A stretch of DNA of 64,000 nt from Streptantibioticus ferralitis (GTDB taxonomy: Bacteria > Actinomycetota > Actinomycetes > Streptomycetales > Streptomycetaceae): positions 1 to 64,000 of the forward strand of contig NZ_JARHTQ010000009.1 of assembly GCF_029223525.1 (NCBI RefSeq), given 5' to 3'. Of this stretch, positions 1 through 64,000 are shown piece after piece. The position numbers and the translations under genes were made by a program. Positions within the stretch are counted from its first letter, which is position 1, and each line of letters opens with the position of its first letter. Under the pieces are notes generated by a model. The model made no database searches. It was given only the letters and a program-made list of their open reading frames with translations, and was not told the DNA's origin.

Positions 1-1
1 G

Positions 2-61
2 GAGGCGATGAACGCCTTCGACATCGCCTTCGACGGCCGCCTCTCGGCCGGACGGGTATAG
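2..61 (+). CDS. C-terminal end of an unidentified protein (partial)
   Basis: An open frame enters from the left edge and stops at TAG 59-61, giving 19 residues that end in GRLSAGRV. The Ala-Met-Asn-Ala-Phe start and the Gly-Arg-rich end resemble the C-termini of medium-chain alcohol dehydrogenases, but this is too short to assign. It is read as the tail of a chromosomal gene lying mostly outside the window. Confidence 0.35.
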   Translation, partial: EAMNAFDIAFDGRLSAGRV

Positions 62-98
62 GCCAATCAGATCAACGAGAAACCTCTACGCCAACCGA

Positions 99-317
99 GT
101 GGTGAACACCGCTTTCGTGATACTCCCTTCGACGTCGTCAGCCAGATCCACATTTCGGCGGGCGGCGCGTAGTGGAGAGATCTGGCGGGTCACGCTGGTC
201 GGCGGCGCCCCGCCGGTAACCAGTCGCGCGTGGCAGGCCCTGGACGGCCTACGCGAGATCCAGTTCCGCAGCGACCTCATCGAGATGGATGCCGTGCCGC
301 CACCGGACTCGCCCTGA
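99..317 (+). CDS. Small open frame of doubtful coding status, 72 aa
   Basis: A GTG-started frame of 72 codons fills the gap between the partial gene at the left edge and the monooxygenase. It has no clear ribosome binding site and no recognisable domain. The C-terminal half has a normal residue mix, so it may be a gene remnant rather than a working gene. No function can be given. Confidence 0.22.
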   Translation: MVNTAFVILPSTSSARSTFRRAARSGEIWRVTLVGGAPPVTSRAWQALDGLREIQFRSDLIEMDAVPPPDSP

Positions 318-422
318 CGACACCACGTCCTCAACTCAGCAGCGCGATGCGGAAGAATTGGGTGGGCATGCGTCCCACCGAGGAGCCTCCGTCGCAACGC
401 TGACGAAAGGTAGGGACAGACG

Positions 423-1679
423 ATGAGAGTCACCATCGTGGGCGGGGGCATCGCCGGGCTGACCTGCGCCCTGAGCCTGCACGCCGCCGGCTTCGAGCCG
501 CGGGTGAGCGAGGCGGCGCGGACTATCGAGGCAGTCGGAGTGGGGATCAACCTGCTGCCGCACGCCGTCCGGGAGCTCGCCGAGCTCGGCCTGGCCGACG
601 ATCTGGCCGCTATCGCGCTGCCCCCGCATCGGCTGAGCTACCGCGACCGGGCGGGCGAACCGGTATGGGAGGAGGCACTCGGACTCGCGGCCGGCTACAA
701 CTGGCCGCAGTACTCTGTGCACCGTGGCCGCCTGCACGTGACGCTGTTGGCGGCGGTGCGCGAGCGCCTAGGGCCAGACTCGGTCCGCACCGGCCTGCTG
801 TTCCAACGCTTCGAGCGGACGGCGGGCGGCATCCGGGCCCACTTCCTGGACCGGACGAGCGGCGTGTCGACGGTCGAGGACGCCGACTTGCTGGTCGGCT
901 CCGACGGCATCGACTCCGCAGTCCGCGCCCAGCTCTACCCGAACGAGAGCCCTTCCCACTGGAACGGCGTCCACATGTGGCGCGGGGTCGCACACTACCC
1001 GCACATCCTCGACGGCCGTTCGATCGTGGTGGCCGGCGGCACCCCCGGCGCGAAATTCGTCGCCTACCCGATCGAGGACCCGGTGACCGAGGGTGGCGAA
1101 GCCCTGATGAACTGGGTGCTGGAGATACGGCACAGGCCGTCCGCCAAACCGCTGGACCGCTCAAACCGTCGCATCACGACGGCGGAGGCCCGCGCCGGCC
1201 TGGCGGACTGGCGCCTGCCCTGGATCGACCTGGCGACGCTGGTCGAGCACTCCTCGACGATCTTCGAGTACCCAATGCTCGACCGCGACCCACTGCGGCG
1301 CTGGAGCTTCGGACGGGTCACCCTGCTCGGTGACGCTGCACACCCGATGTTTCCGATGGGCATGAACGGCGGATCGCAGTCCATCATCGACACCCGTGTG
1401 TTGGCCTGGTACCTGGCCCGGGAGCGCGACCCCGTGGCCGCGCTTCGCTGCTACGACCAGGCGCGCCGGCCGACGGTCAACGCGGTCGTGCTGGGCAACC
1501 GGGCTTCGGGACCGGAAGAGATAATCGCGCGAGCCGCGGAGCATGGCGGGGCGCTGCCCGTCGGCCAGGCCGAGGAGATCGCGAACCGTTACAAGAAGCT
1601 GGCCCAGGCCACAGTGGCGCAGGTCAACACCCACGCGTCGTGGACGGTCTCGCCCGATGCCGCAGGCCCGGCACCATGA
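423..1679 (+). CDS. FAD-dependent monooxygenase, PhzS-like
   Basis: This is a group A flavoprotein monooxygenase of 418 residues, a normal length for the family. It would use FAD and NAD(P)H to hydroxylate an aromatic or heteroaromatic substrate. The N-terminus has the Rossmann motif GGGIAG (residues 7-12). Near residue 300 is the second FAD motif LLGDAAHPMFPMG, and an MNGGSQ segment follows. Sequence along the whole length, including the MWRGV segment and the YPMLDRDPL segment, resembles the phenazine monooxygenase PhzS. No phenazine genes are nearby, so the substrate is unknown. ATG 423 follows a weak purine-rich site about 10 nt upstream. The gene belongs to the chromosomal flank left of the integrated element. 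Confidence 0.85.
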   Translation: MRVTIVGGGIAGLTCALSLHAAGFEPRVSEAARTIEAVGVGINLLPHAVRELAELGLADDLAAIALPPHRLSYRDRAGEPVWEEALGLAAGYNWPQYSVHRGRLHVTLLAAVRERLGPDSVRTGLLFQRFERTAGGIRAHFLDRTSGVSTVEDADLLVGSDGIDSAVRAQLYPNESPSHWNGVHMWRGVAHYPHILDGRSIVVAGGTPGAKFVAYPIEDPVTEGGEALMNWVLEIRHRPSAKPLDRSNRRITTAEARAGLADWRLPWIDLATLVEHSSTIFEYPMLDRDPLRRWSFGRVTLLGDAAHPMFPMGMNGGSQSIIDTRVLAWYLARERDPVAALRCYDQARRPTVNAVVLGNRASGPEEIIARAAEHGGALPVGQAEEIANRYKKLAQATVAQVNTHASWTVSPDAAGPAP

Positions 1680-1876
1680 CCACCGCAACGCCCCGACACG
1701 CCACGGCGGTTAGTAGCGTCTGGGAGGACCTGCCGCCCGCGTACCGCAGGTGCCCCCGGTAGGCCCCACCGCGGTCAACAACGTCCGCAACAACGAACCG
1801 CACCTTCTCGACCCGCCCGCACCGCAAGCCGGATGAGTCGCCTCTGCGGCTATCCGCACCAGGCCAGAGGAGACCC

Positions 1877-2686
1877 ATGCTGATCGGTGACATCGCCATC
1901 CACCCCGTCGCCGACGGGACCTTCCGGGCTTCACCCGCCTACTTCGGCGCCCACGCCCGCCCCGACGGTCACGAGGACCTCTTCACCCGCCACGCAATGG
2001 CCTGGCTACCCATCGGCTGCTTCCTCGTGCGAACCCGTGACCGCACGATCCTCGTCGACGCCGGCATGGGACCCGCGATGCGCGACGACGGCCCCCGCCG
2101 ACTCCTAGTCGGCGGCCAACTCCTGCTCGGGCTCCGCGCCGTCGGCGCCACCCCGCCGGACATTACCGACGTCGTCTGCACCCATCTGCACGCCGACCAC
2201 TGCGGCTGGCTCTTCGACACCGACGCCGCACCGGTCTTCACCCACGCCAGCATCTGGTTCGGCGCCCACGACTGGGACCACTTCGTCGCCGACCCCGACG
2301 TATGGATGTTCGACCACATCCGACACGGCTTCCGCGCCGCCGCCAAGCGCGGTGACCGCCTCCGCCCCGTGAACTGCGACACCGCCATCGCGCCCGGCGT
2401 CACCCTGACCATGACACCGGGACACACCCCCGGACATCTGTGCGTCGTCGTCTCCTCCGCAGGCCGCCGCGCGCTGCTCCTCGGCGACGCGATTGTCTGC
2501 CCGGTCCAACTCGACGAGCCCACCTGGCAATCGATCGGCGACGTAGACCCCGCTCTCGCACAACGGACCCGCGAACGACTGTTCCGCGAACTCGAGGGCG
2601 ACACGACCCTCGGCGCCGGCGCTCACTTCCCCGAGCTTCAGTTCGGCCGCGTCCTCACCGGACAAGGGCGGCGCTGGTTCACCTGA
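1877..2686 (+). CDS. MBL-fold metallo-hydrolase
   Basis: The product is a 269-residue metallo-beta-lactamase-fold hydrolase. The zinc-binding HLHADH signature lies at about residues 103-110, followed by a second metal histidine in TPGHTPGH (about residues 178-185) and an LLLGDA segment supplying the bridging aspartate. The family includes lactonases, thioesterases and related hydrolases, and the substrate cannot be told from sequence. ATG 1877 is preceded by GAGGAG at a good distance. It lies 197 bp after the monooxygenase in the same direction, so the two may be coexpressed. A hairpin terminator follows at 2806. Confidence 0.85.
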   Translation: MLIGDIAIHPVADGTFRASPAYFGAHARPDGHEDLFTRHAMAWLPIGCFLVRTRDRTILVDAGMGPAMRDDGPRRLLVGGQLLLGLRAVGATPPDITDVVCTHLHADHCGWLFDTDAAPVFTHASIWFGAHDWDHFVADPDVWMFDHIRHGFRAAAKRGDRLRPVNCDTAIAPGVTLTMTPGHTPGHLCVVVSSAGRRALLLGDAIVCPVQLDEPTWQSIGDVDPALAQRTRERLFRELEGDTTLGAGAHFPELQFGRVLTGQGRRWFT

Positions 2687-2805
2687 GCGAGAGGCCGAAG
2701 CCGTACGCCTCCGAGCCACAAGCAGCACCGCACGGGCCGACGACAGAACAGCACGGTAGGTCGCGGCGTGCCGCTCGCGCTCTGCTGGGTCGGCGGCTCC
2801 CTACC

Positions 2806-2827
2806 GGCCCGGCTGTCCGGCCGGGCC
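2806..2827 (+). terminator. Rho-independent-type terminator after the MBL gene
   Basis: GGCCCGG and CCGGGCC form a 7-bp stem with an 8-nt loop, followed on the + strand by the pyrimidine-rich CTTCTTCTC. It lies 120 bp after the hydrolase stop codon and before the att repeat. Confidence 0.5.
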
Positions 2828-2853
2828 CTTCTTCTCGTGCGCTTCAAGCACGC

Positions 2854-2890
2854 CCTAAGGGAATCGAACCCTTGACCTACGCATTACGAG
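2854..2890 (-). repeat. Left att repeat, 3' half of tRNA-Thr(CGU)
   Basis: On the minus strand this reads as a tRNA 3' half: anticodon loop CTCGTAA (anticodon CGT), the 3' strand of the anticodon stem, a 5-nt variable loop, a T-arm with stem AAGGG/CCCTT and the first three acceptor bases. The left flank does not continue the acceptor stem and the right flank does not supply a 5' half, so this is an attachment-site copy and not a tRNA gene. It is identical over 37 bp to 13681-13717. Confidence 0.85.
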
Positions 2891-2991
2891 CAAGCGGGGT
2901 GGTGGTTCGGTGACGTCCGGCGGTGTCCATCTGCGCTGGTCAGCCTTGGGGGCGGACGTGGGTGGGCATCGCTGGACGGGGGTGTACTGCT

Positions 2992-3005
2992 ACTGATCTT
3001 GCAAC
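2992..3005 (+). repeat. 14-bp att-flanking repeat, left copy
   Basis: ACTGATCTTGCAAC lies 101 bp inside the left att core. An identical copy lies 57 bp inside the right core (13610-13623). On the excised circle the two would sit on either side of the joined core in the same orientation, as expected of integrase or excisionase arm sites. Binding is inferred. Confidence 0.45.
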
Positions 3006-3108
3006 TGGGCGGCGCTCCGGTAACCCTCCACCACGTCAGGGTCCCTGCAAGAAGCCTGGGGATCCGTCCCAAGGCGCGTTCACCGACGGCCGTCCCCCAG
3101 CAAGTGCT

Positions 3109-4533
3109 CTAATTTGCGGCGAGACCTTTGCTCGCAATTCCCTTATCCGTGAGTCGCCAGGCAGACTTCGACCGAACTCTTCCAGGGACAGGTTCAATCA
3201 TGCCCGCTTTCTTGAGCTTGTAAAACACCTGCTTCACTCTGTTCTCTGAGGCGATACCAGTGAGAGACCTAGCAATCTTATTGGATATTTCAGGATTATT
3301 CCGAAGGAATTCCAAAATCAATTCCTCCGGTCGCGCCAGCGGGGTGTGCACCAAGACGACGACGAACGCATTCTCCTCAACGACAAATTGAGGCCCTTTT
3401 AGCTTTGCGGCCTTCATCGCACTCATTACAGTATCCAGACCTTCACCGATGTCCTTGTTGGGCGGATCAGGATACTTATTCAACAGCCGCACAATGCTGG
3501 GATTTCGCGCAAATCTGTCCGTGAGGATGTTATTCGGTGTCATGTGGCCAGGCAGGCGACCCGGACTTCGAACCTCCACCCTGTTATCGAAGATTGAAAT
3601 CAAGATGTCATCCGAGACATTGTAATCTCGATGAATTACCGCGTTTACGATAATTTCCTTCAGCGCCTCGGGGGGGTACTTAACGGGCGACATCATTCCA
3701 TCGGTTCCAAGAACTGGCACCGATTCAATAATCTCTGCCACGGCCGCCAGGGTCCTGTCGATCAGCAAACGAGCTGGTCCGTCGATAGTGAGCGGGGTAC
3801 CCTTAAGATATTTGCGATCCGGTACCGCTTCATTGCTCTCATAGCGGGCGATCTTCACAGAGCAGCGCTTCGGGACGACAGTCGCCGGTTCCTCTGCGTA
3901 AAGGATGGCTGCAGCCACCGTGGCCTTCCCGTCTTTCCTCGTGACCAATCGCTGACGCCTGAGGAATTTTTCGGTCGAGGACACCGGGCTATAGCTCTCA
4001 AGGAAACGGAGAATCTCGGGTTCCTCTGCGAGTTCATCCATCTCATAGTCACTTAGCGGCTGGTCTTCATAAGACCTCGCACCTTTCGAAAGCGCCAAAT
4101 CAGCGATCTTTGCCCCTGTCAACTTTAGAGATTGCGCACCCCTCCTTTGACGCACCTCGCCGCTGGCTGTTTTATGTACATCCGCACTCTTCTGGACAGT
4201 CACAAGGCAACAGGTACCAAGCTCTTCGCGCGCATCAATCCACAAATATTCCAGATCGTAAGGCACGGGAGGATCGACCTCCCCCACCAATGACTGGTGC
4301 ACCCAATTGGCATCTTCTATCGTCGGAAACCCTTTCCAGCGGGCAATTCCCGACCCAGACTTTGGATCTTCGATCCCTACCGCGAATTCGCCTCATTCTG
4401 CGTTAGCTAGCGCAGAGGCGATTTCTTGGACATTCTTCCCGCCACTCGAAGCACTTTTGAAATCCCAAAAATGTGATTCCTGCCGATTCACAAGAGCGAG
4501 TGCCTCTTTGTAGGAGATTCGCCTTTCTTCCAT
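3109..4533 (-). pseudogene. AlbA_2/Schlafen-type ATP-binding protein, interrupted by TGA
   Basis: The full frame starts at ATG 4533 behind a strong GGGGAGGGG site. After 46 residues it meets an in-frame TGA (TCA on the + strand at 4393-4395), and then continues open for more than 420 codons to 3109. The part before the stop has the FKS and ASALANAE segments of an AlbA_2 domain, and the part just after continues that domain with GEFAVGIED, so the TGA replaces what is normally a glycine codon. Downstream are the VNAVIHRDY segment of the HATPase_c_4-like region and a C-terminal winged helix. GC content is visibly lower than in neighbouring genes, suggesting separate acquisition. A restart could still give a truncated C-terminal protein. 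Confidence 0.75.
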
Positions 4534-4539
4534 CTGCCC

Positions 4540-4968
4540 CTCCCCAGGTGCCAGAGCGATGCGCCCTCAGACGTCAGGCCGTAGCCGTAAGACGCACCGT
4601 ACAGCGCCTTGCCTCATGCGCGGAGGCGAATGCTGTTCTTGCTCAGTCATGAGAGTGGGCCGCCCTGCGCGTCGCCCCCGGCTGCTGGCACGACAACTGG
4701 TGGCTGAAGGGCGGCAGAGCAGGTTTGGGCGGTGCCCTTCGGGCTTGGGTCGAGTCCGATGCAGCGAAGCTGGCCGCCCAACGGCCTCTCGATATGAGCA
4801 ACTCACCGCCTGCACTGGCGGCGCGCGGGTCGGCGGAGGCCGGGGCAGAGCAGGGCGAAGTCAGGAGGTCGACCCGGTCAAGTGGCCGCGCCGCGCGCAC
4901 AGCGAGAAGCGGCAAGTTGCTGACCCCGTGGAGGAGGCTTTGGCCTAGTCAGAGCGAGCAGGATTCCC
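4540..4968. other. No supportable gene
   Basis: About 430 bp lie between the AlbA_2 gene and the DUF5919 gene. Open frames exist on both strands, but they have arginine- and proline-rich compositions typical of chance frames in GC-rich DNA, and no ribosome binding site or domain. I see nothing recognisable here. Confidence 0.5.
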
Positions 4969-5736
4969 CTACCCGTGATCGAAGCGCCTAGCAATACCCC
5001 CTTCATGGCGAACCCCTACCACCGCTTCCTCCCATACTCGTTCGAAGCTTGCCTCGTACGTGCTTGCCATCGCCGTCTCGTCTGACCATCGGAGGTGTAC
5101 GACGGGTGAACAGGTGGCAGGGTGTCCATATACATGGGTATTGAGCAGGAACTCAGTATCGGAGCGGAATATGGAGTTGTAGAGGGTCGTACTGTGCTTA
5201 CGGATCTCAATTCCCCATGCCGACGCTAGCGGGAGTAGGAGCACAAAGGCGTTACGGATTCGGGCCGCCATGGCTTCGTCGATGCCTTCCTCGTCGCCAC
5301 GGGTGGTGACGTACTCGCTGTCTGGGTCGCCCAGTAGCAGCCGCACCCTGACTCCCGCCGCTGCCTTGTCCGCCCAGATGCGGAGGATCGCGGCGTCCTC
5401 TACGAGGAAAAGGCCGCTGTAGACCAGGACGCCGATCTCCCGTTCGGCGCTGGCGAAGAACATGCGCCAGACCTCCTGGGGGACCATCCAGCGGTGGGGG
5501 TAGATCGCTTGGATCTCTGGTCCCAAGGTGCCCCGTTGCTTGCAGCGGCCAGCGTCCGGCCATAGGTCTGGTTCTCGGACGCCCAGCAACGCGCTGACGC
5601 GGGCGCGGTGGCGGGCGTGCGGCACCCGGCCACCGAGCCATCGGCTCACCGTCTTGGGGTCTACCTCGCACCGTGCCGCCACGTCGACAACGTTCAGCCC
5701 GGCGCGCGAAAGCGCCTGCTTCAGGGCGTAGTTCAT
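4969..5736 (-). CDS. XRE helix-turn-helix protein with DUF5919 domain (copy 1)
   Basis: The 255-residue protein starts with an XRE-type helix-turn-helix (about residues 4-50, with the VDPKTVSRWLGGR recognition segment). A DUF5919 region follows, with the IYPHRWMVPQEVW, EIGVLVYSGLFL and LLGDPDSEYV blocks. DUF5919 has been likened to phospholipase D folds but has no settled function. A second copy of the same architecture is encoded at 8395-9138 in the same element. The two share these blocks and most of the C-terminal half. Repeats of GGGACGTCT upstream of both genes suggest autoregulation or cross-regulation. It is transcribed away from the ATPase gene at 5885. Confidence 0.8.
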   Translation of the reverse strand: MNYALKQALSRAGLNVVDVAARCEVDPKTVSRWLGGRVPHARHRARVSALLGVREPDLWPDAGRCKQRGTLGPEIQAIYPHRWMVPQEVWRMFFASAEREIGVLVYSGLFLVEDAAILRIWADKAAAGVRVRLLLGDPDSEYVTTRGDEEGIDEAMAARIRNAFVLLLPLASAWGIEIRKHSTTLYNSIFRSDTEFLLNTHVYGHPATCSPVVHLRWSDETAMASTYEASFERVWEEAVVGVRHEGGIARRFDHG

Positions 5737-5754
5737 GGGTTGCTCCCGCCCGGA

Positions 5755-5794
5755 GGGACGTTTTCAATGTAGCGGAGACGTCCCAAGACGTCCC
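5755..5794. promoter_or_regulatory. Repeated GGGACGTCT sites upstream of DUF5919 copy 1
   Basis: AGACGTCCC occurs at 5776-5784 and again at 5786-5794, exactly 10 bp apart, with a degenerate GGGACGT at 5755-5761. On the minus strand these read as direct repeats of GGGACGTCT just before the DUF5919 gene. The same word occurs upstream of the second copy at 9179-9187. Confidence 0.45.
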
Positions 5795-5884
5795 TAGAAC
5801 GCGGTACTTGAGCAGGTTCGCCGTCAGAAGACTCCTGCACATGCAGAGCCTGTTGGCGACAGCCTCAACCTGCGAGGTATCCCT

Positions 5885-6346
5885 GTGAGCAGTTCCCCAA
5901 GTCGGTCTTTGGCCGCCCAAGGACACCCGGACCACGACGAGTTGCTTGCCTACCTGGTCCTCGACAATGCCCCGACCTCCGTACCTCTCGCTCGCCAGTT
6001 CGCGAGACTCGCGCTGGCGGCGCGCGGGTACCAGGCCCACACGGGCACCCTGGAGTTGGTCACCTCCGAGCTCGTGACCAATTCGGTGGTCCATGCGCAG
6101 CCCTCTTGCGACGCTCCGATCAGCGTTCGTCTGTTGGTCCAGGGGGCGGTACTACGCCTCGAAGTCAACGATGGGAAGCGGCGACGGCCGATGCCACGCA
6201 CGGCGCGTCCCGATCAGGAAAGCGGGCGTGGGCTGCGGATCGTCGAGGCGCTGACGATGAGCTGGGGCAGCTACCTCACCAACCACGGCAAGTGCGTGTG
6301 GTGCGAGGTGGACACGAAGTGCCGCGCAGAACGGCGGTCACGATGA
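5885..6346 (+). CDS. SpoIIAB/RsbW-like ATP-binding protein
   Basis: The 153-residue protein has a HATPase_c_2 domain of the anti-sigma/serine kinase type. The N-box is ELVTNSVVHA (about residues 60-70) and the G-box is GRGLRIVEAL (about residues 113-122). In the family such proteins bind ATP and act as regulatory kinases or anti-sigma factors, and many Streptomyces paralogues have no known target. The start is GTG 5885 behind a weak GAGG. Its TGA overlaps the ATG of the next gene, so the two are translationally coupled. A second ATPase of this kind sits near a homologue of that next gene in the prophage cargo (56167-56574). Confidence 0.75.
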   Translation: MSSSPSRSLAAQGHPDHDELLAYLVLDNAPTSVPLARQFARLALAARGYQAHTGTLELVTSELVTNSVVHAQPSCDAPISVRLLVQGAVLRLEVNDGKRRRPMPRTARPDQESGRGLRIVEALTMSWGSYLTNHGKCVWCEVDTKCRAERRSR

Positions 6347-6771
6347 AGCCCACGGCAGTAAGCGTTAGCGGTCGCGGCGCGTACGCGTGGCCTGGGTATT
6401 GGTGCGAATGCCTTCTCTACGAGGCCGCAGAGCACAGCGTGGACTTGGTGGCCTCGTTCGACGCGACCAGGCCCGAGCAGGCGGTTCGGTGGGTTCGCGT
6501 CGCGCTCCGGACTCTCGTTTCCGCGCTCTCCCCGGAGGAGGCGGAACGCGCCTACGACTGGCTTGCACTCGGGCACCATGAGTCCACCCACCGCCTTCGG
6601 GACGGGAAGCCGTTCTCCTTCTCAATCTCCCATGCGGGCAAGCGCGTTGAATGGACGGCAAGGCAGGTGCTCTTTCTGCCTCTGCCGCACCGGAAGTCCG
6701 GTCTACTTCCGCCATGCGTCGAGCTTTATCCCGGCCCGCTGTCGGCTCGGACGAAGGTGGTGGGCGAATGA
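6343..6771 (+). CDS. Conserved hypothetical protein with YWC motif, coupled to ATPase
   Basis: The 142-residue product is of unknown function. Near its start is YWCECLLYEAA, followed by PEQAVRWVRVALRTL and a GKPFSFSI strand. The protein encoded at 55302-55691 has the same order of motifs (YWC, QAVEWVRESVRA, GKPYTFAV), so the two are homologues. Both lie close to a SpoIIAB-like ATPase gene, which points to a shared role, perhaps as its partner or substrate. ATG 6343 overlaps the stop of the ATPase, and its own stop overlaps an ATG in the GntR frame at 6768. Confidence 0.6.
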   Translation: MKPTAVSVSGRGAYAWPGYWCECLLYEAAEHSVDLVASFDATRPEQAVRWVRVALRTLVSALSPEEAERAYDWLALGHHESTHRLRDGKPFSFSISHAGKRVEWTARQVLFLPLPHRKSGLLPPCVELYPGPLSARTKVVGE

Positions 6772-6881
6772 GAGCCTGCACGTGGCCGGGACGCGCCAGC
6801 GGCTACACGACCAGGCCAAGACCCGAGACGATGGCCTCGGCACCAGGTTCAATCAGCGCGAACGACCCACGAGAGGACAGC

Positions 6882-7352
6882 GTGAGCCCGAGATCGACGG
6901 CATGGGGCGCGCACACGAAGATCGCGAGTGCCCTGCGGGAACGTATCCGTTCAGGGGTCGTGCGTCCCGGGGAACTGCTGCCCTCCGAGGCTGCGCTGTC
7001 GGCCGAGTTCGGCGTCGTCCGCAACACCCTGCGGCGGGCGCTCGCGCAGCTCGAAAGCGAGGGGCTGATCGAGTCTCTTCCGGGGCGTGGGCGAGTGGTG
7101 CGCCCAGTGGACGAGCACGGAGCGGCTCCAACACGGCCCAAGCCGCCGCAGTACCGCCAGATCGCCGCGGACCTCCGGTCGGCGATCGAGAGCGGGGAAC
7201 TGGCGGCGGGTGCCGCCCTCCCCAGCGAGGCCGCGCTGACGGCCCGCTACGGCGTCTCACGGGGCACGGCACGGCAGGCGCTGGCCGATCTGTCCGGAGC
7301 TGGACTTGTCGAATCTGTGCAAGGCAAGGGCTGGTTCGTGTGCGGAGGTTAG
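6882..7352 (+). CDS. GntR-family repressor with two winged helices
   Basis: The 156-residue protein is made of two successive GntR-type winged helix-turn-helix units (about residues 10-75 and 85-150). Each has LPSEAAL followed by a recognition helix (EFGVVRNTLRRAL and RYGVSRGTARQAL). There is no effector-binding domain, so this is likely a pure DNA-binding repressor of the KorSA kind that controls transfer genes. GTG 6882 follows GAGAGGA at ideal spacing and is preferred. ATG 6768, overlapping the upstream stop, would add 38 residues of low complexity. A probable operator is the palindrome at 9330-9360 before the transfer genes. Confidence 0.8.
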   Translation: MSPRSTAWGAHTKIASALRERIRSGVVRPGELLPSEAALSAEFGVVRNTLRRALAQLESEGLIESLPGRGRVVRPVDEHGAAPTRPKPPQYRQIAADLRSAIESGELAAGAALPSEAALTARYGVSRGTARQALADLSGAGLVESVQGKGWFVCGG

Positions 7353-7361
7353 CCTCGATGC

Positions 7362-7907
7362 ATGGACGTCACACGGGCTCGCGACCTTGCACGTCGACTG
7401 CTTGAGGAACCGCTACCTCGTCGGTGGGCGCATTCCCAGGGCGTTGCGGCTCAGGCCGAGCGCCTGGCGCCGATCTTGGGGGACGATGCAGAACTCCTGC
7501 AATGTGCCGCTTGGCTGCATGACATCGGCTACTCCCCCACCATCGTGAAGACCGGATTCCACCCGTTGGATGGCGCGCGTTACCTACGGGACGTCGAGCA
7601 TGCCGACCGCAAGCTGTGCAATCTCGTGGCGCACCATTCCTGCGCTTTGATCGAGGCCGAGGAGCGATCCCTCGACCATGAGCTTTCGGAGGAATTCCGC
7701 GTCGAGGACGGCGAGTTGGTTGATGCGCTGATCTACTGCGACATGACGACGACTCCCGATGGGCAGGAGACGACGGCAGGCGAACGCCTCGCGGAGATCC
7801 TGTCCCGATATGGGCCAGAACATGTCGTCACCCGGTCGATCGAGCGTGCTGCGCCACAGATCCGGACGGCGGAGAGTGCGGTGCGAGCTCGGCTCGCCGG
7901 GCGGTGA
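7362..7907 (+). CDS. HD-domain phosphohydrolase
   Basis: The product has 181 residues with the metal-binding HD motif in WLHDIGYSP (about residues 50-58), a preceding RWAHSQGV histidine, and a downstream VAHHSCA segment. These match the small HD superfamily of metal-dependent phosphohydrolases. The natural substrate is unknown. It lies 9 bp after the GntR gene and converges on the Nudix gene 8 bp further on. HD and Nudix genes are common passengers of pSAM2-like elements. Confidence 0.75.
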   Translation: MDVTRARDLARRLLEEPLPRRWAHSQGVAAQAERLAPILGDDAELLQCAAWLHDIGYSPTIVKTGFHPLDGARYLRDVEHADRKLCNLVAHHSCALIEAEERSLDHELSEEFRVEDGELVDALIYCDMTTTPDGQETTAGERLAEILSRYGPEHVVTRSIERAAPQIRTAESAVRARLAGR

Positions 7908-7915
7908 TCCAGTCC

Positions 7916-8398
7916 TTACCCGAGGTGGGGAGTGTCGCCGTTGTTCACGTAGTGCTCGATGCGCATACGCATTGACCTGTCCATCTGGAGTTTGCCGAGC
8001 CCCGCTCGCGGGACCCACTCCACCTCACGTGACTCGTCGCTCGGCGTTGGCTCGCCTCCGGTTGCCCGAGCGGTGAAGACGACCGAGAATTCCTGCCTGC
8101 ACTCGCCGTTGCTGGTGTAGAGGATCACGTGTCGAGGGTCGGTGTAGATGCCGACGAGTCCGGTGATCTCGCAGGTAATGCCCGTCTCCTCCTCGACCTC
8201 TCGGACGCCGGTGGTGGGGAGCGACTCCCCCAAGTCCATCGCGCCGCCAGGGAGAGCCCAGTTTCCGTTGTCGCTTCGGCGGATCATCAGGATCTCGTCG
8301 CGGGCGTTGAGGACGACGACGTTGGCTGAGGGAACGAGGCTGTTGGCCTTCGGAGCCTGCCCGTCGTCGAAGTAGTCAATCCTGCTAGCCATGCTCAT
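7916..8398 (-). CDS. Nudix hydrolase, possible Pif-type immunity protein
   Basis: The 160-residue protein carries a complete Nudix box, GX5EX7REXXEEXG, within the GGAMDLGESL and REVEEETGI segments (about residues 50-72). Family members hydrolyse nucleoside diphosphates linked to other moieties. In pSAM2 a Nudix protein named Pif limits redundant transfer into cells already holding the element. Position in the same type of element makes that role possible here but does not prove it. ATG 8398 overlaps the stop of the DUF5919 gene; ATG 8404 and ATG 8392 are alternatives. Confidence 0.8.
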   Translation of the reverse strand: MSMASRIDYFDDGQAPKANSLVPSANVVVLNARDEILMIRRSDNGNWALPGGAMDLGESLPTTGVREVEEETGITCEITGLVGIYTDPRHVILYTSNGECRQEFSVVFTARATGGEPTPSDESREVEWVPRAGLGKLQMDRSMRMRIEHYVNNGDTPHLG

Positions 8399-9138
8399 CC
8401 CCACGTAAGAGGTTTCGCCTGTGCCCAGACCTTTTCGAAGCTTTCGAGGGACGTGTTCACCATCTCACCCCCGGGGATCCGCTTCAGGTGCAGGACTGGA
8501 GCGTGGGATGCGGCGAACCCGTACACGTGTGTGTTCACGAGGAGTTGATCGTCGGCGCAGTACATGGAGTTGTAGAGGACCGTGTCATGCAGGCGGATGT
8601 CGATGCCAGGGATGCCGCCCACGGCGCGCTCGTACAGCACCATCACGTTGCGGATCTTCGCTGCCATGGCGTCGTCGATTCCCTCGTCGGCTCCTCGGTT
8701 CGCTACGTGGGGGCTGTCCGGGTCGCCCAGTAGGACGCGCACGTGTACCCCCGCCCTTGCCTTCTCGGCGAACGTGCGCAGGACTCCGGCGTCCTCCGCG
8801 AGGAACAGGCCGCTGTAGACCAAGACGCCGATCTCGTGTTCCGCCGTGGCGAAGAGATGTCCCCAAGCGTCCCTGGGCACTGCCCAGCGATGGGGGTAAA
8901 CCGTCAGGATCTCGCTCGCCGAGGCGCTGGCCACCTGCTGGCGCGGCAGGGCCTCGGGCCACAGGTACGCCTCGTCGACGCTGAGGAAAGTGGCTACGGC
9001 GTACCGGTGCCGCCGGTACGGCATGCGCCCGCCTATCCAGCGCTCGACCGACTTCGGATCGACGTCCACAGCGCTGGCCAGGGCGTTTGGGGTCACGCCT
9101 CGTTCCAGAAGGGTCGCTCGTAATCTCTCGTTCGGCAT
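8395..9138 (-). CDS. XRE helix-turn-helix protein with DUF5919 domain (copy 2)
   Basis: The 247-residue protein has an N-terminal helix-turn-helix (about residues 8-50, with VDPKSVERWIGGR) and a C-terminal DUF5919 region. The blocks are the same as in the protein at 4969-5736: VYPHRWAVPRDAW, EIGVLVYSGLFL, LLGDPDSPHV and VYGFAASHAPVLHL. CAT at 9136-9138 gives the ATG, behind a GGTGGGGG site. The open frame runs further upstream, but the domain starts at this ATG. It is translationally coupled to the Nudix gene. Possible binding sites lie at 9151-9187. Confidence 0.78.
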   Translation of the reverse strand: MPNERLRATLLERGVTPNALASAVDVDPKSVERWIGGRMPYRRHRYAVATFLSVDEAYLWPEALPRQQVASASASEILTVYPHRWAVPRDAWGHLFATAEHEIGVLVYSGLFLAEDAGVLRTFAEKARAGVHVRVLLGDPDSPHVANRGADEGIDDAMAAKIRNVMVLYERAVGGIPGIDIRLHDTVLYNSMYCADDQLLVNTHVYGFAASHAPVLHLKRIPGGEMVNTSLESFEKVWAQAKPLTWG

Positions 9139-9150
9139 GTACCCCCACCC

Positions 9151-9187
9151 GGGACATCTGAGGACGTCCATGTCCTCGGGGACGTCT
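9151..9187. promoter_or_regulatory. GGGACGTCT-type sites upstream of DUF5919 copy 2
   Basis: GGGACATCT at 9151-9159, AGGACGTCC at 9161-9169 and GGGACGTCT at 9179-9187 lie within 50 bp upstream of the gene start. The last is identical to the sites before the first DUF5919 gene. They are likely operators for one or both XRE domains. Confidence 0.4.
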
Positions 9188-9298
9188 TGCACACGTCCAG
9201 TCATGTGGTGATCCGGTCCCATCCTCTCATCGGATGCTCGTTGTCGTGCGGATTCGTCCGCACAGATCCATCGACAACTGCGAGTCGAGATCCCCTCG

Positions 9299-9360
9299 TT
9301 GACAGTGCTCGGCGCTGCCGCGACGCTTAGAACTTGCACATGTTGTACATGCTTAAGTTC
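9299..9360 (+). promoter_or_regulatory. Promoter and palindromic operator for the transfer operon
   Basis: TTGACA at 9299-9304 is a good -35 element. It is followed by a 31-bp imperfect palindrome at 9330-9360 whose outer arms are GAACTT and AAGTTC around a CATGTTGTACATG-like centre. The palindrome would overlie the start of transcription for the genes beginning at 9404. Repressors of pSAM2-like elements bind such sites, so the GntR protein at 6882 is the likely ligand. Confidence 0.5.
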
Positions 9361-9403
9361 GCAGCTCCTCCGGTCTCGACTCCGATCTCGGAGAGGAGGC
9401 GCG

Positions 9404-9616
9404 ATGCGATCCAGGAAGAGGAACGTCCAGGAAGCACAGCCGGATACGCCCCGGATCTGTCTGTGTGGCGCGCAAGTCGAGGGGAGCGGCGATCTGTGCC
9501 GCAAGTGCCGTGGTCGGCTCCGCCGGCTGCGGCGGACGAATGGCAAACGGCGAGACCAGTGGCGCGAGTTCAACTGGTCCAACTTCTTCTTCAACGAGGT
9601 GGTGAGCGCATCGTGA
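9404..9616 (+). CDS. Small CxC/CxxC protein of the transfer operon, 70 aa
   Basis: The 70-residue basic protein has cysteines in the pattern CLCG followed by CRKCRG, suggesting a small zinc ribbon. The C-terminal half is rich in arginine and then aromatic residues. ATG 9404 sits behind a strong GAGAGGAGG site and is the first gene after the promoter at 9299. Its TGA overlaps the GTG of the next gene. The position is that of the small mobile-element transfer proteins of AICEs. Function unknown. Confidence 0.6.
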   Translation: MRSRKRNVQEAQPDTPRICLCGAQVEGSGDLCRKCRGRLRRLRRTNGKRRDQWREFNWSNFFFNEVVSAS

Positions 9617-9897
9617 CCACGCAGACGACCCAGTTGGTGCCCGCGAAGCACAAGGGCCACCGCCCTTGGGGGAAGCAGCCAGCGGCCGTCGAACTCAGCG
9701 CCATCTCGGTTCGACCGGCTGTGCACTACACCCGCCCTTGGTCCGCCGCCACGGAAGACGTCCCGTTCGCGTTCCGGCTGGCCGTGCTGCCCCTACGGGC
9801 GCTGGCTCTCGTCGTGCTCTGGGCGACGTCGTCGCCGCAACGGCTCTCCTGCGCCGTTGCCCTGTCCAGCGTGCTCGCGCTCGTACTGCTCGGCTGA
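9613..9897 (+). CDS. Spd-like small protein with hydrophobic C-terminus, 94 aa
   Basis: The 94-residue protein starts at GTG 9613, overlapping the previous stop. The N-terminal half is polar and the C-terminal half has hydrophobic stretches (LAVLPLRALALVVLWA and LSSVLALVLLG), so it is probably a membrane protein. It is in the position of the plasmid-spread (Spd) proteins of Streptomyces conjugative elements, which help transfer through hyphae. Identification rests on position and topology only. Confidence 0.55.
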   Translation: MTTQTTQLVPAKHKGHRPWGKQPAAVELSAISVRPAVHYTRPWSAATEDVPFAFRLAVLPLRALALVVLWATSSPQRLSCAVALSSVLALVLLG

Positions 9898-9914
9898 ACC
9901 AGGAAGGGGGTGCC

Positions 9915-10109
9915 ATGTTCCTCTCAATGTCGGCAATCGTCCTGCTGGGTGCTGCGATTTTCGCGCTCTGGCGCTTCGGGCGGCTCTCGCCCTGGCACGC
10001 CGTGCTCTGCACGCTCTTTGGCTTCTTCCTCGCGTCCAGCTCCGTCGCGCCGTACATCGGCGCGACGGTCCGCGCAGCGGCTCGTCTCCTGGCAGGCATC
10101 CATCCGTGA
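9915..10109 (+). CDS. Small integral membrane protein of the transfer operon, 64 aa
   Basis: ATG 9915 follows AGGAAGGGGG. The 64-residue product has two hydrophobic stretches (ILLGAAIFALW near the start and LFGFFLASSSVA in the middle) and a short basic tail. It lies between the Spd-like protein and TraB and is probably a further spread or transfer-pore component. No family could be recognised. Confidence 0.55.
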   Translation: MFLSMSAIVLLGAAIFALWRFGRLSPWHAVLCTLFGFFLASSSVAPYIGATVRAAARLLAGIHP

Positions 10110-10132
10110 AGTCCCAACCCGTCGAAGGGGGA

Positions 10133-11968
10133 ATGCACTTGAACCGAACTCCTCGCAGGTATGCGCGGCGGCTCCGCAAGCAGATCGGGGGCGCCGACAC
10201 CCCGCCGTTCATGCTCGTGATGAACGACCGCTACTCCGGTGCCGCTCTGGAGGCTGTAGGGCGGTGGCTGTTCCGCTATCGCTCCGAACTGGCGCCCATC
10301 GTCCTTGGACTGTGGGTCGGGCTCGCCGGCCTGGTCCTGCACTCGACTCATCCGGGCGTGTGGCCGTTGATCGCGGTTGGCGCAGTCGTCCTGTCTGGGG
10401 CGGTGCTCAAGGGGTGGCTGCTGCGGCGTCTCGACCGCTTCGAGGAGCGGCTGTACGCGGCGGTGACGGCCTGCGCGGCGGGTGGCTGGCTGGCCAGTGC
10501 CACGGCGCTCGGTGGGGGCCGTTTCCAGCTGTCCTGGCTGCTCCTCGTTGGCACGCTGGCCGCCGCGGTGCCGTGGTGGACTCACCGGCGGCGTAGGGCA
10601 CGGGTCGCGGTCGATCGCACCATCCGGGCATGGCCCGACGTCGCCGAGTCCATCGGCCTGGTCGGCTCGCACGTCGTCTCGGCAGCCGTTGATCTGTGGG
10701 GCTGGCGCGCCCGTGTCGGCCTGCGGCGGGGCCAGACCGTGGCGGACGCCTTGAGCCGCGTCCCAGCCATCGAATCGGGGCTGGGAACGCGACCCGGAGC
10801 CGTACGGGTCACGCCAGACGAGAGCCGCGCAGACCGGTTCACGCTGCGCGTGCTCGACCGCGACCCGCACGCGGAACCCATCCCATGGACCGGACCGTCC
10901 GTGGCATCGATCTGCGACCCCATCGAACTCGGCGTCTACGAGGACGCCTCCCCGGTTCGGGTCTCTCTCCTACGTCGTCACGCGCTGATCGGCGGTATCG
11001 CCGGTTCCGGCAAGAGCGGAGTCCTGAATGTCATCCTCGCGAATCTCGTCGCGTGCCCTGACGTCGTGCTCTGGGGCATCGATCTTAAGGGCGGCATGGA
11101 ACTCCAGCCGTGGGCCGCCTGCCTCGACAGGCTTGCGACGATGCCCCGAGAGGCCGCCGCCCTACTGCGCGACGGGGTACGGGTGTTGGACGGGCGAGCG
11201 GGGGCGCTGAGCCGTCGTGGACTGCGCGTCTGGGAGCCAAGCGAGGCAGATCCCGCACTCGTGTTCGTAGTGGACGAGTACGCGGAACTGGCCGAGGAAG
11301 CCGGAGACGCGCTCGCACACGCCGACTCGATAGCGCGACGTGGCCGAGCCGTCGCTGAGACGCTGCTCGCCGCCACCCAGCGGCCGACGCAACAGGCCAT
11401 GGGCAGGAAGGCCGTTCGGTCGCAGATGGACGTACGGGTGTGCCTGCGCGTACGGGAGCGGCGGGACGTCGACCTGGTGCTCGGGCAAGGGATGCTCGCC
11501 GCAGGCTGGGCAGCGCACATGCTGGACGCGCCCGGGAAGTTCCTGCTCTCCGCGCCCGGTGCCGACGCTCCGCAGCGTGCTCGCGCGTACCTCGTCGGGG
11601 ACGCGGATGTCCACGCCACCGTGGAGCGGTACGGGCCGAGCAGGACGCCTCTCGACCCACTCTCCCTGTCCGCTACCCGCCCGGTCGTCACGCCCGACGA
11701 GGACTCCGACGTCATCGACGCCGAACTCGTCGACGCGGACGACAGTGCACCGCCCCAGGGGCCGGAAGCAGTACTGCTCAACGCTCTCAACGACGCACCA
11801 CCACAAGGCCGTTCCGTCGCCGGCCTCATGCGGGCTACTGGCATGGGCCGCACATGGGTCTACGACCGCTTGCAGGAGTACGCCACCGCCGGACGCGTCG
11901 TCCAAGTCTCCCGAGGCCGCTGGCGAGCACACCAGGGCGGCGACTCGGCAGCAGCCATGACCGGATAG
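10133..11968 (+). CDS. traB: TraB/FtsK-SpoIIIE-type DNA translocase
   Basis: The 611-residue protein is the conjugative motor of the element. Membrane-spanning stretches lie at about residues 45-150. The FtsK-type ATPase follows with Walker A GGIAGSGKSG (residues 287-296) and Walker B VFVVDEYAEL (about 377-386), and a winged helix occupies the last 70 residues (RATGMGRTWVYDRL). In Streptomyces, TraB proteins of this kind bind repeated clt sequences and move double-stranded DNA between hyphae without relaxase. ATG 10133 follows AGGGGGA and gives the usual N-terminus; the frame is open further upstream, but that part overlaps the small membrane gene. It ends 105 bp before the excisionase start. 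Confidence 0.85.
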   Translation: MHLNRTPRRYARRLRKQIGGADTPPFMLVMNDRYSGAALEAVGRWLFRYRSELAPIVLGLWVGLAGLVLHSTHPGVWPLIAVGAVVLSGAVLKGWLLRRLDRFEERLYAAVTACAAGGWLASATALGGGRFQLSWLLLVGTLAAAVPWWTHRRRRARVAVDRTIRAWPDVAESIGLVGSHVVSAAVDLWGWRARVGLRRGQTVADALSRVPAIESGLGTRPGAVRVTPDESRADRFTLRVLDRDPHAEPIPWTGPSVASICDPIELGVYEDASPVRVSLLRRHALIGGIAGSGKSGVLNVILANLVACPDVVLWGIDLKGGMELQPWAACLDRLATMPREAAALLRDGVRVLDGRAGALSRRGLRVWEPSEADPALVFVVDEYAELAEEAGDALAHADSIARRGRAVAETLLAATQRPTQQAMGRKAVRSQMDVRVCLRVRERRDVDLVLGQGMLAAGWAAHMLDAPGKFLLSAPGADAPQRARAYLVGDADVHATVERYGPSRTPLDPLSLSATRPVVTPDEDSDVIDAELVDADDSAPPQGPEAVLLNALNDAPPQGRSVAGLMRATGMGRTWVYDRLQEYATAGRVVQVSRGRWRAHQGGDSAAAMTG

Positions 11969-12073
11969 CCGTCCGCGTCCGTGCGGACGTCCGCGCCACC
12001 CCGCGCGCCTGCGCGTATGGGCCACGGACGCCGTCACGGACGGACCCGCGGACGACCCGCACCCCGAGAGGAG

Positions 12074-12286
12074 GTGATCACCACGACGATCGGCAACCCG
12101 ACCGAACGCCTCGTCTACACCGTCGCGGAAGCCGCGTACGCCCTACGGATCGGCAGGAGCAAGCTCTATGAACTTCTCGCCTCGGGTGAGATCGAATCCA
12201 TCCACATCGGCCGGAGCCGCAAGATCCCCGCCAGCGCGCTCGACGACTACCTCAACCGACTACGCGAACAGGAGGTATCCGCATGA
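12074..12286 (+). CDS. xis: Excisionase, MerR/AlpA-type helix-turn-helix
   Basis: The core is a MerR-like helix-turn-helix (YTVAEAAYALRIGRSKLYEL, then SIHIGRSRKIP and DYLNRLRE) as found in AICE excisionases and the wider HTH_17 family. Its stop overlaps the ATG of the integrase. The start is uncertain. A strong GAGAGGAGG site at 12066-12074 is directly followed by GTG 12074 with no spacer, and the codons at proper spacing are ACC and ACG. The frame is also open upstream to ATG 11981. Confidence 0.7.
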   Translation: MITTTIGNPTERLVYTVAEAAYALRIGRSKLYELLASGEIESIHIGRSRKIPASALDDYLNRLREQEVSA

Positions 12287-13609
12287 GCAAACGACAACCC
12301 AACGGCCACAGCAAGATCTATCTGGGCTCCGACGGTGCGTACCACGCGTACATCACCATCGGATTGAAGGACGACGGCTCGCCCGATCGACGTCATCGGA
12401 GCGGCAAGACGGCAAGCGAAGTGCGCGACAAGGTCCGCGAGTTGGAACGCAAGCGCGACGCTGGCCACGTTCCCGGCAAGGGACGCGTGCCCACCGTGGA
12501 GGAGTGGGTCACGACCTACCTCGACACCATCGCGCCGGGCACACTCGCGCCCCGTTCGTTGGACGACTACCGGTCCAAGGCGAAGAACTGGATCATCCCG
12601 GGACTCGGGCAGCACAAGCTGGACCGTCTCCAACCCGAGCACCTCGATCGGCTCTACGCCAAGATGCTCGACGCCGGGAAAGCACCGAGCCATGTGCTCA
12701 AGGTTCACCGCATCCTGTCCCGGATGCTCAAGATCGCGGTCCGGCGCGGCATCGTGGCCCGCAACGTCGCCCAGTTCGTCGATCCGCCGACCGCCACCGA
12801 GTCCGAGATCCTTCCGTTCAGTCGGGAGGTGACCCGGAAGATCCTGACAGCGGCGCAGGAGCGGCCCACGGCCGACCGCTGGTCCTTAGGGCTTGCTCTC
12901 GGACTGCGCCAAGGTGAAGCGCTCGGGCTGCGCTGGTCATACTTGGACCTCAACACCGGTCGCGTACGCGTGTGGTGGCAGCTTCAGCGCAACACCTGGC
13001 AGCACGGTTGCGGCGACCCGCACGCTTGCGGTGCGAAGCGGCACAAGACCAAACCGCGCCCCAAGACCTGCAAGCAGCACACGCGGAAGTGCCCGCCGCC
13101 CTGTCCCAAGGACTGCACGCGCCACGCGAGCACCTGCCCGCAGCGCAAAGGCGGCGGGCTCGTCTTCCGCGAGCCCAAGGGCAAGAACAAGCGCACGATC
13201 TCCCTCCCGCCCGAACTCGTCCCGATCCTCGAAGCGCATCGGGTGGCGCAGCAACGGCAACGCATGTGCGCGGGATCGGCCTGGCAGGATCACGACCTCG
13301 TCTTCTGCCAACCGGACGGGCGGCCCATCGACCCGCGGGACGACTGGGAGAACTGGAAAGGAGTTGCTACAGGCCGCCGGGGTCCGGGACGCCCGCGTGC
13401 ATGACCGGCGGCACACCTCCGCCACGCTGCTCCTGGAGTACGGCGTCGACGTACGCGTCGTGATGGAGATCCTCGGGCACTCGGGCCTTCGGGTGACGAC
13501 CCGCTACACGCACATCGCGGCACCCTTGGCCCAGGACGCCGCCCGTCGCATGGGGCAGGCTCTCTGGGGCGCGGCCCAAGCCGCCGAGCCCGGCTCCGCC
13601 GCTACTGCA

Positions 13610-13623
13610 ACTGATCTTGCAAC
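13610..13623 (+). repeat. 14-bp att-flanking repeat, right copy
   Basis: ACTGATCTTGCAAC here is identical to 2992-3005 at the other end of the element, and both copies have the same orientation. It lies inside the 3' end of the integrase gene, 57 bp before the att core. Confidence 0.45.
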
Positions 13624-13629
13624 CGAAAA

Positions 13630-13667
13630 GGCCCAGGTCAGTGACGAGAAAGTCATTGACCTGGGCC
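13630..13667 (+). terminator. Hairpin at the end of the integrase gene
   Basis: A 16-bp stem (13630-13645 with 13652-13667, one mismatch) encloses the 6-nt loop GAGAAA. It lies within the last codons of the integrase frame, just before the att core. It could end element transcription or shield the integrase from outside reading. Confidence 0.5.
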
Positions 13668-13680
13668 TATACCGGAGCCG

Positions 13681-13717
13681 CCTAAGGGAATCGAACCCTT
13701 GACCTACGCATTACGAG
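13681..13717 (-). repeat. Right att repeat, 3' half of tRNA-Thr(CGU)
   Basis: This 37-bp sequence is identical to 2854-2890. Here the left flank (13674-13680) extends the tRNA sequence to a full acceptor 3' strand, so the element carries a replacement tRNA 3' end next to its integrase. To the right, where the tRNA 5' half should follow on the minus strand, there is unrelated AT-richer sequence instead. No intact tRNA is formed in the window. Confidence 0.85.
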
Positions 13718-13836
13718 TCAGCACATGATCATCACGATCTTGATCAGCATGGTCTGATTCTCGGGAAAATTGCAGTTCAGAAGGGGTGCGGGTGTCGGCC
13801 CGCGCTGGGCCTTGCCGCATCATTCCCGATCCTTCC

Positions 13837-13870
13837 GTTCCCACCAGGTTCCCATCCGTTCCCGCGTTCC
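13837..13870 (+). repeat. GTTCCC repeats inside the prophage left end
   Basis: GTTCCC occurs at 13837, 13848 and 13858, followed by GTTCC at 13866, spaced 8-11 bp. The cluster lies 120-153 bp inside the att core on the prophage side. Helically phased short repeats near an attachment core are typical integrase arm sites. Otherwise 13718-13962 holds no gene that I can support. Confidence 0.4.
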
Positions 13871-13962
13871 GGCCTCCAGCACCGTGCTGAACCGCAGCGT
13901 TGCTGGTCCAAGCGGGGTGCCGATGCGGGGAGCTTCACACCTGCATCGAGATGAACGCGAGC

Positions 13963-14553
13963 TCACTTCCCCTGCGCCCGGGGTCGAGCCGGTGACCGTT
14001 TTCGCAGGTCAGCCGCGTCCTCACAGACTACCCCGCCGTCTCGTGCCCCGTCCGGTGATGCTGCGGGATCGGCGCGGGACCCTCCCGTGAGGCGTTGGAC
14101 TGCGGCGACCTCTTCGGCCAGGCGCTGCTGGGCGTGTTGGAGTCGTGCTCGGTGCTTCTCCAGGGCGCGGCGGGTGTCGGCGAGCGTTGCGGCCTGTCGT
14201 GCCTCGAGTTCGGTGAGGCGAGCGATCTGGCGTTGGGCGTGCGCGATCTCTGCGGCTCGAATGGTTGCCGCTGAGCGGCGTGGTGCGGCCGGGCCGCTCG
14301 GGCCGCCGGGTTTCTTGTTCAGTTGGGTTCGGGCGAAGGCGAGGAACTCGGAGCGTGGGACGTATTTCATGCGTCGGTCGCCGAGGCCGGTCAGGAGGGC
14401 GATCTTGGGGAAGTTTGCGTGGCGTTTCGCCCAGTTGCTGACGGCGGAGCGGCTGATGCCGACGAGGGATGCTCCGGCTGCGAGGCTGACGAGTTCTTCC
14501 TCGCGGCCTTTGTATTCGGGGCGGAGCCAGGTGACGGACTTGGGGTCGCTCAC
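13963..14553 (-). CDS. Phage DNA-binding protein with coiled coil, 196 aa
   Basis: The N-terminal 70 residues include a helix-turn-helix-like segment (GASLVGISRSAVSNWAKRH) that points to DNA binding. A Pro/Ala linker precedes a long helix with regular Leu/Ala/Arg spacing (about residues 95-160), probably a coiled coil. GTG 14553 overlaps the stop of the upstream gene. It is the last gene of the leftward early transcript, beside the att site. A regulatory or nucleoid role is likely; no specific family was recognised. Confidence 0.55.
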   Translation of the reverse strand: MSDPKSVTWLRPEYKGREEELVSLAAGASLVGISRSAVSNWAKRHANFPKIALLTGLGDRRMKYVPRSEFLAFARTQLNKKPGGPSGPAAPRRSAATIRAAEIAHAQRQIARLTELEARQAATLADTRRALEKHRARLQHAQQRLAEEVAAVQRLTGGSRADPAASPDGARDGGVVCEDAADLRKRSPARPRAQGK

Positions 14554-15134
14554 GCTGCCTCGCTCGCGTTGTACTCCAGGGGCAGCGTCTCGGTGATCGC
14601 CGCCGTGTGGTTCTGGGTCTTGGGTGGTTGTGCGGCGAGGTCGTAGCCGCCTCCTGGGGCTTTGCCGGGCAGGTGCCGCTTCTCGGTCCCTGTGCGGATG
14701 GTGCGGATCGGTCCGCCGTTGTCGAACCAGTTCTCGGGGTAGAGGTGGGCGGCGTGGGTGAGCCAGTGCCGGCCGCGTCGTTCGGGGAGCAGTGGCAGGT
14801 TTCGCCATTCGGGGTGGTTGTGGTCGTGCGCGTCTTCGACGGCTTCGTCGGTACGGCGGCGGTCGGGGCCTTCCCAGTCGCAGCCGAGGCAGGCGCCGCG
14901 GTGGAGGTAGGGCCATATCGGCCCGGGTTGTCCGGGTGCGGGCTTGCCCCAGTTGCGGGTGATGACGGTGGGCCTGTGGTCGGGTGTGGGCTCGGGCGGG
15001 GTGTGGTGGGTGAAGCCGGGGTGGCCCCAGGCGATGCGCCACAGGTGCCGGGCGTTCTCGATCTTGTCCAAGCGTCGGGGCGGGTAGGCGGTGTGCCGGG
15101 CGACGGCGCCGACGGGTTCGGTGGGTGTGGTCAT
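14550..15134 (-). CDS. Phage protein resembling DUF6349
   Basis: The 194-residue protein starts at ATG 15134. Its middle has the segment HRGACLGCDWEG, followed by AVEDAHDHNHPEWRNLP. This combination is found in DUF6349 proteins of actinobacterial phages and mobile elements. Histidines and cysteines suggest metal binding. The function is unknown. It is coupled to the next gene by a GTGA overlap, and a hairpin (15155-15183) lies just upstream. Confidence 0.5.
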   Translation of the reverse strand: MTTPTEPVGAVARHTAYPPRRLDKIENARHLWRIAWGHPGFTHHTPPEPTPDHRPTVITRNWGKPAPGQPGPIWPYLHRGACLGCDWEGPDRRRTDEAVEDAHDHNHPEWRNLPLLPERRGRHWLTHAAHLYPENWFDNGGPIRTIRTGTEKRHLPGKAPGGGYDLAAQPPKTQNHTAAITETLPLEYNASEAA

Positions 15135-15154
15135 GTGGGGGTCTTTCGAATGGG

Positions 15155-15183
15155 GGTGGCCCCGGTGTTGGGCCGGGGCCACC
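15155..15183. terminator. Intergenic GC hairpin H1
   Basis: GGTGGCCCCGG (15155-15165) pairs perfectly with CCGGGGCCACC (15173-15183) around a 7-nt loop. It lies between two leftward genes, 21 nt before the start codon of the next. There is no U-run, so it may work as an attenuator or processing site rather than a full terminator. Confidence 0.55.
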
Positions 15184-15189
15184 TGGTGG

Positions 15190-16281
15190 TCAGTGGTTGC
15201 GGGTGTTGGGGCCCTCGGGGCGGGCTATCCGTTCGGCTCGGGCCTGCTGGGCGAGGTCGAGGAGGTCTCGCGGGTCGTCGCCGTCGAGGATTCCGAGGTG
15301 GATGCCGACGGCGAGTTCGTAGTCCGCGTCGGTGGTGAGGGCTTGGCGCAGGGCGAGGTGGGCGGTGATCAGGTCGTCTTGGCGCCAGGCGACGAACGCG
15401 AGGAGCGTGAGGATGGGCACGGCCTCGTAGGTGTATGGGGTGGTGCAGTGGCGGGCGAGGTAGGACCACAGGCGTCGGGCGTGGGGTAGGTCGTCGTCTT
15501 CGGCGAAGGCCATGCCTTCTTCCACGGCGCCGTCGTCTTGGAGGCCGACGATGAGCCGTGCGGTCAGGGCGCGGTCGAGTTCCGTTGCTCCTTGTCGAAA
15601 CAGGCGCATGGCGGTCTCGATGTGGACCTGGGTGGTGGAGAGCGCGGCGTCTTGCCCGAGCTGTGTGGCGCACTGCTTGTTGAAGTTGTAGGCGGCATCG
15701 CCGAGGACGGTGAGGAAGTCGCGGCTGGTGGCGGGCTGGAACTCGTTGACGGTGTCGCGGGTGCGGGGTCCGCGTGAGTAGCCGAGCTGGATGAGCTGCG
15801 CGGCGGCGCTGTCGGGGTCGTCGAGCGCGGGCAGCGGTTGGCCTTCGCAGCATCCGGGCAGATCGCAGTTGTATGCCCACCAGCGGTCGGCGACGAGGCC
15901 GAGGGTTTGCAGGACGACGCCGCGGTGCTCGTAGAGGGCGTCAACGAGCGTGTTGGCGAGGGGTCGGAGGAGTTCGGCGGTGTCCTCGGGGGTCTCGCCT
16001 GTGCGGGGTTCGCGGCAGAGGTAGACGATGATGCCGCTGTCGGGGTTGTGGCCGCGGGCGCGGACGGTGTGGGTGAAGTGGCAGGCGAAGGTCTCGGCGG
16101 CCTGCTTCCAGTCGGCGGGGTTTTCGGGGAGGGGGGCGGTGATGGTGGGGCCTTCGATGAAGTTCGGGCCGGTGAGGTGGAGGACCATGCTGTCGTCGGG
16201 GTAGTGGCCGAGGAGGAACGGCAGGATCTCGGCGACGTTGGCCAAGCTGGTGATCTTGAGGGTCTTCTTCGGATTGTTCAC
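15190..16281 (-). CDS. DUF4192 domain protein
   Basis: The 363-residue protein begins with VAEILPFLLGHYPDDSMVLHLTG, the typical opening of DUF4192, and has the conserved central blocks (WWAYNC with CC nearby) and a TPR-like C-terminal region. DUF4192 proteins are widespread in actinobacteria and their phages, without a known function. GTG 16281 overlaps the stop of the upstream gene. Confidence 0.75.
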   Translation of the reverse strand: MNNPKKTLKITSLANVAEILPFLLGHYPDDSMVLHLTGPNFIEGPTITAPLPENPADWKQAAETFACHFTHTVRARGHNPDSGIIVYLCREPRTGETPEDTAELLRPLANTLVDALYEHRGVVLQTLGLVADRWWAYNCDLPGCCEGQPLPALDDPDSAAAQLIQLGYSRGPRTRDTVNEFQPATSRDFLTVLGDAAYNFNKQCATQLGQDAALSTTQVHIETAMRLFRQGATELDRALTARLIVGLQDDGAVEEGMAFAEDDDLPHARRLWSYLARHCTTPYTYEAVPILTLLAFVAWRQDDLITAHLALRQALTTDADYELAVGIHLGILDGDDPRDLLDLAQQARAERIARPEGPNTRNH

Positions 16282-16850
16282 TTCGCGGTGTCCTTCTTCG
16301 TTGTGGTGCGAGTCGTCTTGGTGGTGCGCTGCGCTTTCTGCGAAGGGGCCTTGGGCTCGCGTTCCGCCTTCGCCGGGGGCTTCGGCCCGGTGGCGACGCA
16401 CTTGGGCTTGCGAGTGAGCGCAGGGATCAGCTGCTCGCGCAGCACGGCAGCGATGGCTGCGGGAAGGTCGTCGGTGTGCCGGATGGCGACGGTGGCGTTC
16501 CAGGAGCGGCTGGGCTGAAGGCGGGCGTCGTTGGCGGCCTGGGCCTCGGCCTTCTCCTCGTCGGTGCCGGCCGGGATCGGCGGCAGGTCGGGGCCTGCGG
16601 TGATCGAGGTCTGGACGATGAGGCCGCCGGGCATCAGGCGCAGCCCGATGCGGTGGCCTTCGGGGTGCGTGTACGTGGCGGTGCGGTCGGGGGTGTCGGT
16701 GTCCTCCTTGGTCCAGGGCTCCTCGAGGTCGGGGGCCAGCTCGTTCATGGGGTGTTGGGCGCCGGTGGGCTCGGGCTGAGCGAAGGACGGCCGTCGGGCG
16801 CGTTGCGCTGGGGTGGCGCGGGGTCGTGCGAGGTCCTGCTCGTCGGTCAT
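16278..16850 (-). CDS. Hypothetical phage protein, 190 aa
   Basis: ATG 16850 overlaps the stop of the methylase-like gene. The central 100 residues are folded-looking (RIGLRLMPGGLIVQTSI, SWNATVAIRHTDDLPAAIAA). The last 40 residues are a Lys/Thr/Ala-rich tail that would bind nucleic acid non-specifically. No family was recognised. It lies between two coupled genes in the same transcript. Confidence 0.5.
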   Translation of the reverse strand: MTDEQDLARPRATPAQRARRPSFAQPEPTGAQHPMNELAPDLEEPWTKEDTDTPDRTATYTHPEGHRIGLRLMPGGLIVQTSITAGPDLPPIPAGTDEEKAEAQAANDARLQPSRSWNATVAIRHTDDLPAAIAAVLREQLIPALTRKPKCVATGPKPPAKAEREPKAPSQKAQRTTKTTRTTTKKDTAK

Positions 16851-17878
16851 ACGGCGGCCGTCTCCTTGCTGGAGGTGAGCTCGTCCAGGAGGCGGAAGGC
16901 GCGGCGGGACGTGACGATGGCGGTGGCGGTGTCCACGTACCGGTCGCGCTGTTCGAAGGCGTCCTTGGCTTCGGAGAGCGTCTTGGCGTAGCCGCTGTCC
17001 TCGGTGGCGAGGGAGTCGGCGCAGCCGATGAAGGCGTTGGGGCCGAGGTCCCAGATGATCGTGTTGACGGCGGCGCACCCGGCGGACAGCGAGTCGATGT
17101 CGTTGCCGTACCAGTGGTAGTCGTGCGGGTTGAGGCCGAGGTCGCGAAGCCGTTGGGCGACGGAGCGGAACATGGTGCCCGAGCCGACAGCGGGTTCACG
17201 GATCGCGAGGCCCGGCTGGGCGAAGTCCTTGTCGACCAGCATGTTGGCCATCAGGTCGGTGACGCACGCCGGCGTGTGGTACTCGCCGCGCCACTTCTTG
17301 TCGCTCTTGTGGCGCAGACCTGTCAGGAGCGGGCTGAGGACGTCGGCTTCGGCGCGCTGGCCCGGGTCGTCGTGGCCGGTGAGGTCCAACAGGCCCTGGT
17401 TGAGGGCGCGGTGGGTGACGGCCTGGACGGCGCGGAGCTGCTGCGGGTCTGGGTCGGGGTTCCAGGCCCAGTCGTGCAGGCGCAGGGCGCGGTTGATCAG
17501 GTCGGGGCGCTTGATCCAGTAGCCGAGGTAGATCTCCTTGAAGAGTTGGGGCAGTTCGTGTGGCTGGCGGCTCAGGATCCAGTCGGCGAGGCCGTTGCCG
17601 ATCTCCTCAGGTTGGCGCAGGAGCGCGAGCGCGGCGATGGTGCCGATGGGTATGTCGATGCTTGAGCCGCCGTAGCTCTGGTACCAGGCGTCGATGGCGT
17701 TCTCGGCGATCTTGCGGGCGTGCTCGTGCGGGTCACGCGGGGCAAGAGCCTTGCGCCAGGTGGTCTTGGCGCAGGCTCGTACAGCGGCCTTCGACTTGGG
17801 CGGGCTCTTCTTGGCCCAGGCCGGGGCGCGCCGCTCGGTGTTCTGGGCCGCGCGGGGCAGGAATGTGTCGTCGGGCAT
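16847..17878 (-). CDS. N-6 DNA methylase-like protein without the NPPY motif
   Basis: The 343-residue protein resembles HsdM-type adenine methyltransferases. It has GEYHTPACVTDLMANML followed by the SAM-binding motif I EPAVGSGTM and the acidic loop GNDIDS. The catalytic NPPY/F motif expected 40-60 residues later is missing; the sequence goes through FIGCADSLATEDSGYAKTLSEA to a helical C-terminus. It probably binds SAM or DNA but is unlikely to methylate adenine. No restriction subunit is encoded nearby. ATG 17878 starts behind AGAAAGAA. Confidence 0.65.
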   Translation of the reverse strand: MPDDTFLPRAAQNTERRAPAWAKKSPPKSKAAVRACAKTTWRKALAPRDPHEHARKIAENAIDAWYQSYGGSSIDIPIGTIAALALLRQPEEIGNGLADWILSRQPHELPQLFKEIYLGYWIKRPDLINRALRLHDWAWNPDPDPQQLRAVQAVTHRALNQGLLDLTGHDDPGQRAEADVLSPLLTGLRHKSDKKWRGEYHTPACVTDLMANMLVDKDFAQPGLAIREPAVGSGTMFRSVAQRLRDLGLNPHDYHWYGNDIDSLSAGCAAVNTIIWDLGPNAFIGCADSLATEDSGYAKTLSEAKDAFEQRDRYVDTATAIVTSRRAFRLLDELTSSKETAAV

Positions 17879-17905
17879 GGTGGGGGTTCTTTCTGCGCGT
17901 ACAGG

Positions 17906-17941
17906 GCCGCCCCGGTGCGCGCGGGGCGCGGCCGGGGCGGC
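17906..17941. terminator. Intergenic GC hairpin H2
   Basis: GCCGCCCCGG (17906-17915) pairs with CCGGGGCGGC (17932-17941). The 16-nt centre is itself GC-rich and may fold further. The hairpin lies 28 nt upstream of the methylase-like gene and 27 nt after the stop of the preceding one. Confidence 0.5.
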
Positions 17942-17967
17942 GGGGTGGTGCTGTGGGTGAGGTGGCG

Positions 17968-18267
17968 TCAGCTTTCGGGGTGGGGGTGGAGCGCGTTGAC
18001 GATGGCGCGCAGCTCCACCGAGCGCGCGGCGTCGTGGTGTCCGGACTCGCGCAGGCCGCTGATCAGGAACATCAGGGCGAACTCGTCGATGTCGATGTCG
18101 CTGATCAGTGCCTCGAAGGACAGGTGGCGCAGCGCGGGCGGGCGGTGGGTGTAGCCGGTGCGCAGGGTGGTTTCGATGTCCGCGAGGGTGGCGGTGGTCT
18201 GCTCGGGGGTGAGGCCGAGGAGCGTGGACCAGGCGCTGAGGGTGTCGTCGTCTACCGGAATCTTCAC
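17968..18267 (-). CDS. Hypothetical phage protein, 99 aa
   Basis: The small acidic protein starts at ATG 18267 with MKIPVDDDTL and is rich in helices. No motif is recognised. It is flanked on both sides by intergenic hairpins and read in the same direction as its neighbours. Confidence 0.5.
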   Translation of the reverse strand: MKIPVDDDTLSAWSTLLGLTPEQTTATLADIETTLRTGYTHRPPALRHLSFEALISDIDIDEFALMFLISGLRESGHHDAARSVELRAIVNALHPHPES

Positions 18268-18287
18268 GGTGGCTCTTTCTCGTCCGG

Positions 18288-18327
18288 GCCGTCCCCGGCT
18301 CGCGGTGGGCGGGCCGGTGGGGACGGC
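18288..18327. terminator. Intergenic GC hairpin H3
   Basis: GCCGTCCCC (18288-18296) pairs with GGGGACGGC (18319-18327), with further CGG/CCG pairing inside. It separates the genes at 18335 and 17968. Confidence 0.45.
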
Positions 18328-18334
18328 GGTGCGG

Positions 18335-18961
18335 TCAGGAGGGGAAGGGGTTGCTCCGGTAGTTGGGGTGGACGGCGGCCCACAGGCCGTCGGCGACCGG
18401 TTCGGTGATGACGCCCCATCCGGCGAAGCGCAGGACGGCGAGGTAGCCGAGTCGGCCGCCGGCGAAGCCGGTGCGCTCCTGGCAGGCTGGGTCGGGGTTG
18501 ATGAACACCCAGCCGGGGAAGTCGTCGCAGCCGGGCATGACCTGGAAGCCGGGGCGCAGTTCGCGGGTGCCGTCGGTGACGATGGGTGGCAGGTCGGCGG
18601 CTTGCAGGATGCGGATGGCCTGCTGGACGTGCGGGTGGTCGTGGTACTCGGGCAGCGTGCCGACGCCGCGGCGGACGTGGAGGCGGTGGGCGGTGGCGTC
18701 TTCGCTGGCCTTGAAGATGTCCATCAGGAGCTGGGCGTCCTCGGGGCGGCCGGCGAAGCGCATGGCAATGTTGGCGACGATGACGACGGGGAACCGGTCG
18801 GTGCCGATGAGGCGGCGGAACTGGTCGTCGGTCAGGTGCCGGTAGTGGGTGGCGCGGATCGCGGTGTGGGTCCGTGAGACGTAGTGGAAGGCGCGTGCGA
18901 CGTGCTGGACATCGACGCCTATGTGTTCCGCGAGGATTTCGACTCCGCGGGTGTGGGTCAT
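18335..18961 (-). CDS. Hypothetical phage protein, 208 aa
   Basis: The protein starts at ATG 18961 with MTHTRGVEILAEHIGVDV. The frame is open much further upstream but is implausible there. The segments IVANIAMRFAGRPEDAQ and PGCDDFPGWVFINPDPACQ suggest a folded enzyme or binding protein, but no family is recognised. A CTCTTGGAGACC leader lies 9 nt before the ATG and a hairpin lies behind that leader. Confidence 0.55.
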   Translation of the reverse strand: MTHTRGVEILAEHIGVDVQHVARAFHYVSRTHTAIRATHYRHLTDDQFRRLIGTDRFPVVIVANIAMRFAGRPEDAQLLMDIFKASEDATAHRLHVRRGVGTLPEYHDHPHVQQAIRILQAADLPPIVTDGTRELRPGFQVMPGCDDFPGWVFINPDPACQERTGFAGGRLGYLAVLRFAGWGVITEPVADGLWAAVHPNYRSNPFPS

Positions 18962-18969
18962 GGTGGTGG

Positions 18970-19027
18970 TCTCCAAGAGTTGTTCGCTTGCGCGTATGGG
19001 TGCGCCCCCGGGCAGTGCCGGGGGCGC
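18970..19027 (-). promoter_or_regulatory. Leader CTCTTGGAGA plus hairpin H4
   Basis: Reading leftward, a perfect 10-bp hairpin (arms at 19018-19027 and 19002-19011, 6-nt loop) is followed after 22 nt by CTCTTGGAGA (18979-18970) and then by the ATG at 18961. The GGAG inside the leader serves as ribosome binding site. The same arrangement recurs before other genes of this prophage. Confidence 0.55.
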
Positions 19028-19053
19028 GGGGTGGTTCTGGTGGGCTGGCGGTT

Positions 19054-19153
19054 CTAACGGCGCCGGCCGCCGCATCCGGCGTGGCCGCAGCCACCGCAGA
19101 AGCCGCTGGGTTTGTTGCACTCGCAGCCGCAGCCGCCGCTGCGCGCGATTTCC
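19054..19153 (-). CDS. Candidate cysteine-rich small protein, needs a +1 shift
   Basis: ATG 19153 sits behind the strong site GGAAAGGGGAAAAGG and 48 nt downstream of the promoter motif at 19201. Read directly, the frame is an arginine-rich nonsense run into the next gene. The frame one base further on reads CGCECNKPSGFCGGCGHAGC and then a basic tail ending at TAG 19056-19054. Seven closely spaced cysteines look like a compact zinc-binding peptide of about 32 residues. Joining the ATG to this frame needs the skipping of one base in the GCGCGC run near 19141. An indel, a sequencing error or recoding could each explain it. Confidence 0.4.
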
Positions 19154-19200
19154 ATAACCTTTTCCCCTTTCCGATTCGAGCGTTTCCCGAATTACTTACT

Positions 19201-19216
19201 TATATCCTATTCGCAT
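19201..19216 (-). promoter_or_regulatory. AT-rich early promoter-like motif, copy 1
   Basis: On the minus strand this reads ATGCGAATAGGATATA and continues AAGTA. The motif recurs at 25806-25821 and 30341-30356, each time 48-52 nt upstream of a leftward start codon. The surrounding DNA is far more AT-rich than the genes. An extended -10 region is the likely role. Confidence 0.5.
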
Positions 19217-19276
19217 TCACCTCTGAAGCAAGTTTTACCGTGCGGAATTCCGATTAATTTCCGGGAATCCCAATAC

Positions 19277-19903
19277 CTAATTCGCTGAGACAGGAATGAG
19301 GTCCGGCCACTGCACCGCTTCCAGCGCACGCCGGTGGGTGTCCGGCACCGGCACCGTCGGGTAGCCGAGCCAGTCCAGCCCCATCGCCGCCAGCACCGTG
19401 GCGTCCGCCTGGTCGTAACGCCCCGGCCCGTCGCACTCGACGCCGTACCGCTCCGCAGCGACGGAGCGCACCATGCCCTTGGCCACCTTCGACCGTTCCT
19501 TGCGCGGCCACTCCTGCGCCGGATTCGCCCGCCCGGTGGCATAGATCGTGCGGTGATGCGGGTTGGCCACCGCGTACGGGATGCGCAGCCGCCACAGGTC
19601 CTGTGTCACCAGCCACCACAGGCCGGCCAGTTCGTGGTGCCCGGCCTGCCCGCCCTGGGCGTAAGCCGCACCCTCGACCACCACCAGGTCCGCTTCCTCA
19701 ACGCACATGCGGATGTGCCCGCACAGCCAGTCCATCCGCTCGTGACTCCGGCGCCGCCCGGGCCGCAGCGCCTTCGCCCAGGTGGTGCCCGCCACGCCGG
19801 TCGAGGTCAGCGACAGGTCGAGGCCGACGACCTTCGGCTGCCATCCCCCCTCGCCCTGGACGCTGGGCAGGGTGACCGGGGCACTTTGCAGCACCACCGT
19901 CAT
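19277..19903 (-). CDS. RuvC-like Holliday junction resolvase
   Basis: The 208-residue protein has an RNase H-fold resolvase pattern. The first catalytic aspartate lies in VVGLDLSLTSTGVAGT (about residues 25-40), an acidic residue in DLVVVEGAAYA (about 72-82), and the C-terminal acidic pair in DQADATVLAAMG (about 165-176). Phage members resolve branched DNA before packaging. ATG 19903 overlaps the stop of the PP-loop gene, so both are made from one transcript. Confidence 0.75.
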   Translation of the reverse strand: MTVVLQSAPVTLPSVQGEGGWQPKVVGLDLSLTSTGVAGTTWAKALRPGRRRSHERMDWLCGHIRMCVEEADLVVVEGAAYAQGGQAGHHELAGLWWLVTQDLWRLRIPYAVANPHHRTIYATGRANPAQEWPRKERSKVAKGMVRSVAAERYGVECDGPGRYDQADATVLAAMGLDWLGYPTVPVPDTHRRALEAVQWPDLIPVSAN

Positions 19904-20727
19904 ACCGCCGCCCCAGCGCGCTCGATGATCTCGGCCATCGTCAGGTCGCGGCGGAACGGGCTGCCCGTCTCACGCTCCGTCTCGGCGTATTCGGCGGCCA
20001 GTTCCGGACGAAGCCGTGCGGCACACGTCAGATCGGACGCCGACGCAAGGGGACACAGACTGCACGAAAGGCGGGACATGCCTTCGCGGTAAGCCCAGTG
20101 GTACGGAACACCGGTGGCGTGGATGCGCTCCCAGACCTCCTCGGTGCTCCAGCGCAGCACCGGGTACCACAGGGTGATGGTGCGCCGTCCGCTGCTGGCC
20201 GGGTCGCGCTCGATGGGCGGCTTGGCAGCCCGGTTGCGGGACTCGGCCGCGCGCAGGCCCAGGCACAGCACCACGCGCGCCGGGCGGCCGGTGATGCCGA
20301 GTTGGGCAACCTGCTCAGTGATGAACTTCCGCGAGACGTTTCGTTTCATCTCAGCCGTGCAGTACCTGTTGAAGAGATTCGGGAAGCGCCCGCGCGCTCG
20401 TATACGGTGCAGCAGCGACTCCCACTTCGCCGAGCGGCGCACCTCGAACGACAGCCCGTAGTGCTCGGCCTGGGCACGGGCCAGGTCGAGGGTTCCGGGC
20501 CACTCGATGGTGTGCCCGCGAGGGGTGACGCCAAGGTCGCAGTGGAGCACCACGATGCGGTCGCGTACACCGGCGGCGTCGGCCAGGCGCACCGTCTCAT
20601 CGAGCGCCACCTGGGAATCTTTGCCGCCGCTGCTGGAGACGATGATCCGGTCGGCGGCGGCCAGGTCGGGTATCGGGTCAGGGCCCAGTGCGTCGCGGGC
20701 GGAGAGTAGTTCGAGTTGGGCGGTCAC
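19900..20727 (-). CDS. PAPS reductase-like PP-loop protein
   Basis: The 275-residue protein carries the PP-loop SSSGGKDS (about residues 31-38) of the PAPS reductase/ATP pyrophosphatase superfamily. It also has RYCTAEMKRN in the middle and a C-terminal CSLCPLAS cysteine pair. Phage homologues are common but their substrates are unsettled. The same fold is used in sulfate reduction, tRNA thiolation and the DndC step of DNA phosphorothioation. No dnd partner genes are present here. GTG 20727 overlaps the preceding stop. Confidence 0.75.
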   Translation of the reverse strand: MTAQLELLSARDALGPDPIPDLAAADRIIVSSSGGKDSQVALDETVRLADAAGVRDRIVVLHCDLGVTPRGHTIEWPGTLDLARAQAEHYGLSFEVRRSAKWESLLHRIRARGRFPNLFNRYCTAEMKRNVSRKFITEQVAQLGITGRPARVVLCLGLRAAESRNRAAKPPIERDPASSGRRTITLWYPVLRWSTEEVWERIHATGVPYHWAYREGMSRLSCSLCPLASASDLTCAARLRPELAAEYAETERETGSPFRRDLTMAEIIERAGAAV

Positions 20728-21311
20728 GAGGTCACCGCCCGGGTGGTGAGGTACTTGGTGATCAGCCGGTCGGCCTCGGTGGTCGCCTCGGTCTTCAGGC
20801 GGCCGGTCCATTCGCCGAGGTGCCCGCTCTCGGTGGGCCCCCACACGTACCAGCCGGTGTCGTGGTAGCCGTCCTTGGGGTTCTTCTTGCGGTGGGCCAG
20901 CACCCACCAGCCCTCGCGCCAGCGCCACAGGCGGCGCTGGGCGGGGTCGGGTATCCAGCCCGCCCGTTCGGCGTGCCCCTGGAACTGGGCCAGGTCAATG
21001 CGCAGCTGGGCGTTGGTGCGGGTCAGGGCCGCGGAATGCTCGTTGAAGCGGCGGCAGTCCTCGCCCCACTGAGTGTGGAAGTCGTCCAACTGCTCGCTGA
21101 CGCTGGTGAACTTCGCGTGTTCGGTGCGGGCGCGGCGGCGGGCCGAGCGCCAGGCCAGCCGGTAGCGGTCCGGGGCGCGGTGGGCGGCCAGTTCGCGGCG
21201 GGCCTGGTCGCGTTGGCGGGCGACGCGGCGCAGCAGGGCGGCGGCTCCGGGTGCGGCGTGCTGCTCCAGCCACGTGGCGGTGGCCTCGACTTCGGTTCCC
21301 AGATCGTTCAT
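20724..21311 (-). CDS. Hypothetical phage protein with coiled-coil middle, 195 aa
   Basis: The first 110 residues are mostly charged helix, probably coiled coil (RRVARQRDQARRELAAHR, SEQLDDFHTQWGEDCRRF). The C-terminal part is compact with many tryptophans (RLWRWREGWWVLAHRKK, GWYVWGPTESG). It starts at ATG 21311 and is coupled by a GTGA overlap to the PP-loop gene. No function can be assigned. Confidence 0.5.
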   Translation of the reverse strand: MNDLGTEVEATATWLEQHAAPGAAALLRRVARQRDQARRELAAHRAPDRYRLAWRSARRRARTEHAKFTSVSEQLDDFHTQWGEDCRRFNEHSAALTRTNAQLRIDLAQFQGHAERAGWIPDPAQRRLWRWREGWWVLAHRKKNPKDGYHDTGWYVWGPTESGHLGEWTGRLKTEATTEADRLITKYLTTRAVTS

Positions 21312-21333
21312 GGGGTGCGGTTCCCTTCGGCAT

Positions 21334-21361
21334 GGTGCCGCCCCGCGTGTGGGGCGGCACC
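21334..21361. terminator. Intergenic GC hairpin H5
   Basis: GGTGCCGCCCC (21334-21344) pairs with GGGGCGGCACC (21351-21361) around a 6-nt loop. It lies between the HU gene stop and the next start codon, 23 nt away. Confidence 0.55.
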
Positions 21362-21373
21362 AGCCAGGTCGGC

Positions 21374-21706
21374 TTACGGGCGGGGGGACTTGGGGGCCTT
21401 GCGGATGGCGTTGCCCGAGGGCGGAAGCGGGGCGCGGCCGGAAACGAGGTCCTTGAACTTGCGGCCCGGCGTGAAGCGCAGGACGCGGGTGGCGGGGACG
21501 TGCACCGCGGTGCCGTCTTGCGGGTTGCGGCCGATGCGTGCGGCGCGGTTGCGGGCCTGGATGCTGCCGAAGCCGGTGACCGAGACGGTCTGTCCTGCGA
21601 CCACGGCGCGCACGATGGCGTCGAAGACGGCATCGACCGCCTCGGCCGCGGCAGCCCGGCCGCCCACCTGATCCTTGATCGCCTCGATGAGGTGGGCCTT
21701 GTTCAT
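21374..21706 (-). CDS. HU-family DNA-bending protein
   Basis: The 110-residue protein has the canonical HU/IHF fold. MNKAHLIEAI opens it, VVAGQTVSVTGFGSIQARNRAAR forms the dimer core and the start of the arm, and RNPQDGTAVHVPATRVLRFTPGRKFKD completes the DNA-binding arm. A short Pro/Lys tail is added. Phage HU proteins help replication, recombination or packaging by bending DNA. ATG 21706 overlaps the stop of a 48-codon frame upstream. Confidence 0.85.
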   Translation of the reverse strand: MNKAHLIEAIKDQVGGRAAAAEAVDAVFDAIVRAVVAGQTVSVTGFGSIQARNRAARIGRNPQDGTAVHVPATRVLRFTPGRKFKDLVSGRAPLPPSGNAIRKAPKSPRP

Positions 21707-21849
21707 TGCGTGTCCTTCCGGTTCTGGGTCGGTTGCTGCGGGCTGCGGGCCGGTGCGGGTGCCCGCCACGCGGCGGGCAGGGGGTTCAGGCCGGTGCTCG
21801 GCTCGTCCGGCCCGTCGTCAGGCGGGTCCCATCGCGCCGCGTCAATCAT
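21703..21849 (-). CDS. Small hypothetical protein upstream of HU, 48 aa
   Basis: A frame from ATG 21849 encodes a 48-residue Pro/Ala/Asp-rich peptide beginning MIDAARWDPPDDGPD. Its TGA overlaps the ATG of the HU gene, the usual sign of translational coupling here. The upstream site GTAGAG is weak. It lies 18 nt downstream of the 14-bp repeat at 21867. Coding is likely but unproved. Confidence 0.4.
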   Translation of the reverse strand: MIDAARWDPPDDGPDEPSTGLNPLPAAWRAPAPARSPQQPTQNRKDTQ

Positions 21850-21866
21850 CTCTACGTGTTGCAAAG

Positions 21867-21880
21867 TTGTCTCCTATCTT
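21867..21880 (-). repeat. 14-bp early-region repeat, copy A
   Basis: The minus strand reads AAGATAGGAGACAA. Near-identical copies are at 25455-25468 and 29997-30010, giving the consensus RAGATAGGWGWCAA. All lie in short gaps shortly before leftward start codons and in the same orientation. They may be asymmetric repressor sites or -10 regions. Confidence 0.45.
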
Positions 21881-21883
21881 TGG

Positions 21884-22291
21884 TCAGTCGGAGACCCGCC
21901 GCCTCATCTCGCGGCGGCGGGCCTGGGCCAGCCGTCCGGCCTCCCGGCACAGCGAACAGGCCCGCTCTCCGCGCCGGTTGTGGGCACGGGCACCGGCCTC
22001 GGTGCCGTGGGGGATGTAGCTGCCGTCTTCGGTGAGTTCGTCGGGGTGCGCGGCCTCGCACTCGTCCCGCACGGTGCCGTCGATCCATAGACGACCGCCG
22101 CAGATGCCGTCGAACTTCGAGGTGCGAGGCAGGACGAGGTCGATGCACTGCGACCGGTAGGGGCAGCCCTGGCAGACCTTCAGGAGCTGCCGGGTCATCG
22201 GCGTCCTGAGCGCGTCGGCGGAGGTGTCGTTGGGGGTGAAGCGCGAGTCCCCGACGCACGGCGCGTCGCTGACCCACCAGGTGCCGCTCAT
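21884..22291 (-). CDS. WhiB-like iron-sulfur protein (phage)
   Basis: The 135-residue protein has the four cysteines of a WhiB domain, one near residue 12 and the CX2CX5C group in KVCQGCPYRSQC (about residues 39-49), followed by the turn GICGGRLW. These hold a 4Fe-4S cluster in the family and contact the sigma factor. A second C-terminal segment with GTEAGARAHNRRGERACSLC resembles a domain common in actinophage proteins. Phage WhiB proteins can act against host WhiB regulators. ATG 22291 is the chosen start. Confidence 0.75.
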   Translation of the reverse strand: MSGTWWVSDAPCVGDSRFTPNDTSADALRTPMTRQLLKVCQGCPYRSQCIDLVLPRTSKFDGICGGRLWIDGTVRDECEAAHPDELTEDGSYIPHGTEAGARAHNRRGERACSLCREAGRLAQARRREMRRRVSD

Positions 22292-22309
22292 CAGCTGCTC
22301 TCCCGGCGG

Positions 22310-23041
22310 TTATGCGCTCGGCAGCGGCATCAGGCACACCAGGTCACTGGGGCTGCTGCCGTAGGGGTGGCGGTAGGCGCTCCCGGCCGGGACCAGGTGC
22401 TTGTCGGCCAGGGTGGGGAGCGCGAAGATCTGGGCGACCAGGGCGGCGATGGTGTCGTCGCACTCCCGCGACCACCGGCGCCGAGTGGTGCGCTGGTCCG
22501 TGCCGTCCTCGGCGATGCCTTCGATGATCTCGATGACCCGTCCGCCCGCGTTGCGCCGGTCAACGACGACGGCGGTCGCCTCCGGGTGGTACTGGCGGAT
22601 CAGGTCGGCGATGTGCACGGCGCGGTCGGCCGGGGGCAGCTCCAGCAGCCAACTGTTGCCCTCCGCAGCCGCGTTGCGGCTGACGGTCGCCCAGGCCGGG
22701 GAGTCGTACGGCTCCAGGGCCTGTTGCAGGTCGACTTCCAGCTTGTCGCTGTAGTGGTCCAGCGGGTGCTCGCCACCGCTGTCGCACGCGTCCCACAGCC
22801 ATGGCAGGGGCGAGATCTGGCTGGCCGCGGCGCCGAGCGCGCCGTGCAGGTCCAGGGCTCGGGTCTTGCCGTAGTAGGCGAAGGTGACGTACGCGGCTTC
22901 CGGGCACATCTGTCGCACCGTCGCGGCCATGTGGTCGAGTACGGCCAGGGCGTACGCCTGCTCGATCCGCCGCCGCTGGGTGGCGAGGTCTTCGCGCTGC
23001 TGGGCCAGGCGGGCCACCTGGTCGGTGGTGTCCGGGGTCAT
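22310..23041 (-). CDS. Hypothetical phage protein, 243 aa
   Basis: The protein begins with a helical, probably coiled-coil segment (VARLAQQREDLATQRRRIEQAYALAV is split by turns) and continues with a mixed fold containing PLPWLWDACDSGGEHPLD and AVVVDRRNAGGRVIEI. It starts at ATG 23041 behind AGGAAAGGAAA. It lies between the WhiB-like gene and the cytosine methyltransferase in one direction. No family was recognised. Confidence 0.5.
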   Translation of the reverse strand: MTPDTTDQVARLAQQREDLATQRRRIEQAYALAVLDHMAATVRQMCPEAAYVTFAYYGKTRALDLHGALGAAASQISPLPWLWDACDSGGEHPLDHYSDKLEVDLQQALEPYDSPAWATVSRNAAAEGNSWLLELPPADRAVHIADLIRQYHPEATAVVVDRRNAGGRVIEIIEGIAEDGTDQRTTRRRWSRECDDTIAALVAQIFALPTLADKHLVPAGSAYRHPYGSSPSDLVCLMPLPSA

Positions 23042-23070
23042 GGTGCAGTTTCCTTTCCTCGTGTGCGGGT

Positions 23071-24570
23071 TCAGGCCAGGACGGGCACCAGGCGTTCGCC
23101 GATCCAGCGGGCGACGTTGACGCTCACGGCGTTGCCGGCCTGCATGGTCTGGGCGGCCTTGGAGCCTGCGACCTGGTAGTCCTCGGGGAACCGCTGCGCT
23201 GAGAGCTGCTCGCGCGGCTGGAGCATGCGGAAGTAGCAGTCCTCGATGGCGGGGGCGGTGCGGAGCACGGCCGCCGAATCGCGGGTGGACAGGGTGTGCA
23301 GCGGCTCGGCCGCGGTCTTGGGCGCGGCCTTGCGGTAAGGGATGACCAGCGTGTTGCGGGCCCGGTCGCGGGCCACGCCGTCGGGCACCACCAGGCCGTG
23401 ATGGCGGGCTCCGGCCAGGGTGCTGAGGGGGTTGTCCACCGGTGCGGCGTCGCAGTTGTTGCGGAACTCGACGATGAACGGGGCCGGGTCGATGGTGACC
23501 AGGGCCTCGCTCTCGCGTGTCGTACGGGTCCGCAGTGGGACGTCGACCGGCACGGGGGTGTCGTTCCAGGAGCCGCCGACGGGGACGAGGAGGGCTTCGC
23601 CGAGCTTGGCCGTGCGGGTGGGCAGCGGCCTGGTGTGCGGGGCGAACGCGCGGTCCGTGCCGTCCTTGCCGTGGGTAACGGTGATGACGCTCGGCTGGTA
23701 CGGGAACTTCTCCAGACCGGCCTCGATCCGCGCCATCGTGTTCGGCACGAGCGGTCGGGCCCGGTCGCCGATGCGCTGCCCGATGTCGTCCCACATGATG
23801 ACGTCAGCCGCAGGGCGGACGTAGGGCTCGACCAGCGCGTGCCCGCACTGGCTGTGGGGGCACCGGTAGTCGTACTGCTGCTGGTACTTGCCGACGCGGA
23901 CCTTCGCATCGCGCCAGCTCTGCTTGGCGCGCACGTCCTGCCCGCACTCGAAGCAGTACGCCAGCGGGCGCGGCGCGAGATCCGGGCGGCGCACGCCGAC
24001 GAGCGTGAACACCACATAAATCCTGTCCCGCCACTGCGGCGCATACGGGTTGGCCTTCGAGCCGATGTGCGCGGAGGACACCGAAACGATCTGGACGCGG
24101 TAGCCCAGCTTCTTCGCGGCACGGATCCACTCAGGGAACAAGATCCAGTCGGTGACGAACTCCGTGACGTTCTCCACCACCACGCAGGGAAACCGCTTGG
24201 CCTCCATGGCGCGCAGCACGCACCACGCGGTGGCGCGGGTCTGCTCGAAGGCTTCCGGCGGCAGCTGGCGCCACTGCTCCTCTTCCTCGAACAGGGCTTC
24301 CTGGGCCGGATCGGGCAGGCGCTTGCGGCCGCCGGCGGGGCTGATCTCCGTGCAGATCACCGAGGCCCACAAGATGACGGCCTTGGGCAGCCAGCGCATC
24401 GGATAGTTGCGGATGTCGGCGCACCGCGCTGCGGCGGTGGGGTGGTTGAGCTCGAAGGTGTCGATGGCGGTCTGCCAGTGGTTGATACCGAGAACCGGAT
24501 CGAATCCGGCTTCCTTCAGGCCGGTTGCGTCTCCGCCTGCTCCACAGAGCAGGGATATGGCACGGGGCAA
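23071..24570 (-). CDS. DNA cytosine-5 methyltransferase
   Basis: The 499-residue protein shows the ordered motifs of C5 methyltransferases: motif I LLCGAGGDATGL (about 7-18), motif IV with the catalytic cysteine as ICTEISP (Cys73) in place of the usual PCQ, motif VI ENV (133-135), motif VIII QWRDRIYVV and motif X QAGNAVSVNVA at the end. A four-cysteine zinc-binding insert (CFECG and CPHSQCG) lies in the target recognition part. It may protect phage DNA from host restriction. The start is TTG 24570, 9 nt after a TCTTGGAGA leader. No cognate nuclease is visible. Confidence 0.8.
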   Translation of the reverse strand: MPRAISLLCGAGGDATGLKEAGFDPVLGINHWQTAIDTFELNHPTAAARCADIRNYPMRWLPKAVILWASVICTEISPAGGRKRLPDPAQEALFEEEEQWRQLPPEAFEQTRATAWCVLRAMEAKRFPCVVVENVTEFVTDWILFPEWIRAAKKLGYRVQIVSVSSAHIGSKANPYAPQWRDRIYVVFTLVGVRRPDLAPRPLAYCFECGQDVRAKQSWRDAKVRVGKYQQQYDYRCPHSQCGHALVEPYVRPAADVIMWDDIGQRIGDRARPLVPNTMARIEAGLEKFPYQPSVITVTHGKDGTDRAFAPHTRPLPTRTAKLGEALLVPVGGSWNDTPVPVDVPLRTRTTRESEALVTIDPAPFIVEFRNNCDAAPVDNPLSTLAGARHHGLVVPDGVARDRARNTLVIPYRKAAPKTAAEPLHTLSTRDSAAVLRTAPAIEDCYFRMLQPREQLSAQRFPEDYQVAGSKAAQTMQAGNAVSVNVARWIGERLVPVLA

Positions 24571-24579
24571 GGGTGCTGG

Positions 24580-24624
24580 TCTCCAAGAAGCAGGGGCCGC
24601 CCGGCCCGGCGTGGGCCGGGCGGC
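24580..24624 (-). promoter_or_regulatory. Leader TCTTGGAGA plus hairpin H6
   Basis: A perfect 12-bp hairpin (24624-24613 with 24607-24596, 5-nt loop) is followed leftward, after 7 nt, by TTCTTGGAGA (24589-24580) and then the TTG start at 24570. This is the tightest example of the hairpin-leader arrangement. Confidence 0.55.
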
Positions 24625-24630
24625 CGTCGG

Positions 24631-24738
24631 TCAGAACTGGTCGTCTCCGCGCTGGGCGCGGTGGTGGCGGCTGTCCTCGACTCCGAGGGCGATGAACGCT
24701 GCGAGGGCGAGGACGCCGCCGATCAGCAGCCAGATCAC
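24631..24738 (-). CDS. Small single-span membrane protein, 35 aa
   Basis: GTG 24738 begins a 35-residue peptide with one hydrophobic helix (WLLIGGVLALAAFIALGV) and a charged tail ending HHRAQRGDDQF. Its GTG overlaps the TGA of a 17-codon frame (24735-24788) that starts inside the end of the upstream gene, so a coupled series is plausible. A stable hairpin follows at 24613. Such microproteins are common in phage early regions; function unknown. Confidence 0.45.
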   Translation of the reverse strand: MIWLLIGGVLALAAFIALGVEDSRHHRAQRGDDQF

Positions 24739-24780
24739 GGCCGCACGCCCCCGGCGGGGAGCGGCCGTAAGCGGCGCTGG

Positions 24781-25395
24781 TCAGTCATGCCAGGGCGTGA
24801 TGCGGTAGGTGGTGATGTGGCCGTCGCGCTCGAACAGCGCCAGCGGGTAGCCCTCGGTCTCCGGGCGCTCCCAGACCTTGCGGTAGCCCTCCACGGTGAT
24901 CAGGCGGTGCGACCACTCGAAGAAGCGGGCGACGGCCGTGCCGGGGGCTTCGATGCCCGCGGTCTGGTTGGCGTTCGCGCCGGAGGGGTGGGTGTGGGTG
25001 GCGGAGAAGATCAGCCGCGTTGCGGTCTTGGGGGCGTCCAGTTCGTCGATGCGCGCGAGCAGCGGGATCAGGCTGGTGCCGTGGTGGCGCTGCGGGCCGC
25101 CGGGGGTGGAGTCGTACACGGCGGTGTGCACGTCGGGGTTGTCGACGTTCTGGCGCACCACGCTCCAGCCGTCCACCTCGGCCGGATCGGCGGGTAGCGC
25201 CTGCGAGGCGGCGATGATCAGCTCGGTGCCGTCGCTGAGGGCGGCGCGCAGGTGGTACTCGCCGCCGCAAGTCTCGACGTCGGTGGTCCAACCGTTGTGG
25301 CGCAGGGGGGTGATGACGTGGCGGTAGCCGTGGAACAGCGTGCGCCACAGCGGGTCGGTCAGGCGGTTGTGGTCGGGCAGTGCCGCGAGGGTCAT
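24781..25395 (-). CDS. Hypothetical phage protein, 204 aa
   Basis: The protein has a mixed fold with GGEYHLRAALSDGTELIIAA and a C-terminal EGYPLALFERDGHITTYRI. The middle has a conserved-looking TSLIPLLARIDEL. ATG 25395 lies 5 nt after the CTCTTGGAGA leader, whose GGAGA acts as ribosome binding site. No domain was recognised. Confidence 0.5.
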   Translation of the reverse strand: MTLAALPDHNRLTDPLWRTLFHGYRHVITPLRHNGWTTDVETCGGEYHLRAALSDGTELIIAASQALPADPAEVDGWSVVRQNVDNPDVHTAVYDSTPGGPQRHHGTSLIPLLARIDELDAPKTATRLIFSATHTHPSGANANQTAGIEAPGTAVARFFEWSHRLITVEGYRKVWERPETEGYPLALFERDGHITTYRITPWHD

Positions 25396-25400
25396 GACAG

Positions 25401-25447
25401 TCTCCAAGAGGGTTGTGCCCGTGGGCACCCATCCAGGGCACCCACGG
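25401..25447 (-). promoter_or_regulatory. Leader CTCTTGGAGA plus hairpin H7
   Basis: CCGTGGG (25419-25425) pairs with CCCACGG (25441-25447), with an alternative inner hairpin GTGCCC/GGGCAC. CTCTTGGAGA (25410-25401) follows leftward, 5 nt before ATG 25395. Confidence 0.5.
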
Positions 25448-25454
25448 TCGAGAA

Positions 25455-25468
25455 TTGACACCTATCTC
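25455..25468 (-). repeat. 14-bp early-region repeat, copy B
   Basis: The minus strand reads GAGATAGGTGTCAA, matching the consensus of copies A (21867) and C (29997). It lies 60 nt before the start of the gene at 25395 and upstream of hairpin H7. Confidence 0.45.
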
Positions 25469-25479
25469 TGAGTGGGGTT

Positions 25480-25758
25480 TCAGAGGCCGATGGGCAGCTC
25501 GTGGTAGGCGTGGACCTGTACGGTCCACATCCGTCCGCCGCCAGAGACAGCGACGCCGACGGGGCGGCCCTCGTGGCGGGCGAGGAACGTCGCGCCCCGT
25601 TCTTGCAGGCCGAGCGCCACGGTCAGGTCGCGCACTTCGTGGGCGGCGCAGTCCAGCGAGCAGAACAGCCCGTTGCCGAGGATGGGGTCAGCCTTCGGAC
25701 CGTGGACGACTGTGGCGACCACGACGTAGGCGGTGGGCTCGCGATTCAGGGTTTCCAT
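25480..25758 (-). CDS. Hypothetical phage protein, 92 aa
   Basis: The small protein includes the metal-site-like segment GNGLFCSLDCAAHEV and a C-terminal GGRMWTVQVHAYHE strand. ATG 25758 follows GGGAGA of the CTCTTGGGAGA leader by 5 nt and lies 48 nt after the promoter motif at 25806. Function unknown. Confidence 0.5.
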   Translation of the reverse strand: METLNREPTAYVVVATVVHGPKADPILGNGLFCSLDCAAHEVRDLTVALGLQERGATFLARHEGRPVGVAVSGGGRMWTVQVHAYHELPIGL

Positions 25759-25762
25759 GGAT

Positions 25763-25821
25763 TCTCCCAAGAGGTTGAAGGTCGGGGACTTTCGAAGTGA
25801 CTACTTATATTTTATTCGCAT
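25763..25821 (-). promoter_or_regulatory. Promoter motif copy 2 with CTCTTGGGAGA leader
   Basis: Leftward, ATGCGAATAAAATATA (25821-25806) is followed by AAGTAG and, after about 30 nt, by CTCTTGGGAGA (25773-25763) and ATG 25758. Here promoter-like motif and leader occur together, giving the simplest unit of the pattern. Confidence 0.5.
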
Positions 25822-25863
25822 ACCTCGGGGCGTCAATGGTGATCAGCCCGGATGCGCCTGCGG

Positions 25864-26763
25864 CTAGGGAGAGTTGGCGCCCGGTCCGGGACGTTTGCGT
25901 ATGCCCGCCCGTGCCTGCGCGCGGGCCTTTGCCACGGCCCCGTCGTCGGCCTCCGCACGGCGCCGCTGTTGCTCGGCGAGGAACTCCCGTAGCCACTCCT
26001 GCTGCGAGCGGTGCTCGCCCGCCGCCGCCTCACGCCGCGCCTGCTCGCGCCCGGCACGCGGATTGGTTCCGCACCCCCGGCAGTTCGCCACCGGTCTCTC
26101 GTGCCGCGGGCAGCCTCGTTGATCGGCGGCAGCGTCCGGCTCCCCCGCGGCGGCAGCCGTGGGGGTAGGGGGGTAAGGAAGGCTGTAGGAAGGAGAAGGA
26201 AGAAAAGGGGTTTCCCTGGGGGAACCCTCTTGGTTCCCCTGCGGGAACCCACTCGGTTCCCCTGGGGAAACCCTCTTCTCTCCGCCGGCCGGGTTCCCCT
26301 GGGGGAACCCACTTTCCTCATTCCGGTCAGAGGGACGCTCCTCCTTCCGCGCGACCACGTCCTGCTGGGTGCGGGCCGGCGCCGACGGCTTGCGGCGCCT
26401 AACCTCTGTGCGCGCCAGCCGGGGGTTCTTCGGGGCCCGCTGCGCCAGACGGCGCCGCTCGATCAGCTCCTCCGTCGTGGGCACCGGCGGCACGCCCTGG
26501 GGGAAGACCCGGTACTCGGCACGCCGCCCGATCTGGCCGGTCTGCGACCGCTCCACCAAGCCGAGTTCCACCAGCTCCGTGACGACCGTGATGACCTGCT
26601 TCTCCCCCACCCCGGCCCAGGCCATCATCCGCTCAAGTCCCGGCCGCCCCAGGCGGGTCTGGTCGTCGGCGGAGTCACAGATCTTCATCAGCACCAGCTT
26701 CTGCGTCTTGTTGATCACCTCCTTGGGCAGATAGGCGGCCACCACCATCAAGTGGATGCTCAA
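25864..26763 (-). CDS. Winged-helix replication protein with internal iterons
   Basis: The 299-residue protein has an N-terminal winged helix (VINKTQKLVLMKICDSADD, RPGLERMMAWAGVGEKQVITVVTELVELGLVER) typical of phage and plasmid replication initiators. A disordered middle contains repeated FPQGN and PGEPSG words, encoded by four palindromic DNA repeats (26208-26310). The C-terminus has a CX2C-type pair (NCRGCGTNP) and a charged helix. Initiators whose gene contains their own binding sites are known from lambda O. TTG 26763 follows AGAGGTGCGGAG; ATG 26748 is an alternative. Confidence 0.65.
   Translation of the reverse strand: MSIHLMVVAAYLPKEVINKTQKLVLMKICDSADDQTRLGRPGLERMMAWAGVGEKQVITVVTELVELGLVERSQTGQIGRRAEYRVFPQGVPPVPTTEELIERRRLAQRAPKNPRLARTEVRRRKPSAPARTQQDVVARKEERPSDRNEESGFPQGNPAGGEKRVSPGEPSGFPQGNQEGSPRETPFLPSPSYSLPYPPTPTAAAAGEPDAAADQRGCPRHERPVANCRGCGTNPRAGREQARREAAAGEHRSQQEWLREFLAEQQRRRAEADDGAVAKARAQARAGIRKRPGPGANSP
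26208..26310. repeat. Four palindromic iterons, candidate phage origin
   Basis: Near-palindromes of the form GGGTTCCCCTGGGGGAACCC occur at 26208-26227, 26232-26249, 26255-26272 and 26291-26310; the last is perfect over 20 bp. Their centres are 23, 23 and 37 bp apart. A related half site lies near 26490. They sit inside the coding region of the winged-helix protein, as lambda origin iterons sit in gene O. Confidence 0.6.
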
Positions 26764-26800
26764 CTCCGCACCTCTTCGCGGTTCGAGTGCATGCCGGGCC

Positions 26801-26828
26801 GGGGCGGCGCGCTGGACCGCGCCGCCCC
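26801..26828. terminator. Intergenic GC hairpin H8
   Basis: GGGGCGGCGCG (26801-26811) pairs with CGCGCCGCCCC (26818-26828) around a 6-nt loop, between the exonuclease stop and the replication gene. Confidence 0.5.
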
Positions 26829-26840
26829 GCCGACAGGGGA

Positions 26841-27974
26841 TCAGGGCTTCTTGCGGGCGGTGACGTTGATGCTCACCGCAGTGCGCCGGGCGCTGTCGTA
26901 GCGCACGGGAACCGGGATCCCCGCAGCCTTCAGCTGCGCCTTCATGGCAGCCGCGTCCGGGGCCATCGGCACCTGAAGGCCGGCGTGCCTGAACAGGGCG
27001 ACCATGGCGTCCAGGTCATCGACCTTCGTCGAGTTGCCGCCGCTCCACGACAGCACGTTGTCGCCGTACACGCCCGGCTCGCAGCCGTCCAGCATCGCCC
27101 GCAGCACTTTCTGCCGTTCCTTAAGCGGCTTGATCTGCTCGGTGACCTCCACGTACTCCGCCAGCGCCGCCTCGCGTTCGACATCGTCATGGATGAGGAT
27201 GCTCTGCGGACGGCGCCCGGCCACCGCACCGCCCCAACACGTGCTCCTAAACGGGCAGTTGTCGCAGATCGCCGACAGCCCCGGCCCTTCGAAGGAGCGC
27301 GGCAGCTCCTCCGGCACGGCGGCTTGGCGTACCTGAGCCACCCACCAGCGAGCCCGTTTGGCCCGCTCGGCGGCGTAGGCCAGCTCCTGGATGTGGTCCT
27401 CGCCGTTGTCGCGGTTGATGAACCTAAAGCGGATCCGGCCGACCGGCACCGGCCCCAGCCGGGCCAACTGCCGCTGCCCGTCGATGTCGGCGAACCCGTG
27501 CGTGCGCAGCAGGTCCGCGTACAGCAGCACTTGGCGCAGCTCGGCCTCGCTGGCGCCGTGCCGCAGGACGCTGTCCCACTGGTAGGTGCTCTTGGTCTTC
27601 ACGTCCTCCACCGTCGTCTCGGACGCCGGAAGGCTCGGGCGCAGCCTGCGGGGCAGGCGGGCCGCGGTGCGGGCGTCGAGCTGGACGGCATCGATGTGCC
27701 CGCGGATCGTGGCGTCCTCGACGCGGCGTTCGATGATCCAGCCGAACTCCTCGCGCGCGGCGGCGAGGATCCCGGCGTGCAGCCAGGTGCCCAGGATCGC
27801 CTTGCGCTTGTCGCCGACGTCGGTGGGAGTGCGCCCGTGCAGGAGGTATCCGGCGCGGCGAGCGCAGACGGTGTCGCTGGCACCGATCTTGGTTTGCAGG
27901 GAACGGGGGCGCCGCGCGTCGGCCGCGTGGGCTGCGGGCCACAGGCTGACGGGACGCTCGGCCGTGATGGTCAT
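26841..27974 (-). CDS. Cas4/RecB-like PD-(D/E)XK exonuclease
   Basis: The 377-residue protein has the RecB-family nuclease core, with IRGHIDAVQLD supplying the aspartate and TTVEDVKTKSTYQW the D/E-X-K pair. Cysteines around it (an early one in TVCARRAGYL and three in ICDNCPFRSTC) match the iron-sulfur cluster of Cas4/AddB-type nucleases. In phages such exonucleases work with a single-strand annealing protein, and the RecT gene lies one gene upstream. ATG 27974 follows the CTCTTGGAGACC leader. Confidence 0.75.
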   Translation of the reverse strand: MTITAERPVSLWPAAHAADARRPRSLQTKIGASDTVCARRAGYLLHGRTPTDVGDKRKAILGTWLHAGILAAAREEFGWIIERRVEDATIRGHIDAVQLDARTAARLPRRLRPSLPASETTVEDVKTKSTYQWDSVLRHGASEAELRQVLLYADLLRTHGFADIDGQRQLARLGPVPVGRIRFRFINRDNGEDHIQELAYAAERAKRARWWVAQVRQAAVPEELPRSFEGPGLSAICDNCPFRSTCWGGAVAGRRPQSILIHDDVEREAALAEYVEVTEQIKPLKERQKVLRAMLDGCEPGVYGDNVLSWSGGNSTKVDDLDAMVALFRHAGLQVPMAPDAAAMKAQLKAAGIPVPVRYDSARRTAVSINVTARKKP

Positions 27975-27980
27975 ATCAGG

Positions 27981-28029
27981 TCTCCAAGAGAGCAGGGTGC
28001 CGCCCGGCCTCAACCAGCCAGGCGGCACC
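27981..28029 (-). promoter_or_regulatory. Leader CTCTTGGAGA plus hairpin H9
   Basis: GGTGCCGCC (27996-28004) pairs with GGCGGCACC (28021-28029), with more pairing inside. CTCTTGGAGA (27990-27981) follows leftward, 6 nt before ATG 27974. Confidence 0.5.
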
Positions 28030-28038
28030 GAGGCGGAC

Positions 28039-28623
28039 TTACAGGTGGTCAGCGCAAGCGCCGCTCTGGTGCGCCGTGGGCGGACGCAGCGCGGCGATCA
28101 AGGCGTTCAGCGCGTCGGGGATGGCGCCGGTCATCTGCTGCGCGGCACCGATCACCTTGCTCACGACCGGTGTCGCGCCGCCGTCGCTGCGCCGGTCGGC
28201 CGAGGCGATGTAGTGGCGGCCGTGCACATCCCGGGCAGAGATGATGCGCTGTTCGATGCGGCCGGGGATCTCGGCGTTGGGCGGGACCGAACCGCCCGCC
28301 CTCTTGCGCCGGATCGCCTCGGCGGCCTGGGGGCTGGACTCCGAGGTAATGGCGAACCCCTCGTAGCGCAAGGCCACCGCAACCAGGCTGTCCCCCGCGA
28401 TCAGGCCGAACTGAGTGAACGATTCGGCGCACGCCAGGACCACCATCGCGGTCGGCATCGCGTCCCATACGGCCAGCGATACCGGGATCGGTACCGCCTT
28501 GGGCTCTGCGCCACCCGTGCGGAGCACCACCAGCAGCTCCGGGGGTTCGTCCCAGGCGGTGCGCCGGGCGAGCTGTTCCTCGCACGCAGCGAGGATCATG
28601 CTCTCGGTGTCGCTGCCGCTCAC
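28039..28623 (-). CDS. Hypothetical protein between exonuclease and RecT, 194 aa
   Basis: GTG 28623 overlaps the RecT stop. The protein has an alpha/beta look (ELLVVLRTGGAEPKAVPIPVSL, AMVVLACAESF, GDSLVAVALRYEGFAI) and a segment GRIEQRIISARDVHGRHYIA. The tight coupling to RecT and exonuclease suggests a part in recombination. No family was recognised. Confidence 0.5.
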   Translation of the reverse strand: MSGSDTESMILAACEEQLARRTAWDEPPELLVVLRTGGAEPKAVPIPVSLAVWDAMPTAMVVLACAESFTQFGLIAGDSLVAVALRYEGFAITSESSPQAAEAIRRKRAGGSVPPNAEIPGRIEQRIISARDVHGRHYIASADRRSDGGATPVVSKVIGAAQQMTGAIPDALNALIAALRPPTAHQSGACADHL

Positions 28624-29588
28624 GCCTCCTCCTGGTTGGTCGATGCGGCTGACGACGGCTTGGCCGCGGCGGTCTTCTTGCCGGTGGCACGCCTACGGGC
28701 AGGCTTCGCAGCGTCCTCGGCCTGCTGCGGTGCCGCCGGGGCCTTGGCTGCCGCTTTCTTCCTGCTGCGCGCCGCTGGCGTGGGCTCGTCCGGCGCCTCC
28801 TGCTGGGCGTCGGGCTTCGGGCTGGCCTGCTGGCCGGTCTCCAGCCCAGCGGCGGCGCGCAGGCGGCGGGCGGCGTCCTCTGCGACGCCGGCGGTGGCTT
28901 CGGCGTCCGCCTGCTCCATTTCCTCATCCGCGTACACCCCGGACAGGTCTTGCGGGGCGGCCATGCGTAGCGACCCGGCTTCGGCGCACTTGCGGAGCAT
29001 GTGGGCGGGCATCTGCCGCCACATCTTCGCAACGACGTACTGGCCCTTCTTCGCATCCCAGTACGTGGGGGCGAACTCGCCCCATCGGGCGATCATCGGG
29101 AACCGGCTTTCCCCACGCAGGACGGTGACCTTGACGGCGGCGGGCGGCCCTTGGGCGAGCCAGACCTCGTGTGCCGCGCCCTCGGCGTCGTAGTAGACGG
29201 TGTCCTCGTAGCTGATGCGCTCCCCGGTGCGTTCGGCGGCCCGGTGCGCGACGGTGCGGAACCCGTCGATGCCGGTCTGGATGGTCCAGGTCATCTCCGG
29301 GGCGTCGGGGTCGTCGGCCGCCTTCCAGTTCTTCCGGCCGATCATGTAGATCTGCCGGGCGAACGGGTCGAGCCCGGTGCGCACGCAGTAGTGGAAGAAC
29401 ATCGCCAACTGGGCGCGCGGGGCGTTCTCCAGACCGGGGCTGACCAGCGCGAGCGCGCTGAGCTGCCTGCGGTCGAACTCTTCTTGGTCCGCGCGCAAGA
29501 CAATGGCGCTCGCCGGTATGGGCCGCGGGGCCGTCGCGACGACGGTGCCCTCAACAGGCGTGGTCTGGTCGGGTTGTTGGTCGTTCAC
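28620..29588 (-). CDS. recT: RecT/Bet-type single-strand annealing protein
   Basis: The 322-residue protein has the conserved core of phage annealing proteins: AMFFHYCVRTGLDPFARQIYMIGRKN, TIQTGIDGFRTVAHR, and KMWRQMPAHMLRKCAEAGSLRMAAP. The last 90 residues are a disordered Ala/Lys/Pro tail. It would anneal exposed strands during recombination together with the Cas4/RecB-like exonuclease. The start is GTG 29588, 7 nt after the CTCTTGGGAGA leader; the frame is open upstream, but that part lacks homology. Confidence 0.85.
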   Translation of the reverse strand: MNDQQPDQTTPVEGTVVATAPRPIPASAIVLRADQEEFDRRQLSALALVSPGLENAPRAQLAMFFHYCVRTGLDPFARQIYMIGRKNWKAADDPDAPEMTWTIQTGIDGFRTVAHRAAERTGERISYEDTVYYDAEGAAHEVWLAQGPPAAVKVTVLRGESRFPMIARWGEFAPTYWDAKKGQYVVAKMWRQMPAHMLRKCAEAGSLRMAAPQDLSGVYADEEMEQADAEATAGVAEDAARRLRAAAGLETGQQASPKPDAQQEAPDEPTPAARSRKKAAAKAPAAPQQAEDAAKPARRRATGKKTAAAKPSSAASTNQEEA

Positions 29589-29595
29589 GGATAGG

Positions 29596-29606
29596 TCTCC
29601 CAAGAG
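29596..29606 (-). promoter_or_regulatory. Leader CTCTTGGGAGA before recT
   Basis: CTCTTGGGAGA lies 7 nt before the GTG of recT. The gap to the upstream gene is only 29 bp and has no hairpin, so this copy acts within an operon. Confidence 0.45.
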
Positions 29607-29617
29607 GTTCGGTTTTT

Positions 29618-29968
29618 TTAGTCGGTACGCAGGGATCGGACCTCGAACGCGGACTGCCACTGCGGGTGGCGCTCGACGATCAAGCGGACGTACCGGGAGC
29701 GAAAGTTGTTGTTGAGGCGGAACTCGTCCCCCTCGGTGGCGGTGGTGTAGCGCCAGCGCAGGACCTCGAAGAGCATCCCGATGCCGACGCGCCGAGCGCC
29801 GCGGGCGAGGTAATCGGCGGTCAGGCTCTCCAGGGCTTTGAGGACCCAGGGGTTGAGCCGGTGGAACTCCTCGAACTGCTGCTGGATGGTCGCGGTCGCG
29901 GTGCGGATCTCGGGATGCCGCACGGTCTGGATCACCAGGCCCGGGATCTCGTCCTGGATGGTTGCCAC
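29618..29968 (-). CDS. Hypothetical phage protein upstream of recT, 116 aa
   Basis: The protein includes RVGIGMLFEVLRWRY and FRLNNNFRSRYVRLIVERHP, blocks seen in conserved actinophage proteins without known function. GTG 29968 follows AAGGGGGCGG at good spacing and lies 29 nt after repeat copy C. It is the first gene of the recT-exonuclease block. Confidence 0.55.
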   Translation of the reverse strand: MATIQDEIPGLVIQTVRHPEIRTATATIQQQFEEFHRLNPWVLKALESLTADYLARGARRVGIGMLFEVLRWRYTTATEGDEFRLNNNFRSRYVRLIVERHPQWQSAFEVRSLRTD

Positions 29969-29996
29969 ACCCGCCCCCTTGGTGACTACTCGAAGA

Positions 29997-30010
29997 TTGT
30001 CACCTATCTT
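29997..30010 (-). repeat. 14-bp early-region repeat, copy C
   Basis: The minus strand reads AAGATAGGTGACAA. It lies 29 nt before the GTG at 29968 at the head of the recombination block. See copies A (21867) and B (25455). Confidence 0.45.
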
Positions 30011-30070
30011 GCAGGGGGAGCGACCGGCGATCAACCCCGCTTTGGCCGAGGGGGACTTCGCATACGCAGA

Positions 30071-30289
30071 TCAGGCCGAGGCGGCACCCTCCGCCTCGGT
30101 CGCGGCCTCCTCGGCTCGCCGCTCGGCCGCCTCGTTGGCGCCGACGAGTTCGGCCATCATCCGGGCCGCGAGATTGGAGTCCCGGCCGGGTCCGGCCACG
30201 TAGTGCATCAACGCGGCTTCGGCCAGGACGAGTTCGGCCGACTTCATGACGGCGACCGCGTCGCCGCCGGGGGTGAGCAGGACCTGCAT
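30071..30289 (-). CDS. Hypothetical small protein, 72 aa
   Basis: The Ala/Glu-rich helical protein starts at ATG 30289 behind the near-perfect ribosome binding site AGGAGGTAG. It lies 52 nt downstream of the third AT-rich promoter motif and is the first gene after it. No motif was recognised. Confidence 0.55.
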   Translation of the reverse strand: MQVLLTPGGDAVAVMKSAELVLAEAALMHYVAGPGRDSNLAARMMAELVGANEAAERRAEEAATEAEGAASA

Positions 30290-30340
30290 GAACTACCTCC
30301 TGTGTGCGAATGGGGGTGGGTTACCCCGAAGGGATATACG

Positions 30341-30356
30341 TATATCTTATTCGCAC
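30341..30356 (-). promoter_or_regulatory. AT-rich early promoter-like motif, copy 3
   Basis: The minus strand reads GTGCGAATAAGATATA and continues CGTATATC. It stands 52 nt upstream of ATG 30289 and resembles the motifs at 19201 and 25806. The adjoining TATACGTATA is a local palindrome. Confidence 0.5.
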
Positions 30357-30385
30357 ACGAGGGCTATGTACAGTGTTTCCGCAGG

Positions 30386-30955
30386 TCATTGGCGCTTTCG
30401 GGCGTGGCGGCCACGGGTGAAGACGACCGAGCCTGGACCGTCGTAGCGGCCCTCGCGCAGCGCGGCAGCGACCTGCTCGTCCACCTCCCACGGCAGACTG
30501 CGGGCGCTGTTCAGCAGACCGGGCGCGGCCTCGATCACGCTGTCCAACAGCCACAGCCGCGACCCCGACAGCAGCCAGTCGCACTCCGGGAAGCGGCCCG
30601 TGGCGATGGCCGTCGCCAGATTGCCCTGCTTCGGCAGGCGGAACAGCTCGATGATCTCCTGTTGCCCGACGATCGGCGGCAGCTCCTCGCGGGAGAAGGC
30701 CATCCAGCCCTCGCCCTGCTCGGCCATGAGCCGTTCCTTCACCTCCAGGTGCAGCGTCTTGGGGCGAGCAGTCATCTGCCCGAAGCGGCACGCGAAGCCC
30801 AGCGGCCAGTACCGCACCCCGGAGACGACGATGGCCGTGGCCGGGTCCAGCACGGCCCGGCTGGGCGCCAGCCACTGCGAGACCATCTGCGCCTCGACCC
30901 CGTACAAAGCGGCGAACTCCTGGTGCCCGACCAAGTACGGCTTGCCGCCCGCCAT
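30386..30955 (-). CDS. Phage protein with two helix-turn-helix-like segments, 189 aa
   Basis: ATG 30955 opens GHQEFAALYGVEAQMVSQWL, a helix-turn-helix-like segment. A second segment in the middle, IVGQQEIIELFRLPKQGNLATAI, has the same outline. Such pairs of MerR/AlpA-like modules occur in phage regulators. It sits at the border between the late (lysis) and early blocks, after the strong terminator at 31078, so an early regulator is a fair guess. No repressor family is matched. Confidence 0.5.
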   Translation of the reverse strand: MAGGKPYLVGHQEFAALYGVEAQMVSQWLAPSRAVLDPATAIVVSGVRYWPLGFACRFGQMTARPKTLHLEVKERLMAEQGEGWMAFSREELPPIVGQQEIIELFRLPKQGNLATAIATGRFPECDWLLSGSRLWLLDSVIEAAPGLLNSARSLPWEVDEQVAAALREGRYDGPGSVVFTRGRHARKRQ

Positions 30956-31077
30956 GTCCCCGTCCCTCTTCGATCGTGTTGCCCGTGGTGTGCCGACCGA
31001 AGGGTAACGGTGCCCACCGGCGCTGCGCGCGACCACAGGGCGCTGCTATCGTGAGGGCCGGTCTTCCAAGAGGCCCG

Positions 31078-31105
31078 AACGGCCCCCGCCGAGGCGGGGG
31101 CCGTT
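31078..31105. terminator. Strong bidirectional terminator at the late/early border
   Basis: AACGGCCCCCGCC (31078-31090) pairs with GGCGGGGGCCGTT (31093-31105), leaving a tight loop. It follows the last lysis gene and separates late from early transcription. A TTTCTCTT tail lies on the right side. Confidence 0.65.
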
Positions 31106-31124
31106 TCTCTTACTCGGTCGGCTG

Positions 31125-31370
31125 TCAGCCGCGTGCGATGCCGAACAGGGTCAGTGCCACTGCGGTGACGCTGGCGAGCACGGCGATCGTCGGCAGCGGC
31201 CACCGTCCCTTCTCCAGGGCCGTCACCCGCTGCTCCAGGTCCTCGATGGCCTTGTCGGTCTGGTCGCTGCGCTGGACCAGCAGCGCCAGCTGCCCGTCGA
31301 TCCTGGCCAGGCCGACTTCCAGGGCGCTGCGCAGCTCGGCCAGGGCAAGGGCCACCTCGCCTTCCGGCAT
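31125..31370 (-). CDS. Small coiled-coil membrane protein, lysis module, 81 aa
   Basis: Residues 1-52 form a charged helix with heptad spacing (LRSALEVGLARIDGQLALLV, KAIEDLEQRVTALE). A single C-terminal membrane span (LPTIAVLASVTAVALTLFGI) follows. Such proteins often follow endolysin and holin genes in actinophages and may act as an antiholin or accessory holin. ATG 31370 lies 36 bp after the endolysin stop. Confidence 0.6.
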   Translation of the reverse strand: MPEGEVALALAELRSALEVGLARIDGQLALLVQRSDQTDKAIEDLEQRVTALEKGRWPLPTIAVLASVTAVALTLFGIARG

Positions 31371-31405
31371 GGTGCACCTCCTTCTTCCTGCACGCGGGCC
31401 GGGGG

Positions 31406-31654
31406 TCAGTGGGCCGGGGTCGCCGGGTCACGCTTGAGCGGCAGCCACGAGGCGGTGCCCTGCCGTCCGATGACCGTTCCCAGGGAGGACTTCAGCACGG
31501 ACAGGCCCGCGGGTATCGCGGAGACGGCGGCTGCCTGCCAGGCGGACAGCGACAGCAGGTCGGTGGTACCGGAGGCGATCACCAGGCCCAGGAGGGTCTG
31601 GAGGTAGGTGGCGAGGGTGCGCTCAGCGATGTCGGCGAGGGCCTGCGGCGTCAT
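31406..31654 (-). CDS. Probable holin made from an internal start, 82 aa
   Basis: Within the endolysin frame, ATG 31654 is preceded by AAGGAG at a 9-nt distance. Translation from it would give an 82-residue protein with MTPQALADIAERTL, two hydrophobic helices and a short polar tail, matching the size and pattern of holins that follow endolysins in related phages. The internal site suggests that the holin is made both alone and as part of the fusion. The site is seen; its use is inferred. Confidence 0.5.
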   Translation of the reverse strand: MTPQALADIAERTLATYLQTLLGLVIASGTTDLLSLSAWQAAAVSAIPAGLSVLKSSLGTVIGRQGTASWLPLKRDPATPAH

Positions 31655-32614
31655 GTCGGGCTTCTCCTTGGTGGGCTTGCTGGGAGCCGGTGTGCTGCCG
31701 GCGTCGGCCTGGTAGGGGACGGTCAGCTTGTTCCAGCTCTGCTCGCCGGGGATGCCGTCGGCGTCCGCGCCGCGGTAGCCGCATCTGATCTGCCAGACGG
31801 CGTACGAACGGCGGTGGGCGTCATTCCAGACGGGGCCGGGGCGGGTGTCGTAGGAGTCGCAGCCCTCGGCGATCAGACGCTTGGCCATGGCCTCGATCAC
31901 CGGCGAGGAACGGCCGTCGTGGAAGAAGTCCTTACCCGGGTAGGGGGCTGTCTTCGGCTGCGGTTTCGGCTCGGGCTTCGGCTTGGGGTCGGGGTCGGGC
32001 TTCGGCGCCGGCGGGTTGCTGCCGCCCTTGATGTATGCGGCGACACGGGCGCGGAAGTCGTCCATGTCGATGCCGGCGGGGTCCGGCTTGCCCGGCTGCC
32101 ACTCCTTGTGGCCGATCACCGAGCGTTCGTTCCACCCATGGGCCTTGCAGATGGCCGCGGCGGCCTCGGCCATCGCCTCGACCTGGGCGCTCGGCCAGGG
32201 CTGGCCCTCGCCGTTGTTAATGCACTCGAAGCCGTAGAAGACCTTGTTGCCGTCGGTGTCGGCGACCCGGTCCACGGGCACCTTCCGCTCAGCGATCACT
32301 GCGTCGAGGACGGCGCTGTCGCCGAGGCCGGCGTGGTTGGTGCGCCCGTAGCCGACCAGATGCACGGTGCCGGAGCGGTCGATGACGCCATGGCACAGCG
32401 GGCCGGGAAGTTCGTCGTAGCCGACGCGGCAGAACTCCACCATGTCGGCCTCGGAGCTGTAGGAGCCGGTGTGGTGGATGACCACGCCGTGGACCGGACC
32501 CCAGGGGCCCTTGTGATTCCTGTTGTGGGTGCGCCAGTTGCCCACTTCGACGACGCCGAGACCGGCGTGTTTGAGCACGGTGAGGAACTGGTCCGCGGTC
32601 AGTGGTGTTGCCAC
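31406..32614 (-). CDS. Endolysin (N-acetylmuramoyl-L-alanine amidase) fused to a holin-like domain
   Basis: The 402-residue protein begins with an amidase_2/PGRP domain; VHGVVIHHTGS (about 41-51) and VIGHKEWQPGKPDP carry the zinc and catalytic residues. A PKPDPDPKPKPEPKPQPK linker (about 204-221) leads to a peptidoglycan-binding region with CGYRGADADGIPGEQSW. The last 82 residues, from Met321, hold two hydrophobic helices (YLQTLLGLVIASG, QAAAVSAIPAGLSVL) like stand-alone actinophage holins. GTG 32614 is the start. Fusion of lysin and holin in one frame is unusual. Confidence 0.8.
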   Translation of the reverse strand: MATPLTADQFLTVLKHAGLGVVEVGNWRTHNRNHKGPWGPVHGVVIHHTGSYSSEADMVEFCRVGYDELPGPLCHGVIDRSGTVHLVGYGRTNHAGLGDSAVLDAVIAERKVPVDRVADTDGNKVFYGFECINNGEGQPWPSAQVEAMAEAAAAICKAHGWNERSVIGHKEWQPGKPDPAGIDMDDFRARVAAYIKGGSNPPAPKPDPDPKPKPEPKPQPKTAPYPGKDFFHDGRSSPVIEAMAKRLIAEGCDSYDTRPGPVWNDAHRRSYAVWQIRCGYRGADADGIPGEQSWNKLTVPYQADAGSTPAPSKPTKEKPDMTPQALADIAERTLATYLQTLLGLVIASGTTDLLSLSAWQAAAVSAIPAGLSVLKSSLGTVIGRQGTASWLPLKRDPATPAH

Positions 32615-32718
32615 GTGGGTTGCGCCTTCTCCCCTGTGCCTGTGCGGCAGTCGGCCGGGCCGGGCGGGTCGCCGCGGTCGGTCCCTCGGGGAGTGGTGTC
32701 TACCGGGTGGAGGGTCAC
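32599..32718 (-). CDS. Possible small ORF before the endolysin, 39 aa
   Basis: GTG 32718 opens a 39-codon frame whose stop overlaps the endolysin start region. The peptide is Pro/Asp/Thr-rich without hydrophobic segments, and its ribosome binding site is weak. The gap 32719-32759 holds nothing else. Coding is uncertain. Confidence 0.25.
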   Translation of the reverse strand: MTLHPVDTTPRGTDRGDPPGPADCRTGTGEKAQPTWQHH

Positions 32719-32759
32719 CCGCTCGTCATGGTATCCAGCAGGCCGGGCGGCGACCGGGG

Positions 32760-33197
32760 TTACTCGTCCTCGTCGCCTTCGGCTCGGCAGGAGGCGCCAT
32801 CGAGGCTGATCCAGCTGGCTTTCACACCTCCGCCGCCTTGCACGCGCAGCCTCACATGCCCGCTGGGTGCGATGTCGATCTGGAGCGGACGGCGGGCGTC
32901 GGAGGCCACCGGCAGGGTGCGCGGTGCTGCGGGGTGGTAGCCGTCGGGCAGCAGCGCGATGACCGCGGTGTCGGTGGCGCGGCCGTCGGACAGGCCGATG
33001 CGCCCGCTGAACTCCAGCGTGTGCCACGGGTTGGCCCGTATCTGCGGGGGCCGGGCGGCGTCGGGGATCGAAGTCTTGCCTGTCAGCGGCAGGTCGCGCC
33101 ACGGCGGGTAGGGCTGGTCGCGGGCGCGCTCCAGGGCGGTGACCCGCCGCTCCAAGCGGGCCAGGCGACGGGCGAGGTCGGCGATGGTGTCCGGCAT
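32760..33197 (-). CDS. Phage tail-associated protein, 145 aa
   Basis: The N-terminus is a short coiled coil (IADLARRLARLERRVTALERA is one run broken by charged turns), followed by a beta-rich domain (HTLEFSGRIGLSD, GHVRLRVQGGGGVKASWISL). Coiled coil plus beta domain suits a small tail-tip or fibre protein. ATG 33197 directly abuts the stop of the Gp37-like gene, consistent with the tail operon. Confidence 0.5.
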   Translation of the reverse strand: MPDTIADLARRLARLERRVTALERARDQPYPPWRDLPLTGKTSIPDAARPPQIRANPWHTLEFSGRIGLSDGRATDTAVIALLPDGYHPAAPRTLPVASDARRPLQIDIAPSGHVRLRVQGGGGVKASWISLDGASCRAEGDEDE

Positions 33198-34322
33198 CTA
33201 TCCCTCCGGGGTGGGTTCGTTGGTCTTGCCGTCGCCCTTGCCGTCGTCGCTGGGCTTGAGGGTGCGCTCCAGCTTGAGGGTGACGCGCTCGGATGTCTCG
33301 CCCTGCCCGGGGCGGACCGTGAAGCCGGTGATCCGGTTCCACTGGTCGTAGGTGGTGTGCGGCTCGTGCAGTCGGATGCGCACGTCGTCGCCGACCCGCA
33401 GGGCAGCGATCGGCGCGGCCGGGTGGTCGCACACTTCCAGTTCGGTCAGTGTCGGGAGGATTTGCCGGGCCTGCCGGTCGTGCTCGGCGCGCTGTTTGAG
33501 CTTGGCCTCGTCCTTCTCCTGCGTCTCCAGCCGGTGTTCCAGGCGCAGACGGCGGTTGCGCATCCCGTCGATGACGAGCTTGCGCTTGGCTCCCTCACCG
33601 CTGCCGAGGGCGACCACCCATTGCGCGTACTGGTCGGCGTCCAGCACGACTTGCGGCTCGCCGGTGACGTTCGCGCCGGTGGTGAACGTCAGGTCCTCGC
33701 GCCGCCGACCCAGGCGCGGGGCGCCGAGGACGATGCGGCGCTCGGCGTGGCCGTCGCGCCATGCGACGGTCTCGCTCCACTCCAGGCCGTCATCGCTCCC
33801 TGCCATTTCGTCCACGATGTCGCCGAGGTTGCGGGCGTCCCACCGGTTGATGACGTACGGGTCCTTGGACGTGCCCTTCTTCGCCGTGGACTTGGTGTCG
33901 TCCACGGTGACCTTCAGATCGCCGTCCGGCTGCGTTTGGGCGTAGGTCCACACGTCCCGGATGATCTGGCAGGGGTCGGCGCCGATGTAGGAGCCGCGCC
34001 CGCCGAGGTTGCCGTTCAGGTCGTAGCGGCGGTGCAGGTAGCTGGTGAACCCGGACGCCTCGATGGGCAGCTTCGGCCCCTGCGGTTCGGCCCGCCAGAT
34101 GACCCCGCCCCACAGCAGCACGGAGTCCCGCTCGACGTAGAGGACGGTGTTGCCCGGATCGAGCAGGTCATCCATGGCCTGGCCGAAGGTCGGGTTCAGC
34201 GTGGCGCTGAGCGATCCGGGGCCGCCCAATTCGGGGCCGAACTCCACATCCGACAGCGGCAGGTTCCAGTGCAGGATCTCGCCGGTGACGGCGCGGGCGA
34301 CGATGTAGCGGTAGTCCGGCAT
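33198..34322 (-). CDS. Minor tail protein, Gp37-like
   Basis: The 374-residue protein resembles the Gp37-like (ReqiPepy6) tail proteins of actinophages. It has LSDVEFGPELGGPGSLSATL near the start, then DNTVLY-like strands, GFTSYLHRRYDL, and a NRWDARNLGDIVDEMA block. A charged middle precedes strands with GDDVRIRLHEP. These proteins form part of the baseplate hub. ATG 34322 overlaps the stop of the upstream tail gene. Confidence 0.7.
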   Translation of the reverse strand: MPDYRYIVARAVTGEILHWNLPLSDVEFGPELGGPGSLSATLNPTFGQAMDDLLDPGNTVLYVERDSVLLWGGVIWRAEPQGPKLPIEASGFTSYLHRRYDLNGNLGGRGSYIGADPCQIIRDVWTYAQTQPDGDLKVTVDDTKSTAKKGTSKDPYVINRWDARNLGDIVDEMAGSDDGLEWSETVAWRDGHAERRIVLGAPRLGRRREDLTFTTGANVTGEPQVVLDADQYAQWVVALGSGEGAKRKLVIDGMRNRRLRLEHRLETQEKDEAKLKQRAEHDRQARQILPTLTELEVCDHPAAPIAALRVGDDVRIRLHEPHTTYDQWNRITGFTVRPGQGETSERVTLKLERTLKPSDDGKGDGKTNEPTPEG

Positions 34323-35254
34323 CAGATCGGGCTTTCGGTGAACTCGACATCAGCCACCACCGCGGTGCCAGCCGCCGCCGAGACGTTGCCGTGGCCGTAC
34401 TTGTCGTTCTGGTTGATCTGCACGGTCAGTTGCTGGCGGGTACCGCGGTAGTGGGCCGGGACGTCGAAGCTGTCAGCGAGGACAGCGGTGGTGCGGCGCG
34501 CGCTCGTGCCCTGGTCGTCATCGATGACCGTGGGAGCACCGTTGTGGTCGCCCAGGACGGTGCGCACCTCGACGTAGACGCTGCCGCCCTCGATGCGCAG
34601 GCCGGTGACGGTGAGCACCACGGCGGCCTTCGTTGCCCACGCGGGGATCTCCACCGTCCAGGTCGCATCCTTCGGCCAGGCGGTCCAGCGGCCGTGTTCG
34701 GCCGGGGCGAGCGCACCAGGCTTCGGGTGGAGGGTGCGCAGCGTGCGCTCGGCGCGGGGATTGGCCAGCCGCCGCAGGTCGCTGATCATCTCCGCGGTGA
34801 TCGCGGCGGTGTTGCGGGGGATGGTGATGCGGGCCAGCGGGATCGCGGTCATCTCCCGGACCGCCGTGGTGTCCCGGGGGTCGATGCCCTGGATGAGGTG
34901 GAAGTATCCGACGTCCTCGTGGCGCGGGTCGCGGTCGCCTTCGAACTCGGGGTCCTCGATGCGCAGCACCAGCAGGTCGGTGCGGGCGTACGGGCCGGTC
35001 GGCAGCACCTCGACGATGGCGTCGCCGATGTTGGCCTGGGTGTAGGCGCCCTGCCAGGGGCGTGCGCCGTGGACGATGGCCGACCCGTCGCCGACCCGCA
35101 CCCCAGGCCCGGGGGTCGCCAAGGGCCGCACCTTCAGGTCTCCTGCTTCGGCGACGCCCTGTCGGCCGCGCGCCAGGTCACGGATCATCAGACGCATCGC
35201 GCGGGCCGGATGGTCGCCGCCGTGCACCATCATCGGGGGCTGGACAAGAGTCAA
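34322..35254 (-). CDS. Tail tip/receptor-binding candidate, 310 aa
   Basis: The N-terminal half (RMLIRDLARGR-like opening, GVRVGDGSAIVHGARPWQGAY, ARTDLLVLRIEDPEFEGD) is characteristic of baseplate-attached proteins that anchor to the tail hub. The C-terminal half is beta-rich (TWTVEIPAWATKAAVVLTV) and may be the variable binding domain. It is transcribed between the distal tail protein and the Gp37-like gene. Receptor binding is inferred from position. Confidence 0.6.
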   Translation of the reverse strand: MTLVQPPMMVHGGDHPARAMRLMIRDLARGRQGVAEAGDLKVRPLATPGPGVRVGDGSAIVHGARPWQGAYTQANIGDAIVEVLPTGPYARTDLLVLRIEDPEFEGDRDPRHEDVGYFHLIQGIDPRDTTAVREMTAIPLARITIPRNTAAITAEMISDLRRLANPRAERTLRTLHPKPGALAPAEHGRWTAWPKDATWTVEIPAWATKAAVVLTVTGLRIEGGSVYVEVRTVLGDHNGAPTVIDDDQGTSARRTTAVLADSFDVPAHYRGTRQQLTVQINQNDKYGHGNVSAAAGTAVVADVEFTESPI

Positions 35255-35267
35255 CGGGTGCTCCCTT

Positions 35268-36188
35268 TCACAAAGCGGTGTACGCCGACCGCCACGACAC
35301 CTCGAGTCGGCACGTGCGGGTGGGGTCCTCGCCGCTCCAGCCGATCTCCGATCGGCCCGGCGGGATGGTGAACAGGTCGATCCGGGAGAACGGGGTCAGG
35401 TCGCCTGCGGCGTTGACGGTCCCGTTGCGCAGCGCCCAGCAGGTGCCGGGCCGGGTCTGGATCTCGATCCACTCCGCGTCCCGCAGCGTGGTCGTCAGCT
35501 CCAGCACGCGGCCGGTGACGGTGTTCCAGATCCTCGGGCGGGCCACGGGGCCGTGGATGCGCAACGTCGGCCAGGCGGAGGTGTACCCGTGGTTGGTGAT
35601 CCAGCCGGGCCGCTGGGCCGGGTCTGCGCTGCCGCAGCGGGCTGGCGCGCCCAGCGGCGCAGTCACGCTGCGGCGGACCGGGGCCTGGTCGAGGGAGAGC
35701 TGAAGGTGCGACGCCTCGTCCGCGTGCCAGCGCGGGTCGAGGGCGGCGAACTCGATGTCCAACGGGATCCAGCCGTGGACCGCGGTCGCGGTGCTGGTGG
35801 CCTCCATCCGGCGCAGCCGCCCGTACAGGCGCCGCACCTCATGCCCGGGCCAGCGCCCGCGCAGCACGGCCCGCCCCTCGGGCTCCGTGCGGGCGGCCGG
35901 ATCATCGAGCGCGCGCTGGAGGCGGGCGAGGAGGTCTGCGGCCTTGGCCGGGTCGCCGGGGGTCTTGATTCCGGCCTCGATCCGTACGGTGCGCGGACCG
36001 TAGAAGTCCTGGCCGGGGAAGGTGCCGTCGCCGACGGGGTTGTCCACATCCTGTGCACGCACGGTCGGCGAGCCGAGCCCTTCGATGTTGCCGACGGGAA
36101 TCGGGGTGCCGTGGCCGAGGACGATGCCGCCGCATTCGAACTGCCAGGGGGCGAGTTCGATGCGGGGCTTCTGGGTGGGTGCGCTCAT
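35268..36188 (-). CDS. Distal tail protein (Dit-like)
   Basis: The 306-residue protein starts at ATG 36188 overlapping the tape-measure stop, the standard position of a distal tail protein. The N-terminal half has the fold seen in siphophage tail proteins (GPRTVRIEAGIKTPGD, LARLQRALDDPAARTEPEG) and the C-terminal half is a galectin-like beta domain (PRIWNTVTGRVLELTTTL). It would join the tail tube to the tip. Confidence 0.7.
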   Translation of the reverse strand: MSAPTQKPRIELAPWQFECGGIVLGHGTPIPVGNIEGLGSPTVRAQDVDNPVGDGTFPGQDFYGPRTVRIEAGIKTPGDPAKAADLLARLQRALDDPAARTEPEGRAVLRGRWPGHEVRRLYGRLRRMEATSTATAVHGWIPLDIEFAALDPRWHADEASHLQLSLDQAPVRRSVTAPLGAPARCGSADPAQRPGWITNHGYTSAWPTLRIHGPVARPRIWNTVTGRVLELTTTLRDAEWIEIQTRPGTCWALRNGTVNAAGDLTPFSRIDLFTIPPGRSEIGWSGEDPTRTCRLEVSWRSAYTAL

Positions 36189-39100
36189 CGGATTCTCCCG
36201 CCGCGTTGGGCGTTGCGCAGGTTGCGCATCATTTCGCTGCCGATCTGCTCGGGGGTGGCGGAGCTGTCGGTGACGGTGACCGGCATGGTGCCGATCAGCG
36301 GCTGCTGCTCGCGGACCACCACGACCTGCACGCGCCCGCCGGCGCGGGCATCGACCACGCGGGTGCGGTCGTCGTCGGGGCCGGTGCGGATGTCGAAGCG
36401 GCGCACGACGTCGGCCATGGCCGCCACGCTGGTGGCGCGTTTGAAGGAGTTGGCCATCACCGCCCCGACCTCGCCGCCGGTCCGGCCGCCGTTGGCGAAC
36501 CACGTCACCTCGCCGCCGAAGCGGCCGACGACGTCTTCGACCACGGCCTTGCTGCGCTCCCGCTTCGACGGGGTGAGCGGCACGTACGCCTCTCCGCCGG
36601 TCTCGGGCTCGGCCCAGATCCGCCACGCACCAGCTGGGGCGATTTGGGCAACGTGGTGCTCAGATCGACCAGGCGGCTGCGTCCTCTCGTCGCTCAGGCC
36701 GCCGTTGGCGTAGTAGTCGACTACGCCGCCTTGGGCGTGCGCTCCGAAGTTCTCGGCCTGCTTCTCCAGGGCATTCGCGTTGTCCTGCGCGGTGTTGCGG
36801 ATGACGTCTTGGATGGTGACGTAGTGCGTCGTGACGGTCACCTCTTTGCCCTGCAAGGAGTTGATGCGCTGCTGGATGGCGCTGATCGCCTGGCCCGGCC
36901 CGCCGGTTGGGACGGTGATCTTGACGTCCTTGGAGCCAGGCACCTGGGTGACCTGGAACCCAAGGGCACGCAGCTCTTTGATGGCGGCGGCGGTCGGCGC
37001 CGCGACGGTGACGGTCTTCGCGCCCGGGGTCGCCCGGATCTGTGCCTGGACGGCCTGGAGGCTCTTGATCGCGGCGGCGGTCGGCGCGGAGACGGTCACG
37101 TGCTTTGAACTCGGCGTCTGGCCAAGGGTGTTGATCAGCCCATCCAGACTCTTGCGGGCCTCAGTGGTAGGGGCGGTGATGGTGATCTGCCGGGTTCCCG
37201 GCACGGTCTTGACCGTGAAGCCCAGGGCCTTCAGCTTTTGCTGCGCGCCATCCGACAGGCTGTCGACCTTGATGATCTTGGTGTTCGGCAGCTTGCTGAA
37301 CTCGGCCTGCACGGCCAGCAGATCCGCCAGAGTGCTGTCCATGCCCTTGGTCTGGAGCAGCAGGCTGACCTTCGTGGGCAGCAGACCGAGGCTGTCGGCA
37401 ACCTTCTCCGCCTGCTCGCGGGTCAACCCGTACCCCTCGGCGGCCTTGATCGCCGCGTCCCGGGCCTGGCTCATCTCGTCCCGTGCCTTCGCCAGCGCCG
37501 CCGGCAGCGCCTCACCGTTCTGCTTGGCCAAGCTGTAGGTGGCGACCGATGCGTCCGCGGCGGCGTCGGACAGGGAGGTGAGCTGGGTGTACAGCTGCTG
37601 GCCGTTGCGCGTCGTGGTGTTGAGGGTGTTGTCAGAGTTGACCAGCTGCCTGCCGCCGTAGCCTTGCGACCGGTCGACGTTGGCGGTGCTGTCCTTCAGG
37701 TCGAGCGTCGCGGAGTTGACCTTGGCGTGGGCGGCCTGGAGGGAGATCTGGCCGCCGGAGAGCAGATCGAGAGCCTGCTTGAGCGAGCGAGTCCGCTGGT
37801 CGGCGTCGGCGGTCTCGTCGGCCAGCCCGCCTACGGCCGCCTTGAGCCGGTCGTAGGCGCTGGTTCCGTCGCCCGCGCCGCGTTCGGCTGCGGCGAGATC
37901 GCGGGCATTCTTCATCGACTGCGCCATCTCGCCCTTGACGCTGCCGAGCGCGTCAGCAGCCTGGGCGGCCTTCAGGCCAGTGTCGTTGTATGACTTCGCC
38001 GCGCCACCCTGCGTTGCGATCCACACGGCGTTCGCCTCAGCGGTGGCGTTCAGCTGCTTTTGGAGCGCATCCAAACTGGTGCCCTGGCCGAGGTAGGCGT
38101 CCGTGAGCCGCTGGATCGGCACACCGGCCTGCTCCATGACCTGGACGAGCTTGTCCTTGCCGTCGCGCACCTTGGTATCCATCAGCGTCTGCGCCGCCTG
38201 GGCACGCACGTTGGCGTCGATGACGCCGCCGGACTCCTTCAACGCACTGGTCAGCGTGGAGATGCGCTGCTCGTGCTCCGCCGCGGCCTGCGCGGCCTTT
38301 TGCTGGTGCTCGGCGAGCAGCCCGAGCCCGACCGTGACACCAGCGAGTGCCACCCCCCACGGGCCGCCCATCGCGCTGGTCAGCCCGGACATCGCCGACT
38401 TCAGGCCGGAACCGGCCGCGCGGCCCACCCCGCCCAGCGTGCCGACGAACGTTCTGCCCGCGCCGTCGGCGCTGCGGAACGCGGCGGTCATGTTCCCCAA
38501 GAAGCCCACCCGTGCCTGGACGGCGGCCCACGCCGCCCCGTACCGGGTGAGCTCCACACCGGACGATGCGGCCAGGGAACGCTGGAGCTGCATCTCCTGA
38601 TTGAACCCCTGGATCGCGCCCCGTACCGGACCGGTGATGGTGGAGGCGAAGCTCGTCAGCCCCGGCTGAGCGCGGCGGAACAGCAGCAAAGCGAAGACCG
38701 CGGACTGGATCGGCGCCGGCAGGGCGGCAAAACCCTGCACCAGGTCGCCGACGACGTGCCCGATCGGCACCAGGACAGTGGACAGCCCGGCGACCGCCCG
38801 CAGCGCGGCGTTGACCGCCAGGACCACGATGTCCAGCTCACTCGCCGCACCACCGGACTCCTTGCCCATGGACGCGAACGACGCGGCGATCGGCTCCAGA
38901 CCGGATTCCAGGTTGTGGACGACGGTGCCGAGCGTGCGGGCGGCGTTGATCAGCAGGTTCAACCCTGCGGCAAGGGTGTTCTCACCCAGCGCCTTGAGCG
39001 GCCCGAGCAGCTGCTTGGCCTCGTCGACCAGTCCGCCCAGTCCCGCGCTCACCTTCGCCTTGAGCTCCGGCCCGTACAACTGGGCCAGCTGCTGGCCGTA

Positions 39101-40450
39101 TCGCAGCGCGGTTGTCAGGTATGGTGTGCCGCCCGACAGGCCGCGCGTCAGCAGGCGGGTGACGTATTCGAGCCCCGGTGCCATCGAGGTGTACAGGGCC
39201 AGGCCGGTCTGCTTGGCCTGGGTGCGCAGTTGGGTGACGGCGCCGGTCAATCCCTGGCCACGTGCGGCAGTCAGGGTAGCGGCGGTGCCGGTCTGGTTGA
39301 CCGCCGTCGTCAACGCGTCGAACGACTCCACGCCCTGGTGCGCCAGCGCGACCGCGCCGGACAGTGCCGGGCGGCCGAACGCCTTCGTGACCGCGCCGGT
39401 GAAGTCTCCCTCGCTCATGCTGTGCTGGGCCTTCGACAACCCATCGATGACCGTGCGCAGCCCCAGGAACTTACCTTGGGCGTCGTAGGCGTCGATGCCC
39501 AGTTCTTTCAGCGCGCGGGCCGACTGCGGTGTCGGGGCGGCGAGTGCGGCGAACATGCCGCGCAGTGACGTTCCCGCAGTCGAGCCGAGGATGCCGGATT
39601 TGCCCAGCATCCCGATCGCCGCTGCGGTGTCCTGCAGCGAGACACCGAGCCCGTGCGCGACCGGGCCGGCGTACCGCATCGCGTAGTAGATGTCGGTGAT
39701 GTTGCCGGACGCCTTGGTACTGGTCGCGGCGAGCGTGTCGGCCGCCTTGGACGCCTGGTCGGCACCGAGGCCGAACTGGTCCATCGTGTCGCCGAGGATC
39801 TTGGCGCTGGTGGCGGCGTTGACGTTGGTCGCCGCCGACAGCTGGACCGAGGCGCGGACCGCGGCCATGGACTGATCGGCGTTGAACCCGGCTTTCGCCA
39901 GGTCCACCAGAGCCTCGGCCGCGTCGGCTGCGGTCACCCCTGGCAGCTTCAGGTCGTTGCCGAGTTCTTGGGCGACGCTGGAGGCGATCTTCATCTGCCC
40001 GGCGGTGGCGCCTGTCGCCGCGCGGAAGGTGTTCATTTGCTGCTGGTAGCGGTTGCCCTCCTGCACCATCTCCTCGCCGCCGAGGAACAGCGCGCCGCCC
40101 GCCAGCAGGCCGGTCATGGAGGCGCCGTACCGGCCGGCCCCGGCCAGTGCCCGACTCAGGCGGGAGGCCGACCGCTCTCCGTCGTCCCCTGCGGCGCGCA
40201 GCCCGGCGCGCACCGCGCCCGCACCGGCGGAGATCCGGTTGAGCTCGGCGACGGCTGTGCGGGCGCTGCGGCCGAGCGCCGCGAACTGAGCGGCGGTGCG
40301 CGCACCGTTGGCGTCGAGCTGGCCCAGGGTGCGGCTCGCGGCCTCCGTGCGGTTGGCGAAGGTGCCCATCTGGTTCGATGCCTCGCGCGTGCCCGCGATC
40401 AGGTCGCGGACCTCGGCGCGCATCGCCACAGTCAGGGTGAACCCTGCCAC
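36185..40450 (-). CDS. Tail tape measure protein, 1421 aa
   Basis: The long protein sets the tail length. The first 130 residues are helical. A TP901-type core follows with EMVQEGNRYQQQMNTFRAATGA and LGNDLKLPGVTAADAAEALVD. Hydrophobic stretches lie in the middle (VLVPIGHVVGDLVQGFAALP). The region at 36848-37282 holds five 29-residue repeats. At the length-per-residue rule used for siphophages, 1421 residues predict a tail of about 200 nm. ATG 40450 is the start. Confidence 0.85.
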   Translation of the reverse strand: MAGFTLTVAMRAEVRDLIAGTREASNQMGTFANRTEAASRTLGQLDANGARTAAQFAALGRSARTAVAELNRISAGAGAVRAGLRAAGDDGERSASRLSRALAGAGRYGASMTGLLAGGALFLGGEEMVQEGNRYQQQMNTFRAATGATAGQMKIASSVAQELGNDLKLPGVTAADAAEALVDLAKAGFNADQSMAAVRASVQLSAATNVNAATSAKILGDTMDQFGLGADQASKAADTLAATSTKASGNITDIYYAMRYAGPVAHGLGVSLQDTAAAIGMLGKSGILGSTAGTSLRGMFAALAAPTPQSARALKELGIDAYDAQGKFLGLRTVIDGLSKAQHSMSEGDFTGAVTKAFGRPALSGAVALAHQGVESFDALTTAVNQTGTAATLTAARGQGLTGAVTQLRTQAKQTGLALYTSMAPGLEYVTRLLTRGLSGGTPYLTTALRYGQQLAQLYGPELKAKVSAGLGGLVDEAKQLLGPLKALGENTLAAGLNLLINAARTLGTVVHNLESGLEPIAASFASMGKESGGAASELDIVVLAVNAALRAVAGLSTVLVPIGHVVGDLVQGFAALPAPIQSAVFALLLFRRAQPGLTSFASTITGPVRGAIQGFNQEMQLQRSLAASSGVELTRYGAAWAAVQARVGFLGNMTAAFRSADGAGRTFVGTLGGVGRAAGSGLKSAMSGLTSAMGGPWGVALAGVTVGLGLLAEHQQKAAQAAAEHEQRISTLTSALKESGGVIDANVRAQAAQTLMDTKVRDGKDKLVQVMEQAGVPIQRLTDAYLGQGTSLDALQKQLNATAEANAVWIATQGGAAKSYNDTGLKAAQAADALGSVKGEMAQSMKNARDLAAAERGAGDGTSAYDRLKAAVGGLADETADADQRTRSLKQALDLLSGGQISLQAAHAKVNSATLDLKDSTANVDRSQGYGGRQLVNSDNTLNTTTRNGQQLYTQLTSLSDAAADASVATYSLAKQNGEALPAALAKARDEMSQARDAAIKAAEGYGLTREQAEKVADSLGLLPTKVSLLLQTKGMDSTLADLLAVQAEFSKLPNTKIIKVDSLSDGAQQKLKALGFTVKTVPGTRQITITAPTTEARKSLDGLINTLGQTPSSKHVTVSAPTAAAIKSLQAVQAQIRATPGAKTVTVAAPTAAAIKELRALGFQVTQVPGSKDVKITVPTGGPGQAISAIQQRINSLQGKEVTVTTHYVTIQDVIRNTAQDNANALEKQAENFGAHAQGGVVDYYANGGLSDERTQPPGRSEHHVAQIAPAGAWRIWAEPETGGEAYVPLTPSKRERSKAVVEDVVGRFGGEVTWFANGGRTGGEVGAVMANSFKRATSVAAMADVVRRFDIRTGPDDDRTRVVDARAGGRVQVVVVREQQPLIGTMPVTVTDSSATPEQIGSEMMRNLRNAQRGGRIR
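36848..37282 (-). repeat. Five tandem 29-residue repeats in the tape measure protein
   Basis: Five successive units of 29 codons share the pattern K-V-T-V-x-A-P-T-x-x-A-x-K-x-L near their start and end in PG or PS. Units three and four are closest, both with VTVxAPTAAAIKxL. Repeats of fixed length fit a rod-like protein and suggest growth by duplication. Confidence 0.65.
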
Positions 40451-40484
40451 CGCATTCCTCTCCTTTACGTGGGTGCTGGTGTCC

Positions 40485-41386
40485 TCAGTCGCTCGTCGCG
40501 TGGTCGCGCGGCAGGAGCTGGATCTTCACGCCGTAACCGGAACGGTCCTGCGGCACGTGGTCGCGCTCCTGCTCGATCAGCTCGCAGCCGGGGCAGCGCA
40601 TGGTGTCAGTGACGTAGGCGTGCGGATCGCCGCCGCGCTCGCGGTCCCACTCCTCCAGCCGGGTGTGGCACTCGGGACACACCGACCGCTGCCACTCCAC
40701 CCAGGCCAGGGCCTTCGCGCGGTCCAGCGCCGTCCAGTGGCCATCACCGCCGAGGAACTCCGAGTGCGGAATGCCGAACTTCTCGCACAGCTCCAGCTCG
40801 GCCCGCAGCTGCGGATCCCGGCTCAGTCTTTTCCCAGCTCGACCCGGCTCTCCTGCTGCACGCCCCAAGCCGCCTCCCACAGCGCGGTGGCGTCCGGCGC
40901 CGACCATGTGTTCAGCAGCTCGGCCGCCTCGGCCTCGCTCATCCCGTCGAACGAGGCCGCCGCGATCAGTGCCGCGGGGAAAGTGTCCGGGTTGAACGCC
41001 GCGCCGTCGGCCGCCTGTTGGGTAGTCGGCGGATGCTGGGAGATCAGTTCCTCCAGCACCGGGCGCGGCAGCGCGAGGAAGGTCAGAACGTCGCAGGCGT
41101 CATCCAGCGCGGTACGTGCTGTCTCGACGGCGGCGTCGGCCTCGACGGTGTTCCGGGCCGCCTGGGCATCGTCCGGCGCGGCTTCGGCGAGGAACCGGGC
41201 GCGCCGAGCGGCCTGTTCGGCCTCTTCAACCTGCTGCCGGAGCTGGTCGTCGTCGCAGACGCGCAGCTTCTTGCGCGGGCGAGCACGGCGGCGCAAGCGT
41301 TCCATCTTCTCCGCCCACGTCCCCTCCGTCGGCGTGGTCTCGCCGGACGGAGGGGACGGGCGCTTAGCGGGTGCGGGACGCGACAT
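40485..41386 (-). CDS. Tail assembly chaperone, frameshift product (gpGT-like)
   Basis: A -1 shift at the heptamer GGGAAAA (40835-40829) joins the upstream chaperone to a second frame ending at 40485. The extension is about 116 residues with cysteine pairs CPEC and CPGC, so it probably binds zinc. In siphophages the ratio of short and long forms controls tape measure assembly. The second frame overlaps the first and has no proper start of its own, which supports frameshifting. Confidence 0.75.
40823..41386 (-). CDS. Tail assembly chaperone, short form (gpG-like)
   Basis: The 187-residue protein starts at ATG 41386 directly after the major tail gene. It has a charged N-terminus and a helical core (EEAEQAARRARFLAEA, ACDVLTFLALPRPVLEELI, GMSEAEAAELLNTWSA). 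It lies between major tail and tape measure genes, the fixed position of gpG. The stop TGA follows two codons after the slippery sequence. Confidence 0.75.
   Translation of the reverse strand: MSRPAPAKRPSPPSGETTPTEGTWAEKMERLRRRARPRKKLRVCDDDQLRQQVEEAEQAARRARFLAEAAPDDAQAARNTVEADAAVETARTALDDACDVLTFLALPRPVLEELISQHPPTTQQAADGAAFNPDTFPAALIAAASFDGMSEAEAAELLNTWSAPDATALWEAAWGVQQESRVELGKD
40829..40835 (-). promoter_or_regulatory. Programmed -1 frameshift site G GGA AAA
   Basis: In the chaperone frame the codons read CTG GGA AAA GAC TGA, giving the canonical slippery heptamer G GGA AAA with the stop two codons later. The -1 frame is open for more than 110 codons beyond. Confidence 0.75.
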
Positions 41387-41390
41387 GGGG

Positions 41391-41996
41391 TTAGTCCTCG
41401 TCGCGCTCGAAGACGGTGGCGGCGGTCGCGCTCACCACGGTGACCTCCACCTCATCGCCCTTACTGCCATGCCCCGTTGGCTTCGGCAGCGGACGGATTT
41501 CTGCCTCGGGCACCGGCACGTCCAGCGACGGCTCCTCAAGGACGGTGTAGGTGACCTTGAACTTCGCCGCCTCGTTGCCGGTGCTGTATGTCGCGGCGCG
41601 GGTGGCGACCTGAACGGGGAAGACGTCGACCGACTTCGAGCCGGGGATGTCGCCCTTGCGGAGGAAGACCACGTACCCCTTGGCGCCCTTGGGCAGGTGC
41701 TGCTCGATCTCGTCGGACAGCTGGTCCTCGTAGAACGTCAGGCTGGAGCTGGCGGCCTTGTCGTTCCCCGGGATCGAGGAGTTGAACGTCGAGCCCATGT
41801 CCGGGGTCTCGATCGGGTCATTCTCCAGCGCCCACCCCTCGATGTCGGACACCGCGCTCGTCAGCTCGAAGGCATTCGGGGCGCAAAGTTCCTTGCGGGT
41901 GGGCCGATACGAGTCAGCGATGGCCTGGAGCCAGTAGATCTTGGAAATGCCGCGCCGGAGGAATCGGTGATGGGCATGAGTCGGCTTGGTGGACAA
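41391..41996 (-). CDS. Major tail (tube) protein
   Basis: The 201-residue protein has the region ISKIYWLQAIADSYRPTRKEL, then ELTSAVSDIEGWALEND and the pattern SLTFYEDQLSDEIEQHLPKG common to siphophage tube proteins. It ends in a short Ig-like or charged extension. The TTG start at 41996, 8 nt after GGGAG, is preferred; the open frame upstream has unlikely composition. It lies between the tail terminator and chaperone genes, as expected. Confidence 0.75.
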   Translation of the reverse strand: MSTKPTHAHHRFLRRGISKIYWLQAIADSYRPTRKELCAPNAFELTSAVSDIEGWALENDPIETPDMGSTFNSSIPGNDKAASSSLTFYEDQLSDEIEQHLPKGAKGYVVFLRKGDIPGSKSVDVFPVQVATRAATYSTGNEAAKFKVTYTVLEEPSLDVPVPEAEIRPLPKPTGHGSKGDEVEVTVVSATAATVFERDED

Positions 41997-42138
41997 CGGG
42001 TCCGCTCCCACTTCTGGGGCAGCGTCCCGTACCAAGGCCCTGCCCCTTCGAAACTCAAAGGGGGGATTCGCCTGGCCAGGGGCCGAGCGTCCGCGCGGGC
42101 CTCCGCGGTGAGGATCACGAAGAAGCGTTTCCACTCCT

Positions 42139-42588
42139 TCAGGCAGGGGTCACGGTGATCGTGAACCGTTGCACGTAGGACACGATAGCGCCTGCCGCCG
42201 ACACCGAGGTCTCCCCAGCAGCGTCGTGTTCCAACTCCCGGTCGATCACGCATGCTTGGGCAAGATGCAGGTCGTAGGCCCACCGGTCGCCGTTGCGGCC
42301 GACGATGCCGTGGCGTACCCGGTCGGCAAGCCACTGCACCTGGTCATCTCGCTCTCCGACCGACGTCACCTGGTACGACCACGCCGCATCCGCCTGCCAG
42401 TCCCACAACGGCGGACCGCTGAACGTCCCAGGCAGCGAATCCAGGATCGCGTAAGGCACCGACGCCGGTTCCCACTCACCCGACGCACAGCGCACGCGCG
42501 GCAGTTCACCGACACCACACGGCCGACCGGTCGCCTGAGCGATGAGCGCGGCCAGCGCGCGTGTCACGGGAAGACGCGCGGTGGTCAC
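42139..42588 (-). CDS. Tail terminator protein
   Basis: The 149-residue protein has PYAILDSLPGTFSGPPLWDWQADAAW followed by YQVTSVGERDDQVQWLADRVR, typical of siphophage tail terminators (gpU-like or DUF3168-like). It caps the tail tube before head joining. ATG 42588 overlaps the stop of the neck protein. Confidence 0.7.
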   Translation of the reverse strand: MTTARLPVTRALAALIAQATGRPCGVGELPRVRCASGEWEPASVPYAILDSLPGTFSGPPLWDWQADAAWSYQVTSVGERDDQVQWLADRVRHGIVGRNGDRWAYDLHLAQACVIDRELEHDAAGETSVSAAGAIVSYVQRFTITVTPA

Positions 42589-43010
42589 AGCACCCCGTCC
42601 ACCAGCGCCTGGACGAACTCCGGCTCGGTTTGCTGGAACGCCGATCCCACGTGCGGAAACGGCGGCTGCCGGTAGTGGCGGCCGAGCCCATCGACGCCGA
42701 CGAACCCGTACTCAAGGCGCCGCGCCTGCGGCGCGTTCGTGAATACCTCGGCCGTCACTTGCCCGCCTCCGGTAGCCATTCGTACGTCCCACGAGGCCCG
42801 GTACTGGCCGGTGATCACGTTCGGCCCTGGCCTGCCTGAGGCGTTGCGCTGGATACGGACGCGCAGCAGCATCGCGTAATGCCTTGTGATCATGCTGGTC
42901 CGGGCGCGGGCCGCCGACCCGAGACCGGTAATCGCGGCGGCCAGCGCGATCGGATCACGGAACTCCGTCGCGTCCGGGTGGGCGTTCGGATGCGGATTCA
43001 CGTCTGCCAT
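42585..43010 (-). CDS. HK97 gp10-like neck protein
   Basis: The 141-residue protein has the gp10 pattern with a long helix (TSMITRHYAMLLRVRIQRNASGR), YRASWDVRM and a C-terminal RRLEYGFVGVDGLGRHYRQPPFPHV. It joins the head-closure ring to the tail. ATG 43010 overlaps the preceding stop. Confidence 0.75.
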   Translation of the reverse strand: MADVNPHPNAHPDATEFRDPIALAAAITGLGSAARARTSMITRHYAMLLRVRIQRNASGRPGPNVITGQYRASWDVRMATGGGQVTAEVFTNAPQARRLEYGFVGVDGLGRHYRQPPFPHVGSAFQQTEPEFVQALVDGVL

Positions 43011-43441
43011 CAGGCGATCACCTGGATCCGGACGATCCGCACCACGCTGTAGGTGCCGACGTTCGCGTCCGAGACCCGAAAGCGACGTCCCATCAGTTGT
43101 GGGTCCCGGGGGCCATCGGGCCTGATCGATCCGGCGACCCGAAGGACGTCATCAGGTCGCAGCGCCGGAACATCGACCGGGAGCACGGCCTGGTAGTCGG
43201 TCGTCGGCGGGGCTTGGGAAACCGATCCGTCAAGCGGCTTGGTGATTGCCGGGCGCCCGAGCGGCATCACCGCGCCGAGCCCATCCCACACCAGCACCTC
43301 CTCCGGTGACGGCGGGACCAACTGGCCGGTCGCCTCATCGAGCACATCGTCGGCTCGGCCGTCTGAATCGCGCCACACCTCCACCTTGTCATCCAGGATC
43401 CGACCGACGACCCGGCGCACCCCGCTCACATCAAGCCCCAC
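43010..43441 (-). CDS. Head closure protein (DUF6093-like)
   Basis: The 143-residue protein contains DKVEVWRDSDG, VLPVDVPALRPDDVLRV and DPQLMGRRFRVSDANVGTYSVVRIVRI, matching DUF6093 head-tail connector proteins of actinophages. It overlaps the gene upstream by 11 bp and the one downstream by a single base. Confidence 0.7.
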   Translation of the reverse strand: MGLDVSGVRRVVGRILDDKVEVWRDSDGRADDVLDEATGQLVPPSPEEVLVWDGLGAVMPLGRPAITKPLDGSVSQAPPTTDYQAVLPVDVPALRPDDVLRVAGSIRPDGPRDPQLMGRRFRVSDANVGTYSVVRIVRIQVIA

Positions 43442-43802
43442 AGGCCCACTCCCCCAGCTGAGCCAGCATCGCCCGCGTCAACGACCCCGGCCCGGCCCCA
43501 AGATCCGGCCGGGTCAACGCGGCGCGCTCCAGTTCGTCAGGGTCTATAGCCGCGAGGAACTCTGCGACGGCTGGCCCCGGATCGGTGACATCGGCGACTG
43601 ACACGCGCGCCAGCCCGTCGAAGTTGGTGTCACCGCTGTCCGCGAGGTGCAGCACGAGGTGCGCGGGCTCCCCGGGAACCTGGCTGATGGTGTAGCCACG
43701 AAGACCGCGCGGATCGATGCACTCGCCGTCGATCTCGATGATGGTCGTCTGGCCGTCGACACGGAGACGTACGTGATGACCGGCAGAGTCGTTGTGAACC
43801 AT
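43431..43802 (-). CDS. Phage head-completion-region protein, possibly 5'-truncated
   Basis: The 123-residue protein has DIEGECIDPRG-like strands and a C-terminal SLTRAMLAQLGEWACG segment typical of proteins before the head closure gene. ATG 43802 has no visible ribosome binding site, unlike the other phage genes. The next phage gene upstream is 17 kb away at 61222. The true 5' end may have been lost or displaced when the cargo entered. Confidence 0.5.
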   Translation of the reverse strand: MVHNDSAGHHVRLRVDGQTTIIEIDGECIDPRGLRGYTISQVPGEPAHLVLHLADSGDTNFDGLARVSVADVTDPGPAVAEFLAAIDPDELERAALTRPDLGAGPGSLTRAMLAQLGEWACGA

Positions 43803-43889
43803 TCAACAGACGGTAGGAGGAGTGTCGGACAACCCCGCCGCTACGCTGCACCCCACCATTCGCTCGGTTCACCAAAGGGGAAGGGCTCG

Positions 43890-44108
43890 ATGGGATCCAA
43901 CAAGCCGTGGTGGTACCGCATACCTACCCGGCCCCTCGGGGTCATTGTCACCTGCGGCGTCGCGGCCGTCATCATCCTCACCACGCCCGACATCGGCACT
44001 GATGGCGTTCTGTGCGCCCTGCTTTCCAGTGTGTGCGCAGCCTTCCTGACCGGATTCGTTCAAGGCGTAGCGCAGGCCCGTCACGACGAACACTCACAGC
44101 AAACCTGA
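43890..44108 (+). CDS. Small two-span membrane protein, 72 aa
   Basis: ATG 43890 follows AAAGGGGAAGGG. The 72-residue protein has a hydrophobic segment (LGVIVTCGVAAVIILTT), a short loop and a second (LCALLSSVCAAFLTGFV), then a polar tail. It reads rightward, away from the phage tail genes and toward the ABC transporter stop. It may be a passenger membrane protein; function unknown. Confidence 0.5.
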   Translation: MGSNKPWWYRIPTRPLGVIVTCGVAAVIILTTPDIGTDGVLCALLSSVCAAFLTGFVQGVAQARHDEHSQQT

Positions 44109-44126
44109 TCCCGAGGGCCGGTCTCA

Positions 44127-46022
44127 TCAGCGATCCTTGGCCAGGGCAAGGAGTTCGGCGAACAGCCCATCGCCGTTGGACAGTTCCTCGTAGTGGCCCT
44201 GTTCGGTGATCCGGCCGTTTTGCATCACGATGATCCGGTCAGCGATCTTGGTGTTCTCCAGCTGGTGCGTGACCACGATGGTGATGCGGTCGGCCGCGAT
44301 GCTCTTGATCTCCGCGAAGATGTCGTGCTCCCCACGGGGATCCATCTGCGAGGTCGGCTCGTCCAGGATCAGGAGTGGGGACCGCCTGTACAACGCGCGA
44401 GAACAGGCCAATCGCTGCCACTGTCCGCCAGATAGTTCGGCTCCTCCGAAGAACTCTCGGGCCAACAGTGTGTCCAGTTGCTTGGGAAGCTCCTCGATCG
44501 CGTCCCGCATGCCCACGGCATCGACGGCCTCCCACACGGGATCGTCGTTGAAGGTGCGGGGCTGTCCGAGAGTGACGTTCTCCCGTGCCCGCAGGGGCCA
44601 CTGGGCGAAGATCTGCGGGACAAGTCCGCAGGCCGCCCACACACCGCTCGGGTCGGCCGAGGCCAGGTCGGCACCATCCCAGGTCACGCTCCCCTTATCC
44701 GCCAGGAGGATGCCCGTGATCAACCGGGTGAGGGTCGATTTTCCCGAGCCGTTCTCGCCCACGATGGCCAGGATCTCGCCACGACGCAGCGTGAGGGAGA
44801 GATGGTCGACGGCGGGCCGGTCCTTGCCCGGGTACTGGTAGACCACCTCCTCCAACCGAATCTCATCCACCCGCCTGGGGATAGACACCTCGCCACGCCT
44901 GGACGCGCGTTCGGCGGCGAAATCGAGAAAGGCGCGCATGTCGGCGAGATACAGGGAGGTGTGAAACAACGCCGCGCCATTAATGACGAGTTGAGACAAG
45001 GCGCCCAGAGATGCTTGGACGGCGACGACGACGGTGGCGGCGACGGCCAACTCCAGGCGGCCGGTGGCGGCCAGCCAGGCGAGGGTGGCCCAGGTGCCCA
45101 GCAGGAAGATGCCGCCAAGCGCCGAGGTAGCCATCACGATGCGCAGCGTGCGCGGCGCGGCGTCCAACGTGCGCTGGTCGATGCGCTGGGACAGGGTGCG
45201 GTACCAGTAGATGATGTAGTTGGTCATGCTGTTGGCGCGGACCTCGTCGCCGTAGCGGGAGGTCGTGGCCCACCAGCGCATCATGCCCCGCACGTTGCGG
45301 TCGCCGAGGTTGAGGTAGTGCGTCTCGTAATCCACACGGGCCGACAGCACGGCTCCGGCGCCTGCGGGGACGACAGCCAGGAGCAGCAGCGGCAGCATCA
45401 GGGGGTGTAGCGCGGTCAGCACGCCGCCGGCGGCGACCATGCGAATCAGCGCGGACATGAATCGCTGCGCGTCGTTGATGAGCATGGTGGTCCGCGTGAC
45501 TCCGACTTCGGCGGCCTCTTGGCGGTTGGCGAAGCCGGGGTCGCTGTAGGCGGAGGCTTCAACCCGGCAGGTTGCCTCGACCAGCGCGGTGTCCGCCGCG
45601 GTGATCAAGCCGGGGCTGATCCGGTCATTGGCGTAGGAGGACAGCGCGCTGGAGATCCGGCCGACCGCGGCGGCAGTGGCGATGATGACCAGGGCGGGAA
45701 GCGCGGCGTGCAGCCGTTCAGGTACAGGTGCGTTGCCAACGAAGTGCCGCATCGCCTTCGCGGTGAAGGCCAGCACGACTGCCGCGGCGACGCCAGTGAG
45801 CACCTGGCAGGTCACCAGCAGGACGACCGCTAGTCGATCAATTGCCCATGCCATGCGTGCCGTCTGCCACAGCGCGGAGGGCAGGCGAGCACACATGGCG
45901 GCGAAGGTGGCCTCGCCCAGCGGGTTCTTGCTGTAGTTGCTTTCGAATGTGATCGTCGCCGGGGGCGGAGGAGGGGGAGTCTTACGGCCTTCGATCGGGG
46001 TATCAGTGGCAGTCAACTGCAT
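44127..46022 (-). CDS. ABC exporter, fused permease and ATPase
   Basis: The 631-residue half-transporter has an N-terminal permease with about six membrane spans (residues 60-340) and a C-terminal ATPase with Walker A GENGSGKST (about 421-429), signature LSGGQWQRLA (about 528) and Walker B LLILDEPTS. Family members export peptides, lipids or drugs. No protease domain is present at the N-terminus. It lies downstream of the PCMT-type methyltransferase and tiny peptide genes and probably exports their product. A 20-bp element 47 bp upstream recurs at 48080. Confidence 0.8.
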   Translation of the reverse strand: MQLTATDTPIEGRKTPPPPPPATITFESNYSKNPLGEATFAAMCARLPSALWQTARMAWAIDRLAVVLLVTCQVLTGVAAAVVLAFTAKAMRHFVGNAPVPERLHAALPALVIIATAAAVGRISSALSSYANDRISPGLITAADTALVEATCRVEASAYSDPGFANRQEAAEVGVTRTTMLINDAQRFMSALIRMVAAGGVLTALHPLMLPLLLLAVVPAGAGAVLSARVDYETHYLNLGDRNVRGMMRWWATTSRYGDEVRANSMTNYIIYWYRTLSQRIDQRTLDAAPRTLRIVMATSALGGIFLLGTWATLAWLAATGRLELAVAATVVVAVQASLGALSQLVINGAALFHTSLYLADMRAFLDFAAERASRRGEVSIPRRVDEIRLEEVVYQYPGKDRPAVDHLSLTLRRGEILAIVGENGSGKSTLTRLITGILLADKGSVTWDGADLASADPSGVWAACGLVPQIFAQWPLRARENVTLGQPRTFNDDPVWEAVDAVGMRDAIEELPKQLDTLLAREFFGGAELSGGQWQRLACSRALYRRSPLLILDEPTSQMDPRGEHDIFAEIKSIAADRITIVVTHQLENTKIADRIIVMQNGRITEQGHYEELSNGDGLFAELLALAKDR

Positions 46023-46069
46023 CCCTTCTGAACGGTGTTGCCGCGCCTGGATGGTCCGGCGATGCCAAG

Positions 46070-46089
46070 CTCAACGAGGTCGCGCCGGA
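46070..46089. promoter_or_regulatory. Shared 20-bp element, copy 1 (before the ABC exporter)
   Basis: CTCAACGARGTYGCGCCGGA, here with R=G and Y=C, lies 47 bp upstream of the exporter start. The second copy is at 48080-48099. On the minus strand the element ends in TTGAG, which could be a -35 region. The remainder of the 46023-46359 gap has no gene that I can support. Confidence 0.5.
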
Positions 46090-46359
46090 ATCGAACACGC
46101 TCGATTTCGGACGACGTGGAGGCCAAGCACCCTGCGGGTTGTGGGTACGGCCCCCCGGAGCCATCGAGCATGGATCTTGATGGCGGTTGGCTGAAAGGGG
46201 ACTTGAACAAGGGAACTGGCCCCCACGAGACGCGAGGGCCAGACTTACGACCCGCGCACTACCCGGCGCGGTGACCGCCATGGAGCAACACGGCACACGC
46301 CTCGGCGACAAGTGCGTCGGCCAGTGGAAGCGCCGCTTGACTGCCCCGCGAAGCGAGAG

Positions 46360-47463
46360 TCACCGGTACACCGTGGGTACGGGATGGTCTGGGGAGTCCA
46401 GCCATACTCTTTGCCCGTGCTGGTCGATGGCGAGACCAAAGCGGTCGCGCGCGGGGCAGCCTTGTGCTTCCCACCACCGCCATGCCGCCTCTACCTCTTC
46501 CCACAGGCGGCGCGGCCCGTACTGCTCGACCTCGAACTCCGACTGGCCGGGGACGTACTCGGCGGTCGCCCACGACTTCCCGTCGTCAGCAGTAATCCAC
46601 AGTGTCGCCTCGTCGCTGCCGTCCTGGGCGAGGCCGAGTGTCGGCCAGGCGTCCCGCACCTGGGTGCCGATGGCGAACATCCCATCCGGGGAGTCGTCGA
46701 TATCACGTGGGTCGATCCGGGTTGTGGACTTCTCCCCGTCCTCTCCGCGGTAGGCGTCATGAATGTTCCCGCTGCGGCCCCGTTGGGAGCGGCACCACAT
46801 GAACGCCGGGCTTCCGGAGAACCGCCCGGTCGCAATGCCATCGCCCACGTCCAAGGAGGCGAAGGAGTAGGAGTGGAAGCTTCCGCCCCAGGGGGTGACG
46901 ATCCGGCCGCCAGGCGCCTGCTCCACCCACGCGTAGGGGATGTCCCGCACCGTGCAGGTACAGATGATCCGGTCGAACGGAGCAACCTCGGGGATCCCTC
47001 TCAGGCCGTCACCTGTGAGGACCTCCACTGGGAGCCCGGCCGCCTTGAGATTCGCTCGCGCCTGCTCGGCAACGGCGGGATCAACGTCGATCGTGACGAC
47101 GTTTCCGATGCCGAGGCGCGTGCCGAGCCATGCCGCGTTAAGGCCGGTTCCAGCCCCGATCTCGGCGACGGCATGCCCTTCACGTACGCCCAGGAGGTCG
47201 AGCATCTCCAGCATGATCGACGGCATGGAACTGGACGAGGTCGGCACTCCCGTACCGTCGCCGCCGTCATCGGTCTGCGTGACGACCGGAAGGTCCCCAT
47301 AGACCTTCTGCGCCCACTGCTGGTAATCACGCTCCTTGTCCCTGTCCTCGAACACAGGGGGACAGAACAGACCCCGGTCGACGCTGGCGACGACATCGGC
47401 CCAGTCGGGCAGGAGAGCGCCCTTGTTGGTCAGGATCTCAACCAACCGCTTCATCGTGGTCAC
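46360..47463 (-). CDS. PCMT-type peptide methyltransferase
   Basis: The 367-residue protein belongs to the protein-L-isoaspartate O-methyltransferase superfamily. It has TSSSSMPSIM (75-84) and SAM motif I AEIGAGTG (100-107), then GDGLRGIPEVAPFDRIICT and a long C-terminal extension. Relatives work in RiPP clusters, methylating aspartate side chains of lanthipeptides, graspetides or imiditides to give aspartimide. No lanthionine synthetase or ATP-grasp ligase is encoded here. It follows a 35-residue peptide gene by 6 bp. GTG 47463 is the first start; ATG 47454 is possible. Confidence 0.8.
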   Translation of the reverse strand: MTTMKRLVEILTNKGALLPDWADVVASVDRGLFCPPVFEDRDKERDYQQWAQKVYGDLPVVTQTDDGGDGTGVPTSSSSMPSIMLEMLDLLGVREGHAVAEIGAGTGLNAAWLGTRLGIGNVVTIDVDPAVAEQARANLKAAGLPVEVLTGDGLRGIPEVAPFDRIICTCTVRDIPYAWVEQAPGGRIVTPWGGSFHSYSFASLDVGDGIATGRFSGSPAFMWCRSQRGRSGNIHDAYRGEDGEKSTTRIDPRDIDDSPDGMFAIGTQVRDAWPTLGLAQDGSDEATLWITADDGKSWATAEYVPGQSEFEVEQYGPRRLWEEVEAAWRWWEAQGCPARDRFGLAIDQHGQRVWLDSPDHPVPTVYR

Positions 47464-47469
47464 AGCGCA

Positions 47470-47577
47470 TCACTTCTTCGGGTTACTGATGGGCTTGTCC
47501 CACTTGCCGTCCGATTCCTTCGGCGACTGCTTCTTGTCGCCCTCGCTGCCGCCCTTGCCATCTCCGTGTTTACTCAT
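47470..47577 (-). CDS. Candidate RiPP precursor peptide, 35 aa
   Basis: ATG 47577 sits 6 nt after a strong GGAGGA site. The 35-residue peptide has nine lysines, four aspartates and two glutamates, no cysteine or threonine, and one tryptophan (Trp26). It has two Asp-Gly pairs (6-7 and 23-24), the dipeptide most prone to aspartimide formation and preferred by PCMT enzymes. It ends 6 bp before the PCMT-type gene. Size, charge and position fit a precursor whose only class modification is made by that enzyme. A basic regulator or chaperone-like peptide is the alternative. Confidence 0.55.
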   Translation of the reverse strand: MSKHGDGKGGSEGDKKQSPKESDGKWDKPISNPKK

Positions 47578-47616
47578 CGGTTCCTCCATCTGTGACTTTG
47601 TCGGCGATTAGTCCAG

Positions 47617-47706
47617 TTACGCCCTGGAAAATCCTCGCTTCGGCGGCCGGGCCGGTGTGCGGGTCGGAAGGTCGTCGGGCTGTTTCGGGCCTTTGGGGTC
47701 GGCCAT
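47617..47706 (-). CDS. Second small peptide next to the PCMT gene, 29 aa
   Basis: ATG 47706 follows AGAAGGGCAGG. The 29-residue peptide is rich in Pro, Lys and Arg, contains an Asp-Asp pair and ends KRGFSRA. It lies 39 bp before the 35-residue peptide in the same direction. It could be a second precursor or a leader-type peptide. There is no Asp-Gly pair. Confidence 0.4.
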   Translation of the reverse strand: MADPKGPKQPDDLPTRTPARPPKRGFSRA

Positions 47707-47824
47707 GATGGACCTGCCCTTCTGATGGGTGGCGCCGGAGGCCCGCGCTGGGAACGTTGCGCCTCCGGCGTCGACTGGGCTTGCTTGACCGAGCCGCTCC
47801 ACGCGGTCGGTACACCAGTCGGCG

Positions 47825-48019
47825 TCAGCCCGAGATCCCGGCTCTCCGCGGGACGTGGCTGTCCTCCGGTCTACATGGAGCGTTGACGTGCTGCGGGCAG
47901 CAGCAAAGCGGAAAGACCAGGGACATCAGTGGCCCTTCACCCGGCATGACTTCGTGCTCCGGCACTACCTGGGTGACCCCGTTCGCGGTCACTCGATAGA
48001 CCGCGATCGTCATTGCCAT
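47825..48019 (-). CDS. Small protein with CCC motif, 64 aa
   Basis: ATG 48019 follows GGGGAGGCGG. The 64-residue protein has a beta-like start (TIAVYRVTANGVTQVV) and a PLCCCPQHVNAPCR cluster of four cysteines that could bind metal. It lies between the XRE regulator and the tiny peptide genes, and the shared 20-bp element lies 61 bp upstream of its start. Function unknown. Confidence 0.45.
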   Translation of the reverse strand: MAMTIAVYRVTANGVTQVVPEHEVMPGEGPLMSLVFPLCCCPQHVNAPCRPEDSHVPRRAGISG

Positions 48020-48079
48020 GGCCGCCTCCCCGTCTGCGCTGCACGACGCCAACGACGCTAGAAACAACGGCACTTGGGC

Positions 48080-48099
48080 CTCAACGAAGTTGCGCCGGA
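48080..48099. promoter_or_regulatory. Shared 20-bp element, copy 2 (upstream of the RiPP cassette)
   Basis: CTCAACGARGTYGCGCCGGA, here with R=A and Y=T, differs from 46070-46089 at two positions only. On the minus strand TTGAGG is followed after 18 nt by TAGCGT, a fair promoter. It lies just behind the XRE regulator gene and before the small genes leading to the methyltransferase. Confidence 0.5.
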
Positions 48100-48109
48100 T
48101 TGCGCGAAT

Positions 48110-48958
48110 TCACCCCAGGGCGTCGATCGCGGCCGTGATCAACTTCCGTGCGTGCGCGCCGTGAACAGCCATGCCTGTCAGTGTGGTGAACGTCCGGACG
48201 TAGTCGGCGATCTCCCGAGGCTGCGTGATCCGCAGGTATCCGGAGGTCAGTTCAACCGCGACCTCCGCCTCATCGAACATGTAGAAGTCCTCAACCGGTA
48301 GGTGCGGCCGGCCGGTACCCATGGGGAGGATGCCAAGGCTGACGAACGGTCGTGAGCTGACGGCGATCAGGTGCCCGAGTTGGCCTGCCATGGTTTCCGC
48401 ATCGCACACGGCGGCGCGCAGGACATACTCCTCTACCAGGAGCCCGAAGCGGTGGCGCCCGGAGAAGAGCATGTGTTGCCGCTCCATGCGGGTATCGACA
48501 GCTTCGTCAACGTCATCGATGGCGACGCGATCACGCTGGATGGACCGCAGGACAGCGGCGGTGTACTCACGTGTTTGCACCATGCCGGGCATCACGCGGC
48601 TCGCGTAGACCCGGAAAAGGCCCGTGCGCTGGTAGAGGGCGGCGACGGACTCTTGAGCGGCGCGCAGGCCGGTGCGCTCCATGCGCCGCCATTGGGTGTA
48701 CATCGACTCAACGGCGCGGACCGCGGCGATGAGGTCGGCGATCTGGTCGACGGCCCCGCACACGATGCACCAGGTCTTGATGTCGGACTCGGACGGAGCC
48801 GATATCCCACTTTGGATTCGGCTGGTCTTGGCCGGGTGCCAGCCGCACTGTGCGGACAGCTCGTCCCCGTTGAGCCCGGCGTCTTTGCGGATCTCGATGA
48901 GGCGGTTAGCGAGGGCTTTCCGCGCTTCGATGACGCTGGACGACGGGGACGATGGCAT
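48110..48958 (-). CDS. XRE regulator with DUF5753 domain
   Basis: The 282-residue protein has an N-terminal helix-turn-helix (about 12-65, with LSAQCGWHPAKTSRIQSG) and a C-terminal DUF5753 region (LYQRTGLFRVYASRVMPGMVQTREY, then VEEYVLRAAVCD and ILPMG). Such regulators in Streptomyces are often autoregulated and control an adjacent small gene or cluster. It is upstream of the RiPP-like cassette in the same direction and is the likely binder of the shared 20-bp element. Confidence 0.8.
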   Translation of the reverse strand: MPSSPSSSVIEARKALANRLIEIRKDAGLNGDELSAQCGWHPAKTSRIQSGISAPSESDIKTWCIVCGAVDQIADLIAAVRAVESMYTQWRRMERTGLRAAQESVAALYQRTGLFRVYASRVMPGMVQTREYTAAVLRSIQRDRVAIDDVDEAVDTRMERQHMLFSGRHRFGLLVEEYVLRAAVCDAETMAGQLGHLIAVSSRPFVSLGILPMGTGRPHLPVEDFYMFDEAEVAVELTSGYLRITQPREIADYVRTFTTLTGMAVHGAHARKLITAAIDALG

Positions 48959-48995
48959 GGTGCTAGCTGTCCGGTACCGGTCTCGGGTGGATGGT

Positions 48996-49505
48996 TCAGA
49001 CGGTGTACTGCTGGTGCGGGATGCCGCGGTCCCACACGGCCTCGAACGCGGAGACGACCATCTTCACCACGGCGGGGTCCTCGTTGAACTCGTGGCCAGC
49101 CCAGTCACCGTCCCCGGTGAACCAGTGAAAGAGGACCCTGCGGTCATCGATCAGCCACAAGTCATTGCCCGGCAGGGCCAGGTCGGAGGAAAGACGCCTC
49201 GGAAGCCAGCGGACCTGTTCCCCTGCCGCGATGTTGTGCTGCTCAGTGATCGCGTGCTCCCAGCGGATGTAGTCGGTGACTGGCTCGGAGACGACCCTGG
49301 CTCGGCGCATCCCCACCCCTCGGCCGACGGTCTCCTTCACCAGCTCAGACCAAACGCGGTACTCCTCGGGCAGTTGCACGGAGCTCCCTTGCCGCCAGGC
49401 AGCGAAGACGGGGTCGTCCATATAGGAGTCGCGCATCTCCAGGTGGGCCGCCGAGTGCTCAGCACTCCTCAGCAGGGCGGTAAAGTCCGGTGCGCTCTGC
49501 GTCAT
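48996..49505 (-). CDS. DUF6879 family protein
   Basis: The 169-residue protein has FTALLRSAEHSAAHLEMRDSY near the start and SDYIRWEHAITEQHNIAAGE-like and LPGNDLWLIDDRRVLFHWF blocks typical of DUF6879. These proteins commonly lie next to XRE-DUF5753 regulators in Streptomyces and may be part of the same regulatory pair. ATG 49505 lies inside the end of the upstream gene. Confidence 0.7.
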   Translation of the reverse strand: MTQSAPDFTALLRSAEHSAAHLEMRDSYMDDPVFAAWRQGSSVQLPEEYRVWSELVKETVGRGVGMRRARVVSEPVTDYIRWEHAITEQHNIAAGEQVRWLPRRLSSDLALPGNDLWLIDDRRVLFHWFTGDGDWAGHEFNEDPAVVKMVVSAFEAVWDRGIPHQQYTV

Positions 49506-49740
49506 CGCACGCCTTCCTCAAGATCGGGATCATCCGGACGGGGAGACGCACCACGGTCTCATGGTCGGGCACGCCAGTGGGATGACCTGGAACCCACTCG
49601 GTCTCGCTGATCTTCTCGTACGTCTCCAGGTCAGGGAGCCACCCCTGAATGACGATCTCGCCCTTCTCGTCTTCGAGCCACACCGTGGGAGAGCCGCCAT
49701 TGGGCGTGTTCGGGTCTATGCCGACGAACTCTAGGTTCAC
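49459..49740 (-). CDS. Small hypothetical protein paired with DUF6879, 93 aa
   Basis: GTG 49740 follows GGGGAG. The protein has PTVWLEDEKGEIVIQGWLPDLET and a C-terminal MIPILRKACDD helix. Proteins of this type accompany DUF6879 and XRE genes in Streptomyces. Its last 47 bp overlap the DUF6879 gene, so the two are coupled. The frame is open further upstream but without a better start. Confidence 0.55.
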   Translation of the reverse strand: MNLEFVGIDPNTPNGGSPTVWLEDEKGEIVIQGWLPDLETYEKISETEWVPGHPTGVPDHETVVRLPVRMIPILRKACDDAERTGLYRPAEEC

Positions 49741-49939
49741 TGTGCACTCCCCTACCAACTCGGTTGCGCCATCTTGCGGGTGACGCTTCCCGAGGAGCGA
49801 AGGGCCGTCAAGATGCCCGTCCGAAATGGCCGAGACTTGCGCTACCTTGCCGCCTCTCGTGAGCCGCATGAACGGAAAGAGAGTGGGTGCGACAGCGAAA
49901 GGCTGCCGCACCACCCTCTTTCGTGCCCCTGATTGCAGG

Positions 49940-51292
49940 TCAGGTCCGGACCATGGCTAGAACTTCGTCGCGCAGGGCCTCGACAGCGGCTTGGTCGGGG
50001 GCCTCAACGTTGAGTCGCAGCAGCGGTTCGGTGTTGGACGGACGGAGATTGAACCAGCGGCCGTCACCGAGGTTGACCGTCAGACCGTCGAGTCGGTCAG
50101 TGGTGACGCCGTCGAACTCTTGGTACGCGGCTTCGACTTCGTCCAGCTTGGCGGGCACGTCGGCGACTTCGGAGTTGATTTCGCCGGAGGCGGCGTAGCG
50201 AGAGTAGTCGGCGACCAGCTCGGACAGCGGCCGGTCCTGCTCGCCGAGGGCGGCGAGGACGTGGAGGGCGGTGAGCATGCCGGTGTCGGCCCGCCAGAAG
50301 TCGCGGAAGTAGTAGTGGCCGGAGTGCTCGCCGCCGAAGACCGCGTCGTGCTCGGCCATCAGGGCCTTCATGAACGAGTGGCCGACCCGGCTGCGGATCG
50401 GGGTTCCGCCGTGCTCGCGGATGATCTCGACCGCGGCGGCGGAGGTGATGACGTTGTGGACGATGGCCGAGCCGGGGTGCTTGGCCAGCTCGCGGGCGGC
50501 GACCAGGCCGACGATCGCGGAGGGGGAGACGGCCTGGCCCTTCTCGTCAATGAAGAAGCACCGGTCGGCATCCCCGTCGAACGCCAGGCCGATGTCGGCA
50601 CCGGTCTCGCGGACCTTGGCTTGGAGGTCGAGGAGGTTCTTCGGCTCCAGCGGGTTGGCCTCGTGGTTCGGGAAGGTGCCATCCAACTCGAAGTACATCG
50701 GTACCAGGTCGATGGGCAGGCCCTCGAAGACGGCGGGGACGGTATGTCCGGCCATACCGTTGCCCGCGTCCGCCACCACCTTCAACCTGCGGATGCCGGA
50801 CAGATCGACCAGCTTGTTGAGGTGGACGGCATAGTCGATCAGCAGGTCCTGGCGGGTGACGGTGCCCCGCTCCCTGGCGGGGACGGGGATGTCTCCGGCC
50901 TCCAGCCAGGTGCGGATCTGGCCGAGGCCGGAGTCCTCGCCGATGGGGGCGGCCCCGGCCCGGCACAATTTGATGCCGTTGTCCTTGGCCGGGTTGTGGC
51001 TGGCGGTGACCATCACCCCGGGCAGGCCCAGCTTGCCGGAAGCGAAGTACAGGTAGTCGGTCGAGCCGAGACCGGCGTCGATGACATCGGCTCCGGCCCG
51101 GTTGGCGCCCACCGCGAAGGCTTTCGCCAGGTCCGGCGAGGTCGAGCGCATGTCGCGGGCGATGACGATCCGATCGGCTTTGGTGAGCCGGATGAACAAG
51201 GCACCGGCCTTCTCGGCGATGTCGGTGTTCATCTGCGCGGGGACTTCACCGCGAATGTCGTACGCCTTGACCAGACGGGAGTAGTCGGGCAT
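49940..51292 (-). CDS. Phosphomannomutase/phosphoglucomutase
   Basis: The 450-residue enzyme would interconvert hexose 6- and 1-phosphates. It has the phosphoserine loop VTASHNPA (Ser98), the magnesium site DGDADRC (about 235-241), the sugar-binding GEHSGHYYF (about 320) and the phosphate-binding RPSNTEPLLRL near the end. This is a full-length, intact alpha-D-phosphohexomutase. ATG 51292 follows GGAAGG. It lies 91 bp after a GHMP sugar kinase in the same direction, which suggests a route to an activated sugar. Confidence 0.85.
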   Translation of the reverse strand: MPDYSRLVKAYDIRGEVPAQMNTDIAEKAGALFIRLTKADRIVIARDMRSTSPDLAKAFAVGANRAGADVIDAGLGSTDYLYFASGKLGLPGVMVTASHNPAKDNGIKLCRAGAAPIGEDSGLGQIRTWLEAGDIPVPARERGTVTRQDLLIDYAVHLNKLVDLSGIRRLKVVADAGNGMAGHTVPAVFEGLPIDLVPMYFELDGTFPNHEANPLEPKNLLDLQAKVRETGADIGLAFDGDADRCFFIDEKGQAVSPSAIVGLVAARELAKHPGSAIVHNVITSAAAVEIIREHGGTPIRSRVGHSFMKALMAEHDAVFGGEHSGHYYFRDFWRADTGMLTALHVLAALGEQDRPLSELVADYSRYAASGEINSEVADVPAKLDEVEAAYQEFDGVTTDRLDGLTVNLGDGRWFNLRPSNTEPLLRLNVEAPDQAAVEALRDEVLAMVRT

Positions 51293-51382
51293 GGCCTGCC
51301 TTCCAGAGTCGAGGGCTTGTTGGGCGAGGTTACCGACGGTGGCCGCCCGAACACGCCGAATCGGACCGCCCACCGTCGGGGG

Positions 51383-52429
51383 TTATGCGGAGGTGCTGGC
51401 ATAGGGCTCGGAGAGACTGGAGATGAGCCCACGCGGCTCGGAGGTCGGCAGGGCGACCGCGTGGACCGGAAGATCAGCAACCGACTCCAGGACCGCTGTC
51501 AGGGCATCGTCAGGTACCAAGGCGAACAGGCAGCCGCCGTGTCCGGATCCGGTGAGCTTGGCGCCGAAGGCGCCTGCGGCCAGGACCCGCTTCGCGCAGG
51601 TGTCGATGAGCTCAGTCGAGCAGCGGACCTTGCCCCGCAGCAGGTCCTGCCCGGCGTTCAGCAACCGGCCAACCTGGCGATAGTCCACGGTCTTCGCGGT
51701 CAACAGCTCGGTGACGGCATCGACCAGCTCGCCGGCCTGGCGGGAGTAGTCGATCATTGCGGTCTCGCGGGCCTCGAAGCGGGCCCGCTTGGACGCCAGC
51801 ACCTTCATGGTGGTCCGTCGCTGCAAGGTGTCGATGACCACGACCGGGATACCCAGGTTCGGTGCGATTCGCTCGATCGTGGGCAACTCGCCTGCGTTCA
51901 CGCGGTTGACGCCGCCATACGCGCAGGCCAGGAAGTCCATCCAGCCCGCCCCGGAGCCCAGTTCACTGGTCTCGGCTTGGCGGGCCAGTCCGCAGACCTG
52001 GGCGATCTCCAGCGGATCTCCGGCTAGGCCGCCGAGGGCTGTGACCACGGCCAAGGTGAGGGCGGCGCTGGAGGACAGTCCGGCGGCCACCGGTAACTCG
52101 GTTGAGGCGGTCAGCACGGTCCCGGCGATCAGCTCGGCCTGCCGCAGGCTAACGCGGACAGCGGCCTGCATGTGGTCCAGGACATGACCGTCGTATTGCC
52201 GCCCGGCGGCCTGGGCGGCGGGGACGAGACGGGTGCGGAACAGCGGCGGCCCGGATGTCAGGACCAGAGCGGTGGAGCCGACCGCCTGCCAGGCGGTCAC
52301 CCTGGTCCGCAGCGGCACGGCGGTCACCACGGAGGAGCCGCCGGTCATCCAGTCCAGCGATTCCCCGGCCAGACACAATCGGCCCGGGACCGAGGCGGTC
52401 ACCGCCCTCGCGATCGCTCGGGCCGTCAT
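51383..52429 (-). CDS. GHMP-family sugar kinase
   Basis: The 348-residue kinase has motif 1 VPGRLCLAGESLDW (about 14-27), the ATP-binding motif 2 PVAAGLSSSAALTLA (about 115-129) and motif 3 KLTGSGHGGCLF (about 300). Of known members it is closest in outline to galactokinase- or heptose-kinase-like enzymes, but the substrate is unknown. ATG 52429 overlaps the stop of the radical SAM gene, so kinase and radical SAM enzyme are made together. Confidence 0.8.
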   Translation of the reverse strand: MTARAIARAVTASVPGRLCLAGESLDWMTGGSSVVTAVPLRTRVTAWQAVGSTALVLTSGPPLFRTRLVPAAQAAGRQYDGHVLDHMQAAVRVSLRQAELIAGTVLTASTELPVAAGLSSSAALTLAVVTALGGLAGDPLEIAQVCGLARQAETSELGSGAGWMDFLACAYGGVNRVNAGELPTIERIAPNLGIPVVVIDTLQRRTTMKVLASKRARFEARETAMIDYSRQAGELVDAVTELLTAKTVDYRQVGRLLNAGQDLLRGKVRCSTELIDTCAKRVLAAGAFGAKLTGSGHGGCLFALVPDDALTAVLESVADLPVHAVALPTSEPRGLISSLSEPYASTSA

Positions 52430-53340
52430 CGGCGGGTCTCCGGTAGGGCCTGCACACAGCTCGCGCAGGCGGGTGAGCGCGACCAGTCCGCGCGGCTGTG
52501 CCGCTGCCGCCACTCGGCCATGACCGGGTGATTCCACAGCTCGGCCAGGGTGCTGTCGGCGACGTTGCCGACGACGTATTCGCGGTGCTGGGGGCCTTCG
52601 GGGACCACGTTGCAGCACATCTTCATCTGCCCGCGGAAGTCCACGCTGAGCGAGGTCGCGGTCATCTGGCACGGAGCGGTACGCAGGCCGTTCTGCGGCA
52701 CCAGGGCGGTACCGCCGCGGTCGTTGTAGGTGTCGATCGACGGGCGGATGACCTCGACCTTCATCCCCGTGTCGGGGTCGGTCCAGGTCGCGGCCAGTCC
52801 TTGGCGGACCTCGGCGAGCTGCCAGGGGAAGCAGTCCCGGATGCGGGCCTTGACCAGCCAGCTTCGCAGGGCATCATAGGTGGGCTGCACGTCGGCTCGG
52901 TGGGGATAGCGGGTGACGCGCAGGTACTTCACCCCGTCCTCGCGCATGCGTTCCACGGTGCTGCGGTTGAGGAGATCGCCGTTGGTGTAGATCGCGGGCC
53001 TGGCGGCCGGGATCGCGTAGCGGACACGGGCGATCTCCTCTCTCAGACGAGGGTTGGCCAACGGCTCGTTGTAGTTGTGGAAGGCGAAGAACCCGTCGAA
53101 GCCAGCGGCCCCCAGCTCGGCGGTGATCTTCTCGAAGACGGCCCAGTCCATCAGCTGCTGGGTGCGTCGCGCGTTGGTCTGTCCGTTGGGGCACCACGAG
53201 CAGATGCGGTTGCAGTATCGGGAGGTCTCGATCTCCACATATCGCACGCCCGCCAGTGGCCGATCCTCGGCGGGGATGGGAGGCGCCAGAGCTGGCACCA
53301 CGGGCAGTAATGCCCGGTCGGCGGTGTTTGGTTCGGGCAC
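52426..53340 (-). CDS. Radical SAM enzyme with SPASM/twitch domain
   Basis: The 304-residue enzyme has the cluster motif CNRICSWC (Cys43, 47, 50). After the barrel comes an auxiliary-cluster region: APCQMTATSLSVDFRGQMKMCC, then GNVADSTLAELWNHP and a terminal CASC pair. SPASM enzymes modify peptides, sugars or alcohols. GTG 53340 follows GGAGGAC. With a GHMP kinase and phosphohexomutase coupled behind it, a sugar or sugar-derived metabolite is the more likely substrate, though a peptide from the neighbouring cassette is not excluded. Confidence 0.8.
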   Translation of the reverse strand: MPEPNTADRALLPVVPALAPPIPAEDRPLAGVRYVEIETSRYCNRICSWCPNGQTNARRTQQLMDWAVFEKITAELGAAGFDGFFAFHNYNEPLANPRLREEIARVRYAIPAARPAIYTNGDLLNRSTVERMREDGVKYLRVTRYPHRADVQPTYDALRSWLVKARIRDCFPWQLAEVRQGLAATWTDPDTGMKVEVIRPSIDTYNDRGGTALVPQNGLRTAPCQMTATSLSVDFRGQMKMCCNVVPEGPQHREYVVGNVADSTLAELWNHPVMAEWRQRHSRADWSRSPACASCVQALPETRR

Positions 53341-53476
53341 AGCAGTCCTCCGTCGTGGTGGGCTGGTGAGAGGCGATGAGCGAGGGAGCGGATGGGTTGG
53401 TGCATCTGGTTCGGGTACCGCGCTATTGCGCCGCTCGATGGTCCAGGCTCGTGCCTCCGGACCACCGAGCGGCCGT

Positions 53477-54052
53477 CTAGGTGGCGGTGCTGCGCAAGGC
53501 AAGGCAGGCCAGCGGGCCTCGCAGGTCGTAGCGCACGGCCTGCGCCCAACCGAAGCTGAGCGAGGCGATCTCCCGTTCGGCCATCCCACCGGGCTGGGTG
53601 ACGTCCTCACCGACGACAGGTATTACCGCGTACATCCGTCCTCCGGGACGCAGCCAGAAATCACGGACCCGGCGGACCCAGGCTGCGGGGTCGGTGAGGA
53701 AGGGCAAGATCAGGCGGCACACCACCAGGTCGATGCCACGGATCGGCAGACCGGGCGGGTCGCCCTGGTTGAGGTCATGGCGGAGGTAGCGGACGCCGGT
53801 CAATGGGGTGCGGCGGGCGGCGCGCAGAGCTGTGTCGGCGAAGTCGATGCCGGTGACGTCGTAGCCGAACCGGTGGAGCTGGCGGCTGAAGACTCCGGTG
53901 CCGCAGCCGACATCCGTAGCTACATGGCCACAGCGAATGGGAAAGTGCCTTGCGAAGGCGGCCAATTCAGTGTCGGTGAGCATGTGGTAGCCGCGGCCTT
54001 CCTCGGCCCAGGCATCCCAGGTGGTTGCCGAAGGGCTCCGTGTCATCGTCAT
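53477..54052 (-). CDS. Class I SAM-dependent methyltransferase
   Basis: The 191-residue enzyme has SAM motif I as ATDVGCGTGVFS (about 44-55), the acidic loop VTGIDFAD and a post-motif VVCRLILPFLTDPAAWV. The family methylates small molecules. ATG 54052 overlaps the stop of the upstream gene. The radical SAM gene follows 136 bp further on in the same direction. Confidence 0.75.
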   Translation of the reverse strand: MTMTRSPSATTWDAWAEEGRGYHMLTDTELAAFARHFPIRCGHVATDVGCGTGVFSRQLHRFGYDVTGIDFADTALRAARRTPLTGVRYLRHDLNQGDPPGLPIRGIDLVVCRLILPFLTDPAAWVRRVRDFWLRPGGRMYAVIPVVGEDVTQPGGMAEREIASLSFGWAQAVRYDLRGPLACLALRSTAT

Positions 54053-54642
54053 GCCGCCACGCTCACCGCGAATTCGGCAGAGCTCTTGTCGCCGGGCTGC
54101 TCGGGATCAGCTTCCGGCCCCGGCTCATGACGGCGGCGGAGAGCGTCGCGGGCAGCAGCGAACGGCGGCAGTCCGACGCTGGCGCGGCGCGCGTCGAGCT
54201 GACGGGTGTCACGGACCGGCAGGACTTCCGGCCCGTGGGGACCGGTCCTGTACTGCGTTCCGTAGAGCTGGACCGCGCCGGCGTTAACGCTGCACCGGTC
54301 GTGGAGGTGTGCCCACTGCTGGATGGGGGCCTCGCCGCGCTCAACTGCCGTGGAGAGCAGACGCAGTGCCAGGCGCTGAAAGTCGCGGAGATGGTCAGCA
54401 CGAAGAGCAATCTCCCACGCGGCCTTCGCAGCGTCCTCCCCGACGAGGCTGCGACCGGGCCATCCGTGGTCAGCCACGATGCGGCGGAGCACAGCCGCGT
54501 TGGCATGGTCGAGATGCCGGCCCAAGTTGGTCTGCACGTCGCTGGGCCGGGTGCGGACGAGTTGGTACCAGTGCTCGCGTGCCTGCTCCGCGCGGGCAAG
54601 GAGGTCGCAGGCGATGTCGGGACGTCGGGGTTCGGTTGTCAT
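54049..54642 (-). CDS. DUF6624-like protein
   Basis: The 197-residue protein has the block RIVADHGWPGRSLVGEDAAKAAW followed by LRADHLRDFQRLALRLL and HDRCSVNAGAVQLYGTQY, which match DUF6624. Its biochemical role is unknown. ATG 54642 is the start. It is coupled to the methyltransferase gene by a four-base overlap. Confidence 0.65.
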   Translation of the reverse strand: MTTEPRRPDIACDLLARAEQAREHWYQLVRTRPSDVQTNLGRHLDHANAAVLRRIVADHGWPGRSLVGEDAAKAAWEIALRADHLRDFQRLALRLLSTAVERGEAPIQQWAHLHDRCSVNAGAVQLYGTQYRTGPHGPEVLPVRDTRQLDARRASVGLPPFAAARDALRRRHEPGPEADPEQPGDKSSAEFAVSVAA

Positions 54643-54644
54643 GG

Positions 54645-55247
54645 TCAGGCTCCGTACTGGAGTGCCGTCACGAGTCGCCGTGCGGTGCGCAGTGTGAGGT
54701 CTCCCAAGGTGATGGCGGGCTCGCCCCCGCATCGCTGGCAGTAGGGGTGGAAGTACGTGTCCATGAATCCGCCGCGTGTGGCCTGTTTGAAGGCGGCGTC
54801 GAGACGGTCAAGGACTTGCTGTCCCTCGGGCCAGTCGGGGGTCTCGGCCAGCTCCGGCTGGGACGGGGCGCCCAGGACGCAGGCGAGCCGGTCCGCCGTG
54901 CAGATCGAGACATTACCGAGGCGGATCTTGGCGCCATAGACATGCGGGGTCGGCACATCGAGCCCGTGAGCCTGGAAGGCGGAGCTCAAGACATCCGCAG
55001 TTTTGAAGGCGCGCTTCAGGCTCTTGCGGATGAGGCGCGCCAGGTGGAGTGCTGTCGCCGGATCCGTCGTACCGACGTCGACGCAAGGCTTGCGCTCCGT
55101 GTTGGTCCATGGCGAGAGTCTCAAGCCCGCAGCCGTGCAAGCTCGACGCAGGTCGATGGCGGCTTCCACGACCCCTTCCATAGCGGATGAGGTAGTGAGT
55201 TGCGGCTCGACAGCGGGCTCCGCCGGGGCAGTAGTGTCGTTCGTCAT
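54645..55247 (-). CDS. Hypothetical protein with CX2C motif, 200 aa
   Basis: The protein has an N-terminal part with RRACTAAGLRLSPWTN and a central helical block, and ends with YFHPYCQRCGGEPAITLGDLTL, where CX2C may bind zinc. It lies between the YWC-motif gene and the DUF6624 gene in the same direction, 2 bp before the latter. No family was recognised. Confidence 0.5.
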   Translation of the reverse strand: MTNDTTAPAEPAVEPQLTTSSAMEGVVEAAIDLRRACTAAGLRLSPWTNTERKPCVDVGTTDPATALHLARLIRKSLKRAFKTADVLSSAFQAHGLDVPTPHVYGAKIRLGNVSICTADRLACVLGAPSQPELAETPDWPEGQQVLDRLDAAFKQATRGGFMDTYFHPYCQRCGGEPAITLGDLTLRTARRLVTALQYGA

Positions 55248-55301
55248 GCGGTTCTCCGGACAGTGGTGCGAGGGCGGGTCGTGGGAGGCGGTTCCCCGCC
55301 G

Positions 55302-55691
55302 TCAGGGAGGTCCACCGATCGCGCCAGCCGGGGCTAACCGCCGTAGCGAGGACGCGTAGTTGACGGCGGTGTCCGTGAGGGGGAGCACGGAGACGGGGTA
55401 AGCGATCCACGTCCAACGACCGGCGGGGGCCGGCACGGCGAAGGTGTACGGCTTTCCTCTCCGCAGTTCGACCACAGCGGCCTGCACGGCACGGTGGTCG
55501 CCGAGCCAGCCCCAGACCCTGTGAAACGTCGCCCGGTCCAGATCCACACTGGCGGCGCGCACGGATTCGCGAACCCACTCGACGGCCTGGCCGGGTTCAT
55601 CGGTCGTGATGTCATGCGGCGGCCCGTCTCCCGGCTGAGGACCGTCGTGGTCGACGTGGCACCAGTAGGTGCGCGGCAGCGGCTTCGTCAT
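55302..55691 (-). CDS. YWC-motif protein, homologue of the AICE protein at 6343
   Basis: The 129-residue protein contains TYWCHVDHDGPQ, QAVEWVRESVRAASVDL and GKPYTFAVPAPAGRWTW, in the order seen in the protein at 6343-6771. ATG 55691 overlaps the stop of the DUF6415-like gene. As in the AICE, a SpoIIAB-like ATPase is encoded in the same operon. Function unknown. Confidence 0.6.
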   Translation of the reverse strand: MTKPLPRTYWCHVDHDGPQPGDGPPHDITTDEPGQAVEWVRESVRAASVDLDRATFHRVWGWLGDHRAVQAAVVELRRGKPYTFAVPAPAGRWTWIAYPVSVLPLTDTAVNYASSLRRLAPAGAIGGPP

Positions 55692-56170
55692 GCTGACCAC
55701 CTGCTCTCGGCAGGGGCAGAGCCGAAGTCCGGGAGAGGACCGTCGTCGTCATCGGCCACGAGGTCGAGCAGGTCCAGGACGAGCGAGGCCAGACGGCGCG
55801 CATAGGAGTCTGTGGGCGTGAACCCCTTGGCTGATCCTTCGGCGTCGAGGCCGCAAGCAAGGCCGACCCGCTTGATCAGGTCCTTGTCCGGGCGCCCCCG
55901 GACGCGCTGCAAGGCATCCGTCACGAGGTACCACAGACAGCCTTGTAGACGAGGGACGAGCTTCCGGATTTCCTCGGGCTCCAGCGGCGCTGCGCCCCAG
56001 CCGAGAATCCGGTCCAGGTAGTCGTCCACGCCCTCCTTGATAAAGGAGCTGGTCAACGAACTGAGCAGGTCCAGGAGCGACTTGGGGGCGGCAGGCCGCG
56101 CGGGTTCGACCTCCATATCGCGGGCGGCCTCGGCGTCCCGTACAGGCAAGGGAGAGTGGCCAGTGTTCAT
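55688..56170 (-). CDS. DUF6415-like protein
   Basis: The 160-residue acidic helical protein has GWGAAPLEPEEIRKLVPRLQGCL and RVGLACGLDAEG, resembling DUF6415 proteins of Streptomyces natural-product regions. ATG 56170 overlaps the stop of the ATPase gene. The assignment is by general resemblance. Confidence 0.5.
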   Translation of the reverse strand: MNTGHSPLPVRDAEAARDMEVEPARPAAPKSLLDLLSSLTSSFIKEGVDDYLDRILGWGAAPLEPEEIRKLVPRLQGCLWYLVTDALQRVRGRPDKDLIKRVGLACGLDAEGSAKGFTPTDSYARRLASLVLDLLDLVADDDDGPLPDFGSAPAESRWSA

Positions 56171-56574
56171 GCCGCGCTCTCCCTGGAGGTCGTGCGGAAC
56201 TCGAACCAGACGTCCTTGCCGTCTTCCGTCGGGTTGGCGCCCCAGGCGTCAGCGGTCTTGGCGAGGAGGAACATCCCGCGACCGCTCTGACCGCACCAGT
56301 CCGGCTCGGTGACCACCGGGAGCGCCCGACTGGTGTCGCTGACTGTGACGCGCACGGCGTCGGAACGGCGTTGCAGGGTAAGGACGCAGTCCGGAGAGCC
56401 CGCGTGCTTCGCGACGTTGCTGAGCAACTCCGTCGTGCACAACGCAGCGGGGGCCGTTAACTCAGCTCGGCCCCATAGACGCAGGTACGCGGCAACGATC
56501 CGTCGTATACCGGCGAGGGCCTTCGGGACTGCGGCCAACTCTTGTCTGTACTGCTTGATGCCTGCCTCTGCCAT
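56167..56574 (-). CDS. SpoIIAB/RsbW-like ATP-binding protein (cargo copy)
   Basis: The 135-residue protein has the HATPase N-box in CTTELLSNVAKHAG (about 48-61), the acidic VTVSDTS strand and the G-box SGRGMFLLAKTADAWG. ATG 56574 is preferred; ATG 56583 adds three residues. It heads a leftward operon with the DUF6415-like and YWC genes and diverges from the XRE gene at 56789. Confidence 0.75.
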   Translation of the reverse strand: MAEAGIKQYRQELAAVPKALAGIRRIVAAYLRLWGRAELTAPAALCTTELLSNVAKHAGSPDCVLTLQRRSDAVRVTVSDTSRALPVVTEPDWCGQSGRGMFLLAKTADAWGANPTEDGKDVWFEFRTTSRESAA

Positions 56575-56693
56575 GACGGCCACGGCTCCTCCCAGAGGGA
56601 CGCGGGCACACGCACAGGTTCGTAGCGCCCCGAACTCGTCGGAGCACCCTGCGTTGATGCCTCATGTTGCTCTCGACCAACCTTCCGCGCAAC

Positions 56694-56709
56694 CTTTCTA
56701 GTTAGAAAG
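56694..56709. promoter_or_regulatory. Perfect palindrome between divergent ATPase and XRE genes
   Basis: CTTTCTAGTTAGAAAG is a perfect 16-bp palindrome in an AT-rich gap, 80 bp before the XRE start. It is a likely operator for the XRE-DUF5753 protein encoded to its right. Confidence 0.5.
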
Positions 56710-56788
56710 CATTCGTTCAGTGAAGATGTGTCATATGCCAGCTTGCTTACGCCCGATACGCTGCCTGGTCAGACGAGGAGGTACCGCA

Positions 56789-57649
56789 GTGGTCGATGCA
56801 CAGCCGAACGTGCACCGCCGGAGACTGGGCCTGGAGCTCCGCGCACTACGGAAAGAGGCTGGGCTCAACCTGGACGACGCAGCCAGCAAGCTTGGGCTGT
56901 CCGGCGCCCCGGCACTCAGCAAGATCGAGAACGGCAAGCAGCGGGTAGCGCCGATCGCTATCGCTGGCTTCCTGGAGGCGTACAACTGCACGGACCCTGC
57001 CCGCAGCGCGGAGATCCGGAGCCTCGCCACCCTCGCTTCCTCCGGGAAGCGAACCAGCCTGCTCGCGCGGTACCGCGACTCAGTTCGGGACCCCTTCGCC
57101 GAGTACGTGCATCTGGAGGAGCTCGCCAAGCGAGCGGAGACCTTCGTGTATCTGTTGCCCGGGCTGCTTCAGACCGAGGAGTACGCCCAAGCGGTCGTCA
57201 CAGGAAGCCGGAAGTGGAGTACGCAGCGGGACATCCGCAAGTTCGTCGAGCTCCGAATGAAGCGCCAGCAGGCGCTCACCCGCAGCGAACCGCTCGGCTT
57301 GTGGTGCGTGCTCGACGAGGCAGCCCTACGCCGCGAGGTGGGTGGGCCTGACGTCATGCGGCGACAGCTCCAGCGGCTGGTCGAGGTATCAGAAGAACTA
57401 CCCCACGTCGCGATACAGGTTCTTCCCTTCGCGAAGGGTGCACACGCCGGCATGGACGGGGGTTTCACCCTTCTACACTTCGAGGCGGGACCGCCAGTAG
57501 CCGTCGTGGAGCCGATGACAACGTCGCTCTACCTGGAGGACGATAGGGACGTCGGACGCTATGAGACGGGGTTCAATCACCTCCGCGCCGAGGCTCTCGA
57601 CACCGAGCAGTCCCTTGCCTTCATCCGCAACATGATCAAGGACTCGTAA
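56789..57649 (+). CDS. XRE regulator with DUF5753 domain, partner of DUF397
   Basis: The 286-residue protein has an XRE helix-turn-helix (about 12-65, ASKLGLSGAPALSKIENG) and a DUF5753 C-terminus (ETFVYLLPGLLQTEEYAQAV, then VLPFAKGAHAGMDGGFTLLHF). GTG 56789 follows GGAGGTACC. The DUF397 gene starts 2 bp after its stop. In Streptomyces such XRE-DUF397 pairs act as regulatory pairs of the BldB/WhiJ kind. Confidence 0.8.
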   Translation: MVDAQPNVHRRRLGLELRALRKEAGLNLDDAASKLGLSGAPALSKIENGKQRVAPIAIAGFLEAYNCTDPARSAEIRSLATLASSGKRTSLLARYRDSVRDPFAEYVHLEELAKRAETFVYLLPGLLQTEEYAQAVVTGSRKWSTQRDIRKFVELRMKRQQALTRSEPLGLWCVLDEAALRREVGGPDVMRRQLQRLVEVSEELPHVAIQVLPFAKGAHAGMDGGFTLLHFEAGPPVAVVEPMTTSLYLEDDRDVGRYETGFNHLRAEALDTEQSLAFIRNMIKDS

Positions 57650-57651
57650 GC

Positions 57652-57870
57652 ATGAACATCAAGGTCGACCTCACCAACGCCGAGTGGGCGAAGAGCAGCC
57701 TGAGCAACGGCGGGGACAACTGCCTGGAGGTCGCGTTCGTCGATGGGGTGGTGGCGCTCCGCGACTCCAAGGACGTCGGGGACCCCAACGCCAAGATCCT
57801 GATCATCTCGCAGGACGACTACCGCGCCTTCACCGGCGGCATCGCTAAGGGTGATCTGCTGCTCCCGTAG
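57652..57870 (+). CDS. DUF397 protein, copy 1
   Basis: The 72-residue protein has the DUF397 pattern: AEWAKSSLSNGGDNCLEVAF, GVVALRDSKD and a final FTGGIAKGDL. It starts 2 bp after the XRE stop and is presumably its antagonist or partner. Confidence 0.8.
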   Translation: MNIKVDLTNAEWAKSSLSNGGDNCLEVAFVDGVVALRDSKDVGDPNAKILIISQDDYRAFTGGIAKGDLLLP

Positions 57871-57881
57871 CGTCCAAGCAA

Positions 57882-58016
57882 GGTGGTACGTTGCTTGAGC
57901 AGCGGCCCGACGTTCAGAGGTACTCGAAAGCATGGGACGAACTGACCGCCGCCGCAATGTCCCCATCTGCATCCCAGCAGTACATTCGTGATCTCGTCAA
58001 GGAAAGTGGATCATGA
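57882..58016 (+). pseudogene. C-terminal relic of a second XRE-DUF5753 gene
   Basis: A frame without a start reads YSKAWDELTAAAMSPSASQQ and then YIRDLVKE, the typical last residues of XRE-DUF5753 regulators (compare YETGFNHLRAEALDTEQSLA in the intact one). Its TGA overlaps the ATG of the second DUF397 gene, as in intact pairs. The first 240 residues are missing. The unit therefore once held two XRE-DUF397 pairs. Confidence 0.6.
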
Positions 58017-58237
58017 CTCAGGAGTCCGCGCCCCGCACCACCGAGAACGAGCTGGAGGGCGCGTTCTGGCACACCAGCTCCTACAGCGGCACGAACAACA
58101 ACTGCGTGGAGCGAGGCAAGCTCCGCTCCGGCCGCCAGGCCGTGCGCGACACCAAGGACCGCGAGCGCGGAGCACTGATCTTTGACGCGGACGTATGGCG
58201 GAACTTCGTCGCGGCCGTACGGAACGACACCCTCTAA
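58013..58237 (+). CDS. DUF397 protein, copy 2
   Basis: The 74-residue protein has FWHTSSYSGTNNNCVERGKL, AVRDTKDRERG and a C-terminal FVAAVRND, the standard DUF397 blocks. Its start overlaps the stop of the XRE relic. It has lost its own XRE partner. Confidence 0.8.
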   Translation: MTQESAPRTTENELEGAFWHTSSYSGTNNNCVERGKLRSGRQAVRDTKDRERGALIFDADVWRNFVAAVRNDTL

Positions 58238-58238
58238 C

Positions 58239-58475
58239 GTGAGCCCCGACACGCGAGAAAAGGACGCGCTGTACGCGCTCGATCTGAGCGAGGTCGAGTG
58301 GGTGGGGGCACCGGGCAGCGACCCGCGTAACCGCGTCGAAATCGCCCGCCTCCCAGGCGGCGCCGTCGCCATGCGCAATGCAGCCTGCCCTGAGGATCCC
58401 CCGCTTCGGTACACGGCAGCCGAGTGGGAGGCGTTCACGCTCGGCGCCCGCGACGGCGAGTTCGACCTCTCGTAG
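58239..58475 (+). CDS. DUF397 protein, copy 3 (divergent)
   Basis: GTG 58239 starts one base after the previous stop. The 78-residue protein has SEVEWVGAPGSDPRNRVEIARL, GAVAMRNA and YTAAEWEAFTLGARDGEFD, a diverged DUF397. It is followed by a strong terminator. Confidence 0.7.
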   Translation: MSPDTREKDALYALDLSEVEWVGAPGSDPRNRVEIARLPGGAVAMRNAACPEDPPLRYTAAEWEAFTLGARDGEFDLS

Positions 58476-58484
58476 CCTCCGAAA

Positions 58485-58525
58485 GCCGCGCCCCCGCTCC
58501 GATCACTCGGATGCGGGGGCGCGGC
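58485..58525. terminator. Bidirectional terminator after the DUF397 array
   Basis: A 13-bp GC stem (58485-58497 with 58513-58525) is continued by TCCGA/TCGGA around a TCAC loop, with one bulged base. It separates convergent transcripts. Confidence 0.65.
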
Positions 58526-58562
58526 GCGTCAGGCCCACGGCGGCCCACCGGGCCGCCGCTGG

Positions 58563-59174
58563 CTACTCGTCGAGGTAGAGCAGCGCGGTGATCGTCTTCT
58601 TACACACGTCGCAGTGCATCGGAGCCTCGATGCTCGCGAGGTCGCACTCGATGGATGTGATGCGGTCCACCACCCTGGTGTCGACTTCGCCCCGCCATGC
58701 CTCATGCCAGCGTTCGGTGTTCTCCTGGAGCCGCGAGACGTAGCCGCGGGTCATCTCGTAGAACGCCCGAACGCCGTGCTCCTTCATGTAGCCCCAGTTG
58801 AACTTCAGGCTCTTGAGCACGACGGGGAACGGGTGCAGCGCCTGGGTACGACCCCAGGTCTCCAGCACGTCCGCGACATCGAGCCTGCCAGCCCGCTCAT
58901 CCAGCACCGTCCACATGCCGGAGGCGTCGTAGTCGCCAAGCACCTGGTCCAGGACCCCGGCACAGCGGCGCAGGTTCGCCTTCTTCGCCTGGAAGACCCG
59001 CGCAACCTCGGTACGCGCCTCGGCCGTGGGCTCCTTGCGGGCCTTGCTGATCGCCCGGGTTAACTCCGTACTGAGAGCTGCCTCATCACACAGTGAGTCC
59101 CCGAAGCTGAGCCACGGGTCCGGAAACCCGCGCTCAGCCGTCACCTCGAAGATCCGATCGCCTTGCGTTCCCAT
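58563..59174 (-). CDS. Hypothetical protein downstream of hisS, 203 aa
   Basis: ATG 59174 follows GAGGAGGAG. The protein is helical with SLKFNWGYMKEHGVRAFYEM in the middle and ends MHCDVCKKTITALLYLDE, a CX2C pair. It lies 44 bp after hisS in the same direction and may share its transcript. No family was recognised. Confidence 0.55.
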   Translation of the reverse strand: MGTQGDRIFEVTAERGFPDPWLSFGDSLCDEAALSTELTRAISKARKEPTAEARTEVARVFQAKKANLRRCAGVLDQVLGDYDASGMWTVLDERAGRLDVADVLETWGRTQALHPFPVVLKSLKFNWGYMKEHGVRAFYEMTRGYVSRLQENTERWHEAWRGEVDTRVVDRITSIECDLASIEAPMHCDVCKKTITALLYLDE

Positions 59175-59218
59175 CCACTCCTCCTCGAAAGTCGGCAGCG
59201 GACAGGGTCCGCTGCGCG

Positions 59219-60547
59219 TCAACTGGATGGTGCGCACCGCCGCGCGAGTTCCGCAGCAGCCTGATCGAGCGGGACCTGGACCTGCTCGCCGCTTTCCATG
59301 TCCCGCAGCGTGACCATGCCGGCGTCGTGCTCGGCCTTGCCGTAGATCACGCAGAAGCTGGCCCCTTGGTCGCTGGCCCACTTCATCTGCTTGGCGAACT
59401 TCCCGCTGGATCCAAGGTAAACGCCTGTTCGAATCCCGGCGCGGCGGATTTCAGCCGCCAGCCGGAAGCTGTCCGCCGACAGGTCCTCGCCCATGACCGT
59501 GACGGCCACATCGACCTGCGAGTAGCTGCCCTGATCAGCCTGCTCCAGAAGCGGAAGGATCCGCTCGATACCCAGCGAGCCGCCACAGGCCGGGGAGTCC
59601 TTGCCACCGAGCCGGGCGATCAGCCCGTCATACCGACCGCCGGAAGCGATCGAGCCCGGCATGCCCGGCGCGGCGACCTCGAAGATGATCCCCGTGTAGT
59701 AGTCGAGGCCGCGCACCAGGTTTGGCGTGAACCCGATCCGCTCGGCCGGGATCGCGTCCTTGGTCAGCTCCAACAGCCGGTCTACCTCCGCCAGACCCGC
59801 CTGCCCCATCTCGCTGGACTTCAACTCACCACGGATCCGCTCGACAGCGTCCGGCGAGGTGAGGTCATCCACCAGACCCTGCGCCACGTCTTGCGACAGC
59901 CCGCGGTTGGCCACCAGCTCGCCGACGACGGCCTCCGGGGAAAGCTTGTCGAGCTTGTCGAGCGTGATCAGCACGCCGGAGCCGAGCCCTTCGGGGACGT
60001 TGTACGCCTCCAGCAGACCGAACAGCACGTGCCGGGAGTTCAGCAGGAACCGGAACTCCGGCACCCCCAGCGCATCCAGCGCGTCATGGAGGGCGAGGAC
60101 GACCTCGGCATCCGACAGCGGAGAGGACGAACCCACGATGTCCAAGTCACACTGCACGAACTCGCGGTAGCGCCCCTTACCCGGCCGGTCAGCACGCCAC
60201 ACCGGAGCGATGGCGTACCGCTTGTACGGGGAGGGCAGCTGGCTGCCGTAGGCCGCCGCCGCGCGAGCCAGGGGCACGGTGAGGTCGTAGCGGAGAGCAA
60301 GATCAGCCTCGCCGGTCGCCTCATGCTCGCCGCGCCGGAGGATCTTGAAGATCAGCTTGTCGCCCTCGTCGCCGTACTTGCCGGTGAGGACGTCCAACCG
60401 CTCGAACGCCGGCGTCTGGAGGGGCTGGAAGCCGTAGCGGCCGAACACTTCCCGGATTGTCGCGAACGCGCGTTCCCGCCGCTCATGCTCGGCGGCGAGG
60501 AAATCGCGGGTGCCGGACGCGGGCTCAAACTGCTTCAACGAGGCCAT
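59219..60547 (-). CDS. hisS: Histidyl-tRNA synthetase
   Basis: The 442-residue class II synthetase has motif 1 near SGTRDFLAAE, motif 2 RYREFVQCDLDIVG, the histidine-specific LVRGLDYYTG and GGRYDGLIARLGG, motif 3 GGSLGIERI and an anticodon-binding C-terminus (VYLGSSGKFAKQMKWA). All catalytic segments look intact. ATG 60547 gives the normal N-terminus but lacks a ribosome binding site. GTG 60622, behind GGGAGG, would add 25 residues. A synthetase inside a prophage is very unusual; it may be a second copy or a resistant form. Confidence 0.9.
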   Translation of the reverse strand: MASLKQFEPASGTRDFLAAEHERRERAFATIREVFGRYGFQPLQTPAFERLDVLTGKYGDEGDKLIFKILRRGEHEATGEADLALRYDLTVPLARAAAAYGSQLPSPYKRYAIAPVWRADRPGKGRYREFVQCDLDIVGSSSPLSDAEVVLALHDALDALGVPEFRFLLNSRHVLFGLLEAYNVPEGLGSGVLITLDKLDKLSPEAVVGELVANRGLSQDVAQGLVDDLTSPDAVERIRGELKSSEMGQAGLAEVDRLLELTKDAIPAERIGFTPNLVRGLDYYTGIIFEVAAPGMPGSIASGGRYDGLIARLGGKDSPACGGSLGIERILPLLEQADQGSYSQVDVAVTVMGEDLSADSFRLAAEIRRAGIRTGVYLGSSGKFAKQMKWASDQGASFCVIYGKAEHDAGMVTLRDMESGEQVQVPLDQAAAELARRCAPSS

Positions 60548-60828
60548 GCGGCCATAGTCCCGGAAGCCGGGTGCCGCAAGCAAAGCACATCGAGCAGTGT
60601 CTCGATAGCCGACCAGCCGCACGCAGAGACCTCCCAAACAGAAGGCGAGGTTCCGGTCTACTGGTGGTCGCAGGGGCCGTCGAAACCGAGCCAGGCGATC
60701 CGGCGCGGACCGAACGACCTGGCTCGACGCCTTCCCAGCCCACCAAGCGGTTCAGCGAGCGCGACCGCACCTCACCGACGCCAGGCACCCGAAATGGATC
60801 ATTTGGACTACATGACAAAATCCGGACC

Positions 60829-61218
60829 ATGAACGCGCAAGACTGGAAACTGTCTGTTACGGGCGATAGCTGCCCCGAGTGGTGTGCACAGGACCACGCC
60901 GACGACGACCCCGAGCACGAATCGATCATCCACGAGTCCACTCCGCTCACCGTCGCGCTGCCCCCAATGGTCAACGGAGAACGACTCCAACTCTCGTTCA
61001 CCACCATCTGCAGCGAGGACTACAACCACCCCGAGGAGGGGCGCAGCCCCTCCCACATCGAGCTCGGCACCGAGTCCGACCAGCAGGGCCGCATGCACGA
61101 CTACATACCCTTCCCGTCCGTCGAAGCCCTCGATCAGCTGATCAACGACTTCCGGAGCACGGCGAACATGCTGGAGCAATGGCGCGAGCGTCTGCCCTCC
61201 GCCGGGCAAGCCGCGTAA
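60829..61218 (+). CDS. DUF6907 family protein
   Basis: The 129-residue protein has SVTGDSCPEWCAQDHADDD near the start, SIIHESTPLTVAL and the C-terminal SVEALDQLINDFRSTANMLE, matching DUF6907. It is divergent from hisS and its stop is 3 bp from the stop of the first phage head-region gene. Function unknown. The gap between it and hisS (60548-60828) shows no other gene. Confidence 0.7.
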   Translation: MNAQDWKLSVTGDSCPEWCAQDHADDDPEHESIIHESTPLTVALPPMVNGERLQLSFTTICSEDYNHPEEGRSPSHIELGTESDQQGRMHDYIPFPSVEALDQLINDFRSTANMLEQWRERLPSAGQAA

Positions 61219-61221
61219 CCC

Positions 61222-61563
61222 CTACCGGTAGCGGCGCGTCGGCACCAGCCAGGTGACCACCAGGTCCTCGTCGCCGTCCTCCTGGTCGCCGCAGGGATCA
61301 TCGGGCGCGGGCGCTTGGCGTACGGCGTCGATCTGCCGCTCGATGCCGCGCAGGTTCTCCTGAAGGTCCATGGTCACCACGCCATCGACCGTGACCTTCA
61401 ACGGGTCAGCAAGCAGCTTCGCGCGGCGCTCACCCAGTACCTCAAGTGCAACCGCCCGAACCAACCCCAGGCGGAAGTACCGGCGCTCCAGGTCGGCCGG
61501 GTCCACGTCAGGGCCGAGCTGCGCCAGCAGCCACGCCCGCTGGAACTCGTCCACCAGGTTCAC
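61222..61563 (-). CDS. Phage head-tail connector-region protein, 113 aa
   Basis: The acidic 113-residue protein follows the capsid genes, where head-tail connectors are normally encoded. It has DEFQRAWLLAQLGPDVDPADLE and RAVALEVLGERRAKLLADPL. The start is GTG 61563 behind GAGGGA. The next expected phage gene is at 43802, beyond the cargo. Confidence 0.5.
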   Translation of the reverse strand: MNLVDEFQRAWLLAQLGPDVDPADLERRYFRLGLVRAVALEVLGERRAKLLADPLKVTVDGVVTMDLQENLRGIERQIDAVRQAPAPDDPCGDQEDGDEDLVVTWLVPTRRYR

Positions 61564-61631
61564 ATCCCTCTATACGAGACGGCCCGGAGCCAGACGCGGG
61601 AAACCAGCTCCGAGCCGTACGCGTGAGCGCA

Positions 61632-61907
61632 TTACGCGGATGACGAGCGGGACCGCCGCGGCGGCGACTTCTTGCCGCCGCCGGTCTCGCCCTCCTCGTC
61701 TTGGGGTGCACTCACGGTGTTGTCCACCATCTCCTCGACCCCGACGACCTCCACCTCACGCGGCGGCGGCACGTCCCAGGCAGCGGGGTTGGTGATCAGC
61801 ACGGCGATCTCCGCAGGCGGGCACTCGCCCGGCAACAAGACCAGCTCCTCCCGCGTCTCCGGGTCCTGCACGTACACGGCGGCGATCAGGTGACTCACCA
61901 GCATCAC
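61632..61907 (-). CDS. Hypothetical phage head-region protein, 91 aa
   Basis: ATG 61907 overlaps the stop of the capsid gene. A folded-looking first half (LVSHLIAAVYVQDPETREEL, EIAVLITNPAAW) is followed by an acidic and then basic tail. Such proteins are common between capsid and connector genes. No family was recognised. Confidence 0.5.
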   Translation of the reverse strand: MMLVSHLIAAVYVQDPETREELVLLPGECPPAEIAVLITNPAAWDVPPPREVEVVGVEEMVDNTVSAPQDEEGETGGGKKSPPRRSRSSSA

Positions 61908-62953
61908 AGGACCTTGGCCACGATGTGCGCGTCCGGGGTGTGCATCACCGGCATGCCGACGGCGGCGCCCTTGGTCCAGATCTGCACCGGGTCATCCTGC
62001 ATCCCGCGGGTGATGATGATGCCCGGCGCGTCCTCTCGGACGATCTCCGGATTGGTGCCGCGCGAGAGCACCAGCGCCTCGGCGGTCACCCCGAACATCG
62101 TCTGCGCCCACTTCTCCCGATCCGGCGGCACCAGCACCCACAGGTCCTCGGGCAGCACCTTGCGGGGCTTGCCGTCCACCCGCACCTGCGCCTTGTAGAA
62201 CGTGATCGGCGGCAGGTTGTAGTTGCCCCTGACGACGTTGATTTGCTGCGGGGTGAGCGTCGCGGTCGGCGTGGTCGATGGGTTCACCGACCCGTAGTAC
62301 GCCGCCCGGTAGGCGTTGTTCGCCGCCAGGTAGCTGAACGCCTTCCGGCTGGTGATCACCAGCTCCGGCTCCGGGGCGCCGATATCGTCCAGATGCTGAA
62401 TCCACCGCAGCTCATCCGCGATCGGATCAGAGGCCGCGTCGGACCACGGCACCGGGGCGACCGGCATGTTCGCCGCCGGGACGTTCCAATCCACCTCCAG
62501 CGTCAGCCCGTTCTCCTGCACCAAGCTGAACTTCCCGTCGGCCAGAACGTCTCCGGCGGCCAGCTCCAGCCGGGAGCGGATCGCCTCCACATGCCGCTCG
62601 ACATCGTCATACAGCAGCTCGATCAGCCGGTCCTGATCCGAGCCGCGCGAGGCTTCCAACAGGATCTGCTCCTGCTCACCAACGATGAGCTTCTGCCCGA
62701 GCGCGGGCAGCGCACCCTCACGGGAGGTCTGCCACGCCTCACGGGTCGCGAACGGCACCGAAGCATCGAACGCCCGGTACTTCGCCACGTTCACATACCG
62801 GCCGGAGTCCTTCACCCGCCACTTGACCTCGTTCAGCTCCAGCGTCGGGAAGATCGTCTGGGTGAGCAGGAAGTCCTTCGGCGACGGGATAGCACGGGCG
62901 AACGTCGTCAGGTCAGCGACCTGGACGTCCTTCAACAGGTCCTGAATCGTCAC
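61904..62953 (-). CDS. Major capsid protein (capsid E family)
   Basis: The 349-residue protein matches phage major capsid protein E: TFARAIPSPKDFLLTQTIFP near the start, LELNEVKWRVKD, EREAWQTSREGALP-like and EPELVITSRKAFSYLAANN in the middle, and a final MPVMHTPDAHIVAKV. This family has the HK97 fold without a long delta domain. It lies after the decoration protein gene. Confidence 0.85.
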   Translation of the reverse strand: MTIQDLLKDVQVADLTTFARAIPSPKDFLLTQTIFPTLELNEVKWRVKDSGRYVNVAKYRAFDASVPFATREAWQTSREGALPALGQKLIVGEQEQILLEASRGSDQDRLIELLYDDVERHVEAIRSRLELAAGDVLADGKFSLVQENGLTLEVDWNVPAANMPVAPVPWSDAASDPIADELRWIQHLDDIGAPEPELVITSRKAFSYLAANNAYRAAYYGSVNPSTTPTATLTPQQINVVRGNYNLPPITFYKAQVRVDGKPRKVLPEDLWVLVPPDREKWAQTMFGVTAEALVLSRGTNPEIVREDAPGIIITRGMQDDPVQIWTKGAAVGMPVMHTPDAHIVAKVL

Positions 62954-62965
62954 AGCCCCGGCCCC

Positions 62966-63382
62966 TTACACGAACCGGATCTGCGCACCACGCGGGTGCC
63001 ACGACAGCTGCGACAGATCGATCCCCCCGGGCACCTTCGACGCACGCACCGCACCATGCCACAGCAGCGCCGCCGGAATCCGGGTCTGCCCCGGCGCGAA
63101 CGGCACCTCCGCGAACACAAAGCCCCGCAGAACCTGACGGCCGCAAGACGCCTCCGGATCGTACGGCCCGTACAACTTCGACTCGACCACCTTGCCCACC
63201 GGGATACCGGAGAAGACCCGGCCGTACGGCTGGCATGCGTCACCGCACTGGTAGTGCACCCCCTCCTCGAAAAGGCTCAGGTCAAGAGTGATCGTGTCGG
63301 TCGACTCCGTGCCGTGCAGCGCCGCCAGCCAATCGCGGTCAGCGGTCAGGAACTCGTGCGTCGTAACAGGCTGAATACTCAC
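62966..63382 (-). CDS. Head decoration protein
   Basis: GTG 63382 follows AGGAGATGG. The 138-residue protein has TDTITLDLSLFEEG and a beta-rich core (VFSGIPVGKVVESKLYGPYD, GFVFAEVPF) similar to lambda gpD-type decoration proteins. Two cysteines lie in YQCGDACQPYG. It lies directly before the capsid gene. Confidence 0.7.
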   Translation of the reverse strand: MSIQPVTTHEFLTADRDWLAALHGTESTDTITLDLSLFEEGVHYQCGDACQPYGRVFSGIPVGKVVESKLYGPYDPEASCGRQVLRGFVFAEVPFAPGQTRIPAALLWHGAVRASKVPGGIDLSQLSWHPRGAQIRFV

Positions 63383-63503
63383 GCCATCTCCTATGGACGA
63401 ATGCGGTTCATCTCCTCCGCACACCGCCCACAAGGCAGTGCCGTCCACGAAGTTCGAGGGGCGTGGTCCCCAACCCTGCTGGCCAGACAGACAGTCCGCG
63501 CGG

Positions 63504-64000
63504 CTACTCGATCACAAGGCCGCGTCGACGAGCCATCTCCAGCCCCGCCGCACCCGGCCGCCGCACCGGCGCCGTACGCGACGGGCCTCGACCAGCCGGA
63601 GCACCACCCGGAGCAGACGGCACCGGCGTGCGCACCTCGCCGAACAGCTCCGGACGCCGCACCCGCAGCACCTCCGCAGCCGCCGCAATCTGCGCCTCGT
63701 CCGCGTCATCCTCCGCCGCGAGCAGCTTCTCCGCGTCTACCAGGTCATCACCTGCAGCGCCAAGAGCCACCAGCGCCGCACGACGCAGTGCCGCCCGCTC
63801 GCGCTCAATCGCGGCCTCCTCGCGTCGGGCTGCCTGCAACTCCCGCTCCGCAGCAGCCTGTTCACGACGCTCGACCTCCGACAGCGCCGCCTGCTCCGCC
63901 TCGCGCTGCACGGTCACGAAATCGTGGAGCGCCTTGGGCGAATCGAACCCCAGGCCCGCAAGCAGTCGCTTGATCGCGGCGCGTTCACCCTGCTGCTTCT
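63504..64000 (-). CDS. Scaffolding protein (5' end outside window)
   Basis: The frame enters from the right edge, with residues KQQGERAAIKRLLAGLGFD at its start, and ends at 63504. The core is a long charged Ala/Glu/Arg helix and the C-terminus is Pro/Arg-rich, ending in AGLEMARRRG. Length, composition and position before the decoration and capsid genes mark it as a scaffold. GTG 63917 is not the true start, since the frame continues upstream to the edge. Confidence 0.65.
   Translation of the reverse strand, partial: KQQGERAAIKRLLAGLGFDSPKALHDFVTVQREAEQAALSEVERREQAAAERELQAARREEAAIERERAALRRAALVALGAAGDDLVDAEKLLAAEDDADEAQIAAAAEVLRVRRPELFGEVRTPVPSAPGGAPAGRGPSRTAPVRRPGAAGLEMARRRGLVIE

Follow-up and report, generated by a model that had tools for sequence, protein, structure and literature searches.

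A conserved actinobacterial gene trio of a BtrN-like radical SAM enzyme, a GHMP-family kinase and a phosphohexomutase, and its possible role in a sugar pathway

A radical SAM enzyme, a GHMP-family kinase and a phosphohexomutase are encoded in constant order in several actinobacteria and constitute a real conserved unit, which comprises three genes and not four. The window (the whole 64,000-nucleotide stretch of Streptantibioticus ferralitis DNA that was analyzed) harbors one copy of this trio. The probability that the three proteins form a self-contained sugar pathway of radical editing, phosphorylation and phosphate transfer is estimated at slightly below one half (approximately 0.48). In the first step, the radical SAM enzyme, presumed to be of the twitch form, would generate a 5'-deoxyadenosyl radical and abstract a hydrogen atom from a free hexose-like sugar at one of its secondary carbinol carbons: Either the carbinol would be oxidized to a ketone in the manner of BtrN, or Cys243 would re-donate a hydrogen atom with inversion of the center, as NeoN does with Cys249. 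The GHMP kinase would then phosphorylate the anomeric oxygen, and the ManB-type mutase would convert the C1 phosphate into a C6 phosphate (or vice versa) and join the sugar to central metabolism. We infer the order of these steps, the free sugar as substrate, the site of phosphorylation and the direction; this reading is supported by the order and co-occurrence of the trio genes, the separation of the trio mutases from the housekeeping copies, the likeness of the radical SAM protein to BtrN, the sugar motif of the kinase and the phosphomannomutase/phosphoglucomutase score of the mutase. As no transporter, glycosyltransferase or nucleotidyltransferase common to the trio loci was found, the start and end points of the proposed pathway are guesses. 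Since three genes may suffice, the pathway is directly testable in vitro. The characterized radical SAM enzymes acting on sugar alcohols mostly originate from antibiotic clusters; if true, the proposal would imply radical editing of simple sugars outside such classical clusters by a radical SAM enzyme, a kinase and a mutase. A literature search, in which few subscription journals were covered, revealed no paper joining the terms "GHMP kinase", "radical SAM" and "phosphomannomutase" and nothing on this trio.

As described in the first-pass annotation, four enzyme genes with intact catalytic motifs are located on the minus strand at positions 49940-54052, all with Pfam matches above the cut-off. 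In the direction of transcription, these are the genes of a class I SAM methyltransferase (53477..54052; Pfam methyltransferase families), the BtrN-like radical SAM enzyme (52426..53340; Pfam Radical_SAM and PF13186 above the cut-off), the GHMP-family kinase (51383..52429; PF00288/PF08544) and the ManB-type phosphomannomutase/phosphoglucomutase (49940..51292; NCBIfam NF007088); the start codons chosen in this analysis were GTG for the radical SAM gene and ATG for the mutase gene (position 49940 is the stop end of the latter). The ATGA coupling of two of the genes was likewise borne out and joins the radical SAM and kinase genes: Based on a comparison of the junctions at 10 loci, a GGAGA sequence resembling a ribosome-binding site and the ATGA overlap lie within the last radical SAM codons, which end with PETRR-stop (52426..52443, minus strand). 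The corresponding LPETR tail was present in all 9 aligned rows that run on into a GHMP kinase sequence and in none of the 12 other rows.

Close radical SAM relatives defined 11 loci in actinobacteria, the window included. At 9 of these (the window, L005, L006 and L008-L013), full-length kinase and mutase genes followed in the same order, which is conserved in Streptomyces, Nocardia, Asanoa, Catellatospora and Actinoplanes; the remaining two were a broken second copy in a genome already represented (L007) and a diverged orphan (G527). The distribution is sparse (3 of 199 related genomes, 1 of 394 sampled from the class and 4 of 250 from the Actinoplanes family). Separate occurrence of the genes in unrelated contexts, which had been named beforehand as evidence against a functional set, was mostly not encountered among close relatives, as radical SAM (E 1e-20) and kinase matches (E 1e-25) came from the same 3 of 199 genomes, including the genome under study; G527 was the one exception found. 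In ten comparisons with relatives, the pN/pS ratios of the trio genes ranged from 0.20 to 0.57, i.e. the genes are under purifying selection. These ratios, the Pfam matches, the mutase E-value of 7.5e-215 and the identical order in other actinobacteria argue that the gene set is not a product of chance. With regard to the alignments, the radical SAM gene of L013, which in the deposited draft is broken across two frames, was omitted from the family alignment and from the tree of radical SAM proteins; L022, a near duplicate of L020, and the partial L024 and L025 were also left out of the family alignment, the rows of L009 and L012 start at an internal GTG and that of L018 at a non-start codon.

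The nearest solved relative of the radical SAM protein is by far BtrN (PDB 4m7t), a radical dehydrogenase that acts on an alcohol group of an aminocyclitol, 2-deoxy-scyllo-inosamine, in the butirosin pathway: The family profile matched BtrN with an E-value of 1.5e-40, and the predicted structure (AlphaFold pLDDT of 77.4, moderate) aligned with it at Z 20.1, compared with Z 14.8 for the next entry of another protein. The CxxxCxxC motif (C43/C47/C50) is invariant in all 18 rows of the family alignment, and Cys-224, -242, -292 and -295 align with the auxiliary-cluster residues Cys-169, -187, -232 and -235 of BtrN, as does Arg-208 with Arg-152; the CNRTC..CPN and HxY.EP motifs are shared as well. 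This cysteine set fits a twitch form with a single predicted auxiliary cluster. The enzyme had previously been termed a SPASM enzyme, of which the radical SAM part holds and the SPASM part is imprecise; a SPASM peptide maturase was set aside on account of the one-cluster cysteine set and of the structural ranking, in which the peptide enzymes ChlB and anSME scored high and still below BtrN. SPASM maturases of RiPPs are expected to have two auxiliary clusters and a precursor peptide conserved with them; the cysteine set of the trio enzyme is that of one cluster, and the markers of the neighboring peptide cassette, which the search for a peptide partner covered, are not conserved with the trio. 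The protein reached no NCBIfam cut-off. Its Foldseek matches also included MoaA, the cyclitol/sugar enzymes SpeY and DesII, and peptide enzymes; SpeY (PDB 7wzv), which has a role in spectinomycin formation, is a twitch radical SAM dehydrogenase according to its PDB title and matched the N-terminal part (E 3.4e-6), albeit with far lower similarity (Z 11.8).

In contrast to BtrN, in which Phe-188 and Glu-189 follow the second auxiliary-cluster cysteine, the window protein contains Cys-243 and Asn-244 at these positions and those of L009-L012 a pair of cysteines; Cys-243 is invariant in 18 of 18 rows. According to PMC10991966, the neomycin C epimerase NeoN uses Cys249 as hydrogen donor. By analogy, Cys-243 could serve the same function, although the substrate of NeoN is a finished aminoglycoside; the likeness to NeoN is one of radical SAM sugar chemistry. 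It is tentatively suggested, and rather doubtful at present, that the radical SAM enzyme, with Cys-243 as hydrogen donor, epimerizes a free hexose at an unactivated carbinol prior to anomeric phosphorylation and 1,6-phosphomutation. Such a route would allow a rare sugar to enter or leave central metabolism by radical chemistry with three enzymes, which is previously undescribed.

The trio mutase scored 714 bits with NF007088 (cut-off 618), and its catalytic loops TASHNP, DGDADR, GEHSG and RPSNTEP are intact. Nevertheless, nine trio mutases were split from nine housekeeping counterparts encoded in the same genomes (ultrafast bootstrap 100), and the sugar loop of the window enzyme reads GEHSG instead of GEHSA; by sequence, the trio mutase is distinct from the housekeeping copy. 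The mutase family is reversible, and the steps might thus proceed in reverse order: Mutase and kinase would first draw on central metabolism to provide a sugar phosphate, on which the radical SAM enzyme would then act, giving a keto- or epi-sugar phosphate as an end product or as an antimetabolite. Some characterized radical SAM enzymes indeed accept activated sugars, and the structural match DesII is named for a dTDP-sugar in NCBIfam. However, the kinase motif resembles that of enzymes of free sugars, and BtrN acts on a free cyclitol as stated in PMC9012708; this alternative is therefore regarded as unlikely.

A regulatory or signaling function is still less probable. In this case, the trio would produce a sugar phosphate that is sensed by the adjoining regulatory proteins, which are in the window an XRE-type regulator with DUF5753 (56720..57649, plus strand; PF13560, PF19054), an adjacent DUF397 protein (57652..57870, plus strand; PF04149) and an anti-sigma-like HATPase_c_2 protein (56167..56583, minus strand; PF13581), whose gene opens the run of minus-strand genes that includes the trio. 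A divergent XRE-type regulator is located upstream in the window and at six further loci (L005, L006, L007, L008, L010 and L013; in L006 and L008 assigned solely from BLAST clusters); in L005 and L006, the gene immediately upstream of the trio encodes a HATPase_c_2 protein (the match in L005 being below the cut-off). Yet gene calls and Pfam scans recognized no XRE-type regulator upstream in L009, where a GntR-type gene is present, nor in L011 and L012, and XRE-type regulators such as this one abound in actinomycetes.

The kinase carries the LSSSA motif of the GHMP family and Asp-165. Its Arg-17, Glu-23, Asp-26 and Asp-165 align with Arg-11, Glu-17, Asp-20 and Asp-151 of the Pyrococcus galactokinase, and the galactokinase motif GR.NL.GEHTDY is mostly retained; unlike in galactokinase, Ser-24 replaces His-18, and the identity in the structural alignment is approximately 21-25%. 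Fold, most of the sugar motif and the catalytic aspartate are thus common to galactokinase and other GHMP sugar kinases. Mevalonate kinases were in turn the top sequence matches (1.7e-29 versus 8.3e-27 for galactokinase among PDB sequences; 110.9 versus 88 bits in NCBIfam), with scores below the equivalog cut-offs (110.9 of 163.05 bits for TIGR00549, 106.8 of 403 bits for NF003036); no cut-off was reached, including every galactokinase one among the models listed. Galactokinase, mevalonate kinase and heptokinase structures were tied at Z ~36 with the predicted model (pLDDT 87.5). As a result of the higher mevalonate kinase score, Ser-24 and this three-family tie, the phosphorylated position is not fixed. 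Action on mevalonate or another non-sugar alcohol, with the trio not acting on one sugar, is nonetheless considered improbable, given the galactokinase-type motif with Asp-26, at which the three mevalonate kinases compared have a gap, and the constant pairing with a sugar-phosphate mutase. The earlier impression that the unassigned set points to a sugar phosphate is supported, and the radical SAM-kinase-mutase order recurs.

The inclusion of the methyltransferase in the set could not be upheld: It had no match at 9 of the 10 other actinobacterial loci, and the only match, 37 residues long, fell in a gene at a distance of 6.5 kb from the broken copy of L007. The methyltransferase and the DUF6624 protein (54049..54732; PF20329; start uncertain) are both passengers in the same run; further minus-strand members are two proteins lacking family matches (54645..55247, Pfam and NCBIfam; 55302..55700, Pfam) and a DUF6415 protein (55688..56170; PF19979). 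The suggested link to the cassette of tiny peptides fared no better, the ABC transporter of the cassette being matched at none and its methyltransferase at one (L008) of the 10 other loci. That trio, methyltransferase and cassette jointly tailor a natural product such as a small peptide is accordingly very improbable, in spite of their proximity in the window and of a related PCMT-type methyltransferase that L008 carries at a distance of approximately 3 kb from its trio; the structural precedence of BtrN over peptide maturases also speaks against it. Equally remote is the view of the genes as bystanders of a variable island devoid of joint function, for which the sparse distribution and a phage capsid gene approximately 9 kb away may be cited, and which is largely refuted by the order kept across the five genera, the overlap, the co-occurrence and the purifying selection. 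A candidate role in anti-phage defense was rejected, as the three trio proteins had no PADLOC match at E 0.01; for the window methyltransferase, matches were confined to the mad2 and type II methyltransferase models.

More distant radical SAM relatives were found without the two partner genes. No GHMP or mutase match was obtained at 12 non-actinobacterial loci (several of them partial), at 32 viral-contig loci with relatives of 21-35% identity (E 1e-4) or beside the radical SAM gene of G527; in consequence, the radical reaction does not depend on kinase and mutase everywhere. Five plasmid records contained distant relatives, four with approximately 27-28% identity and a partial one with 40%. 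The neighborhood on the Edwardsiella plasmid revealed no clear link, whereas the Sodalis homolog is located beside a 2-deoxy-scyllo-inosose synthase in an aminocyclitol-like cluster and shows a gap at Cys-243 in the alignment, with a tyrosine after its cluster cysteine as read from its sequence. The Sodalis synthase had no match (E 1e-3) at any of the 11 actinobacterial loci (16-64 kb each), where the partners are a kinase and a mutase and not, as for BtrN, an aminocyclitol cluster. In L014, L015 and L023, the radical SAM gene is followed by small genes that resemble those of P-loop kinases, albeit with weak family matches. This hints that the product of the radical SAM enzyme may be phosphorylated at these loci, too.

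The four enzyme genes regarded by the first-pass annotation as one set were confirmed at their positions, with intact family motifs; all are located on the minus strand and run, in transcription order, from the methyltransferase gene (53477-54052) through those for a radical SAM protein (52426-53340) and a GHMP kinase (51383-52429) to that for a phosphohexomutase (49940-51292), with ATGA as the overlap of the radical SAM stop codon and the kinase start codon. The neighbourhood search for the radical SAM-GHMP kinase pair that had been suggested was run on relatives and recovered the pair together with the mutase in most cases: among 11 actinobacterial loci (the window, contig C21 of the same genome, genomes G065 and G026, six loci from a named-genome scan, i.e. 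Streptomyces mashuensis, Asanoa, Catellatospora, Actinoplanes and two Nocardia, and genome G527), nine exhibited the radical SAM gene directly followed by full-length kinase and mutase genes in the same order (the trio); in one of these, a Nocardia draft (L013), the radical SAM gene is split between frames. The radical SAM protein was detected in three of 199 related genomes (own, G065 and G026; E 1e-20), and an independent kinase search of an equivalently chosen 199-genome sample (E 1e-25) retrieved the same three and no other. A class-wide sample (n=394) yielded the radical SAM gene only in the own genome (E 1e-40); an Actinoplanes-centred sample (n=250) gave four matches, three known and the new G527. 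The latter contains the radical SAM gene alone, without kinase or mutase, and its protein lacks several residues invariant in the 18-row family alignment (including Cys243, Tyr90, Glu92 and Lys240) and retains the iron-sulfur cysteines. No GHMP or mutase match (E 1e-4) was present at 12 non-actinobacterial radical SAM loci, several on contigs cut short, or beside 32 viral-contig radical SAM relatives.

All nine genomes whose trio includes a full-length kinase and mutase also encode a further ManB protein above the cut-off. The mutase tree gathered these nine housekeeping enzymes into one group, distinct from the nine trio enzymes, with an ultrafast bootstrap of 100, and four fixed differences distinguish the two, one of them in the sugar-binding loop (GEHSG in the trio versus GEHSA). 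In the trees of all three trio proteins, the window genome, G065, G026 and S. mashuensis fell on one side and Asanoa, Catellatospora, Actinoplanes and Nocardia on the other (support 98-100); branching within the latter group varied among the trees, with weak support in the kinase tree. In consequence of this shared split, the pN/pS values of 0.20-0.57 for the trio genes and the distinct trio mutases, the three genes probably have a long history of joint inheritance, marked by numerous losses or transfers.

The METHYLTRANSFERASE (gene 53477-54052), previously counted as a member of the set, is a passenger: it had no match in nine of the ten other actinobacterial loci, and the sole match, on contig C21, is a 37-residue stretch (E 2e-5) within a gene located 6.5 kb away from the broken trio copy. 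In G065 and G026, the gene immediately preceding the radical SAM gene encodes an HATPase_c_2 protein (in G065 a match below the Pfam cut-off); farther upstream, each has a DUF397-like gene together with an XRE-type regulator in divergent orientation. The two DUF397-like genes and the regulator of G026 were recognised through BLAST clusters only. The window also contains an HATPase_c_2 gene (56167-56583) and such an XRE-type regulator (56720-57649), but five genes, including the methyltransferase, DUF6624 and DUF6415 genes, separate them from the trio; all five look inserted. The neighbouring peptide genes (44127-47706, minus strand), possibly a small RiPP cassette, encode an ABC transporter, a methyltransferase of the PCMT type, whose best NCBIfam match (TIGR04188) stays below cut-off, and two tiny peptides, lysine-rich or basic, at 47470-47577 and 47617-47706 on the same strand. 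Their proposed connection with the trio was not borne out, as the transporter matched none of the ten other loci and the cassette methyltransferase only one, that of S. mashuensis; this relative is located near the trio (L008, 3687-4865). Just downstream of the window trio, a DUF6879 and an XRE-DUF5753 gene are present (48110-49505), with counterparts (37-38% identity) upstream of the trio in one Nocardia (L013, 3557-4936). A phage major capsid protein E gene (Pfam; 61904-62953) and, just past the window end (L027), genes judged by eye as phage-packaging-like lie no closer than about 9 kb to the trio.

The radical SAM protein terminates in LPETR plus one residue in all nine aligned rows that precede GHMP kinase sequence (including the broken C21 copy) and in none of the 12 without it; the tail also occurs at the L013 junction. 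Its codons contain GGAGA (GGAAA in L013), spaced from the kinase start as a ribosome-binding site would be. The predicted structure shows little order in the tail, which is probably conserved for kinase translation.

No NCBIfam model matched the radical SAM protein at cut-off. An 18-sequence profile search retrieved BtrN (E 1.5e-40), then SpeY (3.4e-6). The predicted structure (pLDDT 77, pTM 0.79) superimposed best on BtrN (Z 20.1, 222 residues, 3.6 angstrom); among other proteins, the peptide enzyme ChlB came next (Z 14.8), and SpeY scored Z 11.8; Foldseek ranked BtrN before MoaA, SpeY, DesII and anSME. The BtrN contact residues Glu9, Tyr62, Tyr90, Arg152 and Glu189 correspond to Glu36, Tyr90, Tyr118, Arg208 and Asn244 of the window protein; as Asn244 is the one mismatch, four of five are retained. 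C224, C242, C292, C295 and R208 align with BtrN C169, C187, C232, C235 and R152 (numbering matching C16/C20/C23 in PMC9012708, according to which BtrN oxidizes 2-deoxy-scyllo-inosamine to the ketone). Beside the second auxiliary-cluster cysteine, BtrN has Phe188, whereas the 18 family-alignment rows have Cys243; this position is occupied by Tyr in the Sodalis homolog (2-deoxy-scyllo-inosose synthase cluster) and by a second cysteine in the Edwardsiella homolog. HygY uses a cysteine. Likewise, Cys249 acts as hydrogen donor in NeoN epimerisation (PMC10991966). By analogy, an epimerase is thinkable because of Cys243 and the NeoN donor, and a dehydrogenase because the rest of the protein is BtrN-like. 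The enterobacterial Sodalis praecaptivus plasmid pHS1 (L054) carries 2-deoxy-scyllo-inosose synthase, PIG-L deacetylase, glycosyltransferase and BtrN-like radical SAM genes; on the Edwardsiella tarda plasmid (L053), the distant double-cysteine relative adjoins genes for an acyltransferase and a sialidase family protein. In a planctomycete, an Aminicenantes and an Armatimonadetes bin (L014, L015 and L023), the BtrN-like gene is flanked by genes for a 374-379 aa protein (no Pfam match in L014 and L023, the two scanned) and a small P-loop kinase-like protein, with a second radical SAM gene next in L014 and L015.

The kinase model (pLDDT 87.5) matched galactokinases, archaeal mevalonate kinases and the heptokinase WcbL equally (Z ~36); by sequence, mevalonate kinases scored best (4hac, E 1.7e-29, versus 8.3e-27 for Pyrococcus galactokinase). 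Its N-terminal motif PGR..LAGESLDW aligns with PGRVNLIGEHTDY of the galactokinase, with Arg, Glu and Asp retained and Ser replacing His, and D165 corresponds to the catalytic Asp151. Since the motif Asp is kept here and missing from the three mevalonate kinases aligned, the motif would favour a sugar substrate phosphorylated at the anomeric position. The mutase scored above the curated PMM/PGM cut-off. A likely pathway would start from a free hexose-like sugar, of which the radical enzyme would oxidize or invert one carbinol; the kinase would transfer phosphate onto C1 of the altered sugar, and the mutase would interconvert the 1- and 6-phosphates. The main rival is the reverse order, in which the radical step would act on a sugar phosphate. 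An all-against-all comparison revealed no transporter, glycosyltransferase or nucleotidyltransferase common to the loci. Each enzyme is a member of a known superfamily; their combination was not found in the literature searched (most subscription journals lie outside that search).

On contig C21, the radical SAM gene is whole and the kinase is truncated after approximately 120 residues, adjoining a mutase C-terminus; a second piece, 21-23 kb off, contains the later part of a kinase and a whole mutase in one frame. The two pieces are a decaying duplicate of the trio. Transposase-like genes accompany these pieces (L007, L026), as does an unrelated gene that is duplicated (L007 12571, L026 10796).
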